DNA of 39,621 nt, taken from Nitrospirota bacterium. GTDB lineage: Bacteria > Nitrospirota > Nitrospiria > Nitrospirales > Nitrospiraceae. The translations under genes and the position numbers were made by a program. The stretch covers positions 1-39,621 of the forward strand of contig VBOJ01000002.1 in the NCBI GenBank assembly GCA_005877775.1, given 5' to 3'. The notes beneath the pieces were generated by a model that had not been told where the DNA came from, did no database searches, and saw nothing but the letters and a program-made list of their open reading frames with translations. Below are positions 1-39,621 of this stretch, one piece after another; the first letter of the stretch is position 1; every line of letters begins with the position of its first letter.

Positions 1-348
1 GACCTCGATCCATCCTTAGAATCCAATAGGCCCTTCCGGCCGCTGGCCCCCTCCCTCACCCGCCGCTCGGCGCTCCCCCTTCACTTGTACGGCTGGCTGA
101 GCCTTGTCGCATGACCACAGGACTTGGTTGCGTGTCCTTCCCAGATGGGATCTCGGACTCCCTCTTTCGAGTTACTGCGTACGTCCTTTGAGGAATACCG
201 TAGGGCGTTTTCCTAGGGTATCCTGGCCGAGGGTCGCTGACGCAGGACATGACAGGCAGAGGGAACAATCACTCCCTTCGTCCTGAGCGAAGAGAAAGCC
301 AAGGCACTGTGGAATACCTCGCTAAACAACCTTTCAGCATCACCTGAC
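1..348. other. Left-edge region without a convincing gene
   Basis: No reading frame here has a recognisable domain or a clear ribosome binding site. Short overlapping frames exist on both strands but look like by-products of high GC. The stretch presumably contains the upstream region of the receiver gene that starts at 349; I could not identify a promoter. Confidence 0.5.
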
Positions 349-735
349 ATGCCAACGAAGCACTCAGGAGCGGGGAGCACCATCCTGATCATCGAGGATG
401 AGGCACCGATCCGCGCCCTCCTTCGGGAAGTGCTCGAGCAGGCAGGCTACCACGTGGTCGAGGCCTCCGATGGTCGCGTCGGCCTGGAGTTGTACCGGAA
501 GGCTCCAACTGATCTGGTCATTACGGATATCGCCATGCCTGATCTGAACGGCCTGCATGCCACGCAAGAGATAGCCCGTGAGTTTCTCGGTGCGAAGGTC
601 ATCGCCATGAGCGGTGCCCCGGGGAAACAATACCTTTGCGATGTGGCGAAACTGCTCGGCGCCCACCGGACCTTGCAAAAGCCGTTTTATCGAGAGGAGC
701 TTCTCGAAGCGGTGCGACAGGAGTTACTGCGCTAA
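349..735 (+). CDS. Single-domain response regulator (CheY-like receiver)
   Basis: This encodes a 128-residue protein that is almost entirely one receiver domain. The acidic pair is E16/D17, the likely phosphoacceptor is D60 in the ITDIAMP segment, the switch residue is S88, and the conserved lysine is K111 in QKPF. All receiver landmarks are therefore present and it should accept phosphate from a histidine kinase. There is no output domain, so it must act by protein contact or in a phosphorelay. No kinase gene is adjacent. A second stand-alone receiver follows 24 nt downstream on the same strand, so the two are probably co-transcribed. The start codon has no strong Shine-Dalgarno sequence. 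The receiver call is firm; the pathway is unknown. Confidence 0.9.
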   Translation: MPTKHSGAGSTILIIEDEAPIRALLREVLEQAGYHVVEASDGRVGLELYRKAPTDLVITDIAMPDLNGLHATQEIAREFLGAKVIAMSGAPGKQYLCDVAKLLGAHRTLQKPFYREELLEAVRQELLR

Positions 736-759
736 TCATGAGGCGAGTGATGCGGATCG

Positions 760-1173
760 ATGAATACTAAACGCGTCGCACCCCCTGCCGGGACCCCGCT
801 CCACCTTCCAACCATTCTCCTCGTCGAAGACGATGAAAGTGTGCGTATCCTAGTGCGGACCATGCTGCTGCAACACGGCTACGAGGTGCTGTGTGCCGAA
901 GATAGCGACGAAGCTCTGAAGATCGCTCATGGGCATCGCGACCATCTCGACCTGCTCATTGCCGATATGGTGATGCCCGGCATGAACGGGCCTCAGTTAG
1001 CCCAACGGCTCCGTGTCCTGCAACCTAACCTCCCAGTCCTGTTCATGACGGGGTTGATCCAGGAAGACATTGTCCCAGGCACCCTCCTATCCGAGGCAGG
1101 GTTTCTCGAAAAACCCTTTACGCCGCAGGCGCTGGCCGCAAAGATCCAGGAGGTCCTGGCTGGCACAGCCTAG
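760..1173 (+). CDS. Single-domain response regulator (CheY-like receiver)
   Basis: This is a 137-residue stand-alone receiver. Acidic residues are E23/D24/D25, the likely phosphoacceptor is D69 in IADMVMP, the switch residue is T97 and the conserved lysine is K118 in EKPF. The N-terminal 17 residues are a proline-rich extension outside the domain. The segment LFMTGLIQED resembles receivers attached to hybrid histidine kinases. It lies 24 nt after the preceding receiver gene, so the pair may work together, for example as a phosphate sink and effector. No output domain or kinase is adjacent. The family assignment is secure; the partner is unknown. Confidence 0.9.
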   Translation: MNTKRVAPPAGTPLHLPTILLVEDDESVRILVRTMLLQHGYEVLCAEDSDEALKIAHGHRDHLDLLIADMVMPGMNGPQLAQRLRVLQPNLPVLFMTGLIQEDIVPGTLLSEAGFLEKPFTPQALAAKIQEVLAGTA

Positions 1174-1245
1174 AAATGAAGGGCCGCTGCTCCTTCCGAT
1201 GTGACTCACCCCCCATGCGCGATATTGTCACGACCTGCGGGCGGC

Positions 1246-1271
1246 GGGCTGGCCCTGCCAGGGCAGCAGGG
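1246..1271. repeat. 26-bp dispersed repeat, copy 1
   Basis: This segment matches positions 4437-4462 at 25 of 26 bases, in the same orientation. It contains CCCTG...CAGGG and CTGCC...GGCAG complementary pairs. It lies between the end of the second receiver gene and the stop codon of the aldo/keto reductase on the opposite strand. Its nature is unknown. Confidence 0.6.
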
Positions 1272-1314
1272 GGTCAGAGCGCAGCAGGATGGCTCGGCGA
1301 AATCTGTGAAGCCT

Positions 1315-2388
1315 TCAGGCATTCCGGCGGTCACAGGAGGGCTTGCCTGTCTTAAAGTACTCAAACCGGCCATCGGTCGCATAGGCCGCGACCCGATTTC
1401 TCAGCGCATCGATCTCTTGCGCCGTCATCGGGACTAACCGGCGGGCGATGTTCAGATTCTGGTGCAGGACTTCGAGCGAGTCGATCCCACTCACGACCGT
1501 GGCGACCGGGAGAGTCAAGGCATACCGCAACGCCTCCTCAGCCGTGATCACCCGCTGTGTGATCGGCTTACCATTGCCGCACAGGGTTTTCATGGCCAGG
1601 GCCGCAATACCGCGGCGATTGAGTTCCGGCAATACCTCCCGTTGAAAACTACGGAATGACCGATCGAACACGCTCAGCGGCATCTGGCACGTATCGAATG
1701 GGAAGTCATGCCGCAACATTTTCAGATGGATCGCGGGGTCTTTGTGACCGGTGAACCCGATGAACCGCACTTTCCCCTGTTGTTTGGCTTCGGCGAGTGC
1801 TTCAATCGCTCCACCAGGGGCGAAGGCCAGGTCCGGTTCGTCGTCGCACACGACTTCGTGGATCTGCCACAAGTCCAGATAGTCGGTCCTCAATCGCCGC
1901 AGGGACTCTTCTAACTGTTGCATGCCCACCTTCTTGCCCTGGCCGTGTGTGCACATCTTCGTCATGAGGAAGACCTTCTGGCGCCGGCCCTCAAGCGCCT
2001 TTCCCATCACTTCCTCACTCCGGCCGTCGTGATAGTCCCAGGCGTTGTCCATAAAGGTCAGCCCTGCATCGATGGCCTCATGCACGATGCGGATCGCGTC
2101 GCGCTCAGGCTTCTCAGCGCCATGGCTGTCGGCGCTTAAGAAGTGGAAGCCGCCCAGGGCTAGAACTGAAACCTCCACGCCTGTTCGACCCAACGGCCGG
2201 CGGGGAATGCCTCCGGTGTCCACGTTCCACGTCGGTGACCCTTCGTGAGCAGGGCTGATGGCCTCTGCCAGACTGAGGGTCTCGCCGAGAGCCAGCGCTG
2301 AACCAAGAAGGCCCATGCCCTTCAGCACCTCTCTGCGGTCTACCGGTGTGGAGAGGTCGAACCTCTTCCTTCGTCCCGGCTTGTTCAT
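1315..2388 (-). CDS. TAT-exported aldo/keto reductase
   Basis: This 357-residue protein belongs to the aldo/keto reductase superfamily of NAD(P)H-dependent carbonyl reductases with a TIM-barrel fold. The apparent catalytic tetrad is present: D114 and Y119 in DNAWDYHDG, K144 in LMTKM, and H177 in LWQIHE. The N-terminus carries a twin-arginine signal, DRREVLKG at 17-24, followed by a hydrophobic stretch and AEA, so folded, cofactor-loaded enzyme may be exported by Tat. The frame is open further upstream, but ATG 2388 was chosen because AGGAAG lies just before it and it places the Tat motif near the N-terminus. I see no C-terminal ferredoxin domain. It is divergent from the slipin gene. The substrate is unknown. 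Confidence 0.88.
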   Translation of the reverse strand: MNKPGRRKRFDLSTPVDRREVLKGMGLLGSALALGETLSLAEAISPAHEGSPTWNVDTGGIPRRPLGRTGVEVSVLALGGFHFLSADSHGAEKPERDAIRIVHEAIDAGLTFMDNAWDYHDGRSEEVMGKALEGRRQKVFLMTKMCTHGQGKKVGMQQLEESLRRLRTDYLDLWQIHEVVCDDEPDLAFAPGGAIEALAEAKQQGKVRFIGFTGHKDPAIHLKMLRHDFPFDTCQMPLSVFDRSFRSFQREVLPELNRRGIAALAMKTLCGNGKPITQRVITAEEALRYALTLPVATVVSGIDSLEVLHQNLNIARRLVPMTAQEIDALRNRVAAYATDGRFEYFKTGKPSCDRRNA

Positions 2389-2724
2389 CTTGGTCTTCCT
2401 TATTCCATCGACCTCGCTGCCCATTCTCCTGGTGCCTGACGGAGTCCCCTGTCCGTCTGCAGCAAGGTACTCTCCTTGCCCGCCTGTCTCAATAGGGTAT
2501 TTTCCGCTCTTCTGTTCGGGAGAGCTGAACGCACCCGGCGGAAGTCTGGGCAAGACCAGCGTAGGCGGTCCAGACTCGAACGGCTCGAAGCGGAAGCGAG
2601 ATTCACCGCTCACAGTCCGCTAGACATCGCTTGTTGTCTCGTGTACCGTGCTCCCGTCGTTTCTCCCATCGCTTGTCTGCTCCATTGCCATCACCCCCAG
2701 GTCGCCCGGGATAAGGAGGTCACC
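2389..2724. promoter_or_regulatory. Divergent intergenic region between aldo/keto reductase and slipin
   Basis: These 336 bases separate two divergent start codons, so promoters for both genes should lie here. The slipin frame continues upstream through part of the region, but that translation has no family features. AAGGAGGT at 2713-2720 is the slipin ribosome binding site. I could not pick out convincing -35/-10 pairs. Confidence 0.5.
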
Positions 2725-3588
2725 GTGTCCATCGAATTGGCGGTCGCAGTCGTGGTGGTTGTGATCCTCTTGGTCGCCAGCATCAAGATCGTCCCGGAAT
2801 ATCAGCGCATCGTCGTCCTCCGTCTGGGCAAAGTCCTCCCACGGCCGAAGGGGCCGGGTCTTGTGATCATCATTCCGGTCATCGATCGGCCCATTCGGGT
2901 GGACCTCCGTGAGACGTATCTGGAGGTCCCGCACCAGACCTGTATCACGAAGGACAATGCGCCGATCTCCATCGACTTTCTCATCTATTCGAAAGTCCTT
3001 GACCCGATCGCCAGCGTGGTCCAGGTCCAAGACTTCGCCGGGGCTTCTCAGGGGATTGCCACCACGACTCTCCGGGCGGTTGTGGGTGACATTCCGCTCG
3101 ATGATGTGTTGGCCAAGCGCGATCAGATCAACCACCTCTTGCAGGCCAGAATGGACGAGGTGACCCAACGCTGGGGGGTGAAGATCACGACGGTAGAGAT
3201 TCGGGAAATTACGCCACCGAAAGAGGTCCAGGAAGCGATGACGCGTCAGATGTCCGCCGAGCGGAGCCGTCGGGCCACCGTCACCGAGGCAGAAGGAGCG
3301 AAGCAGGCGGCCGTGACAGTCGCCGAGGGTGATAAGCAGGCGGTGATCCTGAAAGCGGAAGGGGACCGCCAGGCGGCGAGCTTGCGAGCGGAAGGGTTTG
3401 CTCTTGCCCTGAGAAAGATATGTGAGGCGGCCAAGGAGGTGGACTCGAAAACCATGAGCCTGCAATACCTGGAGACCTTGAAGATCATGGGGACCAGCCC
3501 TTCCACCAAATTCATCTTCCCGATGGAGTTCAGCTCTTTCCTGGCCGGCTTGTTGGGAGACAGTAAGAAGGCATTCGGTAAAGAGTGA
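2725..3588 (+). CDS. Slipin / stomatin-like SPFH-domain membrane protein
   Basis: This 287-residue protein has an N-terminal hydrophobic anchor (about residues 4-20). An SPFH domain follows, beginning IVPEYQRIVVLRLGK and running to about residue 185. After it comes an alanine/glutamate/lysine-rich coiled region with repeated AEGxxQA units. Stomatin-like proteins assemble oligomeric scaffolds at membrane microdomains and influence protease or transporter activity. The GTG start at 2725 was chosen because a full AAGGAGGT site sits 4 nt upstream and the membrane anchor then begins at the N-terminus. Bacterial and archaeal slipins often sit beside an NfeD-type gene; none is present here. The family call is firm; the partner is unknown. 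Confidence 0.92.
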   Translation: MSIELAVAVVVVVILLVASIKIVPEYQRIVVLRLGKVLPRPKGPGLVIIIPVIDRPIRVDLRETYLEVPHQTCITKDNAPISIDFLIYSKVLDPIASVVQVQDFAGASQGIATTTLRAVVGDIPLDDVLAKRDQINHLLQARMDEVTQRWGVKITTVEIREITPPKEVQEAMTRQMSAERSRRATVTEAEGAKQAAVTVAEGDKQAVILKAEGDRQAASLRAEGFALALRKICEAAKEVDSKTMSLQYLETLKIMGTSPSTKFIFPMEFSSFLAGLLGDSKKAFGKE

Positions 3589-3889
3589 ACGTCAGACTTT
3601 CGCGGGGAATGATGACTCGTTGTCGTCCAACTGGACATTGCCCACCGTCCATTCTATGATTTCGCGTGACACCGTGGGCCGCGAGGAACGTGTCCTCCTG
3701 GGGCCACCCCCTCCCGAAAGCGGACCACAGGCTGACCGGTGGGCTTCCTCGCGGATGAGAGCTGCGATCACGCAGTCGTTCGGGCCCTCCGTGCTGCCGG
3801 CGTGGCGATCTCACCGATCCTGACGCTCTCACGGGACCTGTCGGAAGAATTTGGGGGGAAGGACGTTCCATGGTGAAGGAGAGGAACAG
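3589..3889. other. Intergenic region upstream of the A-rich hypothetical gene
   Basis: I see no convincing gene in these 301 bases. AAGGAG at 3876-3881 is the ribosome binding site of the gene starting at 3890. No clear promoter or terminator was recognised. Confidence 0.5.
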
Positions 3890-4387
3890 ATGAAAGAAGA
3901 GAACGAATCGCATTTAAAATCCATCATGGAGAAATTTGAGCAGAAGTTGGCCAAATCTAAAGACGCAAAAGAACGACAACAATCTGAAGCAGATGCCTTC
4001 TACATGGAGTTTAAGCGAGTCCGAACAGAGGTCATCCGTCCTGCGATGGAAGATATTGGAAACGAGCTGAGGGCGAGAGGCCATACTGTTGAAATATCAG
4101 AAGTGGGTGATGAGAGAAGCAAACGAGATGCAAAAATGACCATGCGCATTACGATCGGTGGACTTCCCAGTTCTGCCTATACAGCCGAAAACACTGTGTC
4201 GGTGTCCTTCTCTCACCAGGGGCACACGACCGTCTCGATTCAAGCGAGCACCCCATCTCAACACAGGAGTGGGTTTGCGGGGCTGCGGGGAAATTATGCT
4301 CTCTCTGAAATCACTAGTGATTTGGTGGAGAAAAAAATTCTCGAGGTTCTAGAGCAGGTTTTTAGCCCAGGGTCGCAACGGGGCTAA
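3890..4387 (+). CDS. Hypothetical protein, A-rich gene with N-terminal coiled coil
   Basis: This is a 165-residue protein I do not recognise. The first 40 residues are strongly charged (K/E/Q-rich) and probably form a coiled coil. The rest looks like a compact alpha/beta domain containing FYMEFKRVR, GHTVEI and alternating beta-like segments such as VSVSFSHQGHTTVSI, ending in an amphipathic helix. It has no signal peptide or membrane segment, so it is probably cytoplasmic. The ATG at 3890 was preferred over an upstream TTG because AAGGAG is 8 nt before it. The gene is visibly richer in A than its neighbours (many AAA and GAA codons), which could reflect recent acquisition. Coding status is likely; function is unknown. 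Confidence 0.75.
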   Translation: MKEENESHLKSIMEKFEQKLAKSKDAKERQQSEADAFYMEFKRVRTEVIRPAMEDIGNELRARGHTVEISEVGDERSKRDAKMTMRITIGGLPSSAYTAENTVSVSFSHQGHTTVSIQASTPSQHRSGFAGLRGNYALSEITSDLVEKKILEVLEQVFSPGSQRG

Positions 4388-4418
4388 CTAAGCCTTTGAA
4401 GTCACTACGCTCTCACCT

Positions 4419-5045
4419 TCACCACGTGCGCTCGGTGGGCTGTCCCTGCCAGGGCAGCAGGGCGTAAGTTGGCCTCGATCCATCGCTGTGCCCCGATTCA
4501 GGTCTACCTACTTCCTGGAGAGGGGACTCAACCTCCTGGCGCGCTTGGTTGAGGGACCTGACCAAGTCCATGAGTTGCCGGCGCCCATCCTCGGAGATGT
4601 CGGTGAATCGTACACCCATTCCGGGGGGGTACCGGTACTGGTCGGCTTTCGGGCACACCCACGCGACGGTCCCCTTCGCTCCCCGCCATTCTGAAGGGGA
4701 GTCAGAAAACGCAAACTCTATCGTGAGCTTGGTCCCAACCGTCAGCGGGTCGGTGCTTTCAATAAAGAGCCCATCCTCTCCAACCCCTGAAGGTCGGCTC
4801 TCGAACCAGTGACCGTCAGGCGTACGGTAGCGGACATTCACAACGAGGGAGTCCATCAACCCAGTGCTCAGACCCTCGGGTTGATTCTGGGCGCGCGAGC
4901 CCAGGATCAGGTTAATCACAGATCCCCAGGGCACGGTGGCCATTTGCTCGCCCCCCAGGCCGAGCAACCTGATGATTTCATGCTCTTGGTCCAGCTCCAG
5001 CGATATTCCGTTATGTGGCTTGGTGCCATTGGCGGGCAGGTTCAT
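4419..5045 (-). CDS. PilZ-like domain protein lacking the canonical c-di-GMP motif
   Basis: This 208-residue protein has an unassigned N-terminal part (about 1-65) and a PilZ-type beta-barrel at about 68-175. The barrel shows GLFIES, PLTVGTKLTIEF, GTVAWVCP and GMGVRFTDIS, typical of the PilZ-like subfamily known from myxobacteria. The (D/N)xSxxG motif is replaced by GVGEDG and no clear RxxxR precedes it, so direct c-di-GMP binding is doubtful. The ATG at 5045 has GGAAAGGAG about 6 nt upstream. A 17-nt palindrome lies just beyond the ribosome binding site, suggesting repressor control. The C-terminal codons overlap copy 2 of a 26-bp repeat, giving LLPWQGQP. Confidence 0.82.
   Translation of the reverse strand: MNLPANGTKPHNGISLELDQEHEIIRLLGLGGEQMATVPWGSVINLILGSRAQNQPEGLSTGLMDSLVVNVRYRTPDGHWFESRPSGVGEDGLFIESTDPLTVGTKLTIEFAFSDSPSEWRGAKGTVAWVCPKADQYRYPPGMGVRFTDISEDGRRQLMDLVRSLNQARQEVESPLQEVGRPESGHSDGSRPTYALLPWQGQPTERTW
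4437..4462. repeat. 26-bp dispersed repeat, copy 2
   Basis: This differs from positions 1246-1271 at one base. Here the repeat is inside the last codons of the PilZ-like gene on the opposite strand. In both copies it lies at the 3' end of a minus-strand gene, just after the stop in copy 1 and just before it in copy 2. Confidence 0.6.
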
Positions 5046-5063
5046 CAAGCACTCCTTTCCTGA

Positions 5064-5080
5064 TTGGGACTGAGTCCCAA
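5064..5080. promoter_or_regulatory. Palindromic operator candidate TTGGGACT-G-AGTCCCAA
   Basis: This is a perfect inverted repeat with 8-bp arms and a 1-nt spacer. It starts 18 nt upstream of the PilZ-like gene's start codon and just outside its ribosome binding site. The symmetry and position suit a binding site for a dimeric repressor, or a 5'-UTR element. No known regulator consensus was matched. Confidence 0.45.
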
Positions 5081-5876
5081 CTCACTGACCAGGTCGTGGA
5101 GACGTTCTTGCTCGGGGGCGCAGAGAGAGGTAGGCCACACCAAACTCTCGGCGCCTTGTCCACGACTGAACTCGCGGTACAGTGGAGCGGTTCATACCAG
5201 AGACAAACAACAGCACGTGCTAGCAGTCGGAACATCATGATGCAATCCACGAGCGCATCAAACTGTACCTACGTGGCAATCCGATCAATTCCACGAATGA
5301 GGGACACCCCCTACAAAAGTGGTACTCGTCGAAGAAGTCCAGCGCGACCATTTTCAGGGGGCTCGCTCATGGACTAGGACCTTCTCTTGTCCGTTAAGCC
5401 AGGATTTTGGCGAGGAGGATAGAACCAGAGTCAGCATCGAACTGGTCGCAGGTGGTTGCATGAAAACTGGCCAAACGCGTTGTTTTCATTGCTTGGTCGT
5501 CGTGGTTCTTCGCTATCGCGACAGCCACATGACGCAACTCGGGGCGCCGGACCACTCGCTCGATCGCGGCCGCTCGGCGCTCTCTTTCCCTTCCTCCTCC
5601 CCTACGCTTTCCGCAACGAGCTCTCACCAGAACGCGCTGGTCCTGACCGCGCAGGTTTCGTTGGAAAAGGCGACCGTAGACGTGCCGGATGCAGGTTCCG
5701 TGCTTCGTTATCGATAATTCCCCGCAGGCTCCGCTGCGTGAGTCTGCCCGGACTGACTCCGGGTACACCAGGGTATAAAAAACAAGATTAAAAAGAAGAT
5801 CGGAGAGAAAGAACAGGGGAGGGGAATGGCTCAGGCCAAGGATGTGGTAGGATTAGGCTTCGAGGGAGGGCGCTCA
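5081..5876. other. Gene-poor 0.8-kb intergenic region
   Basis: Several open frames of 110-130 codons exist here on both strands, but none shows a domain, biased codon use or a good ribosome binding site. CCCGGA-CTGAC-TCCGGG at 5747-5763 is a short hairpin. TATAAA at 5774-5779 followed by an A-rich leader may belong to a promoter for the phosphatase gene at 5877, but no well-spaced -35 is evident. Confidence 0.5.
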
Positions 5877-6344
5877 GTGAAGTCCATACTGTTTATCTGC
5901 ACGGGGAACGTCTTTCGGAGCCTGGCTGCGGAGTACGCCTTGAAAGCCAGGCTCCGACCGGACTCCGGTTACGTGGTAGCCTCAGCCGGCATCGAAGCGC
6001 TTCCCCAGCCGGTGCATCCGCTCGTCAGAAACTGCTTGCTGGAGAAAGGCGTTGATCCTATGCCTCATGTGCCACGGAGACTCACCAGGGAACTCCTGCA
6101 TGGAGCAGATATTCCCGTCGCGATGGGCTTGGACCATCGCGAGTTTATTCGCAAACACTTTCATCGCGACGTGCCGCTGTTCAACCAGATTTGCTATCAA
6201 AAGGAAGAACCCATTCTCGACATTCACGAGGTGATGCCGGGCTGGCCCCCTAACCGAGAAGCTGCCCGCGATTACGTCATTTCCACCATCGCCTACATCT
6301 GGGATGCGATGCCCACCTTTTTGGCCAGGCTTTCCCACGGATAA
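5877..6344 (+). CDS. Low-molecular-weight protein tyrosine phosphatase family protein
   Basis: This 155-residue protein carries the CX5R phosphate-binding loop near its N-terminus (ICTGNVFRS; C8 and R14 with the GTG start). Family members hydrolyse phosphotyrosine or related phosphoesters through a cysteinyl-phosphate intermediate; some relatives are arsenate reductases. The GTG at 5877 was chosen because it puts the catalytic cysteine at residue 8, as is usual for the family, and GAGGGAGGG ends 6 nt upstream. An ATG at 5826 with a G-rich leader is the alternative and would add 17 residues. The usual C-terminal DP motif is not obvious; EPILDIHEVMP may supply the acidic residue. The gene stands alone, with no tyrosine kinase or capsule gene nearby. 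Confidence 0.85.
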   Translation: MKSILFICTGNVFRSLAAEYALKARLRPDSGYVVASAGIEALPQPVHPLVRNCLLEKGVDPMPHVPRRLTRELLHGADIPVAMGLDHREFIRKHFHRDVPLFNQICYQKEEPILDIHEVMPGWPPNREAARDYVISTIAYIWDAMPTFLARLSHG

Positions 6345-6425
6345 TCTTCACAGACTCGTGAACAGGCCTGACCCGTTCTCCCTCGCGTGTTCCGCGGGGA
6401 ACGATGGGCAAGGTGAGGGTCGCGA

Positions 6426-7277
6426 TCAGGACACGTGGTCTGCGGCCTTGCGGAGGGGTTCCAGCAATTTCTCGGGCACTTTGAGATTCCCTCGGCCCAC
6501 ACCCACCTCGATGTCCGGTTTGGTCAGCCCGTGGAAGTCGCTCCCGCCGGTGACCAAGAGATTCAGACGCTGAGCGATGTTGAGAAATTGCGCGGTCTGC
6601 TGCGGCTTGTGGGTGCTGTAGTGGACTTCGATCCCGCCTAATCCCTCCGCTTTGAGTTTGTCGCAGAGCGTGAGGAGCCCTTCCTCCGACTCATTGACCC
6701 AGGTGGGATGGGCGAGGACGGGAATGCCGCGCGCCGCCCTGATCCAGGCGATGGCCTCAGCCGGCTCCGGCAGCTCCCGAGGCACATAGGCTGCGGCTCC
6801 TTTGGCCAGATAACGGTCGAAGGCCTCCTTTGCGGACTGGACGTAGCCTCTGTCCATCAGCACGCGGGCGATATGGGGCCGGCCGATCGACTCGGTGCCG
6901 GCCAGAATCTTGACTTCCTCATACGAGAGGTCCAGCCCCAAGTGGTTCAGCTTTTCGATGATGCGCGGGTTGCGCCGGTGACGGCTCGCCCGGAGCTGTG
7001 CCAGGCGGCTGCTCAAGCCAACGTCTTTCCAATCCAGGAAGTAGCCCAGCATGTGCAGTTCGTTCTCGCCGTAGACGGAACTGATCTCGATGCCGGGGAT
7101 CACCTCGATGCCCAGACGTGCGCCGGTCTCGAGGGCCTCCGGAATGCCGGCCACGATGTCGTGATCGGTGATGGCAAGGGCGCTGACTCCGGCCTTCTGA
7201 GCTAACGCCAGGACCTCCGCGGGAGGAAGACTGCCGTCCGAGTGGGTCGTGTGGAGATGGAGATCAATCCGGCTCAT
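6426..7277 (-). CDS. PHP-domain phosphoesterase (RNase AM / YciV-like)
   Basis: This 283-residue PHP-family metal-dependent phosphoesterase begins with HLHTTHSDG (H7, H9, D14). It then shows ITDHD near residue 38, PGIEIS, a central insertion, VLAHPTW, and GGSDFHG near the C-terminus. These supply the expected trinuclear metal ligands. E. coli YciV/RNase AM relatives hydrolyse 3',5'-nucleoside bisphosphates and short RNA. The frame is open upstream, but ATG 7277 starts exactly at the domain. It overlaps the end of the FolB-methyltransferase gene by 14 nt, indicating translational coupling within one transcript. The precise substrate is inferred from the family. Confidence 0.88.
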   Translation of the reverse strand: MSRIDLHLHTTHSDGSLPPAEVLALAQKAGVSALAITDHDIVAGIPEALETGARLGIEVIPGIEISSVYGENELHMLGYFLDWKDVGLSSRLAQLRASRHRRNPRIIEKLNHLGLDLSYEEVKILAGTESIGRPHIARVLMDRGYVQSAKEAFDRYLAKGAAAYVPRELPEPAEAIAWIRAARGIPVLAHPTWVNESEEGLLTLCDKLKAEGLGGIEVHYSTHKPQQTAQFLNIAQRLNLLVTGGSDFHGLTKPDIEVGVGRGNLKVPEKLLEPLRKAADHVS

Positions 7278-8205
7278 GCAGCTTTTCTCGCCCGGCCGGC
7301 TTCTGTGCGACGAGCCTGGCGGTGTAGGCTGATCCGCTGTCCGATCCTCCCTCGTGCTCTCCTTCGTCATAGTACAGCACGCGCAGCCCTGACGTGAGGC
7401 GCAAGAGTTCGTTGTGCGCCAGACAGAATTCCCAGCGCCGCGGGTGTTGGCGCTGCAGGTGATTGTCGATCAGGAAGGTCTCGTAGATGAGTACGCCGCC
7501 CGGCTTGAGGGCGTCGAGCAGGGCGGTGAAGAGCGGACGGTACAGATAAAAGAACACCAGGATGGTGCTGTACCGAAACCTGGGAATGGCCGGAGGCAGC
7601 TCCGGGTTTCCTTCGAGCTCGACCTGTCGCACCGTCAGGTTCGTGAGGTGCCGTTGTCGGGCGGTGGCCTCCAGCGTGGCGAGCGCCTGCTGGTCCCGGT
7701 CAATGGCTTCGACTTGATAGCCCAGAGCAGCCAAGTACAGGGCGTTCCGACCGGAGCCGGCCGCGACATCCAGCACTTTCCCTTTGGGGAGACGATGGAG
7801 CTGCTCCGTGAGAAATCGTGACGGAGCCATCTCCATGAGGTGGGGGGGGCGGAGCCGGTCGAGCCGCACGCCGACCGAGCCATGCACGTGTTTGAGGGGC
7901 GGCGCGATTTTCCTGATCCAGAGCCGTATCCGGTTCACCGGAAATTCCGCGAACACCATGTTGGTGAGGCGATCCGCGAGAGTTTCGATGAGAGAAAATT
8001 CTTCCCGCGTGCCCACGTCAATCACTCGCTCAGCGACTCGGGCATAGTCCACGGTGTGGCCGATATCATCGGTTGTGGCTGCGGGCTCAGTGGGATAATC
8101 GAGCTCCATATCTACGGCCAGCGGCTGCGCGATCCGTCGTTCCGCCGGTGTGACGCCGCAATGACCTTGAAATTCCAGATCTTCGATGATGAGGTGGCTC
8201 GACAT
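7264..8205 (-). CDS. Dihydroneopterin aldolase (FolB) fused to a SAM methyltransferase
   Basis: This 313-residue protein has two domains. Residues 1-119 are FolB-like: LIIEDLEFQGHCGV, E22 in VTPAERR, VDYARVAE around Y53, and K99 in IRKIAPP. FolB cleaves or epimerises dihydroneopterin in folate synthesis. Residues about 125-313 are a class I SAM-dependent methyltransferase of the TehB-like type. They carry motif I VLDVAAGSGRNALYLA (144-159), the acidic residue D169, and a segment LKPGGVLIYETF. The internal ATG 8205 was chosen because it places the FolB domain at the N-terminus. The PHP gene overlaps the 3' end. Known FolB proteins are usually single-domain, so this fusion is unusual. The methyl acceptor is unknown. 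Confidence 0.85.
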   Translation of the reverse strand: MSSHLIIEDLEFQGHCGVTPAERRIAQPLAVDMELDYPTEPAATTDDIGHTVDYARVAERVIDVGTREEFSLIETLADRLTNMVFAEFPVNRIRLWIRKIAPPLKHVHGSVGVRLDRLRPPHLMEMAPSRFLTEQLHRLPKGKVLDVAAGSGRNALYLAALGYQVEAIDRDQQALATLEATARQRHLTNLTVRQVELEGNPELPPAIPRFRYSTILVFFYLYRPLFTALLDALKPGGVLIYETFLIDNHLQRQHPRRWEFCLAHNELLRLTSGLRVLYYDEGEHEGGSDSGSAYTARLVAQKPAGREKLHEPD

Positions 8206-8279
8206 GCGGCCATTCTCGTTGATCCCGTTGAGACCTGTCAAGGCGCGACTTCTCTGCTCTTCGGCGTTCCCTTTCCTGC

Positions 8280-8309
8280 TTGACTCCTGTTCTGAGCGGC
8301 ACCTATAAT
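8280..8309 (+). promoter_or_regulatory. Sigma-70-type promoter for the moa operon
   Basis: TTGACT at 8280-8285 and TATAAT at 8304-8309 are separated by 18 bp, which is nearly consensus. Transcription would start near 8316, about 35 nt before the moaC start codon. The element lies in the divergent gap between folB-methyltransferase and moaC. Confidence 0.75.
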
Positions 8310-8350
8310 CACAGGCAGACCCTGCAAAACACAGCGATTCGCCTAGGGAA

Positions 8351-8851
8351 ATGGCTGATTTCACGCACTTTAACGAGTCGGGACGGGCGCGGATGGTTGA
8401 TGTGACGAAGAAGGGCTCGACCGAGCGGGTCGCCACTGCGCAGGCGCGTGTGTTCATGATGCCGGAGACCCTGGAGAAGATTCAACGGGGGAAGATTGCG
8501 AAGGGCGACGTCCTAGCCGTGGCGCAAGTCGCGGGCGTGATGGGCGCCAAACGGACGCCTGACCTGATCCCGATGTGCCATCCCCTCCTGCTCACCAGCG
8601 TGGATGTCAGCTTCAAGGAAGAACCGCAACCGGATCGGCACGGCCGCTGTTCGATTACCATCACGGCGACGGTCAAGACGACCGGTCAGACCGGCGTGGA
8701 GATGGAAGCGATGACCGCGGTGTCGGTGGCGGCCCTGACGATCTATGACATGTGTAAGGCGGTGGATAAGGGAATCAGTTTCAGCGAGATGTATCTGTTG
8801 TCCAAGTCGGGGGGCAAGTCGGGAACGTACAGCAGGACGGCTGAGGGATGA
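8351..8851 (+). CDS. moaC: Cyclic pyranopterin monophosphate synthase MoaC
   Basis: This 166-residue enzyme converts the MoaA product 3',8-cyclo-dihydro-GTP to cyclic pyranopterin monophosphate in molybdenum cofactor synthesis. The family motifs are all visible: [12 protein letters not shown] near the N-terminus, [37 protein letters not shown] and GGKSGTY at the C-terminus. Length is typical for MoaC. It is the first gene of an operon with a moaD-moaE fusion and moaA, driven by the promoter at 8280-8309. AGGGA lies just ahead of the ATG. A palindromic heptad array follows its stop codon directly. Confidence 0.97.
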
Positions 8852-8916
8852 TTAATGAGTGCTGAGTAGTTGAGTTCCAACTCAACACTCACGACTCAGC
8901 ACTCATTACTCAAGAC
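8852..8916. repeat. Palindromic heptad array A (moaC - moaDE gap)
   Basis: The right part, 8880-8914, is five contiguous 7-nt units of the form ACTCANN. The left part, 8854-8876, is the complementary word (NNTGAGT). Perfect pairings are 8854-8867 with 8894-8907 (14 bp) and 8869-8876 with 8879-8886 (8 bp, 2-nt loop). The RNA would fold into a long hairpin between two co-transcribed genes. Confidence 0.85.
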
Positions 8917-8927
8917 TGGGCTGCTCA

Positions 8928-9608
8928 ATGATTACGGTCAAACTCTTCGGCCTGCTGAAAACGCTGGCCAATAATCAGACCGATCTCTCCTTCGCGCTCA
9001 ACGGAGGCCGGCGGGTGAAGGACCTCGTGGCTCTCCTGGACGCGAAACATCCCCAGATCGGGGAGTTGATCCACAAGAAAAAGGTCCTGGTGTCGGTGAA
9101 CCAAGAGATTGCGCACGAGGATACTGAGGTGAAGGACGGCGATGAGGTCGCGTTGCTGCCGCCGTTCGCCGGCGGTGCGGATGACGCGATGCTGGTCCGC
9201 GTCCAGCGGGAGAATTTTTCCGTGGATGCCGAGATTGACCGGGTTCGCCGGCGGTCGACCCGCATCGGCGGCATTTCGATCTTCCTCGGCACGGCGCGCG
9301 ACCATTCCAAGGGCCGCGACGTCAGCGCCATCACGTTCGAGTATTACGAGGGCATGGCGCAGAAGAAGCTGCGGGAGATTCGCGAGCGCGCGCTGAAGGA
9401 GTTTGACGTCCTCGAAGTCCTGATCCTCCACCGGTACGGCGAGATCCGGATCGGCGAGAACATCGTCCTGATCGTGGTCGGCGCCGAGCATCGGGCGGAT
9501 GCGTTCCGGGCCTGCAAGTGGTGCATTGATGAGCTGAAGCAGATTACGCCCATCTGGAAGTTGGAACAAACGCCCGAAGGGGAAGTCTGGGTTGAAGAAC
9601 ATCCATGA
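8928..9608 (+). CDS. MoaD-MoaE fusion: molybdopterin synthase small and large subunits in one chain (MoaX-like)
   Basis: This 226-residue protein joins both subunits of molybdopterin synthase. Residues 1-83 are the MoaD ubiquitin-like fold ending in LLPPFAGG, with the diglycine at 82-83. Residues about 87-226 are MoaE: RIGGISIFLGTARDHSKG, FEYYEGMA, HRYGEI, IVVGAEHRADAF and PIWKLE with its conserved lysine. The separate MoaD must end in a free diglycine to be thiocarboxylated, so the fusion implies proteolytic release or an unusual mechanism. Mycobacterial MoaX is a known fusion of this type that is processed. It lies between moaC and moaA; its stop overlaps the moaA start by 4 nt. Confidence 0.93.
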   Translation: MITVKLFGLLKTLANNQTDLSFALNGGRRVKDLVALLDAKHPQIGELIHKKKVLVSVNQEIAHEDTEVKDGDEVALLPPFAGGADDAMLVRVQRENFSVDAEIDRVRRRSTRIGGISIFLGTARDHSKGRDVSAITFEYYEGMAQKKLREIRERALKEFDVLEVLILHRYGEIRIGENIVLIVVGAEHRADAFRACKWCIDELKQITPIWKLEQTPEGEVWVEEHP

Positions 9609-10669
9609 GCCCGATGCCGCTCGAGAGCGCGACCCCGCTGGTCGCTGACACGTTCGGTCGGCCCCTCCGGAGCCTGCGCCTCTCCGTCACGGACCGGTGC
9701 AACTTGCGCTGCAAGTACTGTATGCCGGAGGAGGAGTACGCCTGGTTGCCGCGCGAGACCCTGCTGACGTTCGAGGAAATGACCACCCTGACCGGCTATT
9801 TCACGGAGCTGGGGGTGGATAAGGTCCGCCTGACCGGCGGGGAGCCGCTGCTGCGCCGGGACCTGCCCGTGTTGATGAGGATGCTGCGGCAGAATCCTCG
9901 GATCAAGGACCTCGCGCTCACGACCAACGGCCTCCTGCTGGCCGAGCATGCTCAATCGTTCTCCGATGCCGGATTGCACCGCCTCACCGTGAGTCTGGAC
10001 ACGCTGCGACGCGATCGGTTCAAGGTCTTGACGAAACGGGATGGCCACGAGCGGGTGCTCGAAGGGATCGACGCGGCGGTGCGGGTCGGGTTCAAAGGCT
10101 TGAAGCTCGATACCGTTGCCATGCGCGGGTTCAACGATGACGAACTCGTGACGCTGATCGAGTACGGCAAGCGCATTGGCGCCGAGGTGCGGTTTATCGA
10201 ATACATGGATGTGGGAGGGGCGACGGACTGGTCCCTGGACCAAGTGCTCTCTCGCGCGGCGATGCTGGAGGCACTGGGCCGGCACTACGGACGCATTGAG
10301 CCGATTCTCGAAAAAAGCTCCGCGCCGGCGCAGCGATTCGCCCTGCCGGATGGCACGACGTTCGGCATCATTCCCTCGACCACGACCCCCTTCTGTTCCA
10401 CCTGCGACCGGAGCCGGCTGACCGCCGATGGCATGTGGTATCTGTGCCTCTACGCCAAGCACGGGACTGATTTGCGACAACCTCTGCGCGCCGGCGCCTC
10501 TCGGGACGAGCTCAAGTCCCGCCTCCGCTCCGTGTGGCAGGCTCGCCGGGACCGTGGGGCCGAGGAGCGAAAAGAGCTTGAGCAGTCCGGTGCCAGAGAG
10601 AATCAGTTGATCGGCATCGAACGGCTCCGTGAGGATCCCCGTCTTGAAATGCACACCAGAGGAGGATGA
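9605..10669 (+). CDS. moaA: GTP 3',8-cyclase MoaA (radical SAM)
   Basis: This 354-residue radical SAM enzyme performs the first step of molybdenum cofactor synthesis, rearranging GTP to 3',8-cyclo-7,8-dihydro-GTP. The N-terminal CX3CX2C cluster is C32, C36, C39 in RCNLRCKYC; LTGGEPLLR follows. The second 4Fe-4S site has C264, C267 and C281. The chain ends in GG (TRGG), matching the conserved MoaA C-terminal diglycine tail. The start overlaps the moaDE stop (ATGA), so translation is coupled. A product of this kind is needed by molybdo-enzymes such as nitrite oxidoreductase or nitrate reductase; none is encoded in this window. Confidence 0.96.
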   Translation: MSPMPLESATPLVADTFGRPLRSLRLSVTDRCNLRCKYCMPEEEYAWLPRETLLTFEEMTTLTGYFTELGVDKVRLTGGEPLLRRDLPVLMRMLRQNPRIKDLALTTNGLLLAEHAQSFSDAGLHRLTVSLDTLRRDRFKVLTKRDGHERVLEGIDAAVRVGFKGLKLDTVAMRGFNDDELVTLIEYGKRIGAEVRFIEYMDVGGATDWSLDQVLSRAAMLEALGRHYGRIEPILEKSSAPAQRFALPDGTTFGIIPSTTTPFCSTCDRSRLTADGMWYLCLYAKHGTDLRQPLRAGASRDELKSRLRSVWQARRDRGAEERKELEQSGARENQLIGIERLREDPRLEMHTRGG

Positions 10670-10691
10670 GGGGCCTCCCTCAGACATCGCA

Positions 10692-10717
10692 CTGATGCCT
10701 GATCGCAGGATCATCAG
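10692..10717. other. Hairpin between moaA and the permease gene
   Basis: CTGATG-CCTG pairs with CAGG-CATCAG around an ATCG loop, with a 2-nt bulge (AT) on the right arm. There is no T tract after it, so it is not a classical intrinsic terminator. It could act as an attenuator or mRNA-stabilising element ahead of the gene at 10738. Confidence 0.5.
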
Positions 10718-10737
10718 CCGGCGCTCCGCTGCGCTCC

Positions 10738-11445
10738 ATGCCTGATGCTCAGTTCATCACAATCTTAAGCCTTGGGTTCGTGCTGGGCGCCCGGCATGCC
10801 CTAGATGCCGATCACATTGCGGCCGTGTCCACGATCCTCTCCCGCCGCCCCACCTTTGGCGCCTCCGGATTCATCGGGTTCTGCTGGGGATTCGGTCACA
10901 CGGCTGTCCTGCTGCTCGTGGGGCTGGTGGTGATCGCCCTCAAAATTACCATTCCGGAGGCGCTGGCGCAGGTCTTCGAGTTTGGCGTGGGGGTGATGCT
11001 GGTCGTGCTGGGCGCCTCGTTGGCGCTGGCGATCGCCCGCGAAGGCTGGCATCTCCACGCACATGAGCATGACGGGGAGCGGCATCTCCACCTCCATAGT
11101 CATCAGCTCCGTCCGGACCATACGCATAGACACTGGCTGCGCCGCTCGCTGCAGCCGCTCTGCGTCGGGATGGTTCACGGGCTGGCCGGATCCGCCGCCC
11201 TGATGCTCATGGTCCTCTCCACGGTCAGGACTCTCTGGGAAGGTGTGGCTTACATCCTGGTCTTCGGCGTCGGCTCTATTCTAGGCATGATGCTGTTGGG
11301 CCTGGTGATCAGTCTTCCATTGGTGCTCTCAGCTTCTTTCGGGCGCCGTGCGCAGATGACCGTGCAAGGTCTCGCGAGTCTGGGCAGTATTGGACTCGGG
11401 CTGGCCATGATGGTTCGCATTGGCTTGGGAGAAGGCCTTTTCTAA
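10738..11445 (+). CDS. Nickel/cobalt permease-like membrane protein (UreH/NiCoT type)
   Basis: This 235-residue integral membrane protein has about six hydrophobic segments. The first contains RHALDADHIAAV, the HX4DH signature of NiCoT and UreH-type transition-metal transporters (H20, D25, H26). A second conserved-looking segment is GMVHGLAGSAAL. Between segments three and four lies a histidine-rich loop (about 104-132, with HLHAHEHD and HLHLHSH), a likely metal-gathering region. It follows the moa operon after 68 nt, and there is no clear ribosome binding site at the ATG. Nickel would serve hydrogenase or urease, neither of which is in this window. The transporter class is well supported; the metal is inferred. 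Confidence 0.83.
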   Translation: MPDAQFITILSLGFVLGARHALDADHIAAVSTILSRRPTFGASGFIGFCWGFGHTAVLLLVGLVVIALKITIPEALAQVFEFGVGVMLVVLGASLALAIAREGWHLHAHEHDGERHLHLHSHQLRPDHTHRHWLRRSLQPLCVGMVHGLAGSAALMLMVLSTVRTLWEGVAYILVFGVGSILGMMLLGLVISLPLVLSASFGRRAQMTVQGLASLGSIGLGLAMMVRIGLGEGLF

Positions 11446-11628
11446 GACGCTCCTGGTGGCAACGGGATTCCTCTTCACCGTCTTCTTCGCACGGGCCTGA
11501 TCCGGTCGTTTTCGGCGTGGCTCGCGATTGGCGCAAACGCGTGATTCTCAGAGCAAGCTGTGGTATTCTGCGCTCTCCATCATGGCTCGCCACAGCCGGC
11601 GCATGAGTTCCAGTCCTAGCCGAGAGGC

Positions 11629-12423
11629 ATGTCTGTGAAGATCCGCGTGTTGGGGTGTCATGGGTCCGACCAGCTCGTGGATAGGGATCTTGGCCTGCAC
11701 CAGTGCCGGACGTGCGGGTTCTTGATCAACGAGACCGTCCTGGTGGACGCGGGGACCGTCGGGCCCGCGCTCCGGCTGGATGAGCAGAAGCGGATTCGAC
11801 ATGTCCTGCTCTCGCACCTCCATTTCGATCACATTCAGGGTCTTCCCACTCTCGCGGACAACCTGGTGGACGAGGTTGTCGAGCCTGTGGTGCTGACTAG
11901 CATCCCGGAGGTGCTGAAAGGGCTTCAGAGCTATGTCTTCAATGGCGAGGTCTATCCGGACTTCTTGCAGTTGCCTGACCCGAAGCATCCGATCTTCGTC
12001 TCCCGACCGCTGCAGGTCGGCAAGGAGCAGGACGTATCGGGGCTGCGCGTGACCGCCATCCCGGTGAACCATCCAGTTCCGACCGTCGGCTTTTTCATTC
12101 GGGAGGGTCAGGCGACGTTTCTGTACAGCGGGGATACCTATGTGACGGAGGAGATTTGGGCAAGGGCGGCGCGCACGCCGACGCTCAAGGCGGCGCTGAT
12201 TGAGACCTCGTTCCCTGACGCCATGGCTGAGCTGGCGCGCGTCAGCATGCACCTGACGCCGTCGTTATTCGCTCGTGAGTTTCGGAAAATCGGACGCCCG
12301 GACCTGCCGGTCTATGTGTACCATCTGAAACCGCGGTTCCGCGAGCAGATCCGGCGGGAACTGGCCCAACTCAAGATCCCGAACCTGACGGTGTTGGAGG
12401 AGGGGCAGGAGATCACCATCTAG
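11629..12423 (+). CDS. Metallo-beta-lactamase-fold phosphodiesterase (class II cNMP PDE-like)
   Basis: This 264-residue protein has the metallo-beta-lactamase fold. The HxHxDH metal motif is in LLSHLHFDHIQG, followed by a histidine in VNHPVPTVGF, an aspartate in LYSGDTYV, and a late histidine in YVYHLKPRF. The layout resembles class II 3',5'-cyclic-nucleotide phosphodiesterases (CpdP/PDE1 type) more than beta-lactamases or glyoxalases. An intracellular role in cyclic nucleotide turnover is therefore plausible but unproven. It starts with GAGAGG just upstream of the ATG. The gap before accD is filled by palindromic heptad array B. Alternative: another MBL-fold phosphodiesterase acting on a nucleotide or RNA end. 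Confidence 0.8.
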   Translation: MSVKIRVLGCHGSDQLVDRDLGLHQCRTCGFLINETVLVDAGTVGPALRLDEQKRIRHVLLSHLHFDHIQGLPTLADNLVDEVVEPVVLTSIPEVLKGLQSYVFNGEVYPDFLQLPDPKHPIFVSRPLQVGKEQDVSGLRVTAIPVNHPVPTVGFFIREGQATFLYSGDTYVTEEIWARAARTPTLKAALIETSFPDAMAELARVSMHLTPSLFAREFRKIGRPDLPVYVYHLKPRFREQIRRELAQLKIPNLTVLEEGQEITI

Positions 12424-12435
12424 CTAGGAGCGGAT

Positions 12436-12577
12436 GGCGAATAGCCGACGACCAAGAGCTGAGAGCGAATAGCTGATGGCAGATAGCTGATAGCCAGATT
12501 GAAGAGCTTATGGCTGATAGTCAACGGCAAGAGTTCTCAGATCCTGCCATTCGCTATAGGCTATCAGCTCTTCGAAT
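12436..12577. repeat. Palindromic heptad array B (phosphodiesterase - accD gap)
   Basis: Nine contiguous 7-nt units run from 12436 to 12498, with consensus RGCNGAT. Degenerate units continue to about 12535. The complementary words occupy about 12543-12572. The longest perfect pairing noticed is 12454-12462 with 12564-12572. The array ends 5 nt before the accD start codon and takes the place of a normal ribosome binding site. Confidence 0.85.
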
Positions 12578-12582
12578 AAGAT

Positions 12583-13419
12583 ATGGCCTGGTTCAAAAAA
12601 CATAAATCGCCCGAGGTTGAAGGCATCAAGCGGCCCAAGGCCGTCGAGGGCATGTGGCTGAAGTGCAACCACTGCCGCGAGATCGTCTACCGCAAGGAAG
12701 TGGACCGCAATAATAAAGTATGTCCCAAGTGCGACTACCATTTCCCGATTTCGGTGTCGGAACGCATCTCGCTGATCGTGGATTTGGGCAGCTTCAAGGA
12801 GTGGGACGCTGGGGTCGAGCCGCAGGACCCGCTGCACTTCCACGATACCCACTCCTATCTCGACCGGCTGAAGTCCCAGCAAGAGAAAAGCGGGCGGAAG
12901 GACGCGATCGTCATCGGGGAGGGAGTCATCGACGGGCGCAAGGTGGTGCTTGGCGTCTTCGATTTCAGCTTCATGGGCGGAAGCATGGGGTCGGTGGTGG
13001 GAGAAAAAATCTGCCGAGCAGTGGATCGAGCGTTGGCGGCCCGAGCTCCGTTGCTGCTGGTCACGACCTCGGGCGGGGCGCGCATGCAGGAAGGCATTCT
13101 CTCGCTGCTCCAGATGGCCAAGACCTCCGCGGCCGTGGCGAAGCTGAACGAGGCGCGCGTTCCGCTCATTTCCATTCTGGCCGATCCGACATTCGGCGGA
13201 GTGACGGCCAGCGTCGCGATGCTGGGTGATGTCATCATCGCGGAGCCGAAGGCCCTGATCGGCTTCGCCGGTCCTCGCGTCATCGAGCAGACGATCAAAC
13301 AGCAACTGCCCGATGAATTCCAGCGGGCTGAGTTCCTGCTGGAACACGGCATGATCGATATGATCGTGGAACGAAAACGTCTGAAGGAGACGTTGAGCAC
13401 GCTCCTGAGCCATCTTTAA
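12583..13419 (+). CDS. accD: Acetyl-CoA carboxylase carboxyltransferase beta subunit AccD
   Basis: This 278-residue protein is the beta subunit of the acetyl-CoA carboxylase carboxyltransferase, which transfers CO2 from biotin to acetyl-CoA to make malonyl-CoA for fatty acid synthesis. The N-terminal zinc ribbon has C28, C31, C47 and C50. The crotonase-like carboxyltransferase domain follows, with [26 protein letters not shown] and PTFGGVTAS. Length is typical for the family. folC follows 25 nt downstream, an accD-folC pairing seen in many bacteria. No strong Shine-Dalgarno sequence precedes the ATG because array B occupies the leader. Confidence 0.97.
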
Positions 13420-13444
13420 CACTGCTTCTCTTCACGCCGAGCCT

Positions 13445-14743
13445 ATGGCCACCTCATATTCCTCGTCGCTCGGGTTCCTGTACGGTCTCCAGAAGCACGG
13501 GATCAAGCTGGGCCTTGAGACCATCGCCGGGCTGCTGGCGAGACTGGGCAGACCGCAGGAGCGGTATCACACGCTCCAGATCGGCGGAACGAACGGGAAG
13601 GGATCAACGGCGGCGATGACGGCGGCCATCCTTCGGGCTGCCGGATACCGGGTGGGGCTCTATACGTCTCCCCACCTCGTGGATTTCCGCGAACGCATCC
13701 GTGTGAACGATGATCCGATCCCGGAGGATGGCGTCGCTGCGCTGACGGAACGGTTGCAAGAGGCGGCAGGGTTGTCCCTGAGCCCGACCTTTTTCGAATT
13801 TACCACCGCCCTCGCGTTGCAATTCTTTGCGGACTCACAGGTCGAGATCGTGGTGCTGGAGGTGGGCATGGGAGGGCGCTTTGACGCCACGAATGTCGTG
13901 GTTCCCTTGGCGTCGGCGATTACGAACGTGGCGTTGGACCACGAAGAATACCTCGGGCACAGCGTTGGCGCGATTGCGTTCGAGAAGGCCGGGATCATCA
14001 AGCGGGGTGTGCCGGTGGTAGCGGGGCGATTGCATCCGGAAGCCGCGGAAGTGATCGAACGGGTCGCTTCAGAACAGGCCGCTCCTCTCGTTCGGTTAGA
14101 GGCGGACTTTCGGACCCAAGGGGACCGAGGGTGTTTTCGGTACGAAGGCCTCGGTTGGTCGTACGCCGAGCTCTCCTGCCCCCTGGACGGCGCCCATCAA
14201 CTCGACAACGCAGCCTGCGCGCTGGCTCTGCTGGAATCGGCGGCAGCAAAGGGCGTGCGGATATCTGAGGAGTCGGTTCGCGCGGGCCTTCGGTCGGTCT
14301 GCTGGGAGGGACGGCTTGAGGTTGTGGAGCACCGCCCGACGCTCCTGCTCGATGGAGCGCACAATCCAGCGGCGGCAGAGGTGGTGGCCGCGCAGCTGGC
14401 AGCCCATCGCCGGGATCATCCCGGCTCGCGCATTCTGTTGGTCATTGGGATGATGCGCGATAAGGACCGAGCGGGATTTTTCCGGGCTATCCTACCGACC
14501 GTGGACGACGTGATTGTCACGCAGGCCAACATGGCCCGCGCGGCGACGGTTGAGGACCTGTGTGCCTCCCTTGGGGAGGGTGCCGATTCCGTGCATGTGG
14601 CGCCGCATCCAGCCGATGCCCTTGCGCTTGCCAGGCGGTTGGCTGCGCCCGAAGATCTGATCTGCATCACTGGGTCTCTGATGCTGGTGGGTGAAGTCAA
14701 AGCCCTCCTGCGCGGGTGTGCGCTGTCTCCCATCAGGGGTTGA
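13445..14743 (+). CDS. folC: Bifunctional dihydrofolate synthase / folylpolyglutamate synthase FolC
   Basis: This 432-residue Mur-ligase-type enzyme adds glutamate to dihydropteroate and folates with ATP. The P-loop GTNGKGS is at about 47-53, followed by TSPHLVDFRERI, TTALALQFF, EVGMGGRFDATNVV, LDHEEYLG and, near the middle of the chain, LDGAHNPAA. These are the expected FolC landmarks. It lies 25 nt after accD and its stop codon is separated from the chosen lptD start by a single base, so accD-folC-lptD is probably one transcript. The folate link also connects to the FolB fusion at 7264-8205. Confidence 0.95.
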   Translation: MATSYSSSLGFLYGLQKHGIKLGLETIAGLLARLGRPQERYHTLQIGGTNGKGSTAAMTAAILRAAGYRVGLYTSPHLVDFRERIRVNDDPIPEDGVAALTERLQEAAGLSLSPTFFEFTTALALQFFADSQVEIVVLEVGMGGRFDATNVVVPLASAITNVALDHEEYLGHSVGAIAFEKAGIIKRGVPVVAGRLHPEAAEVIERVASEQAAPLVRLEADFRTQGDRGCFRYEGLGWSYAELSCPLDGAHQLDNAACALALLESAAAKGVRISEESVRAGLRSVCWEGRLEVVEHRPTLLLDGAHNPAAAEVVAAQLAAHRRDHPGSRILLVIGMMRDKDRAGFFRAILPTVDDVIVTQANMARAATVEDLCASLGEGADSVHVAPHPADALALARRLAAPEDLICITGSLMLVGEVKALLRGCALSPIRG

Positions 14744-14744
14744 C

Positions 14745-17201
14745 ATGGGCCATCGCCCCTGGTCGGTGCTGGGCTCCTCCTGCGTCGTCTGTCTCTCCGT
14801 CCTGACTGCCGCTCCTCCGCCGGCCTCTTCGGTTCAAAGCAGCTCCCAAACGGTCGTGACGGCCACGCCGGCTTCCGCCCAACCGCTCGAGATTACCGGC
14901 GATCGCATCGAGTACCACAAAGAAACCGAGGCCTATGAGGCTGATGGATCCGTGGTCGTCGTCCAGGGTCCGACGAAGCTCACCGCTGATCACATCACGC
15001 TCAAGCTTCTTCCCGGAACCATGATCGCAACCGGCCGGGTGCATCTGCTGGACGGGACGTCGGAGCTCTGGTCGGAGCAGCTGGAGCTGGATGTCAACAC
15101 GGAGGCGGGGGTGGTCACCGACGGCAGGCTCTACAACAAGGTCTCCAACAGCCTGGTGACGGGTCGCCTGCTCCAACGGTTTTCCGAGGACCACTATCGA
15201 ATCAAGGACGGCACGTTCACCAACTGCGACGCGAATGAAGGCCAGATCCCGGCATGGCGGTTCCGGTTCAAGGATATGGATCTCAACGTGGGCGAAAGCG
15301 TGTACCTCAAGGACGCGTGGTTCTGCGTGAACGATGTTCCGCTCATTCCGATCCCAACCTTCAGCTATCCGATCCAGACCACTCGGAAGAGCGGCCTTCT
15401 GATTCCTAGCGTGGGGTATGACAACCGTTTCGGGATGCTGTACCGGCAGAGCTATTTTTGGGCCTTCAGTCCGAGCCAGGATCTGACCATCACGCCGGAT
15501 TATAAGAGTAGTCTCGGATATGGCGGGGATCTGGACTATCGGTATGTGCTGGACCGGAAGTCCAGGGGACAGTGGATGCTCAGCTTGCTCCAACAAACGG
15601 AGCTGCCGAACGTGTCGGGAGTGCAGCCCACCGGCAGTGAGGCCAACCGCACTCGTGGCATGATCACCGGTTCACATACGCAACAGGTGACTCCGGATCT
15701 GCTGATCCGGGCGCGGGCGTTTCTCGTCTCGGACCCGGATTATCTGCAGCAACTCAGCAATTCCGGAGCCCAGCGTGCGCTTCCCAGTGGCGAGTCAAAC
15801 CTGGATATTCGGCAACGAGTCGCTCACGGGAATCTCTATCTATTGGGACAGTTCCTCCAACCCTTGGGAGTGGGCGGTGAAGATACCTTCCAGCGGCTTC
15901 CGGAAATCGGAAACAACCTGGTCAATGTGGCTCCGTTCGGCGGCCCCGTCTTGCTGGGCATGGAGAACGCCATCGCCAACTTCTACCGGGCCGAGGGATT
16001 CAATCTGAGCCGAGCGGACGTGATGCCCACGCTCTCGACGGACCCGCTAAACCTCGGGCATGTGCTCGCCGTCACTCCGCAAGTGCGCCCGCGAGAGGTC
16101 TTTTACACAAGGGGAGTCGCCACCCAGGATGTGGTGCATCGTGAGACCGTCTGGGTCAGTCTGGACGCCACCTCGCGGCTGACAAGACGATTCAGGCTCG
16201 GGGAAGGCGCCAGCCTGCTCCATACTATCGAGCCGGACGTGATCTATGAGTACGTCCCTCCCTCCGATCAGTCCAAGATCGTGCAGGTGGATGATCGAGA
16301 TGATCTGCCCAAGAAAAACCTGGTGACCTACTCCATCCGAAACCGGCTGTTGGAGATGGGATCCCGAGGGACTCGTAACTGGCTGGACCTCACGTTCGCG
16401 CAGAGCTATCACCCCGGGAGCGTGCAAACTCAGGCTCGAGATTTCTTTGCGACCGCACCGCTTGTCGGCACGACCACCCAGCCGCTCCAACCTGCCACGT
16501 CTCCCGTCCGAGGCCGGAAGTTTTCCGACATCTGGACTCGCGCGGTGATTGGAACTCCGACCCCCACGCTTCCGTCCGGCACGAGTTCGTTAGACGTGGC
16601 TGGGATGACACGCATCACCCAGCTCATTCCGGTCTGGTCCGCCCTCACCATTGACACATTTTTCGACCCGTACCGTGGCACGTTCAGCCAGTTCAATACG
16701 GACCTCCGATTCCAGCAGCAAAATCGGTGGTATGTGGAAGTGGGACAGCGGTATACCCGCGACGGGAACCGCGTTCGGCGTGGCGATATCTGGAATCCGC
16801 TTTCCTTTGGCGACGTGTATGCCCCGACTGAGGAGATCCAGTACGTCACGGGCTCGGCGGCCGTGAGGGCCCCTTTGGGCTGGACAGTGGGCGCCAAGAC
16901 CTATTACGACGTCAAAAATGGAAAGAGCCCGGAGTGGGATCTGGTGGGCCTCTATCAGAACCCTTGCAAATGCTGGTCGCTCGGGCTCTATTATCTCCAG
17001 TTCCCGGACCGGGTGCAGTACAACTTCATGATCAGCTTGACCGGCATCGGCTGGACCGAGAACTTCGGCACGGCGGTCATGCGGGCGATCCTCGAGCCCT
17101 TGTTGATCGGGGAGCGGGGCTTGCCGTGGGCCGCTCCCGGTGGCCCCTACGGGAGACGCCCGCCCGGGTATGATACGCCGCCTGGTATGGGCAAGCCGTG
17201 A
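14745..17201 (+). CDS. lptD: LPS-assembly outer membrane protein LptD
   Basis: This 818-residue protein has a signal peptide (about 1-44), an OstA/LptA-like beta-jellyroll N-domain (ITGDRIEYHKETEAYEADG, with repeated strands to about 190) and a long C-terminal beta-barrel. It inserts LPS into the outer leaflet of the outer membrane. Cysteines in FTNCDANEG, WFCVNDV and the late CKCWSLG segment parallel the disulphide-forming cysteines of LptD. ATG 14745 was chosen over earlier in-frame starts because AGGGGT precedes it and it does not overlap folC. This gene shows that the organism is diderm and makes LPS. No LptE gene is adjacent; the next small exported protein is not a recognised LptE. Confidence 0.93.
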   Translation: MGHRPWSVLGSSCVVCLSVLTAAPPPASSVQSSSQTVVTATPASAQPLEITGDRIEYHKETEAYEADGSVVVVQGPTKLTADHITLKLLPGTMIATGRVHLLDGTSELWSEQLELDVNTEAGVVTDGRLYNKVSNSLVTGRLLQRFSEDHYRIKDGTFTNCDANEGQIPAWRFRFKDMDLNVGESVYLKDAWFCVNDVPLIPIPTFSYPIQTTRKSGLLIPSVGYDNRFGMLYRQSYFWAFSPSQDLTITPDYKSSLGYGGDLDYRYVLDRKSRGQWMLSLLQQTELPNVSGVQPTGSEANRTRGMITGSHTQQVTPDLLIRARAFLVSDPDYLQQLSNSGAQRALPSGESNLDIRQRVAHGNLYLLGQFLQPLGVGGEDTFQRLPEIGNNLVNVAPFGGPVLLGMENAIANFYRAEGFNLSRADVMPTLSTDPLNLGHVLAVTPQVRPREVFYTRGVATQDVVHRETVWVSLDATSRLTRRFRLGEGASLLHTIEPDVIYEYVPPSDQSKIVQVDDRDDLPKKNLVTYSIRNRLLEMGSRGTRNWLDLTFAQSYHPGSVQTQARDFFATAPLVGTTTQPLQPATSPVRGRKFSDIWTRAVIGTPTPTLPSGTSSLDVAGMTRITQLIPVWSALTIDTFFDPYRGTFSQFNTDLRFQQQNRWYVEVGQRYTRDGNRVRRGDIWNPLSFGDVYAPTEEIQYVTGSAAVRAPLGWTVGAKTYYDVKNGKSPEWDLVGLYQNPCKCWSLGLYYLQFPDRVQYNFMISLTGIGWTENFGTAVMRAILEPLLIGERGLPWAAPGGPYGRRPPGYDTPPGMGKP

Positions 17202-17246
17202 CATGCCAAGGGGGCGCGATTCATGACTGACCCTTGGAGGTGATCG

Positions 17247-17804
17247 ATGAGCAGTCTCATCCCGCTCCACCGTCTGGGACACAGTATTGTGGCCGCGGTC
17301 CTCGCCCTGCTGTTCCTGGCTCTGCCGCCGGCGCTGGCGACGGATCCTGTCCAGGCGTCCACCGCACCATCGCGCGATCACCTCAAGCGCGCCAAGATTT
17401 TTCTCGCGGCCGGGGATTACCGGAGAGCCCTGGAGGCCTGTCAGCGCGAAGTTTCCGAGGCCCCGTCCGCCGAAAGCTATGTCTATCTCACGTACGTCTA
17501 TCAGTCCATCGACGGCTATGTGGAGCACCTCGCAAAATCCGATCGGTGGGTGGCGGTCGAACACCTGTATTTGAACTTGGCGACAAAGGGAGCCGAAGAT
17601 GTGGTCGATCCACCGGATGTCCTCGCTCGGATCGCGAAGGAAATTATTCAGGGGGCGGTCCAGAAACAGTCGGATGTCAGCGCAGCCATGGCGGCCAAGC
17701 TAGATGAAAAAACCGTGACGCGGCTGTGGCAGCAGCAGACGGCGTGGCGTAAGGCGAGACCTGACAGTTGGTGGGCCGGTGTTCCGGACGGCTGGGGCTG
17801 GTAA
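17247..17804 (+). CDS. Exported hypothetical protein with TPR-like helices
   Basis: This 185-residue protein has a cleavable signal peptide (hydrophobic about 12-30, likely cut after ALA). A helical region follows in which DHLKRAKIFLAAGDYRRALEAC is a TPR-like helix pair. The remainder is predicted helical and ends in an aromatic tail (WWAGVPDGWGW). It is probably periplasmic. TTGGAGGT lies 5-12 nt before the ATG. It sits between lptD and a cytochrome c gene, which points to envelope function, but I do not recognise the family. Confidence 0.8.
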   Translation: MSSLIPLHRLGHSIVAAVLALLFLALPPALATDPVQASTAPSRDHLKRAKIFLAAGDYRRALEACQREVSEAPSAESYVYLTYVYQSIDGYVEHLAKSDRWVAVEHLYLNLATKGAEDVVDPPDVLARIAKEIIQGAVQKQSDVSAAMAAKLDEKTVTRLWQQQTAWRKARPDSWWAGVPDGWGW

Positions 17805-17852
17805 GACCTAGGGGAGGGACCGGCTGCGGTCCTCACCGGAGGGAGGTGGACC

Positions 17853-18353
17853 ATGGCACTGCGGCGTGTGTTCCTCGCGAGCGCTGGCCTCCTGGTTTTT
17901 CTGTCGAGCGCGACCAGCGGGTCTTCACAGGAATTTAGGCGATGGCTGGCGTCTCATTTGGAGAACGGGCAGCGTATTTACATGTCCGGCGTGACGGCGC
18001 AAGGCCGGGTCGTCCAGAACAGCCATGGGATGGAAGGGGTCGGATGCGCGATGTGTCACGGTCCGGATGGACGTGGCGGCACGATGCACGGGATTCCTGT
18101 CCCGAACATTACCGTTCCGCTCTTGACCGACCCTCGCGGGAATGAACACAATGGCCGGACGCGCCCGGCCTATAACGAGGAGACCATCAAGGCGGCGATC
18201 GTGGCGGGCATCGATTCCGGCGGGAACGCCCTCCATCCTGAGATGCCCCGTTGGACCGGACTCACCGCCCGGGATCTGGACGATCTCATCGGATTCCTCA
18301 AGACGCTGGGCGCAGTCCGCCGCGGTTCGCCTGAGATGTCCCAAGGACTCTGA
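17853..18353 (+). CDS. Periplasmic mono-haem c-type cytochrome
   Basis: This 166-residue protein has a signal peptide (about 1-25) and a single haem-attachment site CAMCH (C65, C68, H69). The likely distal ligand is M131 in HPEMPRW. Downstream helices end with LDDLIGFLKTLG, a typical cytochrome c C-terminal helix. It would carry electrons in the periplasm or feed a terminal oxidase. The leader GGAGGGAGGTGG before the ATG is a strong ribosome binding site. It follows the small exported helical protein by 48 nt. No oxidase or reductase gene is nearby, so the partner is unknown. Confidence 0.92.
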   Translation: MALRRVFLASAGLLVFLSSATSGSSQEFRRWLASHLENGQRIYMSGVTAQGRVVQNSHGMEGVGCAMCHGPDGRGGTMHGIPVPNITVPLLTDPRGNEHNGRTRPAYNEETIKAAIVAGIDSGGNALHPEMPRWTGLTARDLDDLIGFLKTLGAVRRGSPEMSQGL

Positions 18354-18481
18354 GTGGGACATCGTGGCGATTCTTGGCGGCGCGCGCTCGGTTGACACTC
18401 TCACGCTGGGTACGATAGGATGACGCGGCACTCGCGAGAGGATGCAGCGTGTTGTTGATTCACAGGCAAGGAGGCGATCCA

Positions 18482-18829
18482 GTGGCGGGACAGGCGATGA
18501 AAGTAGACGAAGGAAGTTGGGACGCCGAAGTCATGAAGGCGCCAGGGTTGGTCATGGTGGATTTCTGGGCGGTTTGGTGCGGTCCCTGCCAAATGGTCGC
18601 CCCGATCCTCGATGAATTAGCGAATGAATATGCTGGGAAACTCCGTGTCATGAAGCTCAACACGGACGAAAACCCTGAAATTGCCGGCCGCTATCAGGTG
18701 ATGAGCATTCCTACGATCCTGTTTTTCAAGAACGGCCAAGCGGTCGAAAAGCTGGTTGGCGCTAGACCCAAGCGACAGTTCAAGGAAGTCATTGATTCCC
18801 TCTTGACGCAATCTTCTGCAACCGCGTGA
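18482..18829 (+). CDS. Thioredoxin
   Basis: This 115-residue thioredoxin has the WCGPC redox motif, preceded by VMVDFWAVW. The cis-proline segment MSIPTILFF and the C-terminal helix are normal. It reduces disulphides in the cytoplasm. An open frame extends 33 nt further upstream, but GTG 18482 was chosen because AAGGAGG ends 7 nt before it and the length then matches the family. It lies between cytochrome c and recN. Octad array C occupies the whole gap to recN. Confidence 0.94.
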   Translation: MAGQAMKVDEGSWDAEVMKAPGLVMVDFWAVWCGPCQMVAPILDELANEYAGKLRVMKLNTDENPEIAGRYQVMSIPTILFFKNGQAVEKLVGARPKRQFKEVIDSLLTQSSATA

Positions 18830-18841
18830 CGGGGAACGTCC

Positions 18842-18938
18842 AATTTGGTGAATTGGTGATCTGGTGAATTCGTGGGTCCCGCGCCAGATCGACCTTCCGC
18901 ACGTCACCAAATCACTAGATCGCTAGATCACCAAATTC
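18842..18938. repeat. Palindromic octad array C (thioredoxin - recN gap)
   Basis: Four contiguous 8-nt units at 18844-18875 follow NTTGGTGA-like words. Four contiguous units at 18904-18935 follow TCNCNANA, including two exact TCACCAAA. A 10-bp perfect pairing joins 18842-18851 with 18928-18937. The array ends 5 nt before the recN start codon, so folding could affect recN translation. Confidence 0.85.
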
Positions 18939-18942
18939 ATCC

Positions 18943-20628
18943 GTGCTCACCGAGCTGCGCATCTCCAACTTTGCGGTCATCGACCGTCTCTCCCTAGAGT
19001 TCTCGCGTGGGTTCCATGTCCTGACCGGTGAGACGGGGACGGGCAAATCCATCCTTGTGGATGCCATCGCGCTCCTGGTCGGAGGACGGGCATCTGCGGA
19101 CCAGATCCGTTCGGAGGCCGACGAGGCGGTGCTCGAGGCGGCCTTCTCCCTTCCCCCGACCGGGACCCTGACCGACCGGCTCCGCCGCGAGGGAGTGTTG
19201 GGGGCACAGGAGACGGAGCTGATCGTTCGCCGTATCCTTTCACGCACCGGCCGGAACCGGTTATACCTGAACGGGAATCTCACGCCTCTTCATGTGATCC
19301 AAAGCCTCGCCGGCACGCTCATCGACATCCACGGCCAGCATGAGCAGCAATCGTTGCTCTCCACGCAAGCCCAACTTGATGCGCTGGATGCGTTCGGGCA
19401 TCTCAGGGCGTTGCGCGACGAGTATGCGCGGGAGTATGCACAGTGGCAGGCGCGCAAGCGGGAACTCGACGAGGCTGTGCGAGCGAGCGCGGAGCAGAAT
19501 CAGCGTGAGGAGTTCCTCACGTTTCAGTCGCGCGAGCTCGAGGAGGCGAACGTGCAGCCCGGAGAAGAGGAGTCCTTGAGTCTCGAGCGCCACCGGCTCG
19601 CTCATGCGCATCGGCTCAGCGAGCTGGCCCAGGGCGCCTACGAGCTGCTGTACGGCGGCGATGCGTCGGTGCTGGGAAGCTTGGGAGTGATTCGTGATCA
19701 CCTGAAAGAAATCGGAGCGATCGATGCAGGCACGGCGGACTGGATGCTGCTCAGTGACAGTGGGACCCTGCCGTTGCGCGAACTGTCGCAGCGGCTTCGT
19801 GACTACCGGGAGAGCCTTGACCAAGACCCTGCCAGGTTGGCCCAGGTCGAAGAGCGGCTGGATCGGATCCAACGGCTCAAGAAGAAGTATGGAGGCAGCG
19901 TAGAGGCCCTGCACTCCCGGCTGTCTGAATTGAAAAGGCAACTCGAGGCGATCGCGTCAAGCGAAACCAGGCTGGCCGAGCTGCGGAAGTCTGTTGCCGA
20001 GCACTCGACCCGTGTGGAGGTCCTGGCCGAGCAGCTATCCGAGCGTCGTGCCGGGGTTGCACAGCAAATGGAGAGCCGGGTCAAGCAGGAACTGGCTTCC
20101 CTCCGCATGGATCAGACCCAATTCCAGATCCAGGTCCATTCGGAGCGAGACGAGTCCGCTCTCGGACCGACAGGTCGCGACCGCGCTGACTATCTCCTCT
20201 CGGCCAACCAGGGCGAACCGCTCTTGCCGCTCGCCCGCGTGGCCTCAGGCGGGGAATTGTCCAGGGTGATGTTGGCGATGAAGACGGTCCTGGCCGAAGC
20301 TGATCGCGTGCCGGTCCTGATTTTTGACGAAGTGGATTCAGGAGTGGGCGGGGCGGTGGCCGCGGTGATGGGACGACGGCTCCGGGATTTGGCGGACTAT
20401 CACCAGGTGTTCTGTATTACGCACCTGCCACAGATCGCCTCCCAGGCCGAGTGCCATTTCGTCGTTGAGAAGGCGGTGAAGCACAAGAGAACCATGACCC
20501 GAGTGAGACAGCTCGATCAGGCTGGACGGCAGGAAGAAATTGCCCGGATGCTGGGCGGGCTGACGATTACCAAGGCCGTTCGCCAGACAGCGGCCGAAAT
20601 GATCGGAGAGGCGTCCCGGAATCGTTGA
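18943..20628 (+). CDS. recN: DNA repair protein RecN
   Basis: This 561-residue SMC-like ATPase acts in recombinational repair of double-strand breaks. Walker A is GETGTGKS near residues 29-36 after ISNFAVIDRLSLEF. A long central coiled coil spans roughly 150-380. The C-terminal half has the ABC signature region VASGGELSRVMLAMK, Walker B VLIFDEVDSGVGG and ITHLPQIAS. Length is normal for RecN. The start is GTG with no visible Shine-Dalgarno sequence, only 5 nt after array C. The following gene is convergent. Confidence 0.96.
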   Translation: MLTELRISNFAVIDRLSLEFSRGFHVLTGETGTGKSILVDAIALLVGGRASADQIRSEADEAVLEAAFSLPPTGTLTDRLRREGVLGAQETELIVRRILSRTGRNRLYLNGNLTPLHVIQSLAGTLIDIHGQHEQQSLLSTQAQLDALDAFGHLRALRDEYAREYAQWQARKRELDEAVRASAEQNQREEFLTFQSRELEEANVQPGEEESLSLERHRLAHAHRLSELAQGAYELLYGGDASVLGSLGVIRDHLKEIGAIDAGTADWMLLSDSGTLPLRELSQRLRDYRESLDQDPARLAQVEERLDRIQRLKKKYGGSVEALHSRLSELKRQLEAIASSETRLAELRKSVAEHSTRVEVLAEQLSERRAGVAQQMESRVKQELASLRMDQTQFQIQVHSERDESALGPTGRDRADYLLSANQGEPLLPLARVASGGELSRVMLAMKTVLAEADRVPVLIFDEVDSGVGGAVAAVMGRRLRDLADYHQVFCITHLPQIASQAECHFVVEKAVKHKRTMTRVRQLDQAGRQEEIARMLGGLTITKAVRQTAAEMIGEASRNR

Positions 20629-20655
20629 AGAAGTTGATGGGGGGATCGATCCTGC

Positions 20656-21807
20656 TCAGAGTTCGGGGATGGGCATCGGCCTCGCGGACATCGCCAACGC
20701 CGGGAGAGAGGCTTTGCACTCGTTGATGACGCGCGCGAACACATCGGTGAGCATGGGATCAAAGCGGGTGTCTGCCTGGAGGGTGATCTGTTGAACGGCC
20801 GCTTCGATCGGCAATGCTTGCGGCGTGGGGTGGTCCGTGATCAAGTGATCGAATGTTTGGGCAATGGAGACGATGCGGGCGAGCAGGGGAATTCCCTCAC
20901 CCTGCAATCCGTACGGGTAGCCGGATCCGTCATACCGTTCGTGGTGATAGGAAATGATCTGGCCCACCTCAGCGGGAAGGCCAAGCGGGAGAATCATCCG
21001 GGCTCCGATTTCGGGATGGCGTTTGAGCCGGTCCTGCCCTGTGGTCTCATGCCTCTCGGTCTTGGAAAGAAAGTGATCCTCCATCGCGATGTTGCCGATA
21101 TCGTGGAGGAATGCTCCAAGCGCGAGGGATTTCTGTTCGGACAAGCTCAGGTTCAAGCGATTGGCCAGCAGCGTCGAGTAGAAGCTGACGCGACTGGAAT
21201 GGTTGAAGAGCTGCCGGTCTTTTGCCTCTAACAAGTCCGAGAGGAGCGGGATCAAGCTGGTGGAGGCACCAAACCGTGGGTCGGACTCCTGTTTCGCTTT
21301 CGTCAGCGAGGAATACTGCTCACTGAGGCGTTTCCAGGCTTGCTCACTCTCACGCTCGGCTGCTGCAAGCTCCCCCGAGTGCTTCAGGAAGCTTCGCAAG
21401 CAGTCGAGACGTTTCTTCTTCTCCAGTGTTTGATTGATCAGCGTAATCAGTTCGGTCACGTTGAACGGTTTGAGCAGATAGCCTGCCGCCCCGTGTCGAA
21501 TCCCTTCCATGGCTGATTTGAGGCTCCCGTACCCGGTGATGATGATCACTTCCACGTCCCCGTGCTCGATTTTGATGTCTTGCAGCAGGTCAAGGCCCTG
21601 CCGGTCAGGGAGCTTCTGATCGAGCGTCACCAAGTCAACGGGGTGTTCCTTCAGCACTCGCATCGCCACTTGGCCATTTTCAGCCACTTGGATATTGAAG
21701 AATGGACGGAGGATCACTTTGAGTGCGTCGCGAGGGCCAGCCTCGTCCTCGACCACCAGAATGGTGGGTTTGAGGGAATCGGGAATCATCATGGGGACCT
21801 TACTCAT
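20656..21807 (-). CDS. Response regulator with HD-GYP (c-di-GMP phosphodiesterase-type) output
   Basis: This 383-residue protein has an N-terminal receiver (about 14-130) with D63 as likely phosphoacceptor and K113 in LLKPF. A helical linker follows, then an HD-GYP domain (about 180-365). HD-GYP enzymes hydrolyse cyclic-di-GMP to GMP using two or three metal ions. Visible ligands include H203 in FNHSSRVS, H235/D236 in HDIGN, H264 in RHPEIG, and H288/H289 with D293 in HHERYDGSGYP. The usual HDIGK lysine is asparagine (N239). It is the last of three minus-strand regulators, downstream of the NtrC-type gene and the protein with two PilZ domains, so this locus probably handles c-di-GMP. Confidence 0.92.
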   Translation of the reverse strand: MSKVPMMIPDSLKPTILVVEDEAGPRDALKVILRPFFNIQVAENGQVAMRVLKEHPVDLVTLDQKLPDRQGLDLLQDIKIEHGDVEVIIITGYGSLKSAMEGIRHGAAGYLLKPFNVTELITLINQTLEKKKRLDCLRSFLKHSGELAAAERESEQAWKRLSEQYSSLTKAKQESDPRFGASTSLIPLLSDLLEAKDRQLFNHSSRVSFYSTLLANRLNLSLSEQKSLALGAFLHDIGNIAMEDHFLSKTERHETTGQDRLKRHPEIGARMILPLGLPAEVGQIISYHHERYDGSGYPYGLQGEGIPLLARIVSIAQTFDHLITDHPTPQALPIEAAVQQITLQADTRFDPMLTDVFARVINECKASLPALAMSARPMPIPEL

Positions 21808-22010
21808 AGGCAGTCTTGTACTTCATGCCTACGTGTTTGTCAAGCAATTCCAATGCCATAGAGACCTTCACTCATCGGCCTCTCAACCTGCGGGGCATTA
21901 GAGCAAGGACCTCGCTGTTAGGAGTGGTGGATTGGTTCAGGAGAGGTCCTGAAGAGAACCAGTTCGCAACGTGACTCCTACGGCGCTGTGCAAAATTGAT
22001 AGCACGTGTG

Positions 22011-23423
22011 TCATTCTTGATACATCTGTGTCTGGTCATTGACCACTTGGGGTTCGGGTCGGCTGATTCCCAAGGTATCCATCCTGTATTTGAGCATCCG
22101 GCGGCTGATTCCCAGGGCGGCTGCGGCGTGAGTCTGGACGTAGTTCGTTCGTTTGAGTGTGTCCAGGATAATCTCTTTCTCAAACTCCATCACGGCTTTT
22201 TCGAGAGAGAGCCGGCCTGAGAGGGTGTCTTCGCGCAGGGAAGAGGAGCGCGTGTCGGTTCGACAGACAGCGGGGAGGTGCTCAGGGAGGATCACGTTTC
22301 CCTGCGACCAGACGATTGCTTGCTCGACTACATTTTCGAGTTCCCGAACGTTGCCCGGCCAGGAATACTTCATAAGTAACTCGAGGGCCTCCTTGGAGAA
22401 TTCCTGGCTGGGGCGTTTGTCCTCCTCGTTCCGCTTGGCCAGAACGTGCTTGGCGAGGAGAGGGATGTCTTGCGCCCGGTCACGCAGGGCAGGCAGGAAG
22501 AGTGTGATCACGTTGATCCGGTAGTAGAGGTCTTCCCGAAACTGCCCTTGCCGAACGAGATCCTCCACATTCTTGTTGGTCGCGGCAATGATTCTGACAT
22601 CCACTTTGATTGATTGAGTGCCACCGATCCGCGTGAACTCGCGTTCCTGCAGGACCCGGAGCAGTTTTGCCTGGGTGGCGGGGCTCAGATCGCCGATCTC
22701 GTCGAGGAAGAGGCTGCCGCTGTGCGCAAGCTCGAACTGCCCCACCCGGCGTGCGGAGGCGTCCGTAAAGGAGCCTTTCTCATGTCCGAACAGTTCGCTC
22801 TCGATCAGTGTTTCCGGCAATGCCGCGCAGTTGAGCGGGATAAACGGGCGATCCCGGCGGGGGCTGTTGTAGTGGATCGCGCGAGCGACCAGTTCCTTGC
22901 CCGTTCCGCTCTCGCCGGTGATCAGCACAGTCGTTCGGCTGTCCGCGACCTGCTCGATTTTTGAATAGATCTCTTGCATGCTCGGGCTCTTCCCGACGAG
23001 GTTGTGGAATGAATAGCGATTGGCCACTTGCGCGCGGAGATATCGGACCTCCCGTTCGAGGTCATGTGTGTCGAGAGTTTTGGCGACGATCAGACGGAGC
23101 TCTTCGACGTCAAACGGTTTGGTGACATAATCGGCCGCCCCCATTTTCATGGCATCCACAGCCGTTTTGACCGTTTTGGTGCCCGTCAGCATGATCACGG
23201 GTATGCTCTGGCCCTCCGATCGGATCGTCTGCAGGACCTCCAATCCATCCGAGCCCGGTAGCATCACGTCCAGGATGACGAGGTTCGGAGCGTCCTGCCG
23301 GAACAGGTCCAGGCCTGTCCGCGCGTCCGGGGCGCAGGACACTTCGTAAATCGGTTCGAGGACCGCCTTCAGAGTGGCGCGAATGCCCGGTTCGTCATCG
23401 ACCAACAGAACCCGTTTCTTCAT
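22011..23423 (-). CDS. NtrC-family sigma-54-dependent response regulator
   Basis: This 470-residue activator has a receiver (about 1-120; D9/D10, D52, K102), an AAA+ sigma-54 interaction domain (about 140-380) and a C-terminal Fis-type helix-turn-helix (about 410-453). Walker A is GESGTGKE near 170 and Walker B is LFLDEIGD near 238. The sigma-54 contact loop reads GSFTDA at 217-222 rather than the canonical GAFTGA. It should activate sigma-54 promoters when phosphorylated, but I found none in the window with both -24 and -12 elements. GGGAGGGG lies immediately upstream of the ATG. It lies 263 nt downstream of the large multidomain gene, with no stand-alone kinase adjacent. Confidence 0.94.
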   Translation of the reverse strand: MKKRVLLVDDEPGIRATLKAVLEPIYEVSCAPDARTGLDLFRQDAPNLVILDVMLPGSDGLEVLQTIRSEGQSIPVIMLTGTKTVKTAVDAMKMGAADYVTKPFDVEELRLIVAKTLDTHDLEREVRYLRAQVANRYSFHNLVGKSPSMQEIYSKIEQVADSRTTVLITGESGTGKELVARAIHYNSPRRDRPFIPLNCAALPETLIESELFGHEKGSFTDASARRVGQFELAHSGSLFLDEIGDLSPATQAKLLRVLQEREFTRIGGTQSIKVDVRIIAATNKNVEDLVRQGQFREDLYYRINVITLFLPALRDRAQDIPLLAKHVLAKRNEEDKRPSQEFSKEALELLMKYSWPGNVRELENVVEQAIVWSQGNVILPEHLPAVCRTDTRSSSLREDTLSGRLSLEKAVMEFEKEIILDTLKRTNYVQTHAAAALGISRRMLKYRMDTLGISRPEPQVVNDQTQMYQE

Positions 23424-23686
23424 ACCCCTCCCGCACGGTTGACGGATGGGATTGCATCGGGCTGAGCAAAAGAGAAGTCATCCCAGACGGACAGGCTCAG
23501 GCAAGAGGGCCCGTCGGTGTATCGTCTCGGGAGGCGAGGGGTTCGCACAGAGATGAAGCGGCCTCGTACGGTCGCGGCAATGCCCTTGAGGAGACCGCTG
23601 AACGCGCAAAACTCCATGCTCGGCCACAGGTGCTCGTTAGATTAGGATCAGGTATGCAGGCAGGAGTATACACCGTGCTAGGATTT

Positions 23687-26600
23687 TCAGCCAGCAGAAT
23701 CCGGTTTTTCAGCGACTGCAATATACACTTGGTTCGCGAAGGTGGAATAGAGGCGAGGCCGTACCGCGCCACTGGCAATCAAGAGTATAAGGAGTTTCTG
23801 CTTATCGAAGAAGCGAAACAGCCCGGCTCGTTCTCCCTGCAGAATCTTTCCCAAACTGCCCACAAGCTGTTCGGCCTCCTTCACGTCATCTGGCCGTCGG
23901 GCCGTGCGCCTCAGGTTGCTCGCGATGGGAGCCAAATCCGCATAGGGCTTGAAGCTGGCCATGACCAACTTTCCCCGGGGCGACAGCACCCGCATCAGCT
24001 CGCGCAGGGTGAACAGGGGGTCCTGGAGGTACCCGATAACCAGATTGCAGAGAATGCGATCGAACTGATTGTCGCGGAACGGAAGGGGCCTGTTCAGATC
24101 GACGAGGCTCAGAGAGGCTCCGACGGGCGGTCGCGCGATGGAGTCGGCAGCAAACTGTCCCCGGAGTTCATCTGCCGCGTTGCTCAGGTTGCGTCGAGTC
24201 AAAGCGAGGGCGCGGGGGACAAGGTCCACGCCGACATAATGGGGCGGACGAAACTCCGGTCCCCTGCTGTGCAGCCGACGGTAGGCGTAGTTGAGCAGAA
24301 GAAACATGCAGAACGTGCCGTTCCCACAGCCAGCGTCCAGAATGCGCTCTCCCCTCTCCAATGGTCCCAACAGATCGTAACTATGGTGCAGGAGTTGCCA
24401 ATAGTCGGGAGAATTGGCGAGGCCACGAAGGGATTCCAGATACTCTCCCCAAAACTCAACCGCTTCGGCTTTCGTCAATCGCTGTTGGAGTCTGGCTCGC
24501 TCGCGCTCTATTCGTGTTTGGCGAGCGATTTCACGCGGCAACGGCTCTCGCACTGGTCCTTTGGAGGACAAGGGGTAAAGCTGTTCAAGACAACTGGCGG
24601 CCACTTCTCGGTAGATCGCCAGATCCCGTTTCGGATTCTCATGGAGGCGGTAGGACGGCTCAGGAAGAACGTATGACCCTCGAAATCGGGGACCTAAGGC
24701 GGTCTGTGGCTGTGTCACCGAGTCGTGGCGAGCCGCCGCACCGTTCTCCGACGTAAACAGGATGACAGGGGTGCGGATCTGCTCTGCGTCCTTCACCGTC
24801 GTTTTAATGTCGGCGTATCCTCCTTTCATGGCGTCTTCCAGCCAATGATCCGCATTGATCGTGCAGCCTAACAGGTTGATCACGCCCAGCCGATCCCCTC
24901 GCGCGTGGATGTCGATGAGGTCTTTCTGGTGGACCGACAGCAAGGCGGCTTTCACATCGAGGATACTGCTGAGGAGAACCAGGAGAGTGACGCGACGATC
25001 CTGAGCGACGGCTTTGAGGGCGACGCGAGCGGCGAGGCCGGTCGCGACCAATACAATGGGACTGGCCGGCCATGTGCGTTGCGCATAGTCCAGCAATTCA
25101 TGCAGATCCTGCTGCATGGAGGTCAACGTGGTGTTGACGATGCTCCCGTCGCTTTCCCCCACATGGTCGGTGTGATCGTAGCGGAGGACATGGAATCCAT
25201 TGCTGGCGAGGTAATAGGCCAGCGCGATGTACTCCTTCTTCGTTTCGCCGTAGGATGGTGAGATGATCACGATGGGGGAGACAGGAGGGAGTGTGTCCCG
25301 AGGCTTGTCGTGGTACAACGCGATACGCTGGCCTCTCTTATTCCAGCACTCTGTGAGCATGCTGACCAACCTGGTCGGTTCCTCCCTCCCGTCAACACGG
25401 AAGGGAGTGGTTAGCAATCGTGCGATCATCTGTTCAAGAACTTGTTCAGCCTCCTCGTTGATATGCAAGAGTCGAATGCCGACGAGCAGAGGACTGCCTG
25501 AATCGCCCGCCGTCCCTACTTCCGGAACGGTCGTGTCAGGGGCCATCCAGACGACTTCTCCGGTCACGGTGCAATCGGACGAGACAGCCACGGCGCCGGT
25601 CGACTGAGTCGCGAGCAGATCGGAGGGGGGAGACAGATGCAGAAGAAGACGACGCCCGAGCAGGTATTGCTGCGCGCGAACTCGCAGACAGACACCGCCC
25701 GTGCTGAGGTTGACGGTGGCGCCAGCATAGTGGCGAGTTCTTGAGGAAGAGTCTTCAGGCTCGACACGGACTGGGAGGGCCAGGTTCACTCGAACGGCCA
25801 GCCGGTATTCCGGGGGATCGCCCTCTTCTTCTTCGGAAGAACTTGAAGGCAACGCGGTGGACTGGACGGCTCCGGTCCCGGCAGGGCTGATTTCCAGCAG
25901 AAGATCCCCAGCCTCTTGGGGAGTCAGCAGGGCTGTGACCGTGACCGAAACGGACCGTTCCTGGAGGCCGTCGAGAAGTGAGGCAAGGATCAGTCTTTCA
26001 TCATTCCCAAGCTCCCCAAATTCGATGGCGAGGCCCAGCGCAGATTTTGCCGCAGCTTCACCGAGCCGGTCGGCCACCTCACGGATGCTCCGGAGTGTCG
26101 CCGGCAGCCCCATCACCCCCACATCGCTGATGAGGCTAATCCGGACCGGTTGGTTCTCGGTGGCGAACAGCACGCCTTCGCACACGATATAGGCACCGCC
26201 CAGGCTGAGGTTCAGCGTGGTTCCTTCCCAGGCTGTGTCTTTCAGAATCAGCCGGGTCTTGAGCCGCACCTCGATTCGGGGCGCGCCTCGTCGTTCGGGG
26301 TGCGGGAGGACCGGTTCCTTTTCCAGTAGGGTCACGGTGTCTGGCTCGTGAGGAGGCGAAGTGCGAAGGGGAGGTGGCTGCCCTTGAGACTCTTCTGCTC
26401 CCGCGACGGGACCGGCCTGCGGTGCCTGGAGCGTCTCGATAGCCGGCAGCCAGACTCGCATGCGAGTCCCAACGGCAGAAGGACGGTCCACCTCGATGAC
26501 CCCGCCATGTTCCTGAATGATCCGGGAGGCGGCCGTCCACTCGATGCCGGACTCGCCGGCGTCTGTTTTCTCGCGATCAGCCTTCCCCTGACCTTCGGAC

Positions 26601-27952
26601 GTGATTGCGATCTCCACATAGGAAGTGCCAGCCGGAGCTGGCAGCGAGGCGGACAGAGAAGAGATTTCTCCGGCTCCAACCATCCTCGTAGTCACGCGTA
26701 GCCGGCCTCCCTGACCGGCCTCCTGTAGCGCACGCCCGCTCTGAGTGATCAGACTCAGGAATGCCTGCTGGAGTCGCCCGGAGTCCGCGAAAACCTCGGG
26801 CAGTGTCCGGTCCAGGTGCGATTCGACCTGGATGGAGTGAACTCGTAGCTCGGTGCCTGCACGGGAGAGGACCTCCTCGAGGACGCGGGTGATTGAAACG
26901 GGAAGGCGTACCGGTGGTTGAGGCTCGGTATAGGCGACCAGAGCTTTGCCGATCTGTGCCGCGCGGGAGGCCTGCGACGCGACCACCTCTAGCTGATTTT
27001 CCAGCTGCAGATCCTGGACCTTCTTCAACAACCGCTCGGTATCGTCCAGGATTCCGGTGAGCGGGCTGCTGAGCTCGTGAGCCACCTGGGCAACGGATCG
27101 TCTCAATTCCATCAACCGGTCGGTCTGGCGCAGTTGTTCCTCCAGGCGCTCGATACGTGCTTGTTCCTGCGTTTGCTTGTGGATGTCCCGAACGACACCG
27201 ACCGTTCCGAGGAACTGCCGCTGGCGATTGTAGAGACCTGTGGCAGCGAGTTCGATTTCCCGGATGCTTGTCGGTGTCACAGTCCCGGTCTTGGTCGCCA
27301 ATTGGAGTTGAAGGTTGCGAGTGGCTCTGACGCCCGTGCGCCGTTCGTTGAATCGCCGTTCGGCTATCCGTGCCGCATCCGAGTGGACGAGTTTCGAATA
27401 GTGACTCCCGATCAATTCCTGGGGGCTGTATCCAAGCTGAGTGGCAAAGTCGGGACTGACGTGCACGAACCGTCCTTCCGTGTCCAGCTCATAGACCATA
27501 TCCGGCATGGTCTCAATCAGACGGATGTAACGCTCGTGGGTCAGATCCAGCCGCGTGCGCAGGTCTCGTTTTTCGAGGACCTCCCGCGTGACGATCATCA
27601 ACTCTGTCAGGAAAGCTGGAGATTTCTTAAACAGGTAATAGTCTGCGCCCGCGCGCATCGCCTGGACGGCTGTCGTGGCATCGGTCTGCTCGGTCTGCAC
27701 GATGACCGCGGCGTTCGGGGCCCGCTGCCTGAGTTCCGGGAGAATGTCCAGCCCGCTGCGGGGTGACAGTTGCTCGTCCAGCAGAATGACGTGCCAATCC
27801 TGTTTGGATGCCCATTCCAAGGCTTCCTCTGCAGAATAGACCGCTTCCACCCGACAACCGGGATAGAACCCACGCATGCTGATCGTGACCAGCTTGATCT
27901 CCTCGGCTTGCTCGTTCACAAGCAGCAAGGTGATCGGGTCGGTCTGCGGCAT
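23687..27952 (-). CDS. Giant signalling protein: REC-PAS-pseudokinase-PilZ-PilZ-LuxD-like-methyltransferase
   Basis: This is a 1421-residue single frame. Receiver 3-130: D59 in LLDEQLS, with N13/E14 in place of the usual acidic pair. PAS 138-256 and a short coiled coil. Histidine-kinase DHp with H292 in AHELSSPL, then an ATPase-like region 381-503 lacking the N-box asparagine and DxGxG. First PilZ 553-658, with RGAPR (555-559) and NLSLGG (581-586). Second PilZ 714-844, with RLAVR (717-721) and NLSTGG (748-753). LuxD-like alpha/beta-hydrolase 858-1126 (NGFHVLRYD, DHVGESDG). SAM methyltransferase about 1166-1421 with ILDAGCGNGTF. ATG 27952 is preferred because TGAGGAT precedes it; an in-frame ATG at 27994 lacks such a site. 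It probably integrates phosphorylation and c-di-GMP; the output substrate is unknown. Confidence 0.9.
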   Translation of the reverse strand: MPQTDPITLLLVNEQAEEIKLVTISMRGFYPGCRVEAVYSAEEALEWASKQDWHVILLDEQLSPRSGLDILPELRQRAPNAAVIVQTEQTDATTAVQAMRAGADYYLFKKSPAFLTELMIVTREVLEKRDLRTRLDLTHERYIRLIETMPDMVYELDTEGRFVHVSPDFATQLGYSPQELIGSHYSKLVHSDAARIAERRFNERRTGVRATRNLQLQLATKTGTVTPTSIREIELAATGLYNRQRQFLGTVGVVRDIHKQTQEQARIERLEEQLRQTDRLMELRRSVAQVAHELSSPLTGILDDTERLLKKVQDLQLENQLEVVASQASRAAQIGKALVAYTEPQPPVRLPVSITRVLEEVLSRAGTELRVHSIQVESHLDRTLPEVFADSGRLQQAFLSLITQSGRALQEAGQGGRLRVTTRMVGAGEISSLSASLPAPAGTSYVEIAITSEGQGKADREKTDAGESGIEWTAASRIIQEHGGVIEVDRPSAVGTRMRVWLPAIETLQAPQAGPVAGAEESQGQPPPLRTSPPHEPDTVTLLEKEPVLPHPERRGAPRIEVRLKTRLILKDTAWEGTTLNLSLGGAYIVCEGVLFATENQPVRISLISDVGVMGLPATLRSIREVADRLGEAAAKSALGLAIEFGELGNDERLILASLLDGLQERSVSVTVTALLTPQEAGDLLLEISPAGTGAVQSTALPSSSSEEEEGDPPEYRLAVRVNLALPVRVEPEDSSSRTRHYAGATVNLSTGGVCLRVRAQQYLLGRRLLLHLSPPSDLLATQSTGAVAVSSDCTVTGEVVWMAPDTTVPEVGTAGDSGSPLLVGIRLLHINEEAEQVLEQMIARLLTTPFRVDGREEPTRLVSMLTECWNKRGQRIALYHDKPRDTLPPVSPIVIISPSYGETKKEYIALAYYLASNGFHVLRYDHTDHVGESDGSIVNTTLTSMQQDLHELLDYAQRTWPASPIVLVATGLAARVALKAVAQDRRVTLLVLLSSILDVKAALLSVHQKDLIDIHARGDRLGVINLLGCTINADHWLEDAMKGGYADIKTTVKDAEQIRTPVILFTSENGAAARHDSVTQPQTALGPRFRGSYVLPEPSYRLHENPKRDLAIYREVAASCLEQLYPLSSKGPVREPLPREIARQTRIERERARLQQRLTKAEAVEFWGEYLESLRGLANSPDYWQLLHHSYDLLGPLERGERILDAGCGNGTFCMFLLLNYAYRRLHSRGPEFRPPHYVGVDLVPRALALTRRNLSNAADELRGQFAADSIARPPVGASLSLVDLNRPLPFRDNQFDRILCNLVIGYLQDPLFTLRELMRVLSPRGKLVMASFKPYADLAPIASNLRRTARRPDDVKEAEQLVGSLGKILQGERAGLFRFFDKQKLLILLIASGAVRPRLYSTFANQVYIAVAEKPDSAG

Positions 27953-28423
27953 CAGATCCTCATCACGGTCGGAATGTTTGGCTAACGATGGCATGCGGGC
28001 TGCCGCGCATCGCTAGCCATAATAGAGGAGGACGGTCTTGAATGTCAGCCCACACGTAGGATCCACAAAGAGGATCACGGCTCGTCGGCATCGATCAGTC
28101 CTACTCGGCTTGAACAGGGCACAGTGGCGCCCCGCCCTCTGAGGGCTCTATTGAATAGCACGTTCCCCCAGGGCTTTGGCAATCCATTGCATGAGGGGGC
28201 AGCCCAACTTTCGTAGGGGGAAGGAGGAGCGGGAGGATTCAAGGCCAGAAGATCCGCAGAGCCGGGGTTGCCAGAACGGACCGATGCATCATCTGGATAT
28301 ATAGTGTGAAGTAGAGGTTTTTTGATCAGAACTATCTATATGCAGAGGCGGCTAGATATGGCTCCCTTCGAGTTGGTTGAAACACGCTAAGGAGGGACCA
28401 AAAAAAGCTGTCGTTTCAGGGGG
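27953..28423. other. Intergenic region upstream of the giant signalling gene
   Basis: I see no gene in these 471 bases. They should contain the promoter of the minus-strand giant gene. An AT-rich patch with partly symmetric ATATATAG and CTATCTATAT words lies around 28297-28341. An A7 run near 28400 would read as a T tract on the minus strand after the gene at 28424, but no strong stem precedes it. Confidence 0.45.
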
Positions 28424-29425
28424 TCACTGCAGCGGGGAGGTTCCGTCGGTTGGGCAGGTGCCGGGCGTCATGTATAAAAGGTAATTGCCCATGCCATGCT
28501 GGACGCGGGAATCGTGCAACGGATGGTGATAGACCATGACCATCTCATAGTCGTCTTTCCTGTTGACTGAGAATCCTCTGGCATCCTTGAAGACCTGATG
28601 AGGTTGAAAAGCCAGGAACTGGCCGTCCTGCTCCACGTCAGGAACGGTACGCAGCAGGGTTCGCTGCGACGTCTTGTTCTCCAGGGCGATCAAGAGCAGC
28701 TCGTCGTGGCCGTGCGGATAGGCGAACTTCACGCATCCGTCCATCCGGAATTTCAGCGGCGCCGACAGAACGTGCACGCCAGGCTTGATTTCAATCCCTT
28801 CGTCGGTCTGATCCTTGCCCCGCTGTCCGAACTTGCTGTAGCAGACGATGTTAACCCCGACCTGATAGACGTCCATCTCTTTGATCGGGGTTCCTTCCGG
28901 AGCCATTTCCATCGTGAAGGTGGCCATCACGTCTTTGGTGGGAGGGGCCTTGTGGTAGAACGCGACCACAGACATGAGCTTTTGCCCCTTTCCAAGTTTC
29001 ACCCCGTAGCCATCAGGGAAACGGGCTTCGGTCAGTTCCAGGCCCGCGCCGCTGAAGAAGAGGGGCTCTCCAGGACAGGAAACGCTTTCCTTGTCGGTGT
29101 TGAGCATGAGGATATGGTGGAGGTACTGTTGCGGCAACGGCTTCCCATCCTTTGTGAACACAGCGGATTTGTAGCCGATGAGGTACATGTCTTTGGGAAG
29201 CTGGAAGGTGTGTTTGGGCATGCTGGCAGCCAGATCGCCGTCGTGTGGGGATGGCAGGTCAATGGGCCCGAACGTCAACGTGACGGTATTGCCTTCAATG
29301 GTGATGTTGGTGGTGGTTTGATTCTTCAAGGTCGGAACGGCGTGATCATGGCCGTGATTGTCTGCCGAGAAGGCCGGCGTCACACAAGCAAGAATCAACG
29401 CTGTGGCCACTACAGAGCGATCCAT
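28424..29425 (-). CDS. Exported protein resembling copper type II (PHM/DBM-like) monooxygenases
   Basis: This 333-residue protein has a signal peptide (about 1-20, ending AFSA) followed by a His-rich segment. Two beta-rich halves then resemble the tandem jelly rolls of copper type II monooxygenases. The first has a HH pair at 103-104 (YLHHILMLN) and H158 (AFYHK). The second has H238/H240 (PHGHD) and M312 (QHGMGNYLLYM), close to the HxH plus Met copper site of that family. Such enzymes hydroxylate aliphatic carbons using copper. The assignment rests on motif order only. ATG 29425 is preceded by AGGAGG. It lies 67 nt after the exported SnoaL-like gene, probably co-transcribed. Confidence 0.6.
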   Translation of the reverse strand: MDRSVVATALILACVTPAFSADNHGHDHAVPTLKNQTTTNITIEGNTVTLTFGPIDLPSPHDGDLAASMPKHTFQLPKDMYLIGYKSAVFTKDGKPLPQQYLHHILMLNTDKESVSCPGEPLFFSGAGLELTEARFPDGYGVKLGKGQKLMSVVAFYHKAPPTKDVMATFTMEMAPEGTPIKEMDVYQVGVNIVCYSKFGQRGKDQTDEGIEIKPGVHVLSAPLKFRMDGCVKFAYPHGHDELLLIALENKTSQRTLLRTVPDVEQDGQFLAFQPHQVFKDARGFSVNRKDDYEMVMVYHHPLHDSRVQHGMGNYLLYMTPGTCPTDGTSPLQ

Positions 29426-29492
29426 GTGTCCTCCTGACAAGTTGCCCAACATCTATGCCGACCAGGGGAGGCCTGTCCTCTTCGTCGGTCTG

Positions 29493-30377
29493 TCAGCGTA
29501 TGGCGGCTGATGTCGGGGGCGGGGTCAGCCGCTTCCAGACATAACTGCCACCGTGTTCGCGTGGCGGAATATTGTTCCTCTCCCCAACCCGCGTGTACCA
29601 CCAAATCCCTTTCGCGGCAGTGCCGTCCTCGGACAGCAGGACTTCGAACCCGCCTTCTCTGTCGTTTCCGGTCTGACGCCAGGTTCCCTGCCATTTCGGA
29701 CCGGCAACTCCGGTGGTTGTCAACCTGCCGCCCTGGTGTGTATAGGAGCCGTTGCCTGAGCGGTCGAGCGTGGCCTTATAGGATTTGTCCTCCTCCTCGA
29801 TCTCCCATTCTCCGCTCAGGTCAGGGGTCTCCAGTTCGTGAACGGTTCCAGACGCCGTCAGGATGGACGAGGACGGAAGTTGACTGGCGGGAAATGCGAT
29901 GAGTCCTCGATTGCGAGAGGACTCGTGCCAGGAGGTCAGAACCCAGCCGCCGGCTCGGCGCTCCAGAACTCCGGTCTCGCGCAAAGCCAACAGGGTGCGC
30001 CGTTGATTGGAACCCTGTCCGATATACCGGATATAGTCCAGTTCCATCGCGAACCAGGCAGTCTCGCCGCGGGTCCAGACTGTTAATGCGATGATCGGGA
30101 TCTCCAGCCGAGCCACCATCTCAAACTCCGCCTGCAGGTCTCGGGCGAGTTCGCCCCAGCCTACGTATTTTCGTCCCTCGATCGTATAGCTGATGATATC
30201 CACGTCGTGGGCGATCAGCCTCGAGAGAGTGGCAAGATCCTTCTCGGCGTTGGCCCGCACCAGGGCACGGAGCACGGCTTCCGGGCTGTTCGTGTCGGCG
30301 GCAATTCCAATTGGTTCGAAAAAAGTGAAAAGGAGGATGACCCAGGACCAGACACGGAGACTGTGCATCAGGCGCAT
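29493..30377 (-). CDS. Exported SnoaL/NTF2-like protein with C-terminal beta domain
   Basis: This 294-residue protein has a signal peptide (about 1-27). A SnoaL/NTF2-like domain follows (about 30-150: AVLRALVRANAEKDLATLSRLI, DVDIISY, GWGELARDL, WVLTSWHES). The C-terminal part (about 185-290) begins DLSGEWEIEEE and has regular beta strands with WQGTWRQTG and IWWYTRVG, resembling lipocalin-like or beta-barrel domains. NTF2-fold proteins bind small ligands or isomerise substrates; no catalytic residues could be assigned. It is the first gene of a likely two-gene operon with the copper-monooxygenase-like gene. Both products are exported, so they may act together in the periplasm. Confidence 0.75.
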   Translation of the reverse strand: MRLMHSLRVWSWVILLFTFFEPIGIAADTNSPEAVLRALVRANAEKDLATLSRLIAHDVDIISYTIEGRKYVGWGELARDLQAEFEMVARLEIPIIALTVWTRGETAWFAMELDYIRYIGQGSNQRRTLLALRETGVLERRAGGWVLTSWHESSRNRGLIAFPASQLPSSSILTASGTVHELETPDLSGEWEIEEEDKSYKATLDRSGNGSYTHQGGRLTTTGVAGPKWQGTWRQTGNDREGGFEVLLSEDGTAAKGIWWYTRVGERNNIPPREHGGSYVWKRLTPPPTSAAIR

Positions 30378-30501
30378 GCAGAGAGTTCCTGCAGGGTTGG
30401 TATCATGCCGAGCATGTGAGCTCGAGGCAGTGCCGAATTAATTGAGGTAAAATTACATGGCACGGCGCTGCTTGTCAAACAGTTTTTCCTGCGACAGCCT
30501 G

Positions 30502-31290
30502 TCAGGCCGTCGCGGCGCAGACCACGACGGTCACGTTGTCTTCTCCGCCGCGCCGATTGGCTTCTTCCACGAGCGCGAGACAGGCGGCTTCTGGTGATCT
30601 GCCTGCGTGAAGGAGTATGTCGGCAATCCGGCCGTCGTCCATCATCTTGGTCAGTCCATCCGTACAGAGCAGGATCAGATCGTCTGGTTGGAGCCGGTGG
30701 GTCGAACTATCGGGCTCGACGACGTCCCCAATACCCAGCGCGCGGGTCAGGACATGGCGCAGGGGATGCGTGGCAGCGTCCTCCGGCGAGAGCTGGCCGC
30801 TCCGGACATGTTCTTCAACCAAGGAATGGTCCTGCGTGAGCTGGAGCAGGGCACCAGCGCGGAGGAGGTAGGCTCGGCTGTCGCCCGCGTAAGCGAGACT
30901 CAGGTGCGGGATCGAACCGGACGGGATGCTGAGCACGACGATAGTGGTGCCCATGCCGCCCAGGAGTGGATGCTCGAACGCGTGTTTGCAGATGGTGTGG
31001 TGGGCGGCTTCGGTGAGCTGGCGCAACTGGGTCTCAGTCCAGGCTTGCCCAGCCTGAGACAAGCTGTCTGTGCCGGCCTGTCTTCTGACCTGTTCCGTGA
31101 TGGACTCCACCGCCAATCGACTGGCCACGTCCCCCCCCGCATGTCCTCCCATGCCGTCGGCCACGATCCAGAAGCCGACATCATTCAGCACCGCAAACGC
31201 GTCCTGGTTGGAAGAACGGACTTGCCCAATGTCTGTGAGTCCTGCTCCCCGCCAGGTGATGCTCTGAGCCGTCTTGCTGCGTGCCATCAT
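30502..31290 (-). CDS. PP2C-family serine/threonine protein phosphatase
   Basis: This 262-residue protein is a PPM/PP2C phosphatase of the bacterial Stp type, using two metal ions to dephosphorylate Ser/Thr. Motifs are GQVRSSNQDAF, VADGMGGHAGGDVAS, YAGDSRAYLLR, QDHSLVEE, CTDGLTKMMDD and RGGEDNVTVVV, covering the metal-binding aspartates. Length is typical for the stand-alone enzyme. No partner Hanks-type kinase gene is in the window. It starts 7 nt after the stop of the upstream RNase H-fold exonuclease gene, so the two share a transcript. Confidence 0.94.
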   Translation of the reverse strand: MMARSKTAQSITWRGAGLTDIGQVRSSNQDAFAVLNDVGFWIVADGMGGHAGGDVASRLAVESITEQVRRQAGTDSLSQAGQAWTETQLRQLTEAAHHTICKHAFEHPLLGGMGTTIVVLSIPSGSIPHLSLAYAGDSRAYLLRAGALLQLTQDHSLVEEHVRSGQLSPEDAATHPLRHVLTRALGIGDVVEPDSSTHRLQPDDLILLCTDGLTKMMDDGRIADILLHAGRSPEAACLALVEEANRRGGEDNVTVVVCAATA

Positions 31291-31297
31291 CAGAGAT

Positions 31298-32056
31298 CTA
31301 GCCCTTCGGTCCGTATCGTGCAGCCAGCCTGCTATAGAGCAATTCTGCCAGTGGTTCTAGATTGCGCGTGTCGGCCTCGTTGTACCGAAGCAAGCGGTCC
31401 CGCGCAGGCCTTTCTCCATTGCCCCAGGCGTGCCAGAGCCTGACCGCGTCCCACCCGTCCAGGCCTTGAAGGTCCGGTGCTCTCCGAATGCCCATCCGTC
31501 CCTCGATGTGTTTCAGGCCTCCGTCAAGGCCGAGACGGCGTGCGGCAAAGCAGAGGTCCAGGTGCGGATGATCCAGGACGACGCCGGGAAACGTGGCGCG
31601 CAGGTACGGCAGATCAAACCGGCTGCCGAAGAAGGTGACGACGAGATCGTAGTTGGCCAGCTCCTGGTTCAGCCGGTGTTCGGTGAGCGACTCCCCTTGT
31701 ACGAGACTGGTCATACGGCCATTGCCATAGAGGCCGACGACCGTGACCGCGTCGGCGGTGGGAGGACCACCGGTGGTCTCGATGTCCAGATAGACGGTTC
31801 GTGATCGGAAGGTGTCGAACAGGCGCCAATGGTCACGAGGCTTGAGACATTTCGAGAAGTATCGGGAGTGTCCGGCCTGGAGATGGACGACGGCCGAAGA
31901 GATGGTGGCATCATACAGACTCTTCCGCTCCGGTGAGAGGCCCGGAATCGAGCAGCGGGCAAGGAATGTCCGCCAATCCCTCACGCCGCTTTGCCAGAAG
32001 CGACGTTCCGTCTCTTCGCCGACGCCCTTCAGCAAGATGAAGGTGGATTGAATCAT
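31298..32056 (-). CDS. RNase H-fold 3'-5' exonuclease (YprB-like)
   Basis: This 252-residue protein has an N-terminal helical segment (IQSTFILLKGVGEETERRFW) resembling a helix-hairpin-helix element. An RNase H-like exonuclease domain follows, starting TVYLDIETTGG. Further DEDD-type acidic residues appear in VVTFFGSRFDLPYL and in RYNEADTRNL near the C-terminus. The family (YprB_RNaseH-like) is related to the exonuclease domain of family B polymerases; biological substrates are poorly known. ATG 32056 was chosen because the helical element then begins at once and CAGGG lies upstream; an upstream ATG would add 23 residues. It is divergent from the cyclophilin-like gene and co-directional with the PP2C gene 7 nt downstream. 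Confidence 0.85.
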   Translation of the reverse strand: MIQSTFILLKGVGEETERRFWQSGVRDWRTFLARCSIPGLSPERKSLYDATISSAVVHLQAGHSRYFSKCLKPRDHWRLFDTFRSRTVYLDIETTGGPPTADAVTVVGLYGNGRMTSLVQGESLTEHRLNQELANYDLVVTFFGSRFDLPYLRATFPGVVLDHPHLDLCFAARRLGLDGGLKHIEGRMGIRRAPDLQGLDGWDAVRLWHAWGNGERPARDRLLRYNEADTRNLEPLAELLYSRLAARYGPKG

Positions 32057-32225
32057 GAATGCCCTGAGTTTGCAGCCGTCACAGGTGGATTCTAGCCTTG
32101 ATTTCATGGGGGAAACAAGATACATTCCGCCGGGAACACGCCGTCACAGGCGTGAGTGACATGAAGCGCGTGCGCACAGCGGGCATCGCAGGAAGGGGAC
32201 GCAGGTTCCTGGACCGTTCGGTGTG

Positions 32226-32609
32226 ATGGGAGACGGAACGCGGCGGATCAAAATTACGGTGGGGTCTGTGAGTCTCGAGGCCGAGCTGAAGACCAACAAG
32301 ACCGCTGAGGCCATTTATGCGGTGCTCCCGATTGAAACGACCTTCAACACGTGGGGGGAGGAGTTCTATTTCAAGATGCCCGGCGTGAAGGACCATCGCG
32401 AGACTGCGACGACGCAGGTCAAGGTCGGCGACGTGGCCTTTTGGGGCGCGGGCGAAGTGCTGGCCATCTTCTTCGGCCAGACGCCGATGAGCATGGGCCC
32501 GGATCCGGTCCCGGTCGACCGGGTCAATGTGGTGGGGCGTCTTCTCGGAGACGCCACCCTGCTGCGACAGGCCATGTCCGCTGCGAAGATCAAAGTCGAA
32601 AAGGCCTGA
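32226..32609 (+). CDS. Cyclophilin-like fold protein (TM1367 family)
   Basis: This 127-residue protein matches the small cyclophilin-like family typified by TM1367. It shows IKITVGSVSLEAELKTNKTAEAIYAVLP, a segment WGEEFYF, GDVAFWG and FFGQTPMS. Known members have a cyclophilin-type beta-barrel without the proline isomerase active site, and their role is undefined. The C-terminal region has NVVGRLLGD. ATG 32226 is directly preceded by an in-frame GTG; neither has a strong ribosome binding site. The first DUF507 gene follows 19 nt downstream. Confidence 0.85.
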   Translation: MGDGTRRIKITVGSVSLEAELKTNKTAEAIYAVLPIETTFNTWGEEFYFKMPGVKDHRETATTQVKVGDVAFWGAGEVLAIFFGQTPMSMGPDPVPVDRVNVVGRLLGDATLLRQAMSAAKIKVEKA

Positions 32610-32628
32610 CCAGTATCAGTGATGCCGG

Positions 32629-32910
32629 ATGAAGCTCTCGCGGGGACGTATCAGCCACCTGACTGAGTCGCTCGTGTCGCGCCTTCAAGAGGAAGGCCAT
32701 GCCGAGGTCGTGGGGGAGAAACAAGTCCTCATCGAAGCGTTGGATCGCGCCATTACACATGAGCTGCTCGTCGAGGATCGGCTGAACGCCGAGGTCCGTG
32801 AGCTGATGAAACGGTACGCGGCTGAGATCGAACGAGGGCAAGTGGACTATCAGAAGATGTTTACGATGATCAAGAACAAGTTGGTCAAGGAACGGGGCTT
32901 AATCCTGTAA
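32629..32910 (+). CDS. DUF507 family protein (copy 1)
   Basis: This 93-residue helical protein belongs to DUF507, small proteins found in Nitrospirota, Aquificota and deltaproteobacteria. It begins MKLSRGRISHLTESLV and ends MIKNKLVKERGLIL, the usual family pattern. It has no membrane segment or metal motif, so it is probably cytoplasmic. Function is unknown for the family. A second DUF507 gene follows, with heptad array D filling the gap between them. Confidence 0.9.
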   Translation: MKLSRGRISHLTESLVSRLQEEGHAEVVGEKQVLIEALDRAITHELLVEDRLNAEVRELMKRYAAEIERGQVDYQKMFTMIKNKLVKERGLIL

Positions 32911-32913
32911 ACT

Positions 32914-33016
32914 GTTAGGCGTCAGGTGTGAGGCGTTAGGCGCGAGGGAATAAGAAGAGGGGATAAGAAAAGCCCCACTCCCATCGCCTTACACCTTACC
33001 CCTCACGCCTCACGAG
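32914..33016. repeat. Palindromic heptad array D (between the two DUF507 genes)
   Basis: Five contiguous 7-nt units at 32914-32948 follow GTNAGGC. Four units at 32985-33012 follow CNCCTNA, the complement. A 9-bp perfect pairing joins 32928-32936 with 33005-33013. GGGG and CCCC runs in the centre could form an inner hairpin. The word resembles that of array E. Confidence 0.85.
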
Positions 33017-33024
33017 CTGTTCGG

Positions 33025-33303
33025 ATGTTACTCAGCGAAGACAAGATCAGCCATCTCTCACACGTTATTCTGACCTGCTTGAAGACAAGCCAGGCGGTTC
33101 GTCTCAAAGGGGATGAAGTCTATGCGCTGCGCGAGATTAAACGGGTGCTTGCGTCGGAGTTGGCTCAGGAGGAAGAGATGGATCGTATCGTGCGTGCGCG
33201 GTTGGCCTCGTATTCGCGTCCAATCGTTGAGGGGAGTCAGGAATGGGAGGTTATGTACCGAAAGGCGTTGGAAGAGGAGTTTCACAAACGACGGAAGCTG
33301 TGA
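33025..33303 (+). CDS. DUF507 family protein (copy 2)
   Basis: This 92-residue DUF507 paralogue begins MLLSEDKISHLSHVIL and has the same helical plan as its neighbour, with a shorter tail ending FHKRRKL. The pair probably arose by an old tandem duplication or works as a heterodimer, since the sequences have diverged strongly outside the (L)S..(R/K)ISHL start. The TPR lipoprotein gene begins 7 nt downstream. Function is unknown. Confidence 0.9.
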   Translation: MLLSEDKISHLSHVILTCLKTSQAVRLKGDEVYALREIKRVLASELAQEEEMDRIVRARLASYSRPIVEGSQEWEVMYRKALEEEFHKRRKL

Positions 33304-33310
33304 GGGCCAC

Positions 33311-33760
33311 ATGAGAATCTTCAGCATGATCGTGACTAGCCTCCTGCTGGTTGTGCTGCCTGCCTGCTCGAGCACCGAGAAGCCGAAACCGCGCTTGCCT
33401 TTGCCGGTCAGTTCAAGCGCCCCGCAAGCAGTGGTCACCGCCACTCAACAGGGGATGCGCGCGTATCAGGAGGCGCAGTATCAGGAGGCCAAAACCCAGT
33501 TTGAGCTGGCCGTGACCGGCGCCCCGAATTCGGCGGAATCGCATTACAACCTGGGACTGGCCTTATTCGCATTAGGGGAGACCGACCAAGCCCGCGAGCA
33601 ATTCATGGAGGCTGCCAATTTGGCGCCCGGTAACAAGGTCATCTGGGACTCGCCGGCGCTGCGTCCATTTGGATCGCCGGATTCCACGATCCCGAAGAAG
33701 ACGAAGGAAGACAAATACTCCACCCAGCGGCCATCGTTTGGTGGCGTGGGACCACGGTAA
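33311..33760 (+). CDS. TPR-containing lipoprotein
   Basis: This 149-residue protein has a lipoprotein signal peptide with lipobox LPAC (C around residue 19), so it is probably anchored to the outer or inner membrane after acylation. Two TPR units follow: GMRAYQEAQYQEAKTQFELAV and SHYNLGLALFALGETDQAREQF. The tail is polar and proline-rich. ATG 33311 was chosen because it starts exactly at the signal peptide; upstream in-frame codons overlap the DUF507 gene. TPRs mediate protein contacts; the partner is not evident. Confidence 0.88.
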   Translation: MRIFSMIVTSLLLVVLPACSSTEKPKPRLPLPVSSSAPQAVVTATQQGMRAYQEAQYQEAKTQFELAVTGAPNSAESHYNLGLALFALGETDQAREQFMEAANLAPGNKVIWDSPALRPFGSPDSTIPKKTKEDKYSTQRPSFGGVGPR

Positions 33761-33851
33761 TGCGATGTCCACGTCCACGTGTTCCCCCGTGCGGTCGGAT
33801 TGTTCCGCATCGAGTCGCCCACACCGTCCGCCACGCGACGGTGAGCCTTCA

Positions 33852-33933
33852 CCCCGAACCACGGGGAGGAATGTGTATGATATTCCGCGAAGCGTATCCC
33901 CCGAAACCACGGGTGTAAACCCGTGGTACGGGG
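33852..33933. repeat. REP-like hairpin doublet upstream of peroxiredoxin
   Basis: The first hairpin is CCCCG-AACCA-CGGGG at 33852-33866. The second, at 33899-33933, has outer CCCCG/CGGGG arms and a perfect 9-bp inner stem ACCACGGGT/ACCCGTGGT around a GTAA loop. The two units share the CCCCGAA(A)CCACGGG core. The form resembles REP elements mobilised by IS200/IS605-type transposases. No transposase gene is present in the window. Confidence 0.7.
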
Positions 33934-33964
33934 TTCACCGCGCGACCAAGATGGAAAACACGAA

Positions 33965-34432
33965 ATGGCACCAGAGCTGACGGTCGGAGAGAAGGCGCCG
34001 GACTTTTCTCTTCCGAACGAAGCCGGCAACATGGTGACCCTCACGAGCCTCCGAGGCAAACAGGTCGTGCTCTACTTCTATCCCAAGGACGATACGCCGG
34101 GCTGCACCAAAGAAGCCTGCGGGTTCCGCGACTCGCTCCCGCCAATCCGGAAGGCAGGCTCAGTCGTCTTGGGCGTCAGTCTGGACGGCCAAGAGTCTCA
34201 CCGGAAATTTATCGCAAAGCACGGCTTGCCCTTTTCACTGCTGAGCGATGAGGATGCAGCGGTGTCGAAGGCCTACGGAGTGTATGTGGAAAAGAACATG
34301 TACGGGAAAAAGTATTGGGGGATCGAGCGCAGCACCTTTGTGATCAGCCCTGACGGGACCATGAAAGCGATCTTCCGCAAAGTGAAGGTGGACGGTCACG
34401 TCGAGGAGGTGCTGGCAGCCCTCAAGTCGTGA
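33965..34432 (+). CDS. bcp: Thioredoxin-dependent peroxiredoxin (BCP/PrxQ type)
   Basis: This 155-residue peroxiredoxin reduces hydroperoxides. The peroxidatic motif is DDTPGCTKEACGFRD, in which the second cysteine five residues later is typical of atypical 2-Cys BCP/PrxQ enzymes. Other family features are APDFSLPNEAG, VVLYFYPKDDTPG, VSLDGQESHRKF and the C-terminal GIERSTFVISPDG. ATG 33965 matches the family N-terminus. The thioredoxin at 18482 could reduce it. A REP-like doublet lies just upstream, and heptad array E starts at its stop codon. Confidence 0.95.
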   Translation: MAPELTVGEKAPDFSLPNEAGNMVTLTSLRGKQVVLYFYPKDDTPGCTKEACGFRDSLPPIRKAGSVVLGVSLDGQESHRKFIAKHGLPFSLLSDEDAAVSKAYGVYVEKNMYGKKYWGIERSTFVISPDGTMKAIFRKVKVDGHVEEVLAALKS

Positions 34433-34528
34433 GGCGAGAGGCACTAGGCGATGGGCTATGGGCCAAAGGTACAGAATGAAGTTTGCGCAGCTTTCCTATT
34501 ACCCATCGCCTCTAGCCCATAGCCTGTT
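34429..34528. repeat. Palindromic heptad array E (peroxiredoxin - small membrane protein gap)
   Basis: Six contiguous 7-nt units from 34429 to 34470 mostly end in RGGC, and the first contains the peroxiredoxin stop codon. Four complementary units at 34501-34528 mostly begin with GCC. GGCGATGGG (34447-34455) pairs with 34502-34510, and GGCTATGGGC (34454-34463) pairs with 34515-34524. These two pairings are not nested, so they are alternatives. Confidence 0.85.
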
Positions 34529-34531
34529 GTT

Positions 34532-34771
34532 ATGGGCAGCCGCCAGAAAACCTGGCATGGGGTACGGGCCGCCTCGCTCTCGATCGTCGCGGGGCTTGGA
34601 CATTTGTATCTCGGGAAGAAGCGGGGATATGCCATTGTTGGGGTGGGGGCCACGCTGTTCGTGATCTCTCGACTGTTCTGGCAACCGGCTGAACTCCTGT
34701 ATCTCAGCCTGGCGATCTTTTCCGCCGGGGATGCCTACGCCATCGCCAAGCGCGGGTATGGCCTCATGTAG
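34532..34771 (+). CDS. Small membrane protein with two hydrophobic segments
   Basis: This 79-residue protein has two hydrophobic segments (about 14-27 and 33-67, the latter possibly two helices) joined by GKKRGYAIVG. The LSIVAGLGHLYLGKKRGYA start resembles the TM2-type helical hairpin family, though I would not insist on it. The ATG is only 3 nt after heptad array E and has no visible Shine-Dalgarno sequence. It lies between peroxiredoxin and an aminotransferase gene. Function is unknown. Confidence 0.65.
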   Translation: MGSRQKTWHGVRAASLSIVAGLGHLYLGKKRGYAIVGVGATLFVISRLFWQPAELLYLSLAIFSAGDAYAIAKRGYGLM

Positions 34772-34877
34772 CTGAGCGCAATCGGCCCCCGTGGAGTCGT
34801 TCCTTTCTCTTCCTTTCTGCCCGCTCGAGGGCGGGCCCTCGAGTCGGGACTCCTGACCGTCCTCCACGCAGAGGGGT

Positions 34878-36242
34878 GTGGTGGCCAAACGATCTGCAGG
34901 CAAGTCGCGTCAAAGGGACCTCCCGCGCATCAAAACGGTTCCTCCTGGTCCCAAAGCGAGGGCCTGGGTCGCGCGCGACGAACAGGTGCTTTCGGCGTCC
35001 GCGACGCGCATCTATCCGCTGGTCGTGGAGCAGGCACGCGGAGCGATGGTGGAGGACGTGGATGGGAATCGCTACCTGGACTTTACGGCCGGCATCGCGG
35101 TGGTGGCAACGGGACACGCTCATCCGAAGGTGGTCCAAGCGATCCGACAACAGGCGGCACGCTTTATCCACATGGCCGGGACTGATTTTTATTATCCGGC
35201 ACAGGTCAAGCTGGCTGAAGCGTTGAATCGGATTACGCCCGGGAAGGGGACCAAGCGCACGTTTTTCAGCAACTCCGGCACCGAAGCCATGGAAGCGGCT
35301 TTCAAGCTGGCCCGTTACCGGACCCGCCGTCCACTGACCATCGCGTTCCTGGGAGCCTTTCACGGACGCACGATGGGCTCCCTCTCGCTGACCGGGAGCA
35401 AAGCGGCGCAACGTCGCCATTTCTCGCCGCTGGTCCCGGGGGTCACCCACGTGCCCTACGCCTATTGCTATCGCTGTCCCTATGGCCTGACCTACCCTTC
35501 CTGCAAGATGCACTGTGTGAACGTGATCCGAGACGTCTATCTGAAAACCGTCGTGCCGCCGGAGGATGTGGCGGCGATCGTGGTGGAGCCGATCCAAGGG
35601 GAGGGAGGGGTCGTCGTGCCCCCTCCTGAGTTCCACCCCATGCTGGTCGAACTGGCACGAGAGTTTGACATGTTGTATGTCGTGGACGAGGTGCAAACGG
35701 GGATGGGCCGCACGGGCAAGATGTTTGCCGTCGAGCACTGGGGCGTCGAGCCGGATATCCTGGCGATCGGAAAAGGCATTGCATCCGGGCTGCCGATGGG
35801 AGCGACCGTCGCGTCGGCAACGGTGATGAACTGGAAGGCCGGCGCGCATGCGAATACGTTCGGTGGAAACCCGGTGGCCTGTGAAGCGGCGCTGGTGACC
35901 ATCGAACTACTGGAGCAGACCTTGGTCGCGAACGCCGCTATGGTCGGCGGACATCTGCTGCGGGGACTCGAGGAGTTGAAGGCCCGTCACCGGTTGATCG
36001 GCGATGTCCGTGGGAAAGGGCTGCTGATCGGGGTGGAATGCGTGCGGGATCGTGAGACGAAAGAGATGGCGATCCAGGAACGGAACGACATCATTCAGCG
36101 CTGCTTTCGGAAAGGCTTGCTGCTGCTCGGGTCCGGTCAGAACGTCATCAGGATCGTGCCTCCTCTCACGATCACCAGGCATGAAGCCGATGCGGCGCTG
36201 GACATTTTGGATTCCGTGCTCACGGATGTGGAAGGCGGCTGA
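34878..36242 (+). CDS. Class III (GABA/ornithine-type) aminotransferase with cysteine cluster
   Basis: This 454-residue PLP enzyme belongs to class III aminotransferases (acetylornithine, ornithine, 4-aminobutyrate). Visible landmarks are FFSNSGTEAMEAA near 130-140, FLGAFHGRTMGS, EPIQGEGG, VVDEVQTGMGRTG with D270, the Schiff-base lysine K299 in AIGKGIASG, and NTFGGNPVACEAAL. Between 197 and 213 it has four cysteines (C197, C200, C209, C213). This insertion is like that of archaeal broad-range aminotransferases of this class and could bind metal or an Fe-S cluster. The GTG start follows GAGGGG. The next gene starts 4 nt after the stop. The amino donor cannot be fixed from sequence. Confidence 0.9.
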   Translation: MVAKRSAGKSRQRDLPRIKTVPPGPKARAWVARDEQVLSASATRIYPLVVEQARGAMVEDVDGNRYLDFTAGIAVVATGHAHPKVVQAIRQQAARFIHMAGTDFYYPAQVKLAEALNRITPGKGTKRTFFSNSGTEAMEAAFKLARYRTRRPLTIAFLGAFHGRTMGSLSLTGSKAAQRRHFSPLVPGVTHVPYAYCYRCPYGLTYPSCKMHCVNVIRDVYLKTVVPPEDVAAIVVEPIQGEGGVVVPPPEFHPMLVELAREFDMLYVVDEVQTGMGRTGKMFAVEHWGVEPDILAIGKGIASGLPMGATVASATVMNWKAGAHANTFGGNPVACEAALVTIELLEQTLVANAAMVGGHLLRGLEELKARHRLIGDVRGKGLLIGVECVRDRETKEMAIQERNDIIQRCFRKGLLLLGSGQNVIRIVPPLTITRHEADAALDILDSVLTDVEGG

Positions 36243-36246
36243 TTGA

Positions 36247-37143
36247 GTGGGACAACGTTGGATGGGCTCCGGGACTGCAACCGCTGGACTGGTGCTGACC
36301 CTCCTGCTCATCGGTGCGCTGGAGGCAGCGCCGGCGGTCCGTGCGGCGGACAAGATCGCCGGGAGCCTGATCGTACGAGATGCCCTGACCATGCCGGGCC
36401 GTCCGGTCATGCTCCAGGCGCGGTTGGTGCACGACGGTCTCCTCCAACAGACCGGGATCGGTGGCGAACAACTCGAATTTGTGGTCGCGGGGAAAAAGAT
36501 CGGGACGGCCATGACGGGAGGCGACGGCCGCGCGTTCCGAGAACAGACGCCCCGGATGCCGGGCAATCAGGTCATCACGGTCCGACTCGTCCCGAACAAG
36601 CGAGTCGAGAGTCCTGAGGCGACCGCCACGCTGGCTTGTTGGGAACGGCGCCGCCCGATCCTGCTGGTGGAAGCGGCGGCTCTGGCGGAGATGCCCAGGG
36701 CTCCTTCATTCCCAATCCCTTCCTTGCCCCTGGAGATCGCTGATCTTGCCGGTCTCCCTCCTGCCCCTGATGCGGCCGAGGAGCTGAAGCGGCTGGCCGA
36801 GTTTTTCTACAATGTGATCTACCTCTCCTCGTCCGACCGCCAGGAGATCGGCAAGAAAGAGGACCTTCGGGCATGGCTTCGGCAGCACCGATTTCCGACC
36901 GGGTTGTCGCTCACGGTCAGTCCTGGCGAGACAGCCTTGTCGGAGAAAATCGATGAGCTGAAGGCCGAGGGCTGGGACAATCTGAAAGCCGGCATCGGGC
37001 GAACGCGCAAGTTCGCCGAGACTCTCGTGGCCCATCGGATGACGGTGGTCATCATGCCGGCCACGACGCGTGATGAAGAAGTGCCGAAAAAGGCAATCCT
37101 GGCCAAAGATTGGAAGGAGGCCAGAAAAAAGCTGCAGAGTTGA
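36247..37143 (+). CDS. Exported protein with Ig-like domain and degenerate HAD/LNS2-like domain
   Basis: This 298-residue protein has a signal peptide (about 1-34). A beta-sandwich Ig-like region follows (about 37-130: GRPVMLQARLVHDG, FVVAGKKIGTAMTGGDGRAF). A C-terminal domain resembles HAD/LNS2 phosphatases: NVIYLSSSDRQE at 189-200, then DLRAWLRQHRFPTG. In active HAD proteins a DxDxT nucleophile loop would lie near residues 137-145; here the segment reads PILLVEAAAL, with no aspartate, so catalysis is doubtful. The start is GTG 36247, with an ATG at 36262 as alternative. It begins 4 nt after the aminotransferase stop, indicating one operon. Domain assignments are tentative. Confidence 0.65.
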   Translation: MGQRWMGSGTATAGLVLTLLLIGALEAAPAVRAADKIAGSLIVRDALTMPGRPVMLQARLVHDGLLQQTGIGGEQLEFVVAGKKIGTAMTGGDGRAFREQTPRMPGNQVITVRLVPNKRVESPEATATLACWERRRPILLVEAAALAEMPRAPSFPIPSLPLEIADLAGLPPAPDAAEELKRLAEFFYNVIYLSSSDRQEIGKKEDLRAWLRQHRFPTGLSLTVSPGETALSEKIDELKAEGWDNLKAGIGRTRKFAETLVAHRMTVVIMPATTRDEEVPKKAILAKDWKEARKKLQS

Positions 37144-37369
37144 AAGAGCCGCTTGCGGCCATATCCCCTCAATCCCTCCCGACGCGACTCATAACTGAAA
37201 CGGAGATAGTGCCTCACCAGCGCGTATCGGGCGGTGCCAGTGAGGAGATCAAGTGTCTGGCGTTGCTGGCCGAAGCTCCTGAGTCAAGAGAGTTCGCTGC
37301 CTTCTTACGAGGGGGTAATGAGCCCGTCGCTTTCTGCAACGGTCTATGCTATGGTAGACGCATCTGGGC

Positions 37370-37555
37370 ATGAATGAGCGGCAACGAGCAAGTGCTGCAA
37401 ATTTTCTCTATGATGTAGCCAAGGGGGTCGCACTCATCAGCCTGGTCAGTCCCTGGGTCACAGGCCAAGCCTCGTGGGTGCTCATTACCCTCGGAGCGGT
37501 GTGGGTCGCGGGATTATACCTCTGGGCCTATTGGCTGGAAGGAGACCGCCGATGA
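37370..37555 (+). CDS. Small membrane protein (61 aa), two transmembrane helices
   Basis: This 61-residue protein starts with a polar segment and FLYDVAKGV, then has two hydrophobic helices (about 17-31 and 34-54) and ends LEGDRR, giving a helical hairpin. It resembles other tiny two-helix proteins of unknown function. Its stop codon overlaps the start of a 30-codon gene (ATGA), so the two are translationally coupled. The upstream 226-nt gap probably contains its own promoter. Confidence 0.65.
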   Translation: MNERQRASAANFLYDVAKGVALISLVSPWVTGQASWVLITLGAVWVAGLYLWAYWLEGDRR

Positions 37556-37644
37556 CGTTCATGGAACAAGTTTTTGCCGTGTTCGCCGTGCTCACGATCC
37601 TCGGCGCCTCTGTGACCTACTGGCGGAGTCATCGGCGTCGCTAG
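37552..37644 (+). CDS. 30-residue single-helix membrane microprotein
   Basis: This tiny frame overlaps the preceding gene by 4 nt (ATGA). It encodes a hydrophobic helix, FAVFAVLTILGASVTYW, followed by a strongly basic tail (RSHRRR), consistent with an inner-membrane peptide with a cytoplasmic C-terminus. The overlap and clean transmembrane profile are the evidence that it is translated. It may form a complex with the 61-residue protein. The family is unknown. Confidence 0.5.
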   Translation: MTFMEQVFAVFAVLTILGASVTYWRSHRRR

Positions 37645-37885
37645 CGGTTCAGAGCCGGATTCGCCTGCTCGTTTCGTTTACGTACTTCCTAGTCCCCTCC
37701 CTTCCGTCACGTCTGTCCAACGGGTTGAAGCATGGGATAGCCTGTTACACGGCTCTCACATCCGAGATTAGCGAGGCGTGGAGGCAGAGTCACACAACCG
37801 AGGTCATGTCGAGCGATGGCCGGCGAAGTCTGCTCCATTCCGGCGTGATGCGAAGCGGAAACGGCACATCACCACAAATCAATAC

Positions 37886-38068
37886 TTAAGCCTGCCCCCA
37901 TGTTTTAAACATCCCATCTTTCAAACGGCGACGGACATAAAACCGATGATGGCACTCCCTGCAACGCCACGGGTACCATCTAAACAGTCTGCAGACGAAG
38001 TCCTGCCCGCCGTGCCTGAGAGCACGCTTCGAATCAGATGATGAGCACTGTGGACAAGTCACCTTCAC
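37886..38068 (-). CDS. Small zinc-ribbon protein
   Basis: This frame encodes a basic 60-residue protein with two CxxC knuckles: CPQC near the N-terminus and CREC about 30 residues later, followed by HHRFYVRRRL. This is a zinc-ribbon of the type seen in small nucleic-acid-binding or transposase-associated proteins. The open frame extends to 38200, but GTG 38068 was chosen because GAGAGGGG lies about 10 nt upstream and the extension has no domain character. It is isolated in a gene-poor region. Confidence 0.6.
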   Translation of the reverse strand: MKVTCPQCSSSDSKRALRHGGQDFVCRLFRWYPWRCRECHHRFYVRRRLKDGMFKTWGQA

Positions 38069-38273
38069 TGTTACATCACCCCTCTCTCTGGAAGGAACGG
38101 GGATAAGTTGAGTGGAAGGAAATTCGACGCGATGCGAGGCGACCCACCCCAGCCTTCTAAGAGGTCGCCTTGGCACATGCCACTGCGGGCCCAGCAGCAC
38201 CCGCGATTAGGTGAGACTCTCACTGCTCCATTCGTGGTCATACGCTCAGGACCCAGCCTCAGGGATATCCTGT

Positions 38274-38789
38274 TTACGGACGAACCGCTTGGCCATTGAC
38301 CTTCTGAACCTCGTGCGCCAGGACATCGACTTTATGTGCAGCAGCCTGCACGGTCTTATGGGAAAACCCACTGAGGAGATCCGCCAGCCTTTCCGTCGTG
38401 GGGGCGAAGGCGATCGTACTGGCGATCTGGCTGAGTCGAGTTCCCAAGGACTCCTGGAGTCGTTGGGTCATGGCCTGCTCGGCTTGGCACGGTTTGGAAA
38501 GGGCGAGCTCCGCGACTTGCGGCCGCTGCATCGAGACAATCGTCAGACTGCCCGCGAGGCCCGCACTCGCTCCGACGCTTGTCTGGGCTTTCAGCACATT
38601 GAGGAGCAGGACAAAGCCATCCGTCGAGCTCGCTTTGACCAGGTACCCCTTCGCCCGCAAGGTGTGGGACAGGGCAGCTTCCACGGCTTTGGATGCAGGG
38701 TCTTCACCGCCGTTCAGGATCGAAACCGTTTGCCCGAAGGCGGATGGAATGGATACGGCAAAGAAGACGACGACAGCGAGCCAAGACAT
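38274..38789 (-). CDS. Exported hypothetical protein
   Basis: This 171-residue protein has a signal peptide (about 1-19, ending AFG) and a leader GGGAGGAGGG just before the ATG, which is a strong ribosome binding site. The mature part begins TVSILNGGEDPASKAVEAALSHTL and later has LSQIASTIAFAPT, then a helical tail. The early segment resembles a small alpha/beta domain found in other secreted proteins but I cannot assign a family. It is probably periplasmic. No neighbouring gene helps with function. Confidence 0.7.
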   Translation of the reverse strand: MSWLAVVVFFAVSIPSAFGQTVSILNGGEDPASKAVEAALSHTLRAKGYLVKASSTDGFVLLLNVLKAQTSVGASAGLAGSLTIVSMQRPQVAELALSKPCQAEQAMTQRLQESLGTRLSQIASTIAFAPTTERLADLLSGFSHKTVQAAAHKVDVLAHEVQKVNGQAVRP

Positions 38790-39046
38790 GGCGCCCTCCT
38801 CCCTGGCCCGGTGGATGCGATCTGAACCAGGCCTCAGGTCAGAAGGATACCCTGTCGGTTCTCCGGGAAACCATCCTGCGTTAGAGTGGATACCACCCCC
38901 AGTCGGTGGGGATGGGAAGGGAGTGCCTCAATGGGTCGGTTTCTTGGCTAACACCTCGCCGAGGCCGATGATGAAGTAGGAGATTTTGGGTCAGACATGA
39001 GTATGGACTTGCGATAGCCGCTCTTTCACAGTTTTGGTCAATACTC

Positions 39047-39212
39047 ATGCCCCACCCCATCTTTTCTGGCGATTGCTTTGATTCTCTTTGCCTGGTTCCT
39101 GATTTCAACTGGGTGAGCAACGGACCATGGAGTTTGTCATTTTCATCCTCGCCGGCTGGTGGTCTGTGCGTTTGGCATGCTCATTGTCATCAAGTATACC
39201 GAGAAGCACTGA
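39047..39212 (+). pseudogene. Possible pair of frameshifted transmembrane microproteins
   Basis: Frame 1 starts at ATG 39047; skipping one T in the run at 39062-39065 yields a hydrophobic peptide (LAIALILFAWFLISTG) ending at TGA 39114-39116. Frame 2 starts at ATG 39127; adding one base near 39154-39156 joins MEFVIFILAG to LVVCAFGMLIVIKYTEKH and a TGA at 39210-39212. Each needs a single indel, so they are either decayed genes or sequence errors. The evidence is only the paired hydrophobic pattern and spacing. Confidence 0.3.
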
Positions 39213-39511
39213 GTCCAGCCGATCGACCTGACCAATATTCCCCAACGGAACCCCTGACAAGGACGTATCCCCCGCAAGTAGCATGATCCCCTGCTAAAGC
39301 TGCATGGATTCTTCACGCCTGATCGGTCTACGCTGCCCCGTTCCTTGGGATCATGCCACACGTCATCAAGTAGGCGAACGATGCCCCAGGCGCCTAAAGA
39401 TGTCGGACCTAACGTCAAAGTCGTTTTCCGACGTGCCTGCCCACTGGATTGCGGACGGTAAAGGCCGGCCCCGTTGGGTCGTGGCATGAACACACATCAC
39501 GGAGACCCATG

Positions 39512-39621
39512 ATGAGACATGTCAGTTGGGGTAGAACCGTACAACTGTGGTGGTATCGCGGTCTCCAAACTGCGAGCGGCGTTCGCCGGTGGACGTACTC
39601 ACTTATATTCCTGACCAAAGA
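39512..39621 (+). CDS. Partial gene running off the right edge
   Basis: From ATG 39512 (or ATG 39509) the frame stays open to the end of the window. GGAG at 39501-39504 lies 7 nt before the second ATG. The visible residues are rich in W, R and Y and become hydrophobic near the edge (YSLIFLT), so a membrane protein is possible. The rest of the gene is outside the window. Confidence 0.4.
   Translation, partial: MRHVSWGRTVQLWWYRGLQTASGVRRWTYSLIFLTK

Follow-up and report, generated by a model that had tools for sequence, protein, structure and literature searches.

The seven-domain protein encoded in the window (the whole analysed stretch of 39,621 nucleotides) is a partly decayed, derived member of a widespread and undescribed group of Nitrospirota enzymes. 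Since PilZ-carrying lipid enzymes of this group adjoin a membrane sensor kinase, our results suggest a new kind of signalling system, based on lipids, in nitrifiers and their relatives. Judged from its motifs, the window protein itself most likely retains c-di-GMP binding and methyl transfer.

The window protein and its functional sites

A sequence-only reading of the window had proposed that one uninterrupted frame joins receiver, PAS, kinase-like, two PilZ, LuxD-like and methyltransferase domains, an order for which it knew no described protein. The frame is indeed intact. It is open on the minus strand across 23687-27994, where the first ATG (27994) gives 1435 codons, but the start used in that reading (ATG 27952) is better supported because a GAGGA Shine-Dalgarno sequence lies 5 bases upstream of it and the starts of many homologues fall at residue 14-15 of the 27994-numbered protein. 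A Pfam search returned the same domains in the same order, with Response_reg at residues 33-125 (1e-15), PAS at 155-271 (1e-14), PilZ twice (3e-19), Acyl_transf_2/LuxD at 888-1095 (2e-19) and methyltransferase at 1213-1355 (2e-12), and HisKA and HATPase_c under the cut-off. About 30 other genomes of the same Nitrospirota family encode proteins of about 1400 aa with this order, and thus an assembly fusion of separate genes is ruled out; no described protein with this order was found in the literature searched.

Table 1. Features of the window locus. Residue numbers here and in the text are counted from the ATG at 27994; subtract 14 for the start at 27952.
Feature	Position	Strand	Basis
Rec-PAS-HK-PilZ-PilZ-LuxD-MTase protein	23687..27952	-	Single ORF; 1421 aa from ATG 27952
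Receiver domain	27605..27931	-	Pfam, motif counts; phospho-Asp D73 and Lys123 kept; acid pair is N27-E28
PAS domain	27182..27532	-	Pfam, 1e-14
Histidine-kinase-like region	26435..27151	-	Sub-threshold Pfam HisKA and HATPase_c; alignments
PilZ domain 1	25925..26317	-	Pfam, motif; R569xxxR573 and NLSLGG
PilZ domain 2	25415..25822	-	Pfam, motif; R731xxxR735 and NLSTGG
LuxD-type acyltransferase/thioesterase domain, triad lost	24515..25339	-	Pfam, alignments, structural match
Class I SAM methyltransferase domain	23690..24379	-	Pfam; motif I DAGCGNG and D1257 intact
Sigma54-dependent NtrC/AtoC-type response regulator	22011..23423	-	Profile matches
Sigma54 (-24/-12) promoter-like site TGGCATTGGAATTGC	21844..21858	-	36 bases upstream of HD-GYP gene
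Rec-HD-GYP (RpfG-like) c-di-GMP phosphodiesterase candidate	20656..21807	-	HD and HHERxDGxGYP present

The functional sites have fared differently between the domains. Both PilZ domains keep RxxxR and [DN]xSxxG, as had been noted earlier, so that c-di-GMP binding is plausible, and the RxxxR of PilZ domain 2 is found in 53/54 family members. The methyltransferase also has the motif I claimed for it, together with the acidic residue after strand 2 (the post-I acid, D1257) and 87% of the family-invariant positions. Its nearest structures have mixed substrates. The LuxD assignment rests on an Acyl_transf_2 match of 70.5 bits (cut-off 20.3) and on the predicted structure of the C-terminal half (pLDDT 86), for which the best PDB match was LuxD 1THT (E 9e-17); the NCBIfam LuxD equivalog score was 72.6 bits, under the 420-bit cut-off. 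In alignments, however, the catalytic Ser, Asp and His that are complete in about 50 relatives are replaced by Gly986, Gly1085 and Tyr1115, and therefore an active acyl-hydrolase is not supported. This loss had gone unremarked, as had a second one in the kinase-like domain, which is present and retains the H-box AHELSSPL with the phospho-acceptor His306 but has lost its ATP site: residues of the N-, G1- and G2-boxes are replaced or lost, and HATPase_c scores 17.6 bits against a cut-off of 26.4. The usual acid pair of the receiver is missing throughout the family (both acids in only 1/40 family receivers by motif counts). Control by phosphorylation through the protein's own kinase is thus not supported.

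Tree reconstruction places the window copy outside the same-genus copy rather than as its recent sister, although the AU test allows their union (p 0.13). Plasmid records gave no full-length match that would speak for a mobile origin, and a PADLOC mad2 match is limited to the methyltransferase fold, so the protein was not taken as part of a defence system.

Gene pairing with a 7TM kinase

In relatives the core unit is a PilZ-LuxD-methyltransferase gene with a 7TM-GAF histidine kinase immediately downstream, after which a sigma54 regulator and then a Rec-HD-GYP protein often follow. One of five lipid-enzyme types lies directly upstream of 63/68 distinct 7TM-GAF kinase genes (LuxD-methyltransferase 42, acyl-ACP reductase 13, KASIII 4, UndA 3, HMG-CoA reductase 1), in a sample with many loci that were gathered because of their LuxD-methyltransferase content. 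When loci were fetched by the kinase and not by LuxD, a lipid enzyme was directly upstream in 19/23. Four 7TM kinases have no such neighbour. Enzyme and kinase are also joined naturally in one ORF of 1666 aa with the order PilZ-PilZ-LuxD-MTase-7TM-GAF-HK (L044/L170). Gene order and this fusion give good support to the coupling of enzyme and kinase; against it, two distant LuxD-methyltransferase loci (L148 and L189) have other kinases.

The state of the enzymes mostly goes with that of the kinase. An intact LuxD triad is almost always paired with a 7TM kinase (about 40 loci), while about 30 loci combine a lost triad with a 7TM-less kinase, and without the 7TM part both enzymes are mostly decayed. 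On the tree this association amounts to about three changes, and an independent-pairs test with three contrasts only had no power. At the window locus the kinase gene, with or without its 7TM part, that usually precedes the NtrC-type regulator gene in relatives is missing, and with it the adjacency of methyltransferase and sensor kinase seen across the family. The same genome carries a PilZ-KASIII gene followed by a 7TM kinase on another contig (C92). Two further loci (L052 and L142), in which LuxD is dead or deleted and methyltransferase motif I is intact, likewise have PilZ-KASIII upstream of a 7TM kinase, and a same-genus genome (G001) with an intact LuxD triad has no KASIII. FabF-like genes were found directly upstream of a minimal LuxD-methyltransferase in two other Nitrospirota families.

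The other synthases upstream of 7TM kinases (acyl-ACP reductase, UndA-like and HMG-CoA reductase) are mostly PilZ-fused, and the UndA and acyl-ACP-reductase types align in their catalytic residues, which presumably have their usual roles. Control by c-di-GMP is not general, because the acyl-ACP-reductase type and one of the UndA types have lost their PilZ motifs and many LuxD-methyltransferase proteins of another family have no PilZ score. Sister kinases are found behind different enzymes (L043 LuxD and L218 KASIII; L214 UndA among LuxD kinases), which disfavours a receptor specific for one product.

Sigma54 promoter-like sites occur upstream of 29/92 synthase genes (0.44 expected) and 5/45 HD-GYP genes (0.14 expected), and upstream of 0/45 NtrC genes and 0/39 recN genes. 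A search upstream of the window's own synthase gene found none.

A lipid signalling model and its alternatives

From the observed domains, lost residues, gene pairs, natural fusion and promoter-like sites we extrapolate to a signal and its chemistry. We regard it as an even call that exchangeable c-di-GMP-linked lipid synthases and a 7TM receptor kinase form a quorum-sensing-like module, from which the window copy is derived. In intact members the PilZ domains would act as c-di-GMP sensors on a LuxD-type acyl-ACP thioesterase/acyltransferase and a SAM methyltransferase, and the product would most simply be a methylated acyl compound, for example a fatty-acid methyl ester. The kinase encoded directly downstream (7TM-GAF-HisKA-HATPase) may sense this product and pass phosphate to the NtrC-type regulator, which through sigma54 promoters could activate the synthase gene as positive feedback and the HD-GYP phosphodiesterase gene as feedback on c-di-GMP. 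The sequence-only reading had proposed that an acylated or membrane-linked target is methylated; for a protein target this is disfavoured, as the relatives suggest instead a small lipid product sensed by the 7TM kinase. The synthase part would be swappable, with PilZ-KASIII, acyl-ACP reductase, UndA-like decarboxylase or HMG-CoA reductase before kinases of one kind. In the window protein the LuxD and kinase ATP domains are most likely structural now, and the methyltransferase perhaps completes a KASIII-derived product, with the 7TM kinase behind PilZ-KASIII on the other contig; the location of the methyltransferase and KASIII genes on different contigs makes their cooperation conjectural. More tentatively, Nitrospirota, including nitrite-oxidising lineages, may possess modular lipid signalling with no described counterpart, in which an N-terminal PilZ domain ties signal synthesis to c-di-GMP, the synthase is exchanged between lineages and the neighbouring 7TM kinase reads the product and acts on sigma54 genes and the breakdown of c-di-GMP, and the window protein would have been caught in the middle of such an exchange.

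It is possible, though we do not favour it, that the window protein is purely a scaffold or c-di-GMP-controlled phospho-relay adaptor built of the receiver, the His-carrying DHp and the PilZ domains, with relic enzyme parts and a drifting methyltransferase. Loss of the LuxD triad and of the kinase ATP site would fit this, as would the degraded methyltransferase motifs of most long relatives and the identities to the same-genus copy, where LuxD (53%) and the methyltransferase (60%) fall below PilZ domain 2 (71%) and the flanking regulators (89-92%). However, motif I, the acid and 87% of the invariant positions are kept in the window methyltransferase, while decayed long relatives retain only about 42-62% of the latter.

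Rather unlikely is a role in membrane-lipid homeostasis, where PilZ-fused enzymes would alter the acyl or neutral-lipid pool of the cell's own membrane according to c-di-GMP and the 7TM kinase would sense the state of that membrane and not a diffusible signal. The enzymes are chemically diverse, with acyl-ACP, fatty acids or isoprenoid precursors as substrates, and the pairing of sister kinases with different enzymes fits a general membrane readout. Yet a shared membrane sensor would need no adjoining enzyme in nearly every case, and the arrangement is reminiscent of autoinducer operons in its gene pairing, the sigma54 site upstream of the synthase and the HD-GYP gene downstream. We consider it improbable that exopolysaccharide or PEP-CTERM proteins are controlled in a PrsK/PrsR-like manner, with a LuxD-like domain akin to exosortase-associated hydrolases: the 7TM kinase matches PrsK and the regulator PrsR, and such systems typically have a sigma54 regulon, but the scores are below the curated cut-offs (TIGR02916, 146 vs 300 bits; TIGR02915, 432 vs 502.6), hydrolase-1 matches only very weakly (27 bits) and no exosortase gene is among the annotated neighbours.

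Relation to known systems

In a comparison of Nitrospirales, cell-cell signalling was described only for acyl-homoserine lactones (PMC12342949). If our model holds, a second lipid-based, c-di-GMP-linked system recurs across the phylum and would provide testable receptors and synthases in nitrification-driving bacteria, which are difficult to manipulate. Interchangeable synthases next to a single kind of kinase could show how new chemical signals or membrane-lipid controls originate, and the window copy, a decayed enzyme whose genome encodes a partner-type kinase next to a different enzyme, would be a natural test case.

The phcBSRQ genes of Ralstonia make and sense methyl 3-hydroxymyristate, and there too the gene of a SAM methyltransferase that produces a fatty-acid methyl ester signal adjoins those of its sensor kinase and receivers (PMC8578825); we liken PhcB to the Nitrospirota methyltransferase by gene arrangement and proposed product. 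In contrast, PhcB-PhcS-PhcR-PhcQ has a LysR-type output, and the sections of that report drawn on here mention no PilZ, LuxD or 7TM-GAF kinase (PMC8578825). The myristoyl-ACP thioesterase LuxD of the lux operon belongs to the same domain family and shares its triad with the intact relatives, but the Nitrospirota domain is fused to PilZ and methyltransferase domains. The Rpf/DSF system (RpfF-RpfC-RpfG) shares with the Nitrospirota module a signal made from an acyl chain, a sensor kinase and a Rec-HD-GYP phosphodiesterase, but its synthase is of the crotonase type and it has neither a PilZ fusion nor an NtrC regulator. PrsK/PrsR of the XrtA/PEP-CTERM system likewise combines a transmembrane kinase with a sigma54 NtrC-type regulator, but in another gene neighbourhood. 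In their catalytic domains the alternative synthases align with UndA, cyanobacterial acyl-ACP reductase and FabH, although the Nitrospirota versions mostly carry an N-terminal PilZ domain and stand before a 7TM kinase. A precedent is 1-undecene, which is reported to serve in communication (PMC10614000).

Reading frame and residues of the window protein

Within its family, the window protein is derived and has partly decayed. Its frame is uninterrupted, as the sequence-only reading had claimed, and the start proposed there is preferred to the ATG at 27994, from which residues are numbered, as it has GAGGA five bases upstream and residue 14-15 is where many homologues start. Pfam recovered the receiver, PAS, two PilZ, LuxD-type acyltransferase and methyltransferase domains listed in that reading, and the kinase part only below threshold. 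The window comes from a single contig of a draft genome. An assembly fusion of separate genes is excluded because about 30 genomes of the family encode homologues of matching domain order and length. Among named relatives of the C-terminal half, Nitrospirota drafts predominate, with one each from Nitrospinota, Elusimicrobia and a Deltaproteobacterium.

By family alignment, the LuxD catalytic triad is S (ATSL), D (AExD) and H (EALHRLxENP), and the window protein carries G986, G1085 and Y1115 at these positions. All three are among the 10 of 60 positions conserved in intact members that its LuxD domain has lost, for which we calculate a probability of about 0.004 under random loss. The methyltransferase retains 87% of 55 positions, and the kinase part has kept the H-box His and lost the ATP-site boxes. 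The receiver phospho-Asp is retained in the window protein and, across members, in 39/40, and the acid pair is complete in only 1/40; PilZ2 keeps RxxxR in 53 and [DN]xSxxG in 44 of 54. The LuxD-methyltransferase half gave a good structure model (pLDDT 86) with LuxD 1THT as best match, and the methyltransferase alone matched class I enzymes of varied substrates, indicating no single one.

Coordinates of features in the window and in collected loci
Feature	Location	Observation
Window protein, preferred start	23687-27952 (-)	1421 aa
Window protein, intact frame	23687-27994 (-)	
NtrC-type regulator	22011-23423 (-)	
Rec-HD-GYP	20656-21807 (-)	
342-aa protein	28424-29452 (-)	Probably exported; no Pfam or NCBIfam match; 72-90% identity in relatives, most of which keep it 5' of the synthase locus
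SnoaL-like, PP2C phosphatase, RNase_H_2 exonuclease	29493-32125 (-)	Order upstream of the locus conserved across the family
Two neighbouring short ORFs	349-1173 (+)	128 and 137 aa, similar to each other
PilZ-KASIII and kinase, contig C92 of the window's genome	L195:8167-12700	Kinase directly follows; 977 aa, two 7TM regions
PilZ-HMG-CoA reductase fusion	L215:5695-10657	7TM kinase gene follows
UndA-like gene lacking PilZ	L221:5062-9888	5' of 7TM kinase; fatty-acid desaturase gene after

States of synthase and kinase

The usual locus in the family runs from the synthase (the PilZ-LuxD-methyltransferase gene) through kinase, NtrC-type regulator and Rec-HD-GYP to recN on the opposite strand. The kinase of intact members has the build 7TM-GAF-HisKA-HATPase, and in one genome it forms a single 1666-aa ORF with the synthase; the window locus lacks the kinase gene. 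The same-genus genome G001 has the 7TM kinase and an intact triad. Its identity to the window is 89-92% in the regulators and 94% at the N-terminus, but only 53% in LuxD and 60% in the methyltransferase, against 71% in PilZ2, assuming that its pieces on two contigs belong to one gene.

Three states were seen. In the first, triad and methyltransferase motifs are intact and a 7TM kinase adjoins. In the second (L052, L142 and the window's genome, with the pair on C92), LuxD is dead or deleted, the methyltransferase motif is intact, and a PilZ-KASIII gene lies immediately 5' of a 7TM kinase. In the third, both enzymes are decayed and the adjoining kinase lacks the 7TM part. L049 and L071 are intermediates, with a changed triad, a largely intact methyltransferase motif and a kinase without 7TM; no PilZ-KASIII was found in their genomes (about 70-80% complete). 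The association of triad with 7TM is numerically strong but weak in independent events, since the triad changes only about three times on the tree.

Exchangeable lipid enzymes

It is well supported that lipid enzymes, mostly PilZ-linked, are paired with 7TM kinases, and the pairing is likely to be a signalling system. Loci picked by 7TM kinase carry acyl-ACP reductase, UndA-like, KASIII or HMG-CoA reductase genes immediately upstream, most with PilZ. Active-site residues, which we take from general knowledge of these enzymes, align in the UndA and acyl-ACP reductase types. The KASIII and HMG-CoA reductase types and one UndA type have PilZ binding motifs, which the acyl-ACP reductase type lacks. 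In two further families, FabF-like genes precede a minimal LuxD-methyltransferase. Close relatives in the kinase tree adjoin different enzymes, which supports synthase exchange and disfavours a receptor tuned to one product. Neither this domain order nor such a pairing appeared in the open-access papers searched. Related genomes (L220, L222, L238) also hold differently built 7TM proteins, with PAS and little or no GAF-HK match.

Sigma54-like sites

Sigma54-like sites lie upstream of 29/92 synthase genes (0.44 expected from shuffled upstream regions), many of these sites being in related genomes and non-independent, and of 5/45 HD-GYP genes (0.14 expected); the same scan found none upstream of NtrC or recN genes. 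Weak matches across the whole window do not exceed chance, and therefore the site 36 bases upstream of the window's HD-GYP gene was weighed by position and recurrence. The window's genome carries a gene for sigma54, and its strong GGDEF domains number at least eight.

Follow-up and report, generated by a model that had tools for sequence, protein, structure and literature searches.

The locus raises the question of why a regulatory protein would keep an acyl-hydrolase domain that has apparently lost its catalytic residues. In the window, i.e., the whole stretch of 39,621 nucleotides analysed here, this domain is part of P0001, a protein of 1435 amino acids encoded by a single minus-strand ORF free of frameshifts, in which receiver, PAS, degenerate histidine kinase and two PilZ domains precede it and a SAM methyltransferase domain follows (Table 1). 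Much of P0001 consists of non-canonical signalling domains: the receiver (residues 15–140) of almost every family member is without its acidic pair, and the kinase region (residues 281–525) is degenerate too. The latter retains H306, and its N box and G1 box are gone, which leaves it short of an active histidine kinase. Both PilZ domains carry the motifs RxxxR and [D/N]xSxxG and are, by these motifs, predicted c-di-GMP receptors, and the methyltransferase keeps 39 of 45 family invariants. The methyltransferase of the family is weakly BioC-like (3.2e-12 for the L044 sequence); unlike in the window, its SAM motif is degraded as well in the copies of the Nitrospira clade (L048, L049, L099–L124; e.g., DVGVGHG or DAEVGHG).

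Table 1. Features at the P0001 locus (window coordinates; residues refer to P0001).
Feature	Position	Strand	Evidence or remark
P0001: REC-PAS-HK(degenerate)-PilZ-PilZ-LuxD(triad lost)-methyltransferase	23687..27994	-	ORF calling and domain profile searches
Receiver domain, Pfam residues 33-125	27620..27898	-	Acidic pair degenerate (NE); D73 and K kept
PAS domain, Pfam residues 155-271	27182..27532	-	Pfam
Degenerate histidine kinase region, residues about 297-518	26441..27106	-	Weak Pfam HisKA/HATPase_c, below cut-off
PilZ domain 1	26015..26299	-	Pfam; motif RRxxxR / NLSLGG present
PilZ domain 2	25421..25804	-	Pfam; RxxxR / NxSxxG found (c-di-GMP motif)
LuxD-like alpha/beta-hydrolase domain, residues 880-1165	24500..25357 (about)	-	Pfam and structure match
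S914, replaces invariant glycine of the P-G-Y-G loop	25253..25255	-	Alignment; oxyanion-hole site would be expected here
G986 (GGC; originally numbered G972), replaces nucleophile serine = LuxD S114	25037..25039	-	Alignments
G1085 (codon 24740-24742; originally G1071), replaces LuxD D211; A1087, replaces invariant W	24734..24742	-	Alignments
Y1115 (codon 24650-24652; originally Y1101), replaces LuxD H241; S1114, replaces invariant L	24650..24655	-	Alignments
SAM methyltransferase domain, C-terminal, Pfam residues 1208-1355	23690..24499	-	Pfam; motif DAGCGNG intact
Kinase relic, first ~52 aa	23465..23620	-	tblastn to L056 kinase, 58% over 52 aa, 1e-12; also whole-genome search
Kinase relic, last ~28 aa, different frame, runs into NtrC-type gene	23398..23481	-	Match to same kinase
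Next gene, conserved (92% to L056): sigma-54 response regulator of NtrC/AtoC type	22011..23423	-	Profiles, synteny
REC-HD-GYP response regulator (c-di-GMP phosphodiesterase type), synteny conserved	20656..21807	-	Profiles, synteny

The original prediction of a LuxD-like domain was borne out by profile, PDB sequence match and predicted fold. The Pfam model of the LuxD family, Acyl_transf_2 (PF02273), matched residues 888–1095 with an E-value of 1.9e-19 and 70.5 bits against a cut-off of 20.3, and the NCBIfam LuxD model gave 3.5e-20 with a score of 72.6, which lies below its stricter equivalog cut-off of 420. On the same region the general Hydrolase_4 model reached only 5.3e-12, and the top entry of a phmmer search against the PDB was 1THT (8.3e-17; next entries at about 6e-6), the structure of LuxD, the myristoyl-ACP thioesterase of Vibrio harveyi. 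Likewise, the AlphaFold model of residues 880–1435 (mean pLDDT 85.7) returned 1THT at rank 1 in Foldseek (1.6e-16), and a second structure aligner placed 1THT on top with Z 30.6 over 277 residues at 2.7 Å rmsd, followed by esterases with Z 28.2 and lower, i.e., the predicted alpha/beta-hydrolase fold is nearest to LuxD. A better identity as a non-LuxD hydrolase was rejected, as LuxD outscores both the general hydrolase models and the esterase structures. A model of the intact N. defluvii protein was of moderate confidence (pLDDT 76) and was excluded from the analysis. The three motifs named at the outset (NGFHVLRYD, HVGESDG and ATGLAARVA) all occur in P0001, whereas the alignment to LuxD, first described as free of gaps, contains short ones. 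The proposed span of 24573–25380 located the domain correctly but not its exact limits, since the domain is slightly longer, and the residues singled out as replacements were the right ones under numbers 14 too low, counted from the second (internal) ATG.

Loss of the Ser-Asp-His triad became evident from comparison with about 45 relatives in which it is present. A profile of 27 intact relatives matches 1THT at 1.9e-35 over residues 14–291 and brings S114, D211 and H241 of LuxD under the S, D and H that are invariant in the family; in these three columns the window reads G, G and Y, and the aligned phmmer match also sets S114 on G986 and D211 on G1085. In the predicted model, G986 has a strand on one side and the following helix on the other, as expected of the nucleophile elbow; G1085 comes after the penultimate strand of the sheet and Y1115 after the final one, which are the usual sites of the acid and the histidine in this fold. 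The earlier claim that all three catalytic residues are gone thus held when S, D and H were followed across the homologues. A search for an intact triad elsewhere in the LuxD domain of the window found none. T985 and H1118 were considered as relocated catalytic residues and rejected, as both also occur in intact-triad relatives, and a sequencing error is an unlikely cause with six separate codons altered.

Those six changes (G914S, S986G, D1085G, W1087A, L1114S and H1115Y) are the only departures of the window from 43 LuxD positions that are invariant among the 27 intact sequences, and all of them lie at or beside catalytic positions. The probability that six random changes among the 43 would take in all three triad residues is 0.0016, and in a leave-one-out control any intact sequence departs from at most two of the positions invariant among the remaining ones. 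Since so few invariants are altered, and these only around the catalytic site, catalysis would have gone while the scaffold remained. Among other Nitrospirota, a sample that lies outside the window allele, dN/dS of the LuxD domain in triad-less copies ranges from 0.05 to 0.20, and because this is similar to intact copies, the domain appears to be maintained there without its triad. The pattern of changes and the purifying selection elsewhere both fit the pseudoenzyme that had been proposed, i.e., a fold kept with catalysis lost. Its sequence marks the window domain as a LuxD-type acyl hydrolase that is catalytically dead and has a conserved scaffold.

Homologues of the protein were present in 33 of 61 related genomes. 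A wider scan with one genome per species found 76 loci, among them a weak Streptomyces match that was set aside, and 75 were kept (L051–L125); these carry Nitrospirota-type titles, with one labelled Nitrospinota, so that the family is confined to Nitrospirota within the scan. Its common core is PilZ-LuxD-methyltransferase, the N-terminal receiver-PAS-(kinase) part being optional. Some Nitrospira hold two copies, e.g., the L064 genome (N. defluvii) at about 940.6 kb and 1507.7 kb, with an intact LuxD-methyltransferase and a 7TM kinase at one site and a long triad-less copy at the other.

More interesting than the loss of the triad alone is the family-wide link of the LuxD triad with an adjacent 7TM kinase. 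Next to copies with intact S, D and H, the product of the following gene downstream is a histidine kinase that begins with a 7TM part (Pfam HisKA_7TM) and continues with GAF, HisKA and HATPase domains. An intact triad coincides with this adjacent kinase at 41 loci, plus three cut by contig ends, and a lost triad with the absence of an adjacent 7TM part at 28. There are two exceptions, namely L075, where the triad is lost and the 7TM part present, and L092, where the triad is intact and the 7TM kinase not adjacent; the L092 genome encodes two kinases of this type elsewhere. The loci are related, so the Fisher p of 8e-18 for triad versus adjacent 7TM is not usable as a test. Kinases of L052, L053 and L057 were absent from the ORF calls and were identified by tblastn. 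In triad-less copies of the Nitrospira clade, and also at L045, L077 and L097, the remaining kinase matches that of L056 only from about residue 285–310 and hence is a GAF-HisKA-HATPase protein without the 7TM half.

In the window, a lost triad is accompanied by a kinase reduced to a relic. Between P0001 and the NtrC-type gene both ends of the kinase gene are left, and about 650 codons between them are missing, i.e., the adjacent receptor kinase gene is deleted. The assumption that the 7TM kinase had been lost from the whole window genome proved wrong, since a second kinase of this type is found on contig C92.

The number of such events is small. A tree built from four genes of the neighbourhood unites the window with L056, a member of the same genus with an intact triad and a full kinase, as fully supported sisters; on this tree the triad changes four times and the 7TM state three times, and a sign test is not significant. 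The tree of LuxD-methyltransferase is readable as a single loss, with long branches making it unreliable. The kinase losses differ, however, as the middle and C-terminal bulk is gone in the window and the N-terminal 7TM half in the Nitrospira clade, which argues for separate losses. Between the window and L056, synonymous divergence stays at 0.35 and 0.56 for the two regulators and at 0.46 for PilZ2, against 2.4 for LuxD and 1.8 for the methyltransferase. Along the gene, it climbs sharply at the PilZ2/LuxD boundary and drops again at the 3' end. The LuxD-methyltransferase cassette may have been exchanged by recombination in the lineage of either the window or L056, and because the jump in divergence suggests such an exchange, the triad loss is not datable from the split between the two. 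Plain acceleration in the window after this split was rejected as the sole cause, as synonymous divergence of LuxD and methyltransferase jumps too.

The second kinase stands in a different enzymatic context. On contig C92 of the window genome (L135; G000:C92, 8170–12700), a fusion of PilZ to a FabH-like beta-ketoacyl-ACP synthase III (PilZ-KASIII), with the expected Cys, His and Asn visible in the alignment, overlaps a 985-aa 7TM-7TM-GAF-HisKA kinase directly after it. PilZ-KASIII is uncommon, with 4 positive genomes among 235 in the order, and all four genomes have a 7TM kinase adjoining it and no intact LuxD; conversely, PilZ-KASIII was searched for in genomes with intact LuxD and found in none, a non-co-occurrence that is not significant with four KASIII genomes among 235. 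In G046, the genome of locus L075, PilZ-KASIII lies between a LuxD with an S-to-N nucleophile and the 7TM kinase, which accounts for this main exception to the link described above. The syntenic gene of G012 encodes receiver-PAS-PilZ-methyltransferase, with LuxD and one PilZ removed, and is followed by PilZ-KASIII, the 7TM kinase, the NtrC-type regulator and HD-GYP; G033 shows this same series from PilZ-KASIII onwards, with its upstream side cut by a contig end. Although the numbers are small, two different PilZ-tied acyl-processing enzymes share one slot ahead of the same receptor-like kinase. In the window genome, the PilZ-KASIII/kinase pair on C92 may have taken over from the dismantled system and may now serve in its place.

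Further genes of the locus were compared with known regulatory systems. Models of the XrtA system match both the 7TM-GAF kinase (PrsK, TIGR02916; 1e-43, 149.9 against a curated cut-off of 300) and the NtrC-type regulator (PrsR, TIGR02915; 1.9e-129, 432.4 against 502.6), but both matches stay under the curated cut-offs and the AtoS/AtoC models score better for kinase and regulator. Upstream, a conserved block (window 28424–32125) encodes a 342-aa protein without Pfam match, which is 72–85% identical in relatives, as well as a SnoaL-like protein, an Stp1-type PP2C phosphatase and an RNase H superfamily protein.

Taken as a whole, the comparison points to a dead domain that once was the enzyme half in a LuxD-methyltransferase fusion and was retired upon deletion of the 7TM partner kinase, and not to a fatty-acyl sensor. 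In the intact relatives, the LuxD half could take an acyl chain from acyl-ACP, as would be expected from the family of 1THT, and the methyltransferase half could methylate the product, yielding a lipid-derived signal. The adjacent 7TM-GAF histidine kinase might then read this signal and address the NtrC-type and HD-GYP regulators, with the PilZ domains and HD-GYP suggesting c-di-GMP as input and output. Intact LuxD-methyltransferase and 7TM kinase would thus form a so far undescribed synthase/receptor module for an acyl signal; in the window lineage, the receptor kinase would have been deleted and the hydrolase triad lost, and the protein would survive in the role of a regulatory scaffold, its methyltransferase still looking intact. 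We assign this reading a probability of about 0.5, and it is weakened by the few independent events on which the association of triad and 7TM part rests.

The sensor role put forward in the original prediction, in which the dead domain would still hold a fatty acyl chain and pass its presence on to the methyltransferase, PilZ or receiver domains, could draw on the retained scaffold with 37 of 43 invariants, the confident predicted hydrolase fold and the finding that triad-less copies in other genomes are under purifying selection. A precedent for a dead alpha/beta hydrolase acting as receptor comes from another family: GID1, which perceives gibberellin and is related to carboxylesterases, lacks the histidine of the active site (PMC4728528); binding by the window domain would be conjectural. 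However, PilZ, PAS and receiver domains offer other routes of sensing, and the selection figures come from copies of other genomes and not from the window's own allele, and we regard a sensor as rather unlikely. The opposite view, a domain in decay that persists as a structural remnant under relaxed selection once the system had been switched off, would be in line with the deleted partner kinase and with the excision of the LuxD domain from the same gene in G012. It is quite improbable given an ORF of this length without frameshift, changes that cluster in the catalytic centre instead of spreading and the low dN/dS of the other triad-less copies.

The locus might also represent an ordinary c-di-GMP/two-component regulator, where LuxD-methyltransferase modifies a lipid or envelope component and the neighbouring kinase merely regulates. 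While the context of PilZ, HD-GYP and a sigma-54 regulator would suit this explanation, as would the lack of a known signal, it leaves unexplained why the triad tracks the 7TM sensor half of the kinase and not its catalytic half, and why KASIII replaces LuxD ahead of the same kinase; on balance, it appears unlikely.

Among described systems, LuxD of V. harveyi shares fold and family with the window domain, and its triad aligns in the intact relatives, whereas the window copy lacks S, D and H and is fused to PilZ, PAS, receiver and methyltransferase domains, and the LuxC reductase and LuxE synthetase families are absent from the ten neighbouring proteins scanned. In Ralstonia, the methyltransferase PhcB makes methyl 3-hydroxymyristate, which is sensed by the histidine kinase PhcS (PMC11960443; PMC8578825), and PhcB/PhcS types split strains into two signal groups independent of phylotype (PMC11960443). 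Set beside it by description only, this system could serve as a working analogy, with a methyltransferase acting on an acyl product plus a histidine kinase, and with a two-group split that may be comparable to the divergent cassette of the window family; here, by contrast, one protein joins the methyltransferase to an acyl hydrolase and PilZ, and the kinase is of 7TM-GAF type. As counterpart of a PhcB-type carboxyl methyltransferase the window offers a predicted methyltransferase domain with intact SAM motif, and in place of a cognate sensor kinase encoded alongside it holds a deletion scar only.

In our literature search, no paper was found that joins LuxD, methyltransferase, PilZ and histidine kinase, nor one that joins Nitrospira, quorum sensing and LuxD. 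An undescribed family of cell-cell signalling systems in Nitrospirota, comprising a PilZ-controlled LuxD-methyltransferase for the signal, a 7TM-GAF receptor, a swappable PilZ-KASIII synthase and a pseudoenzyme left after receptor loss, is a tentative and somewhat doubtful extension of the module reading. Some of the major nitrite oxidizers in soils, waters and wastewater plants belong to the Nitrospira-type bacteria. If the module reading is true, a synthase/receptor pair visible at the genome level, and gained, exchanged and dismantled as one unit, would provide a directly testable lead to lipid signals of Nitrospira-type bacteria, and the window would be a clear natural case in which the loss of a receptor is accompanied by the loss of catalytic residues in its synthase, with the protein scaffold retained.
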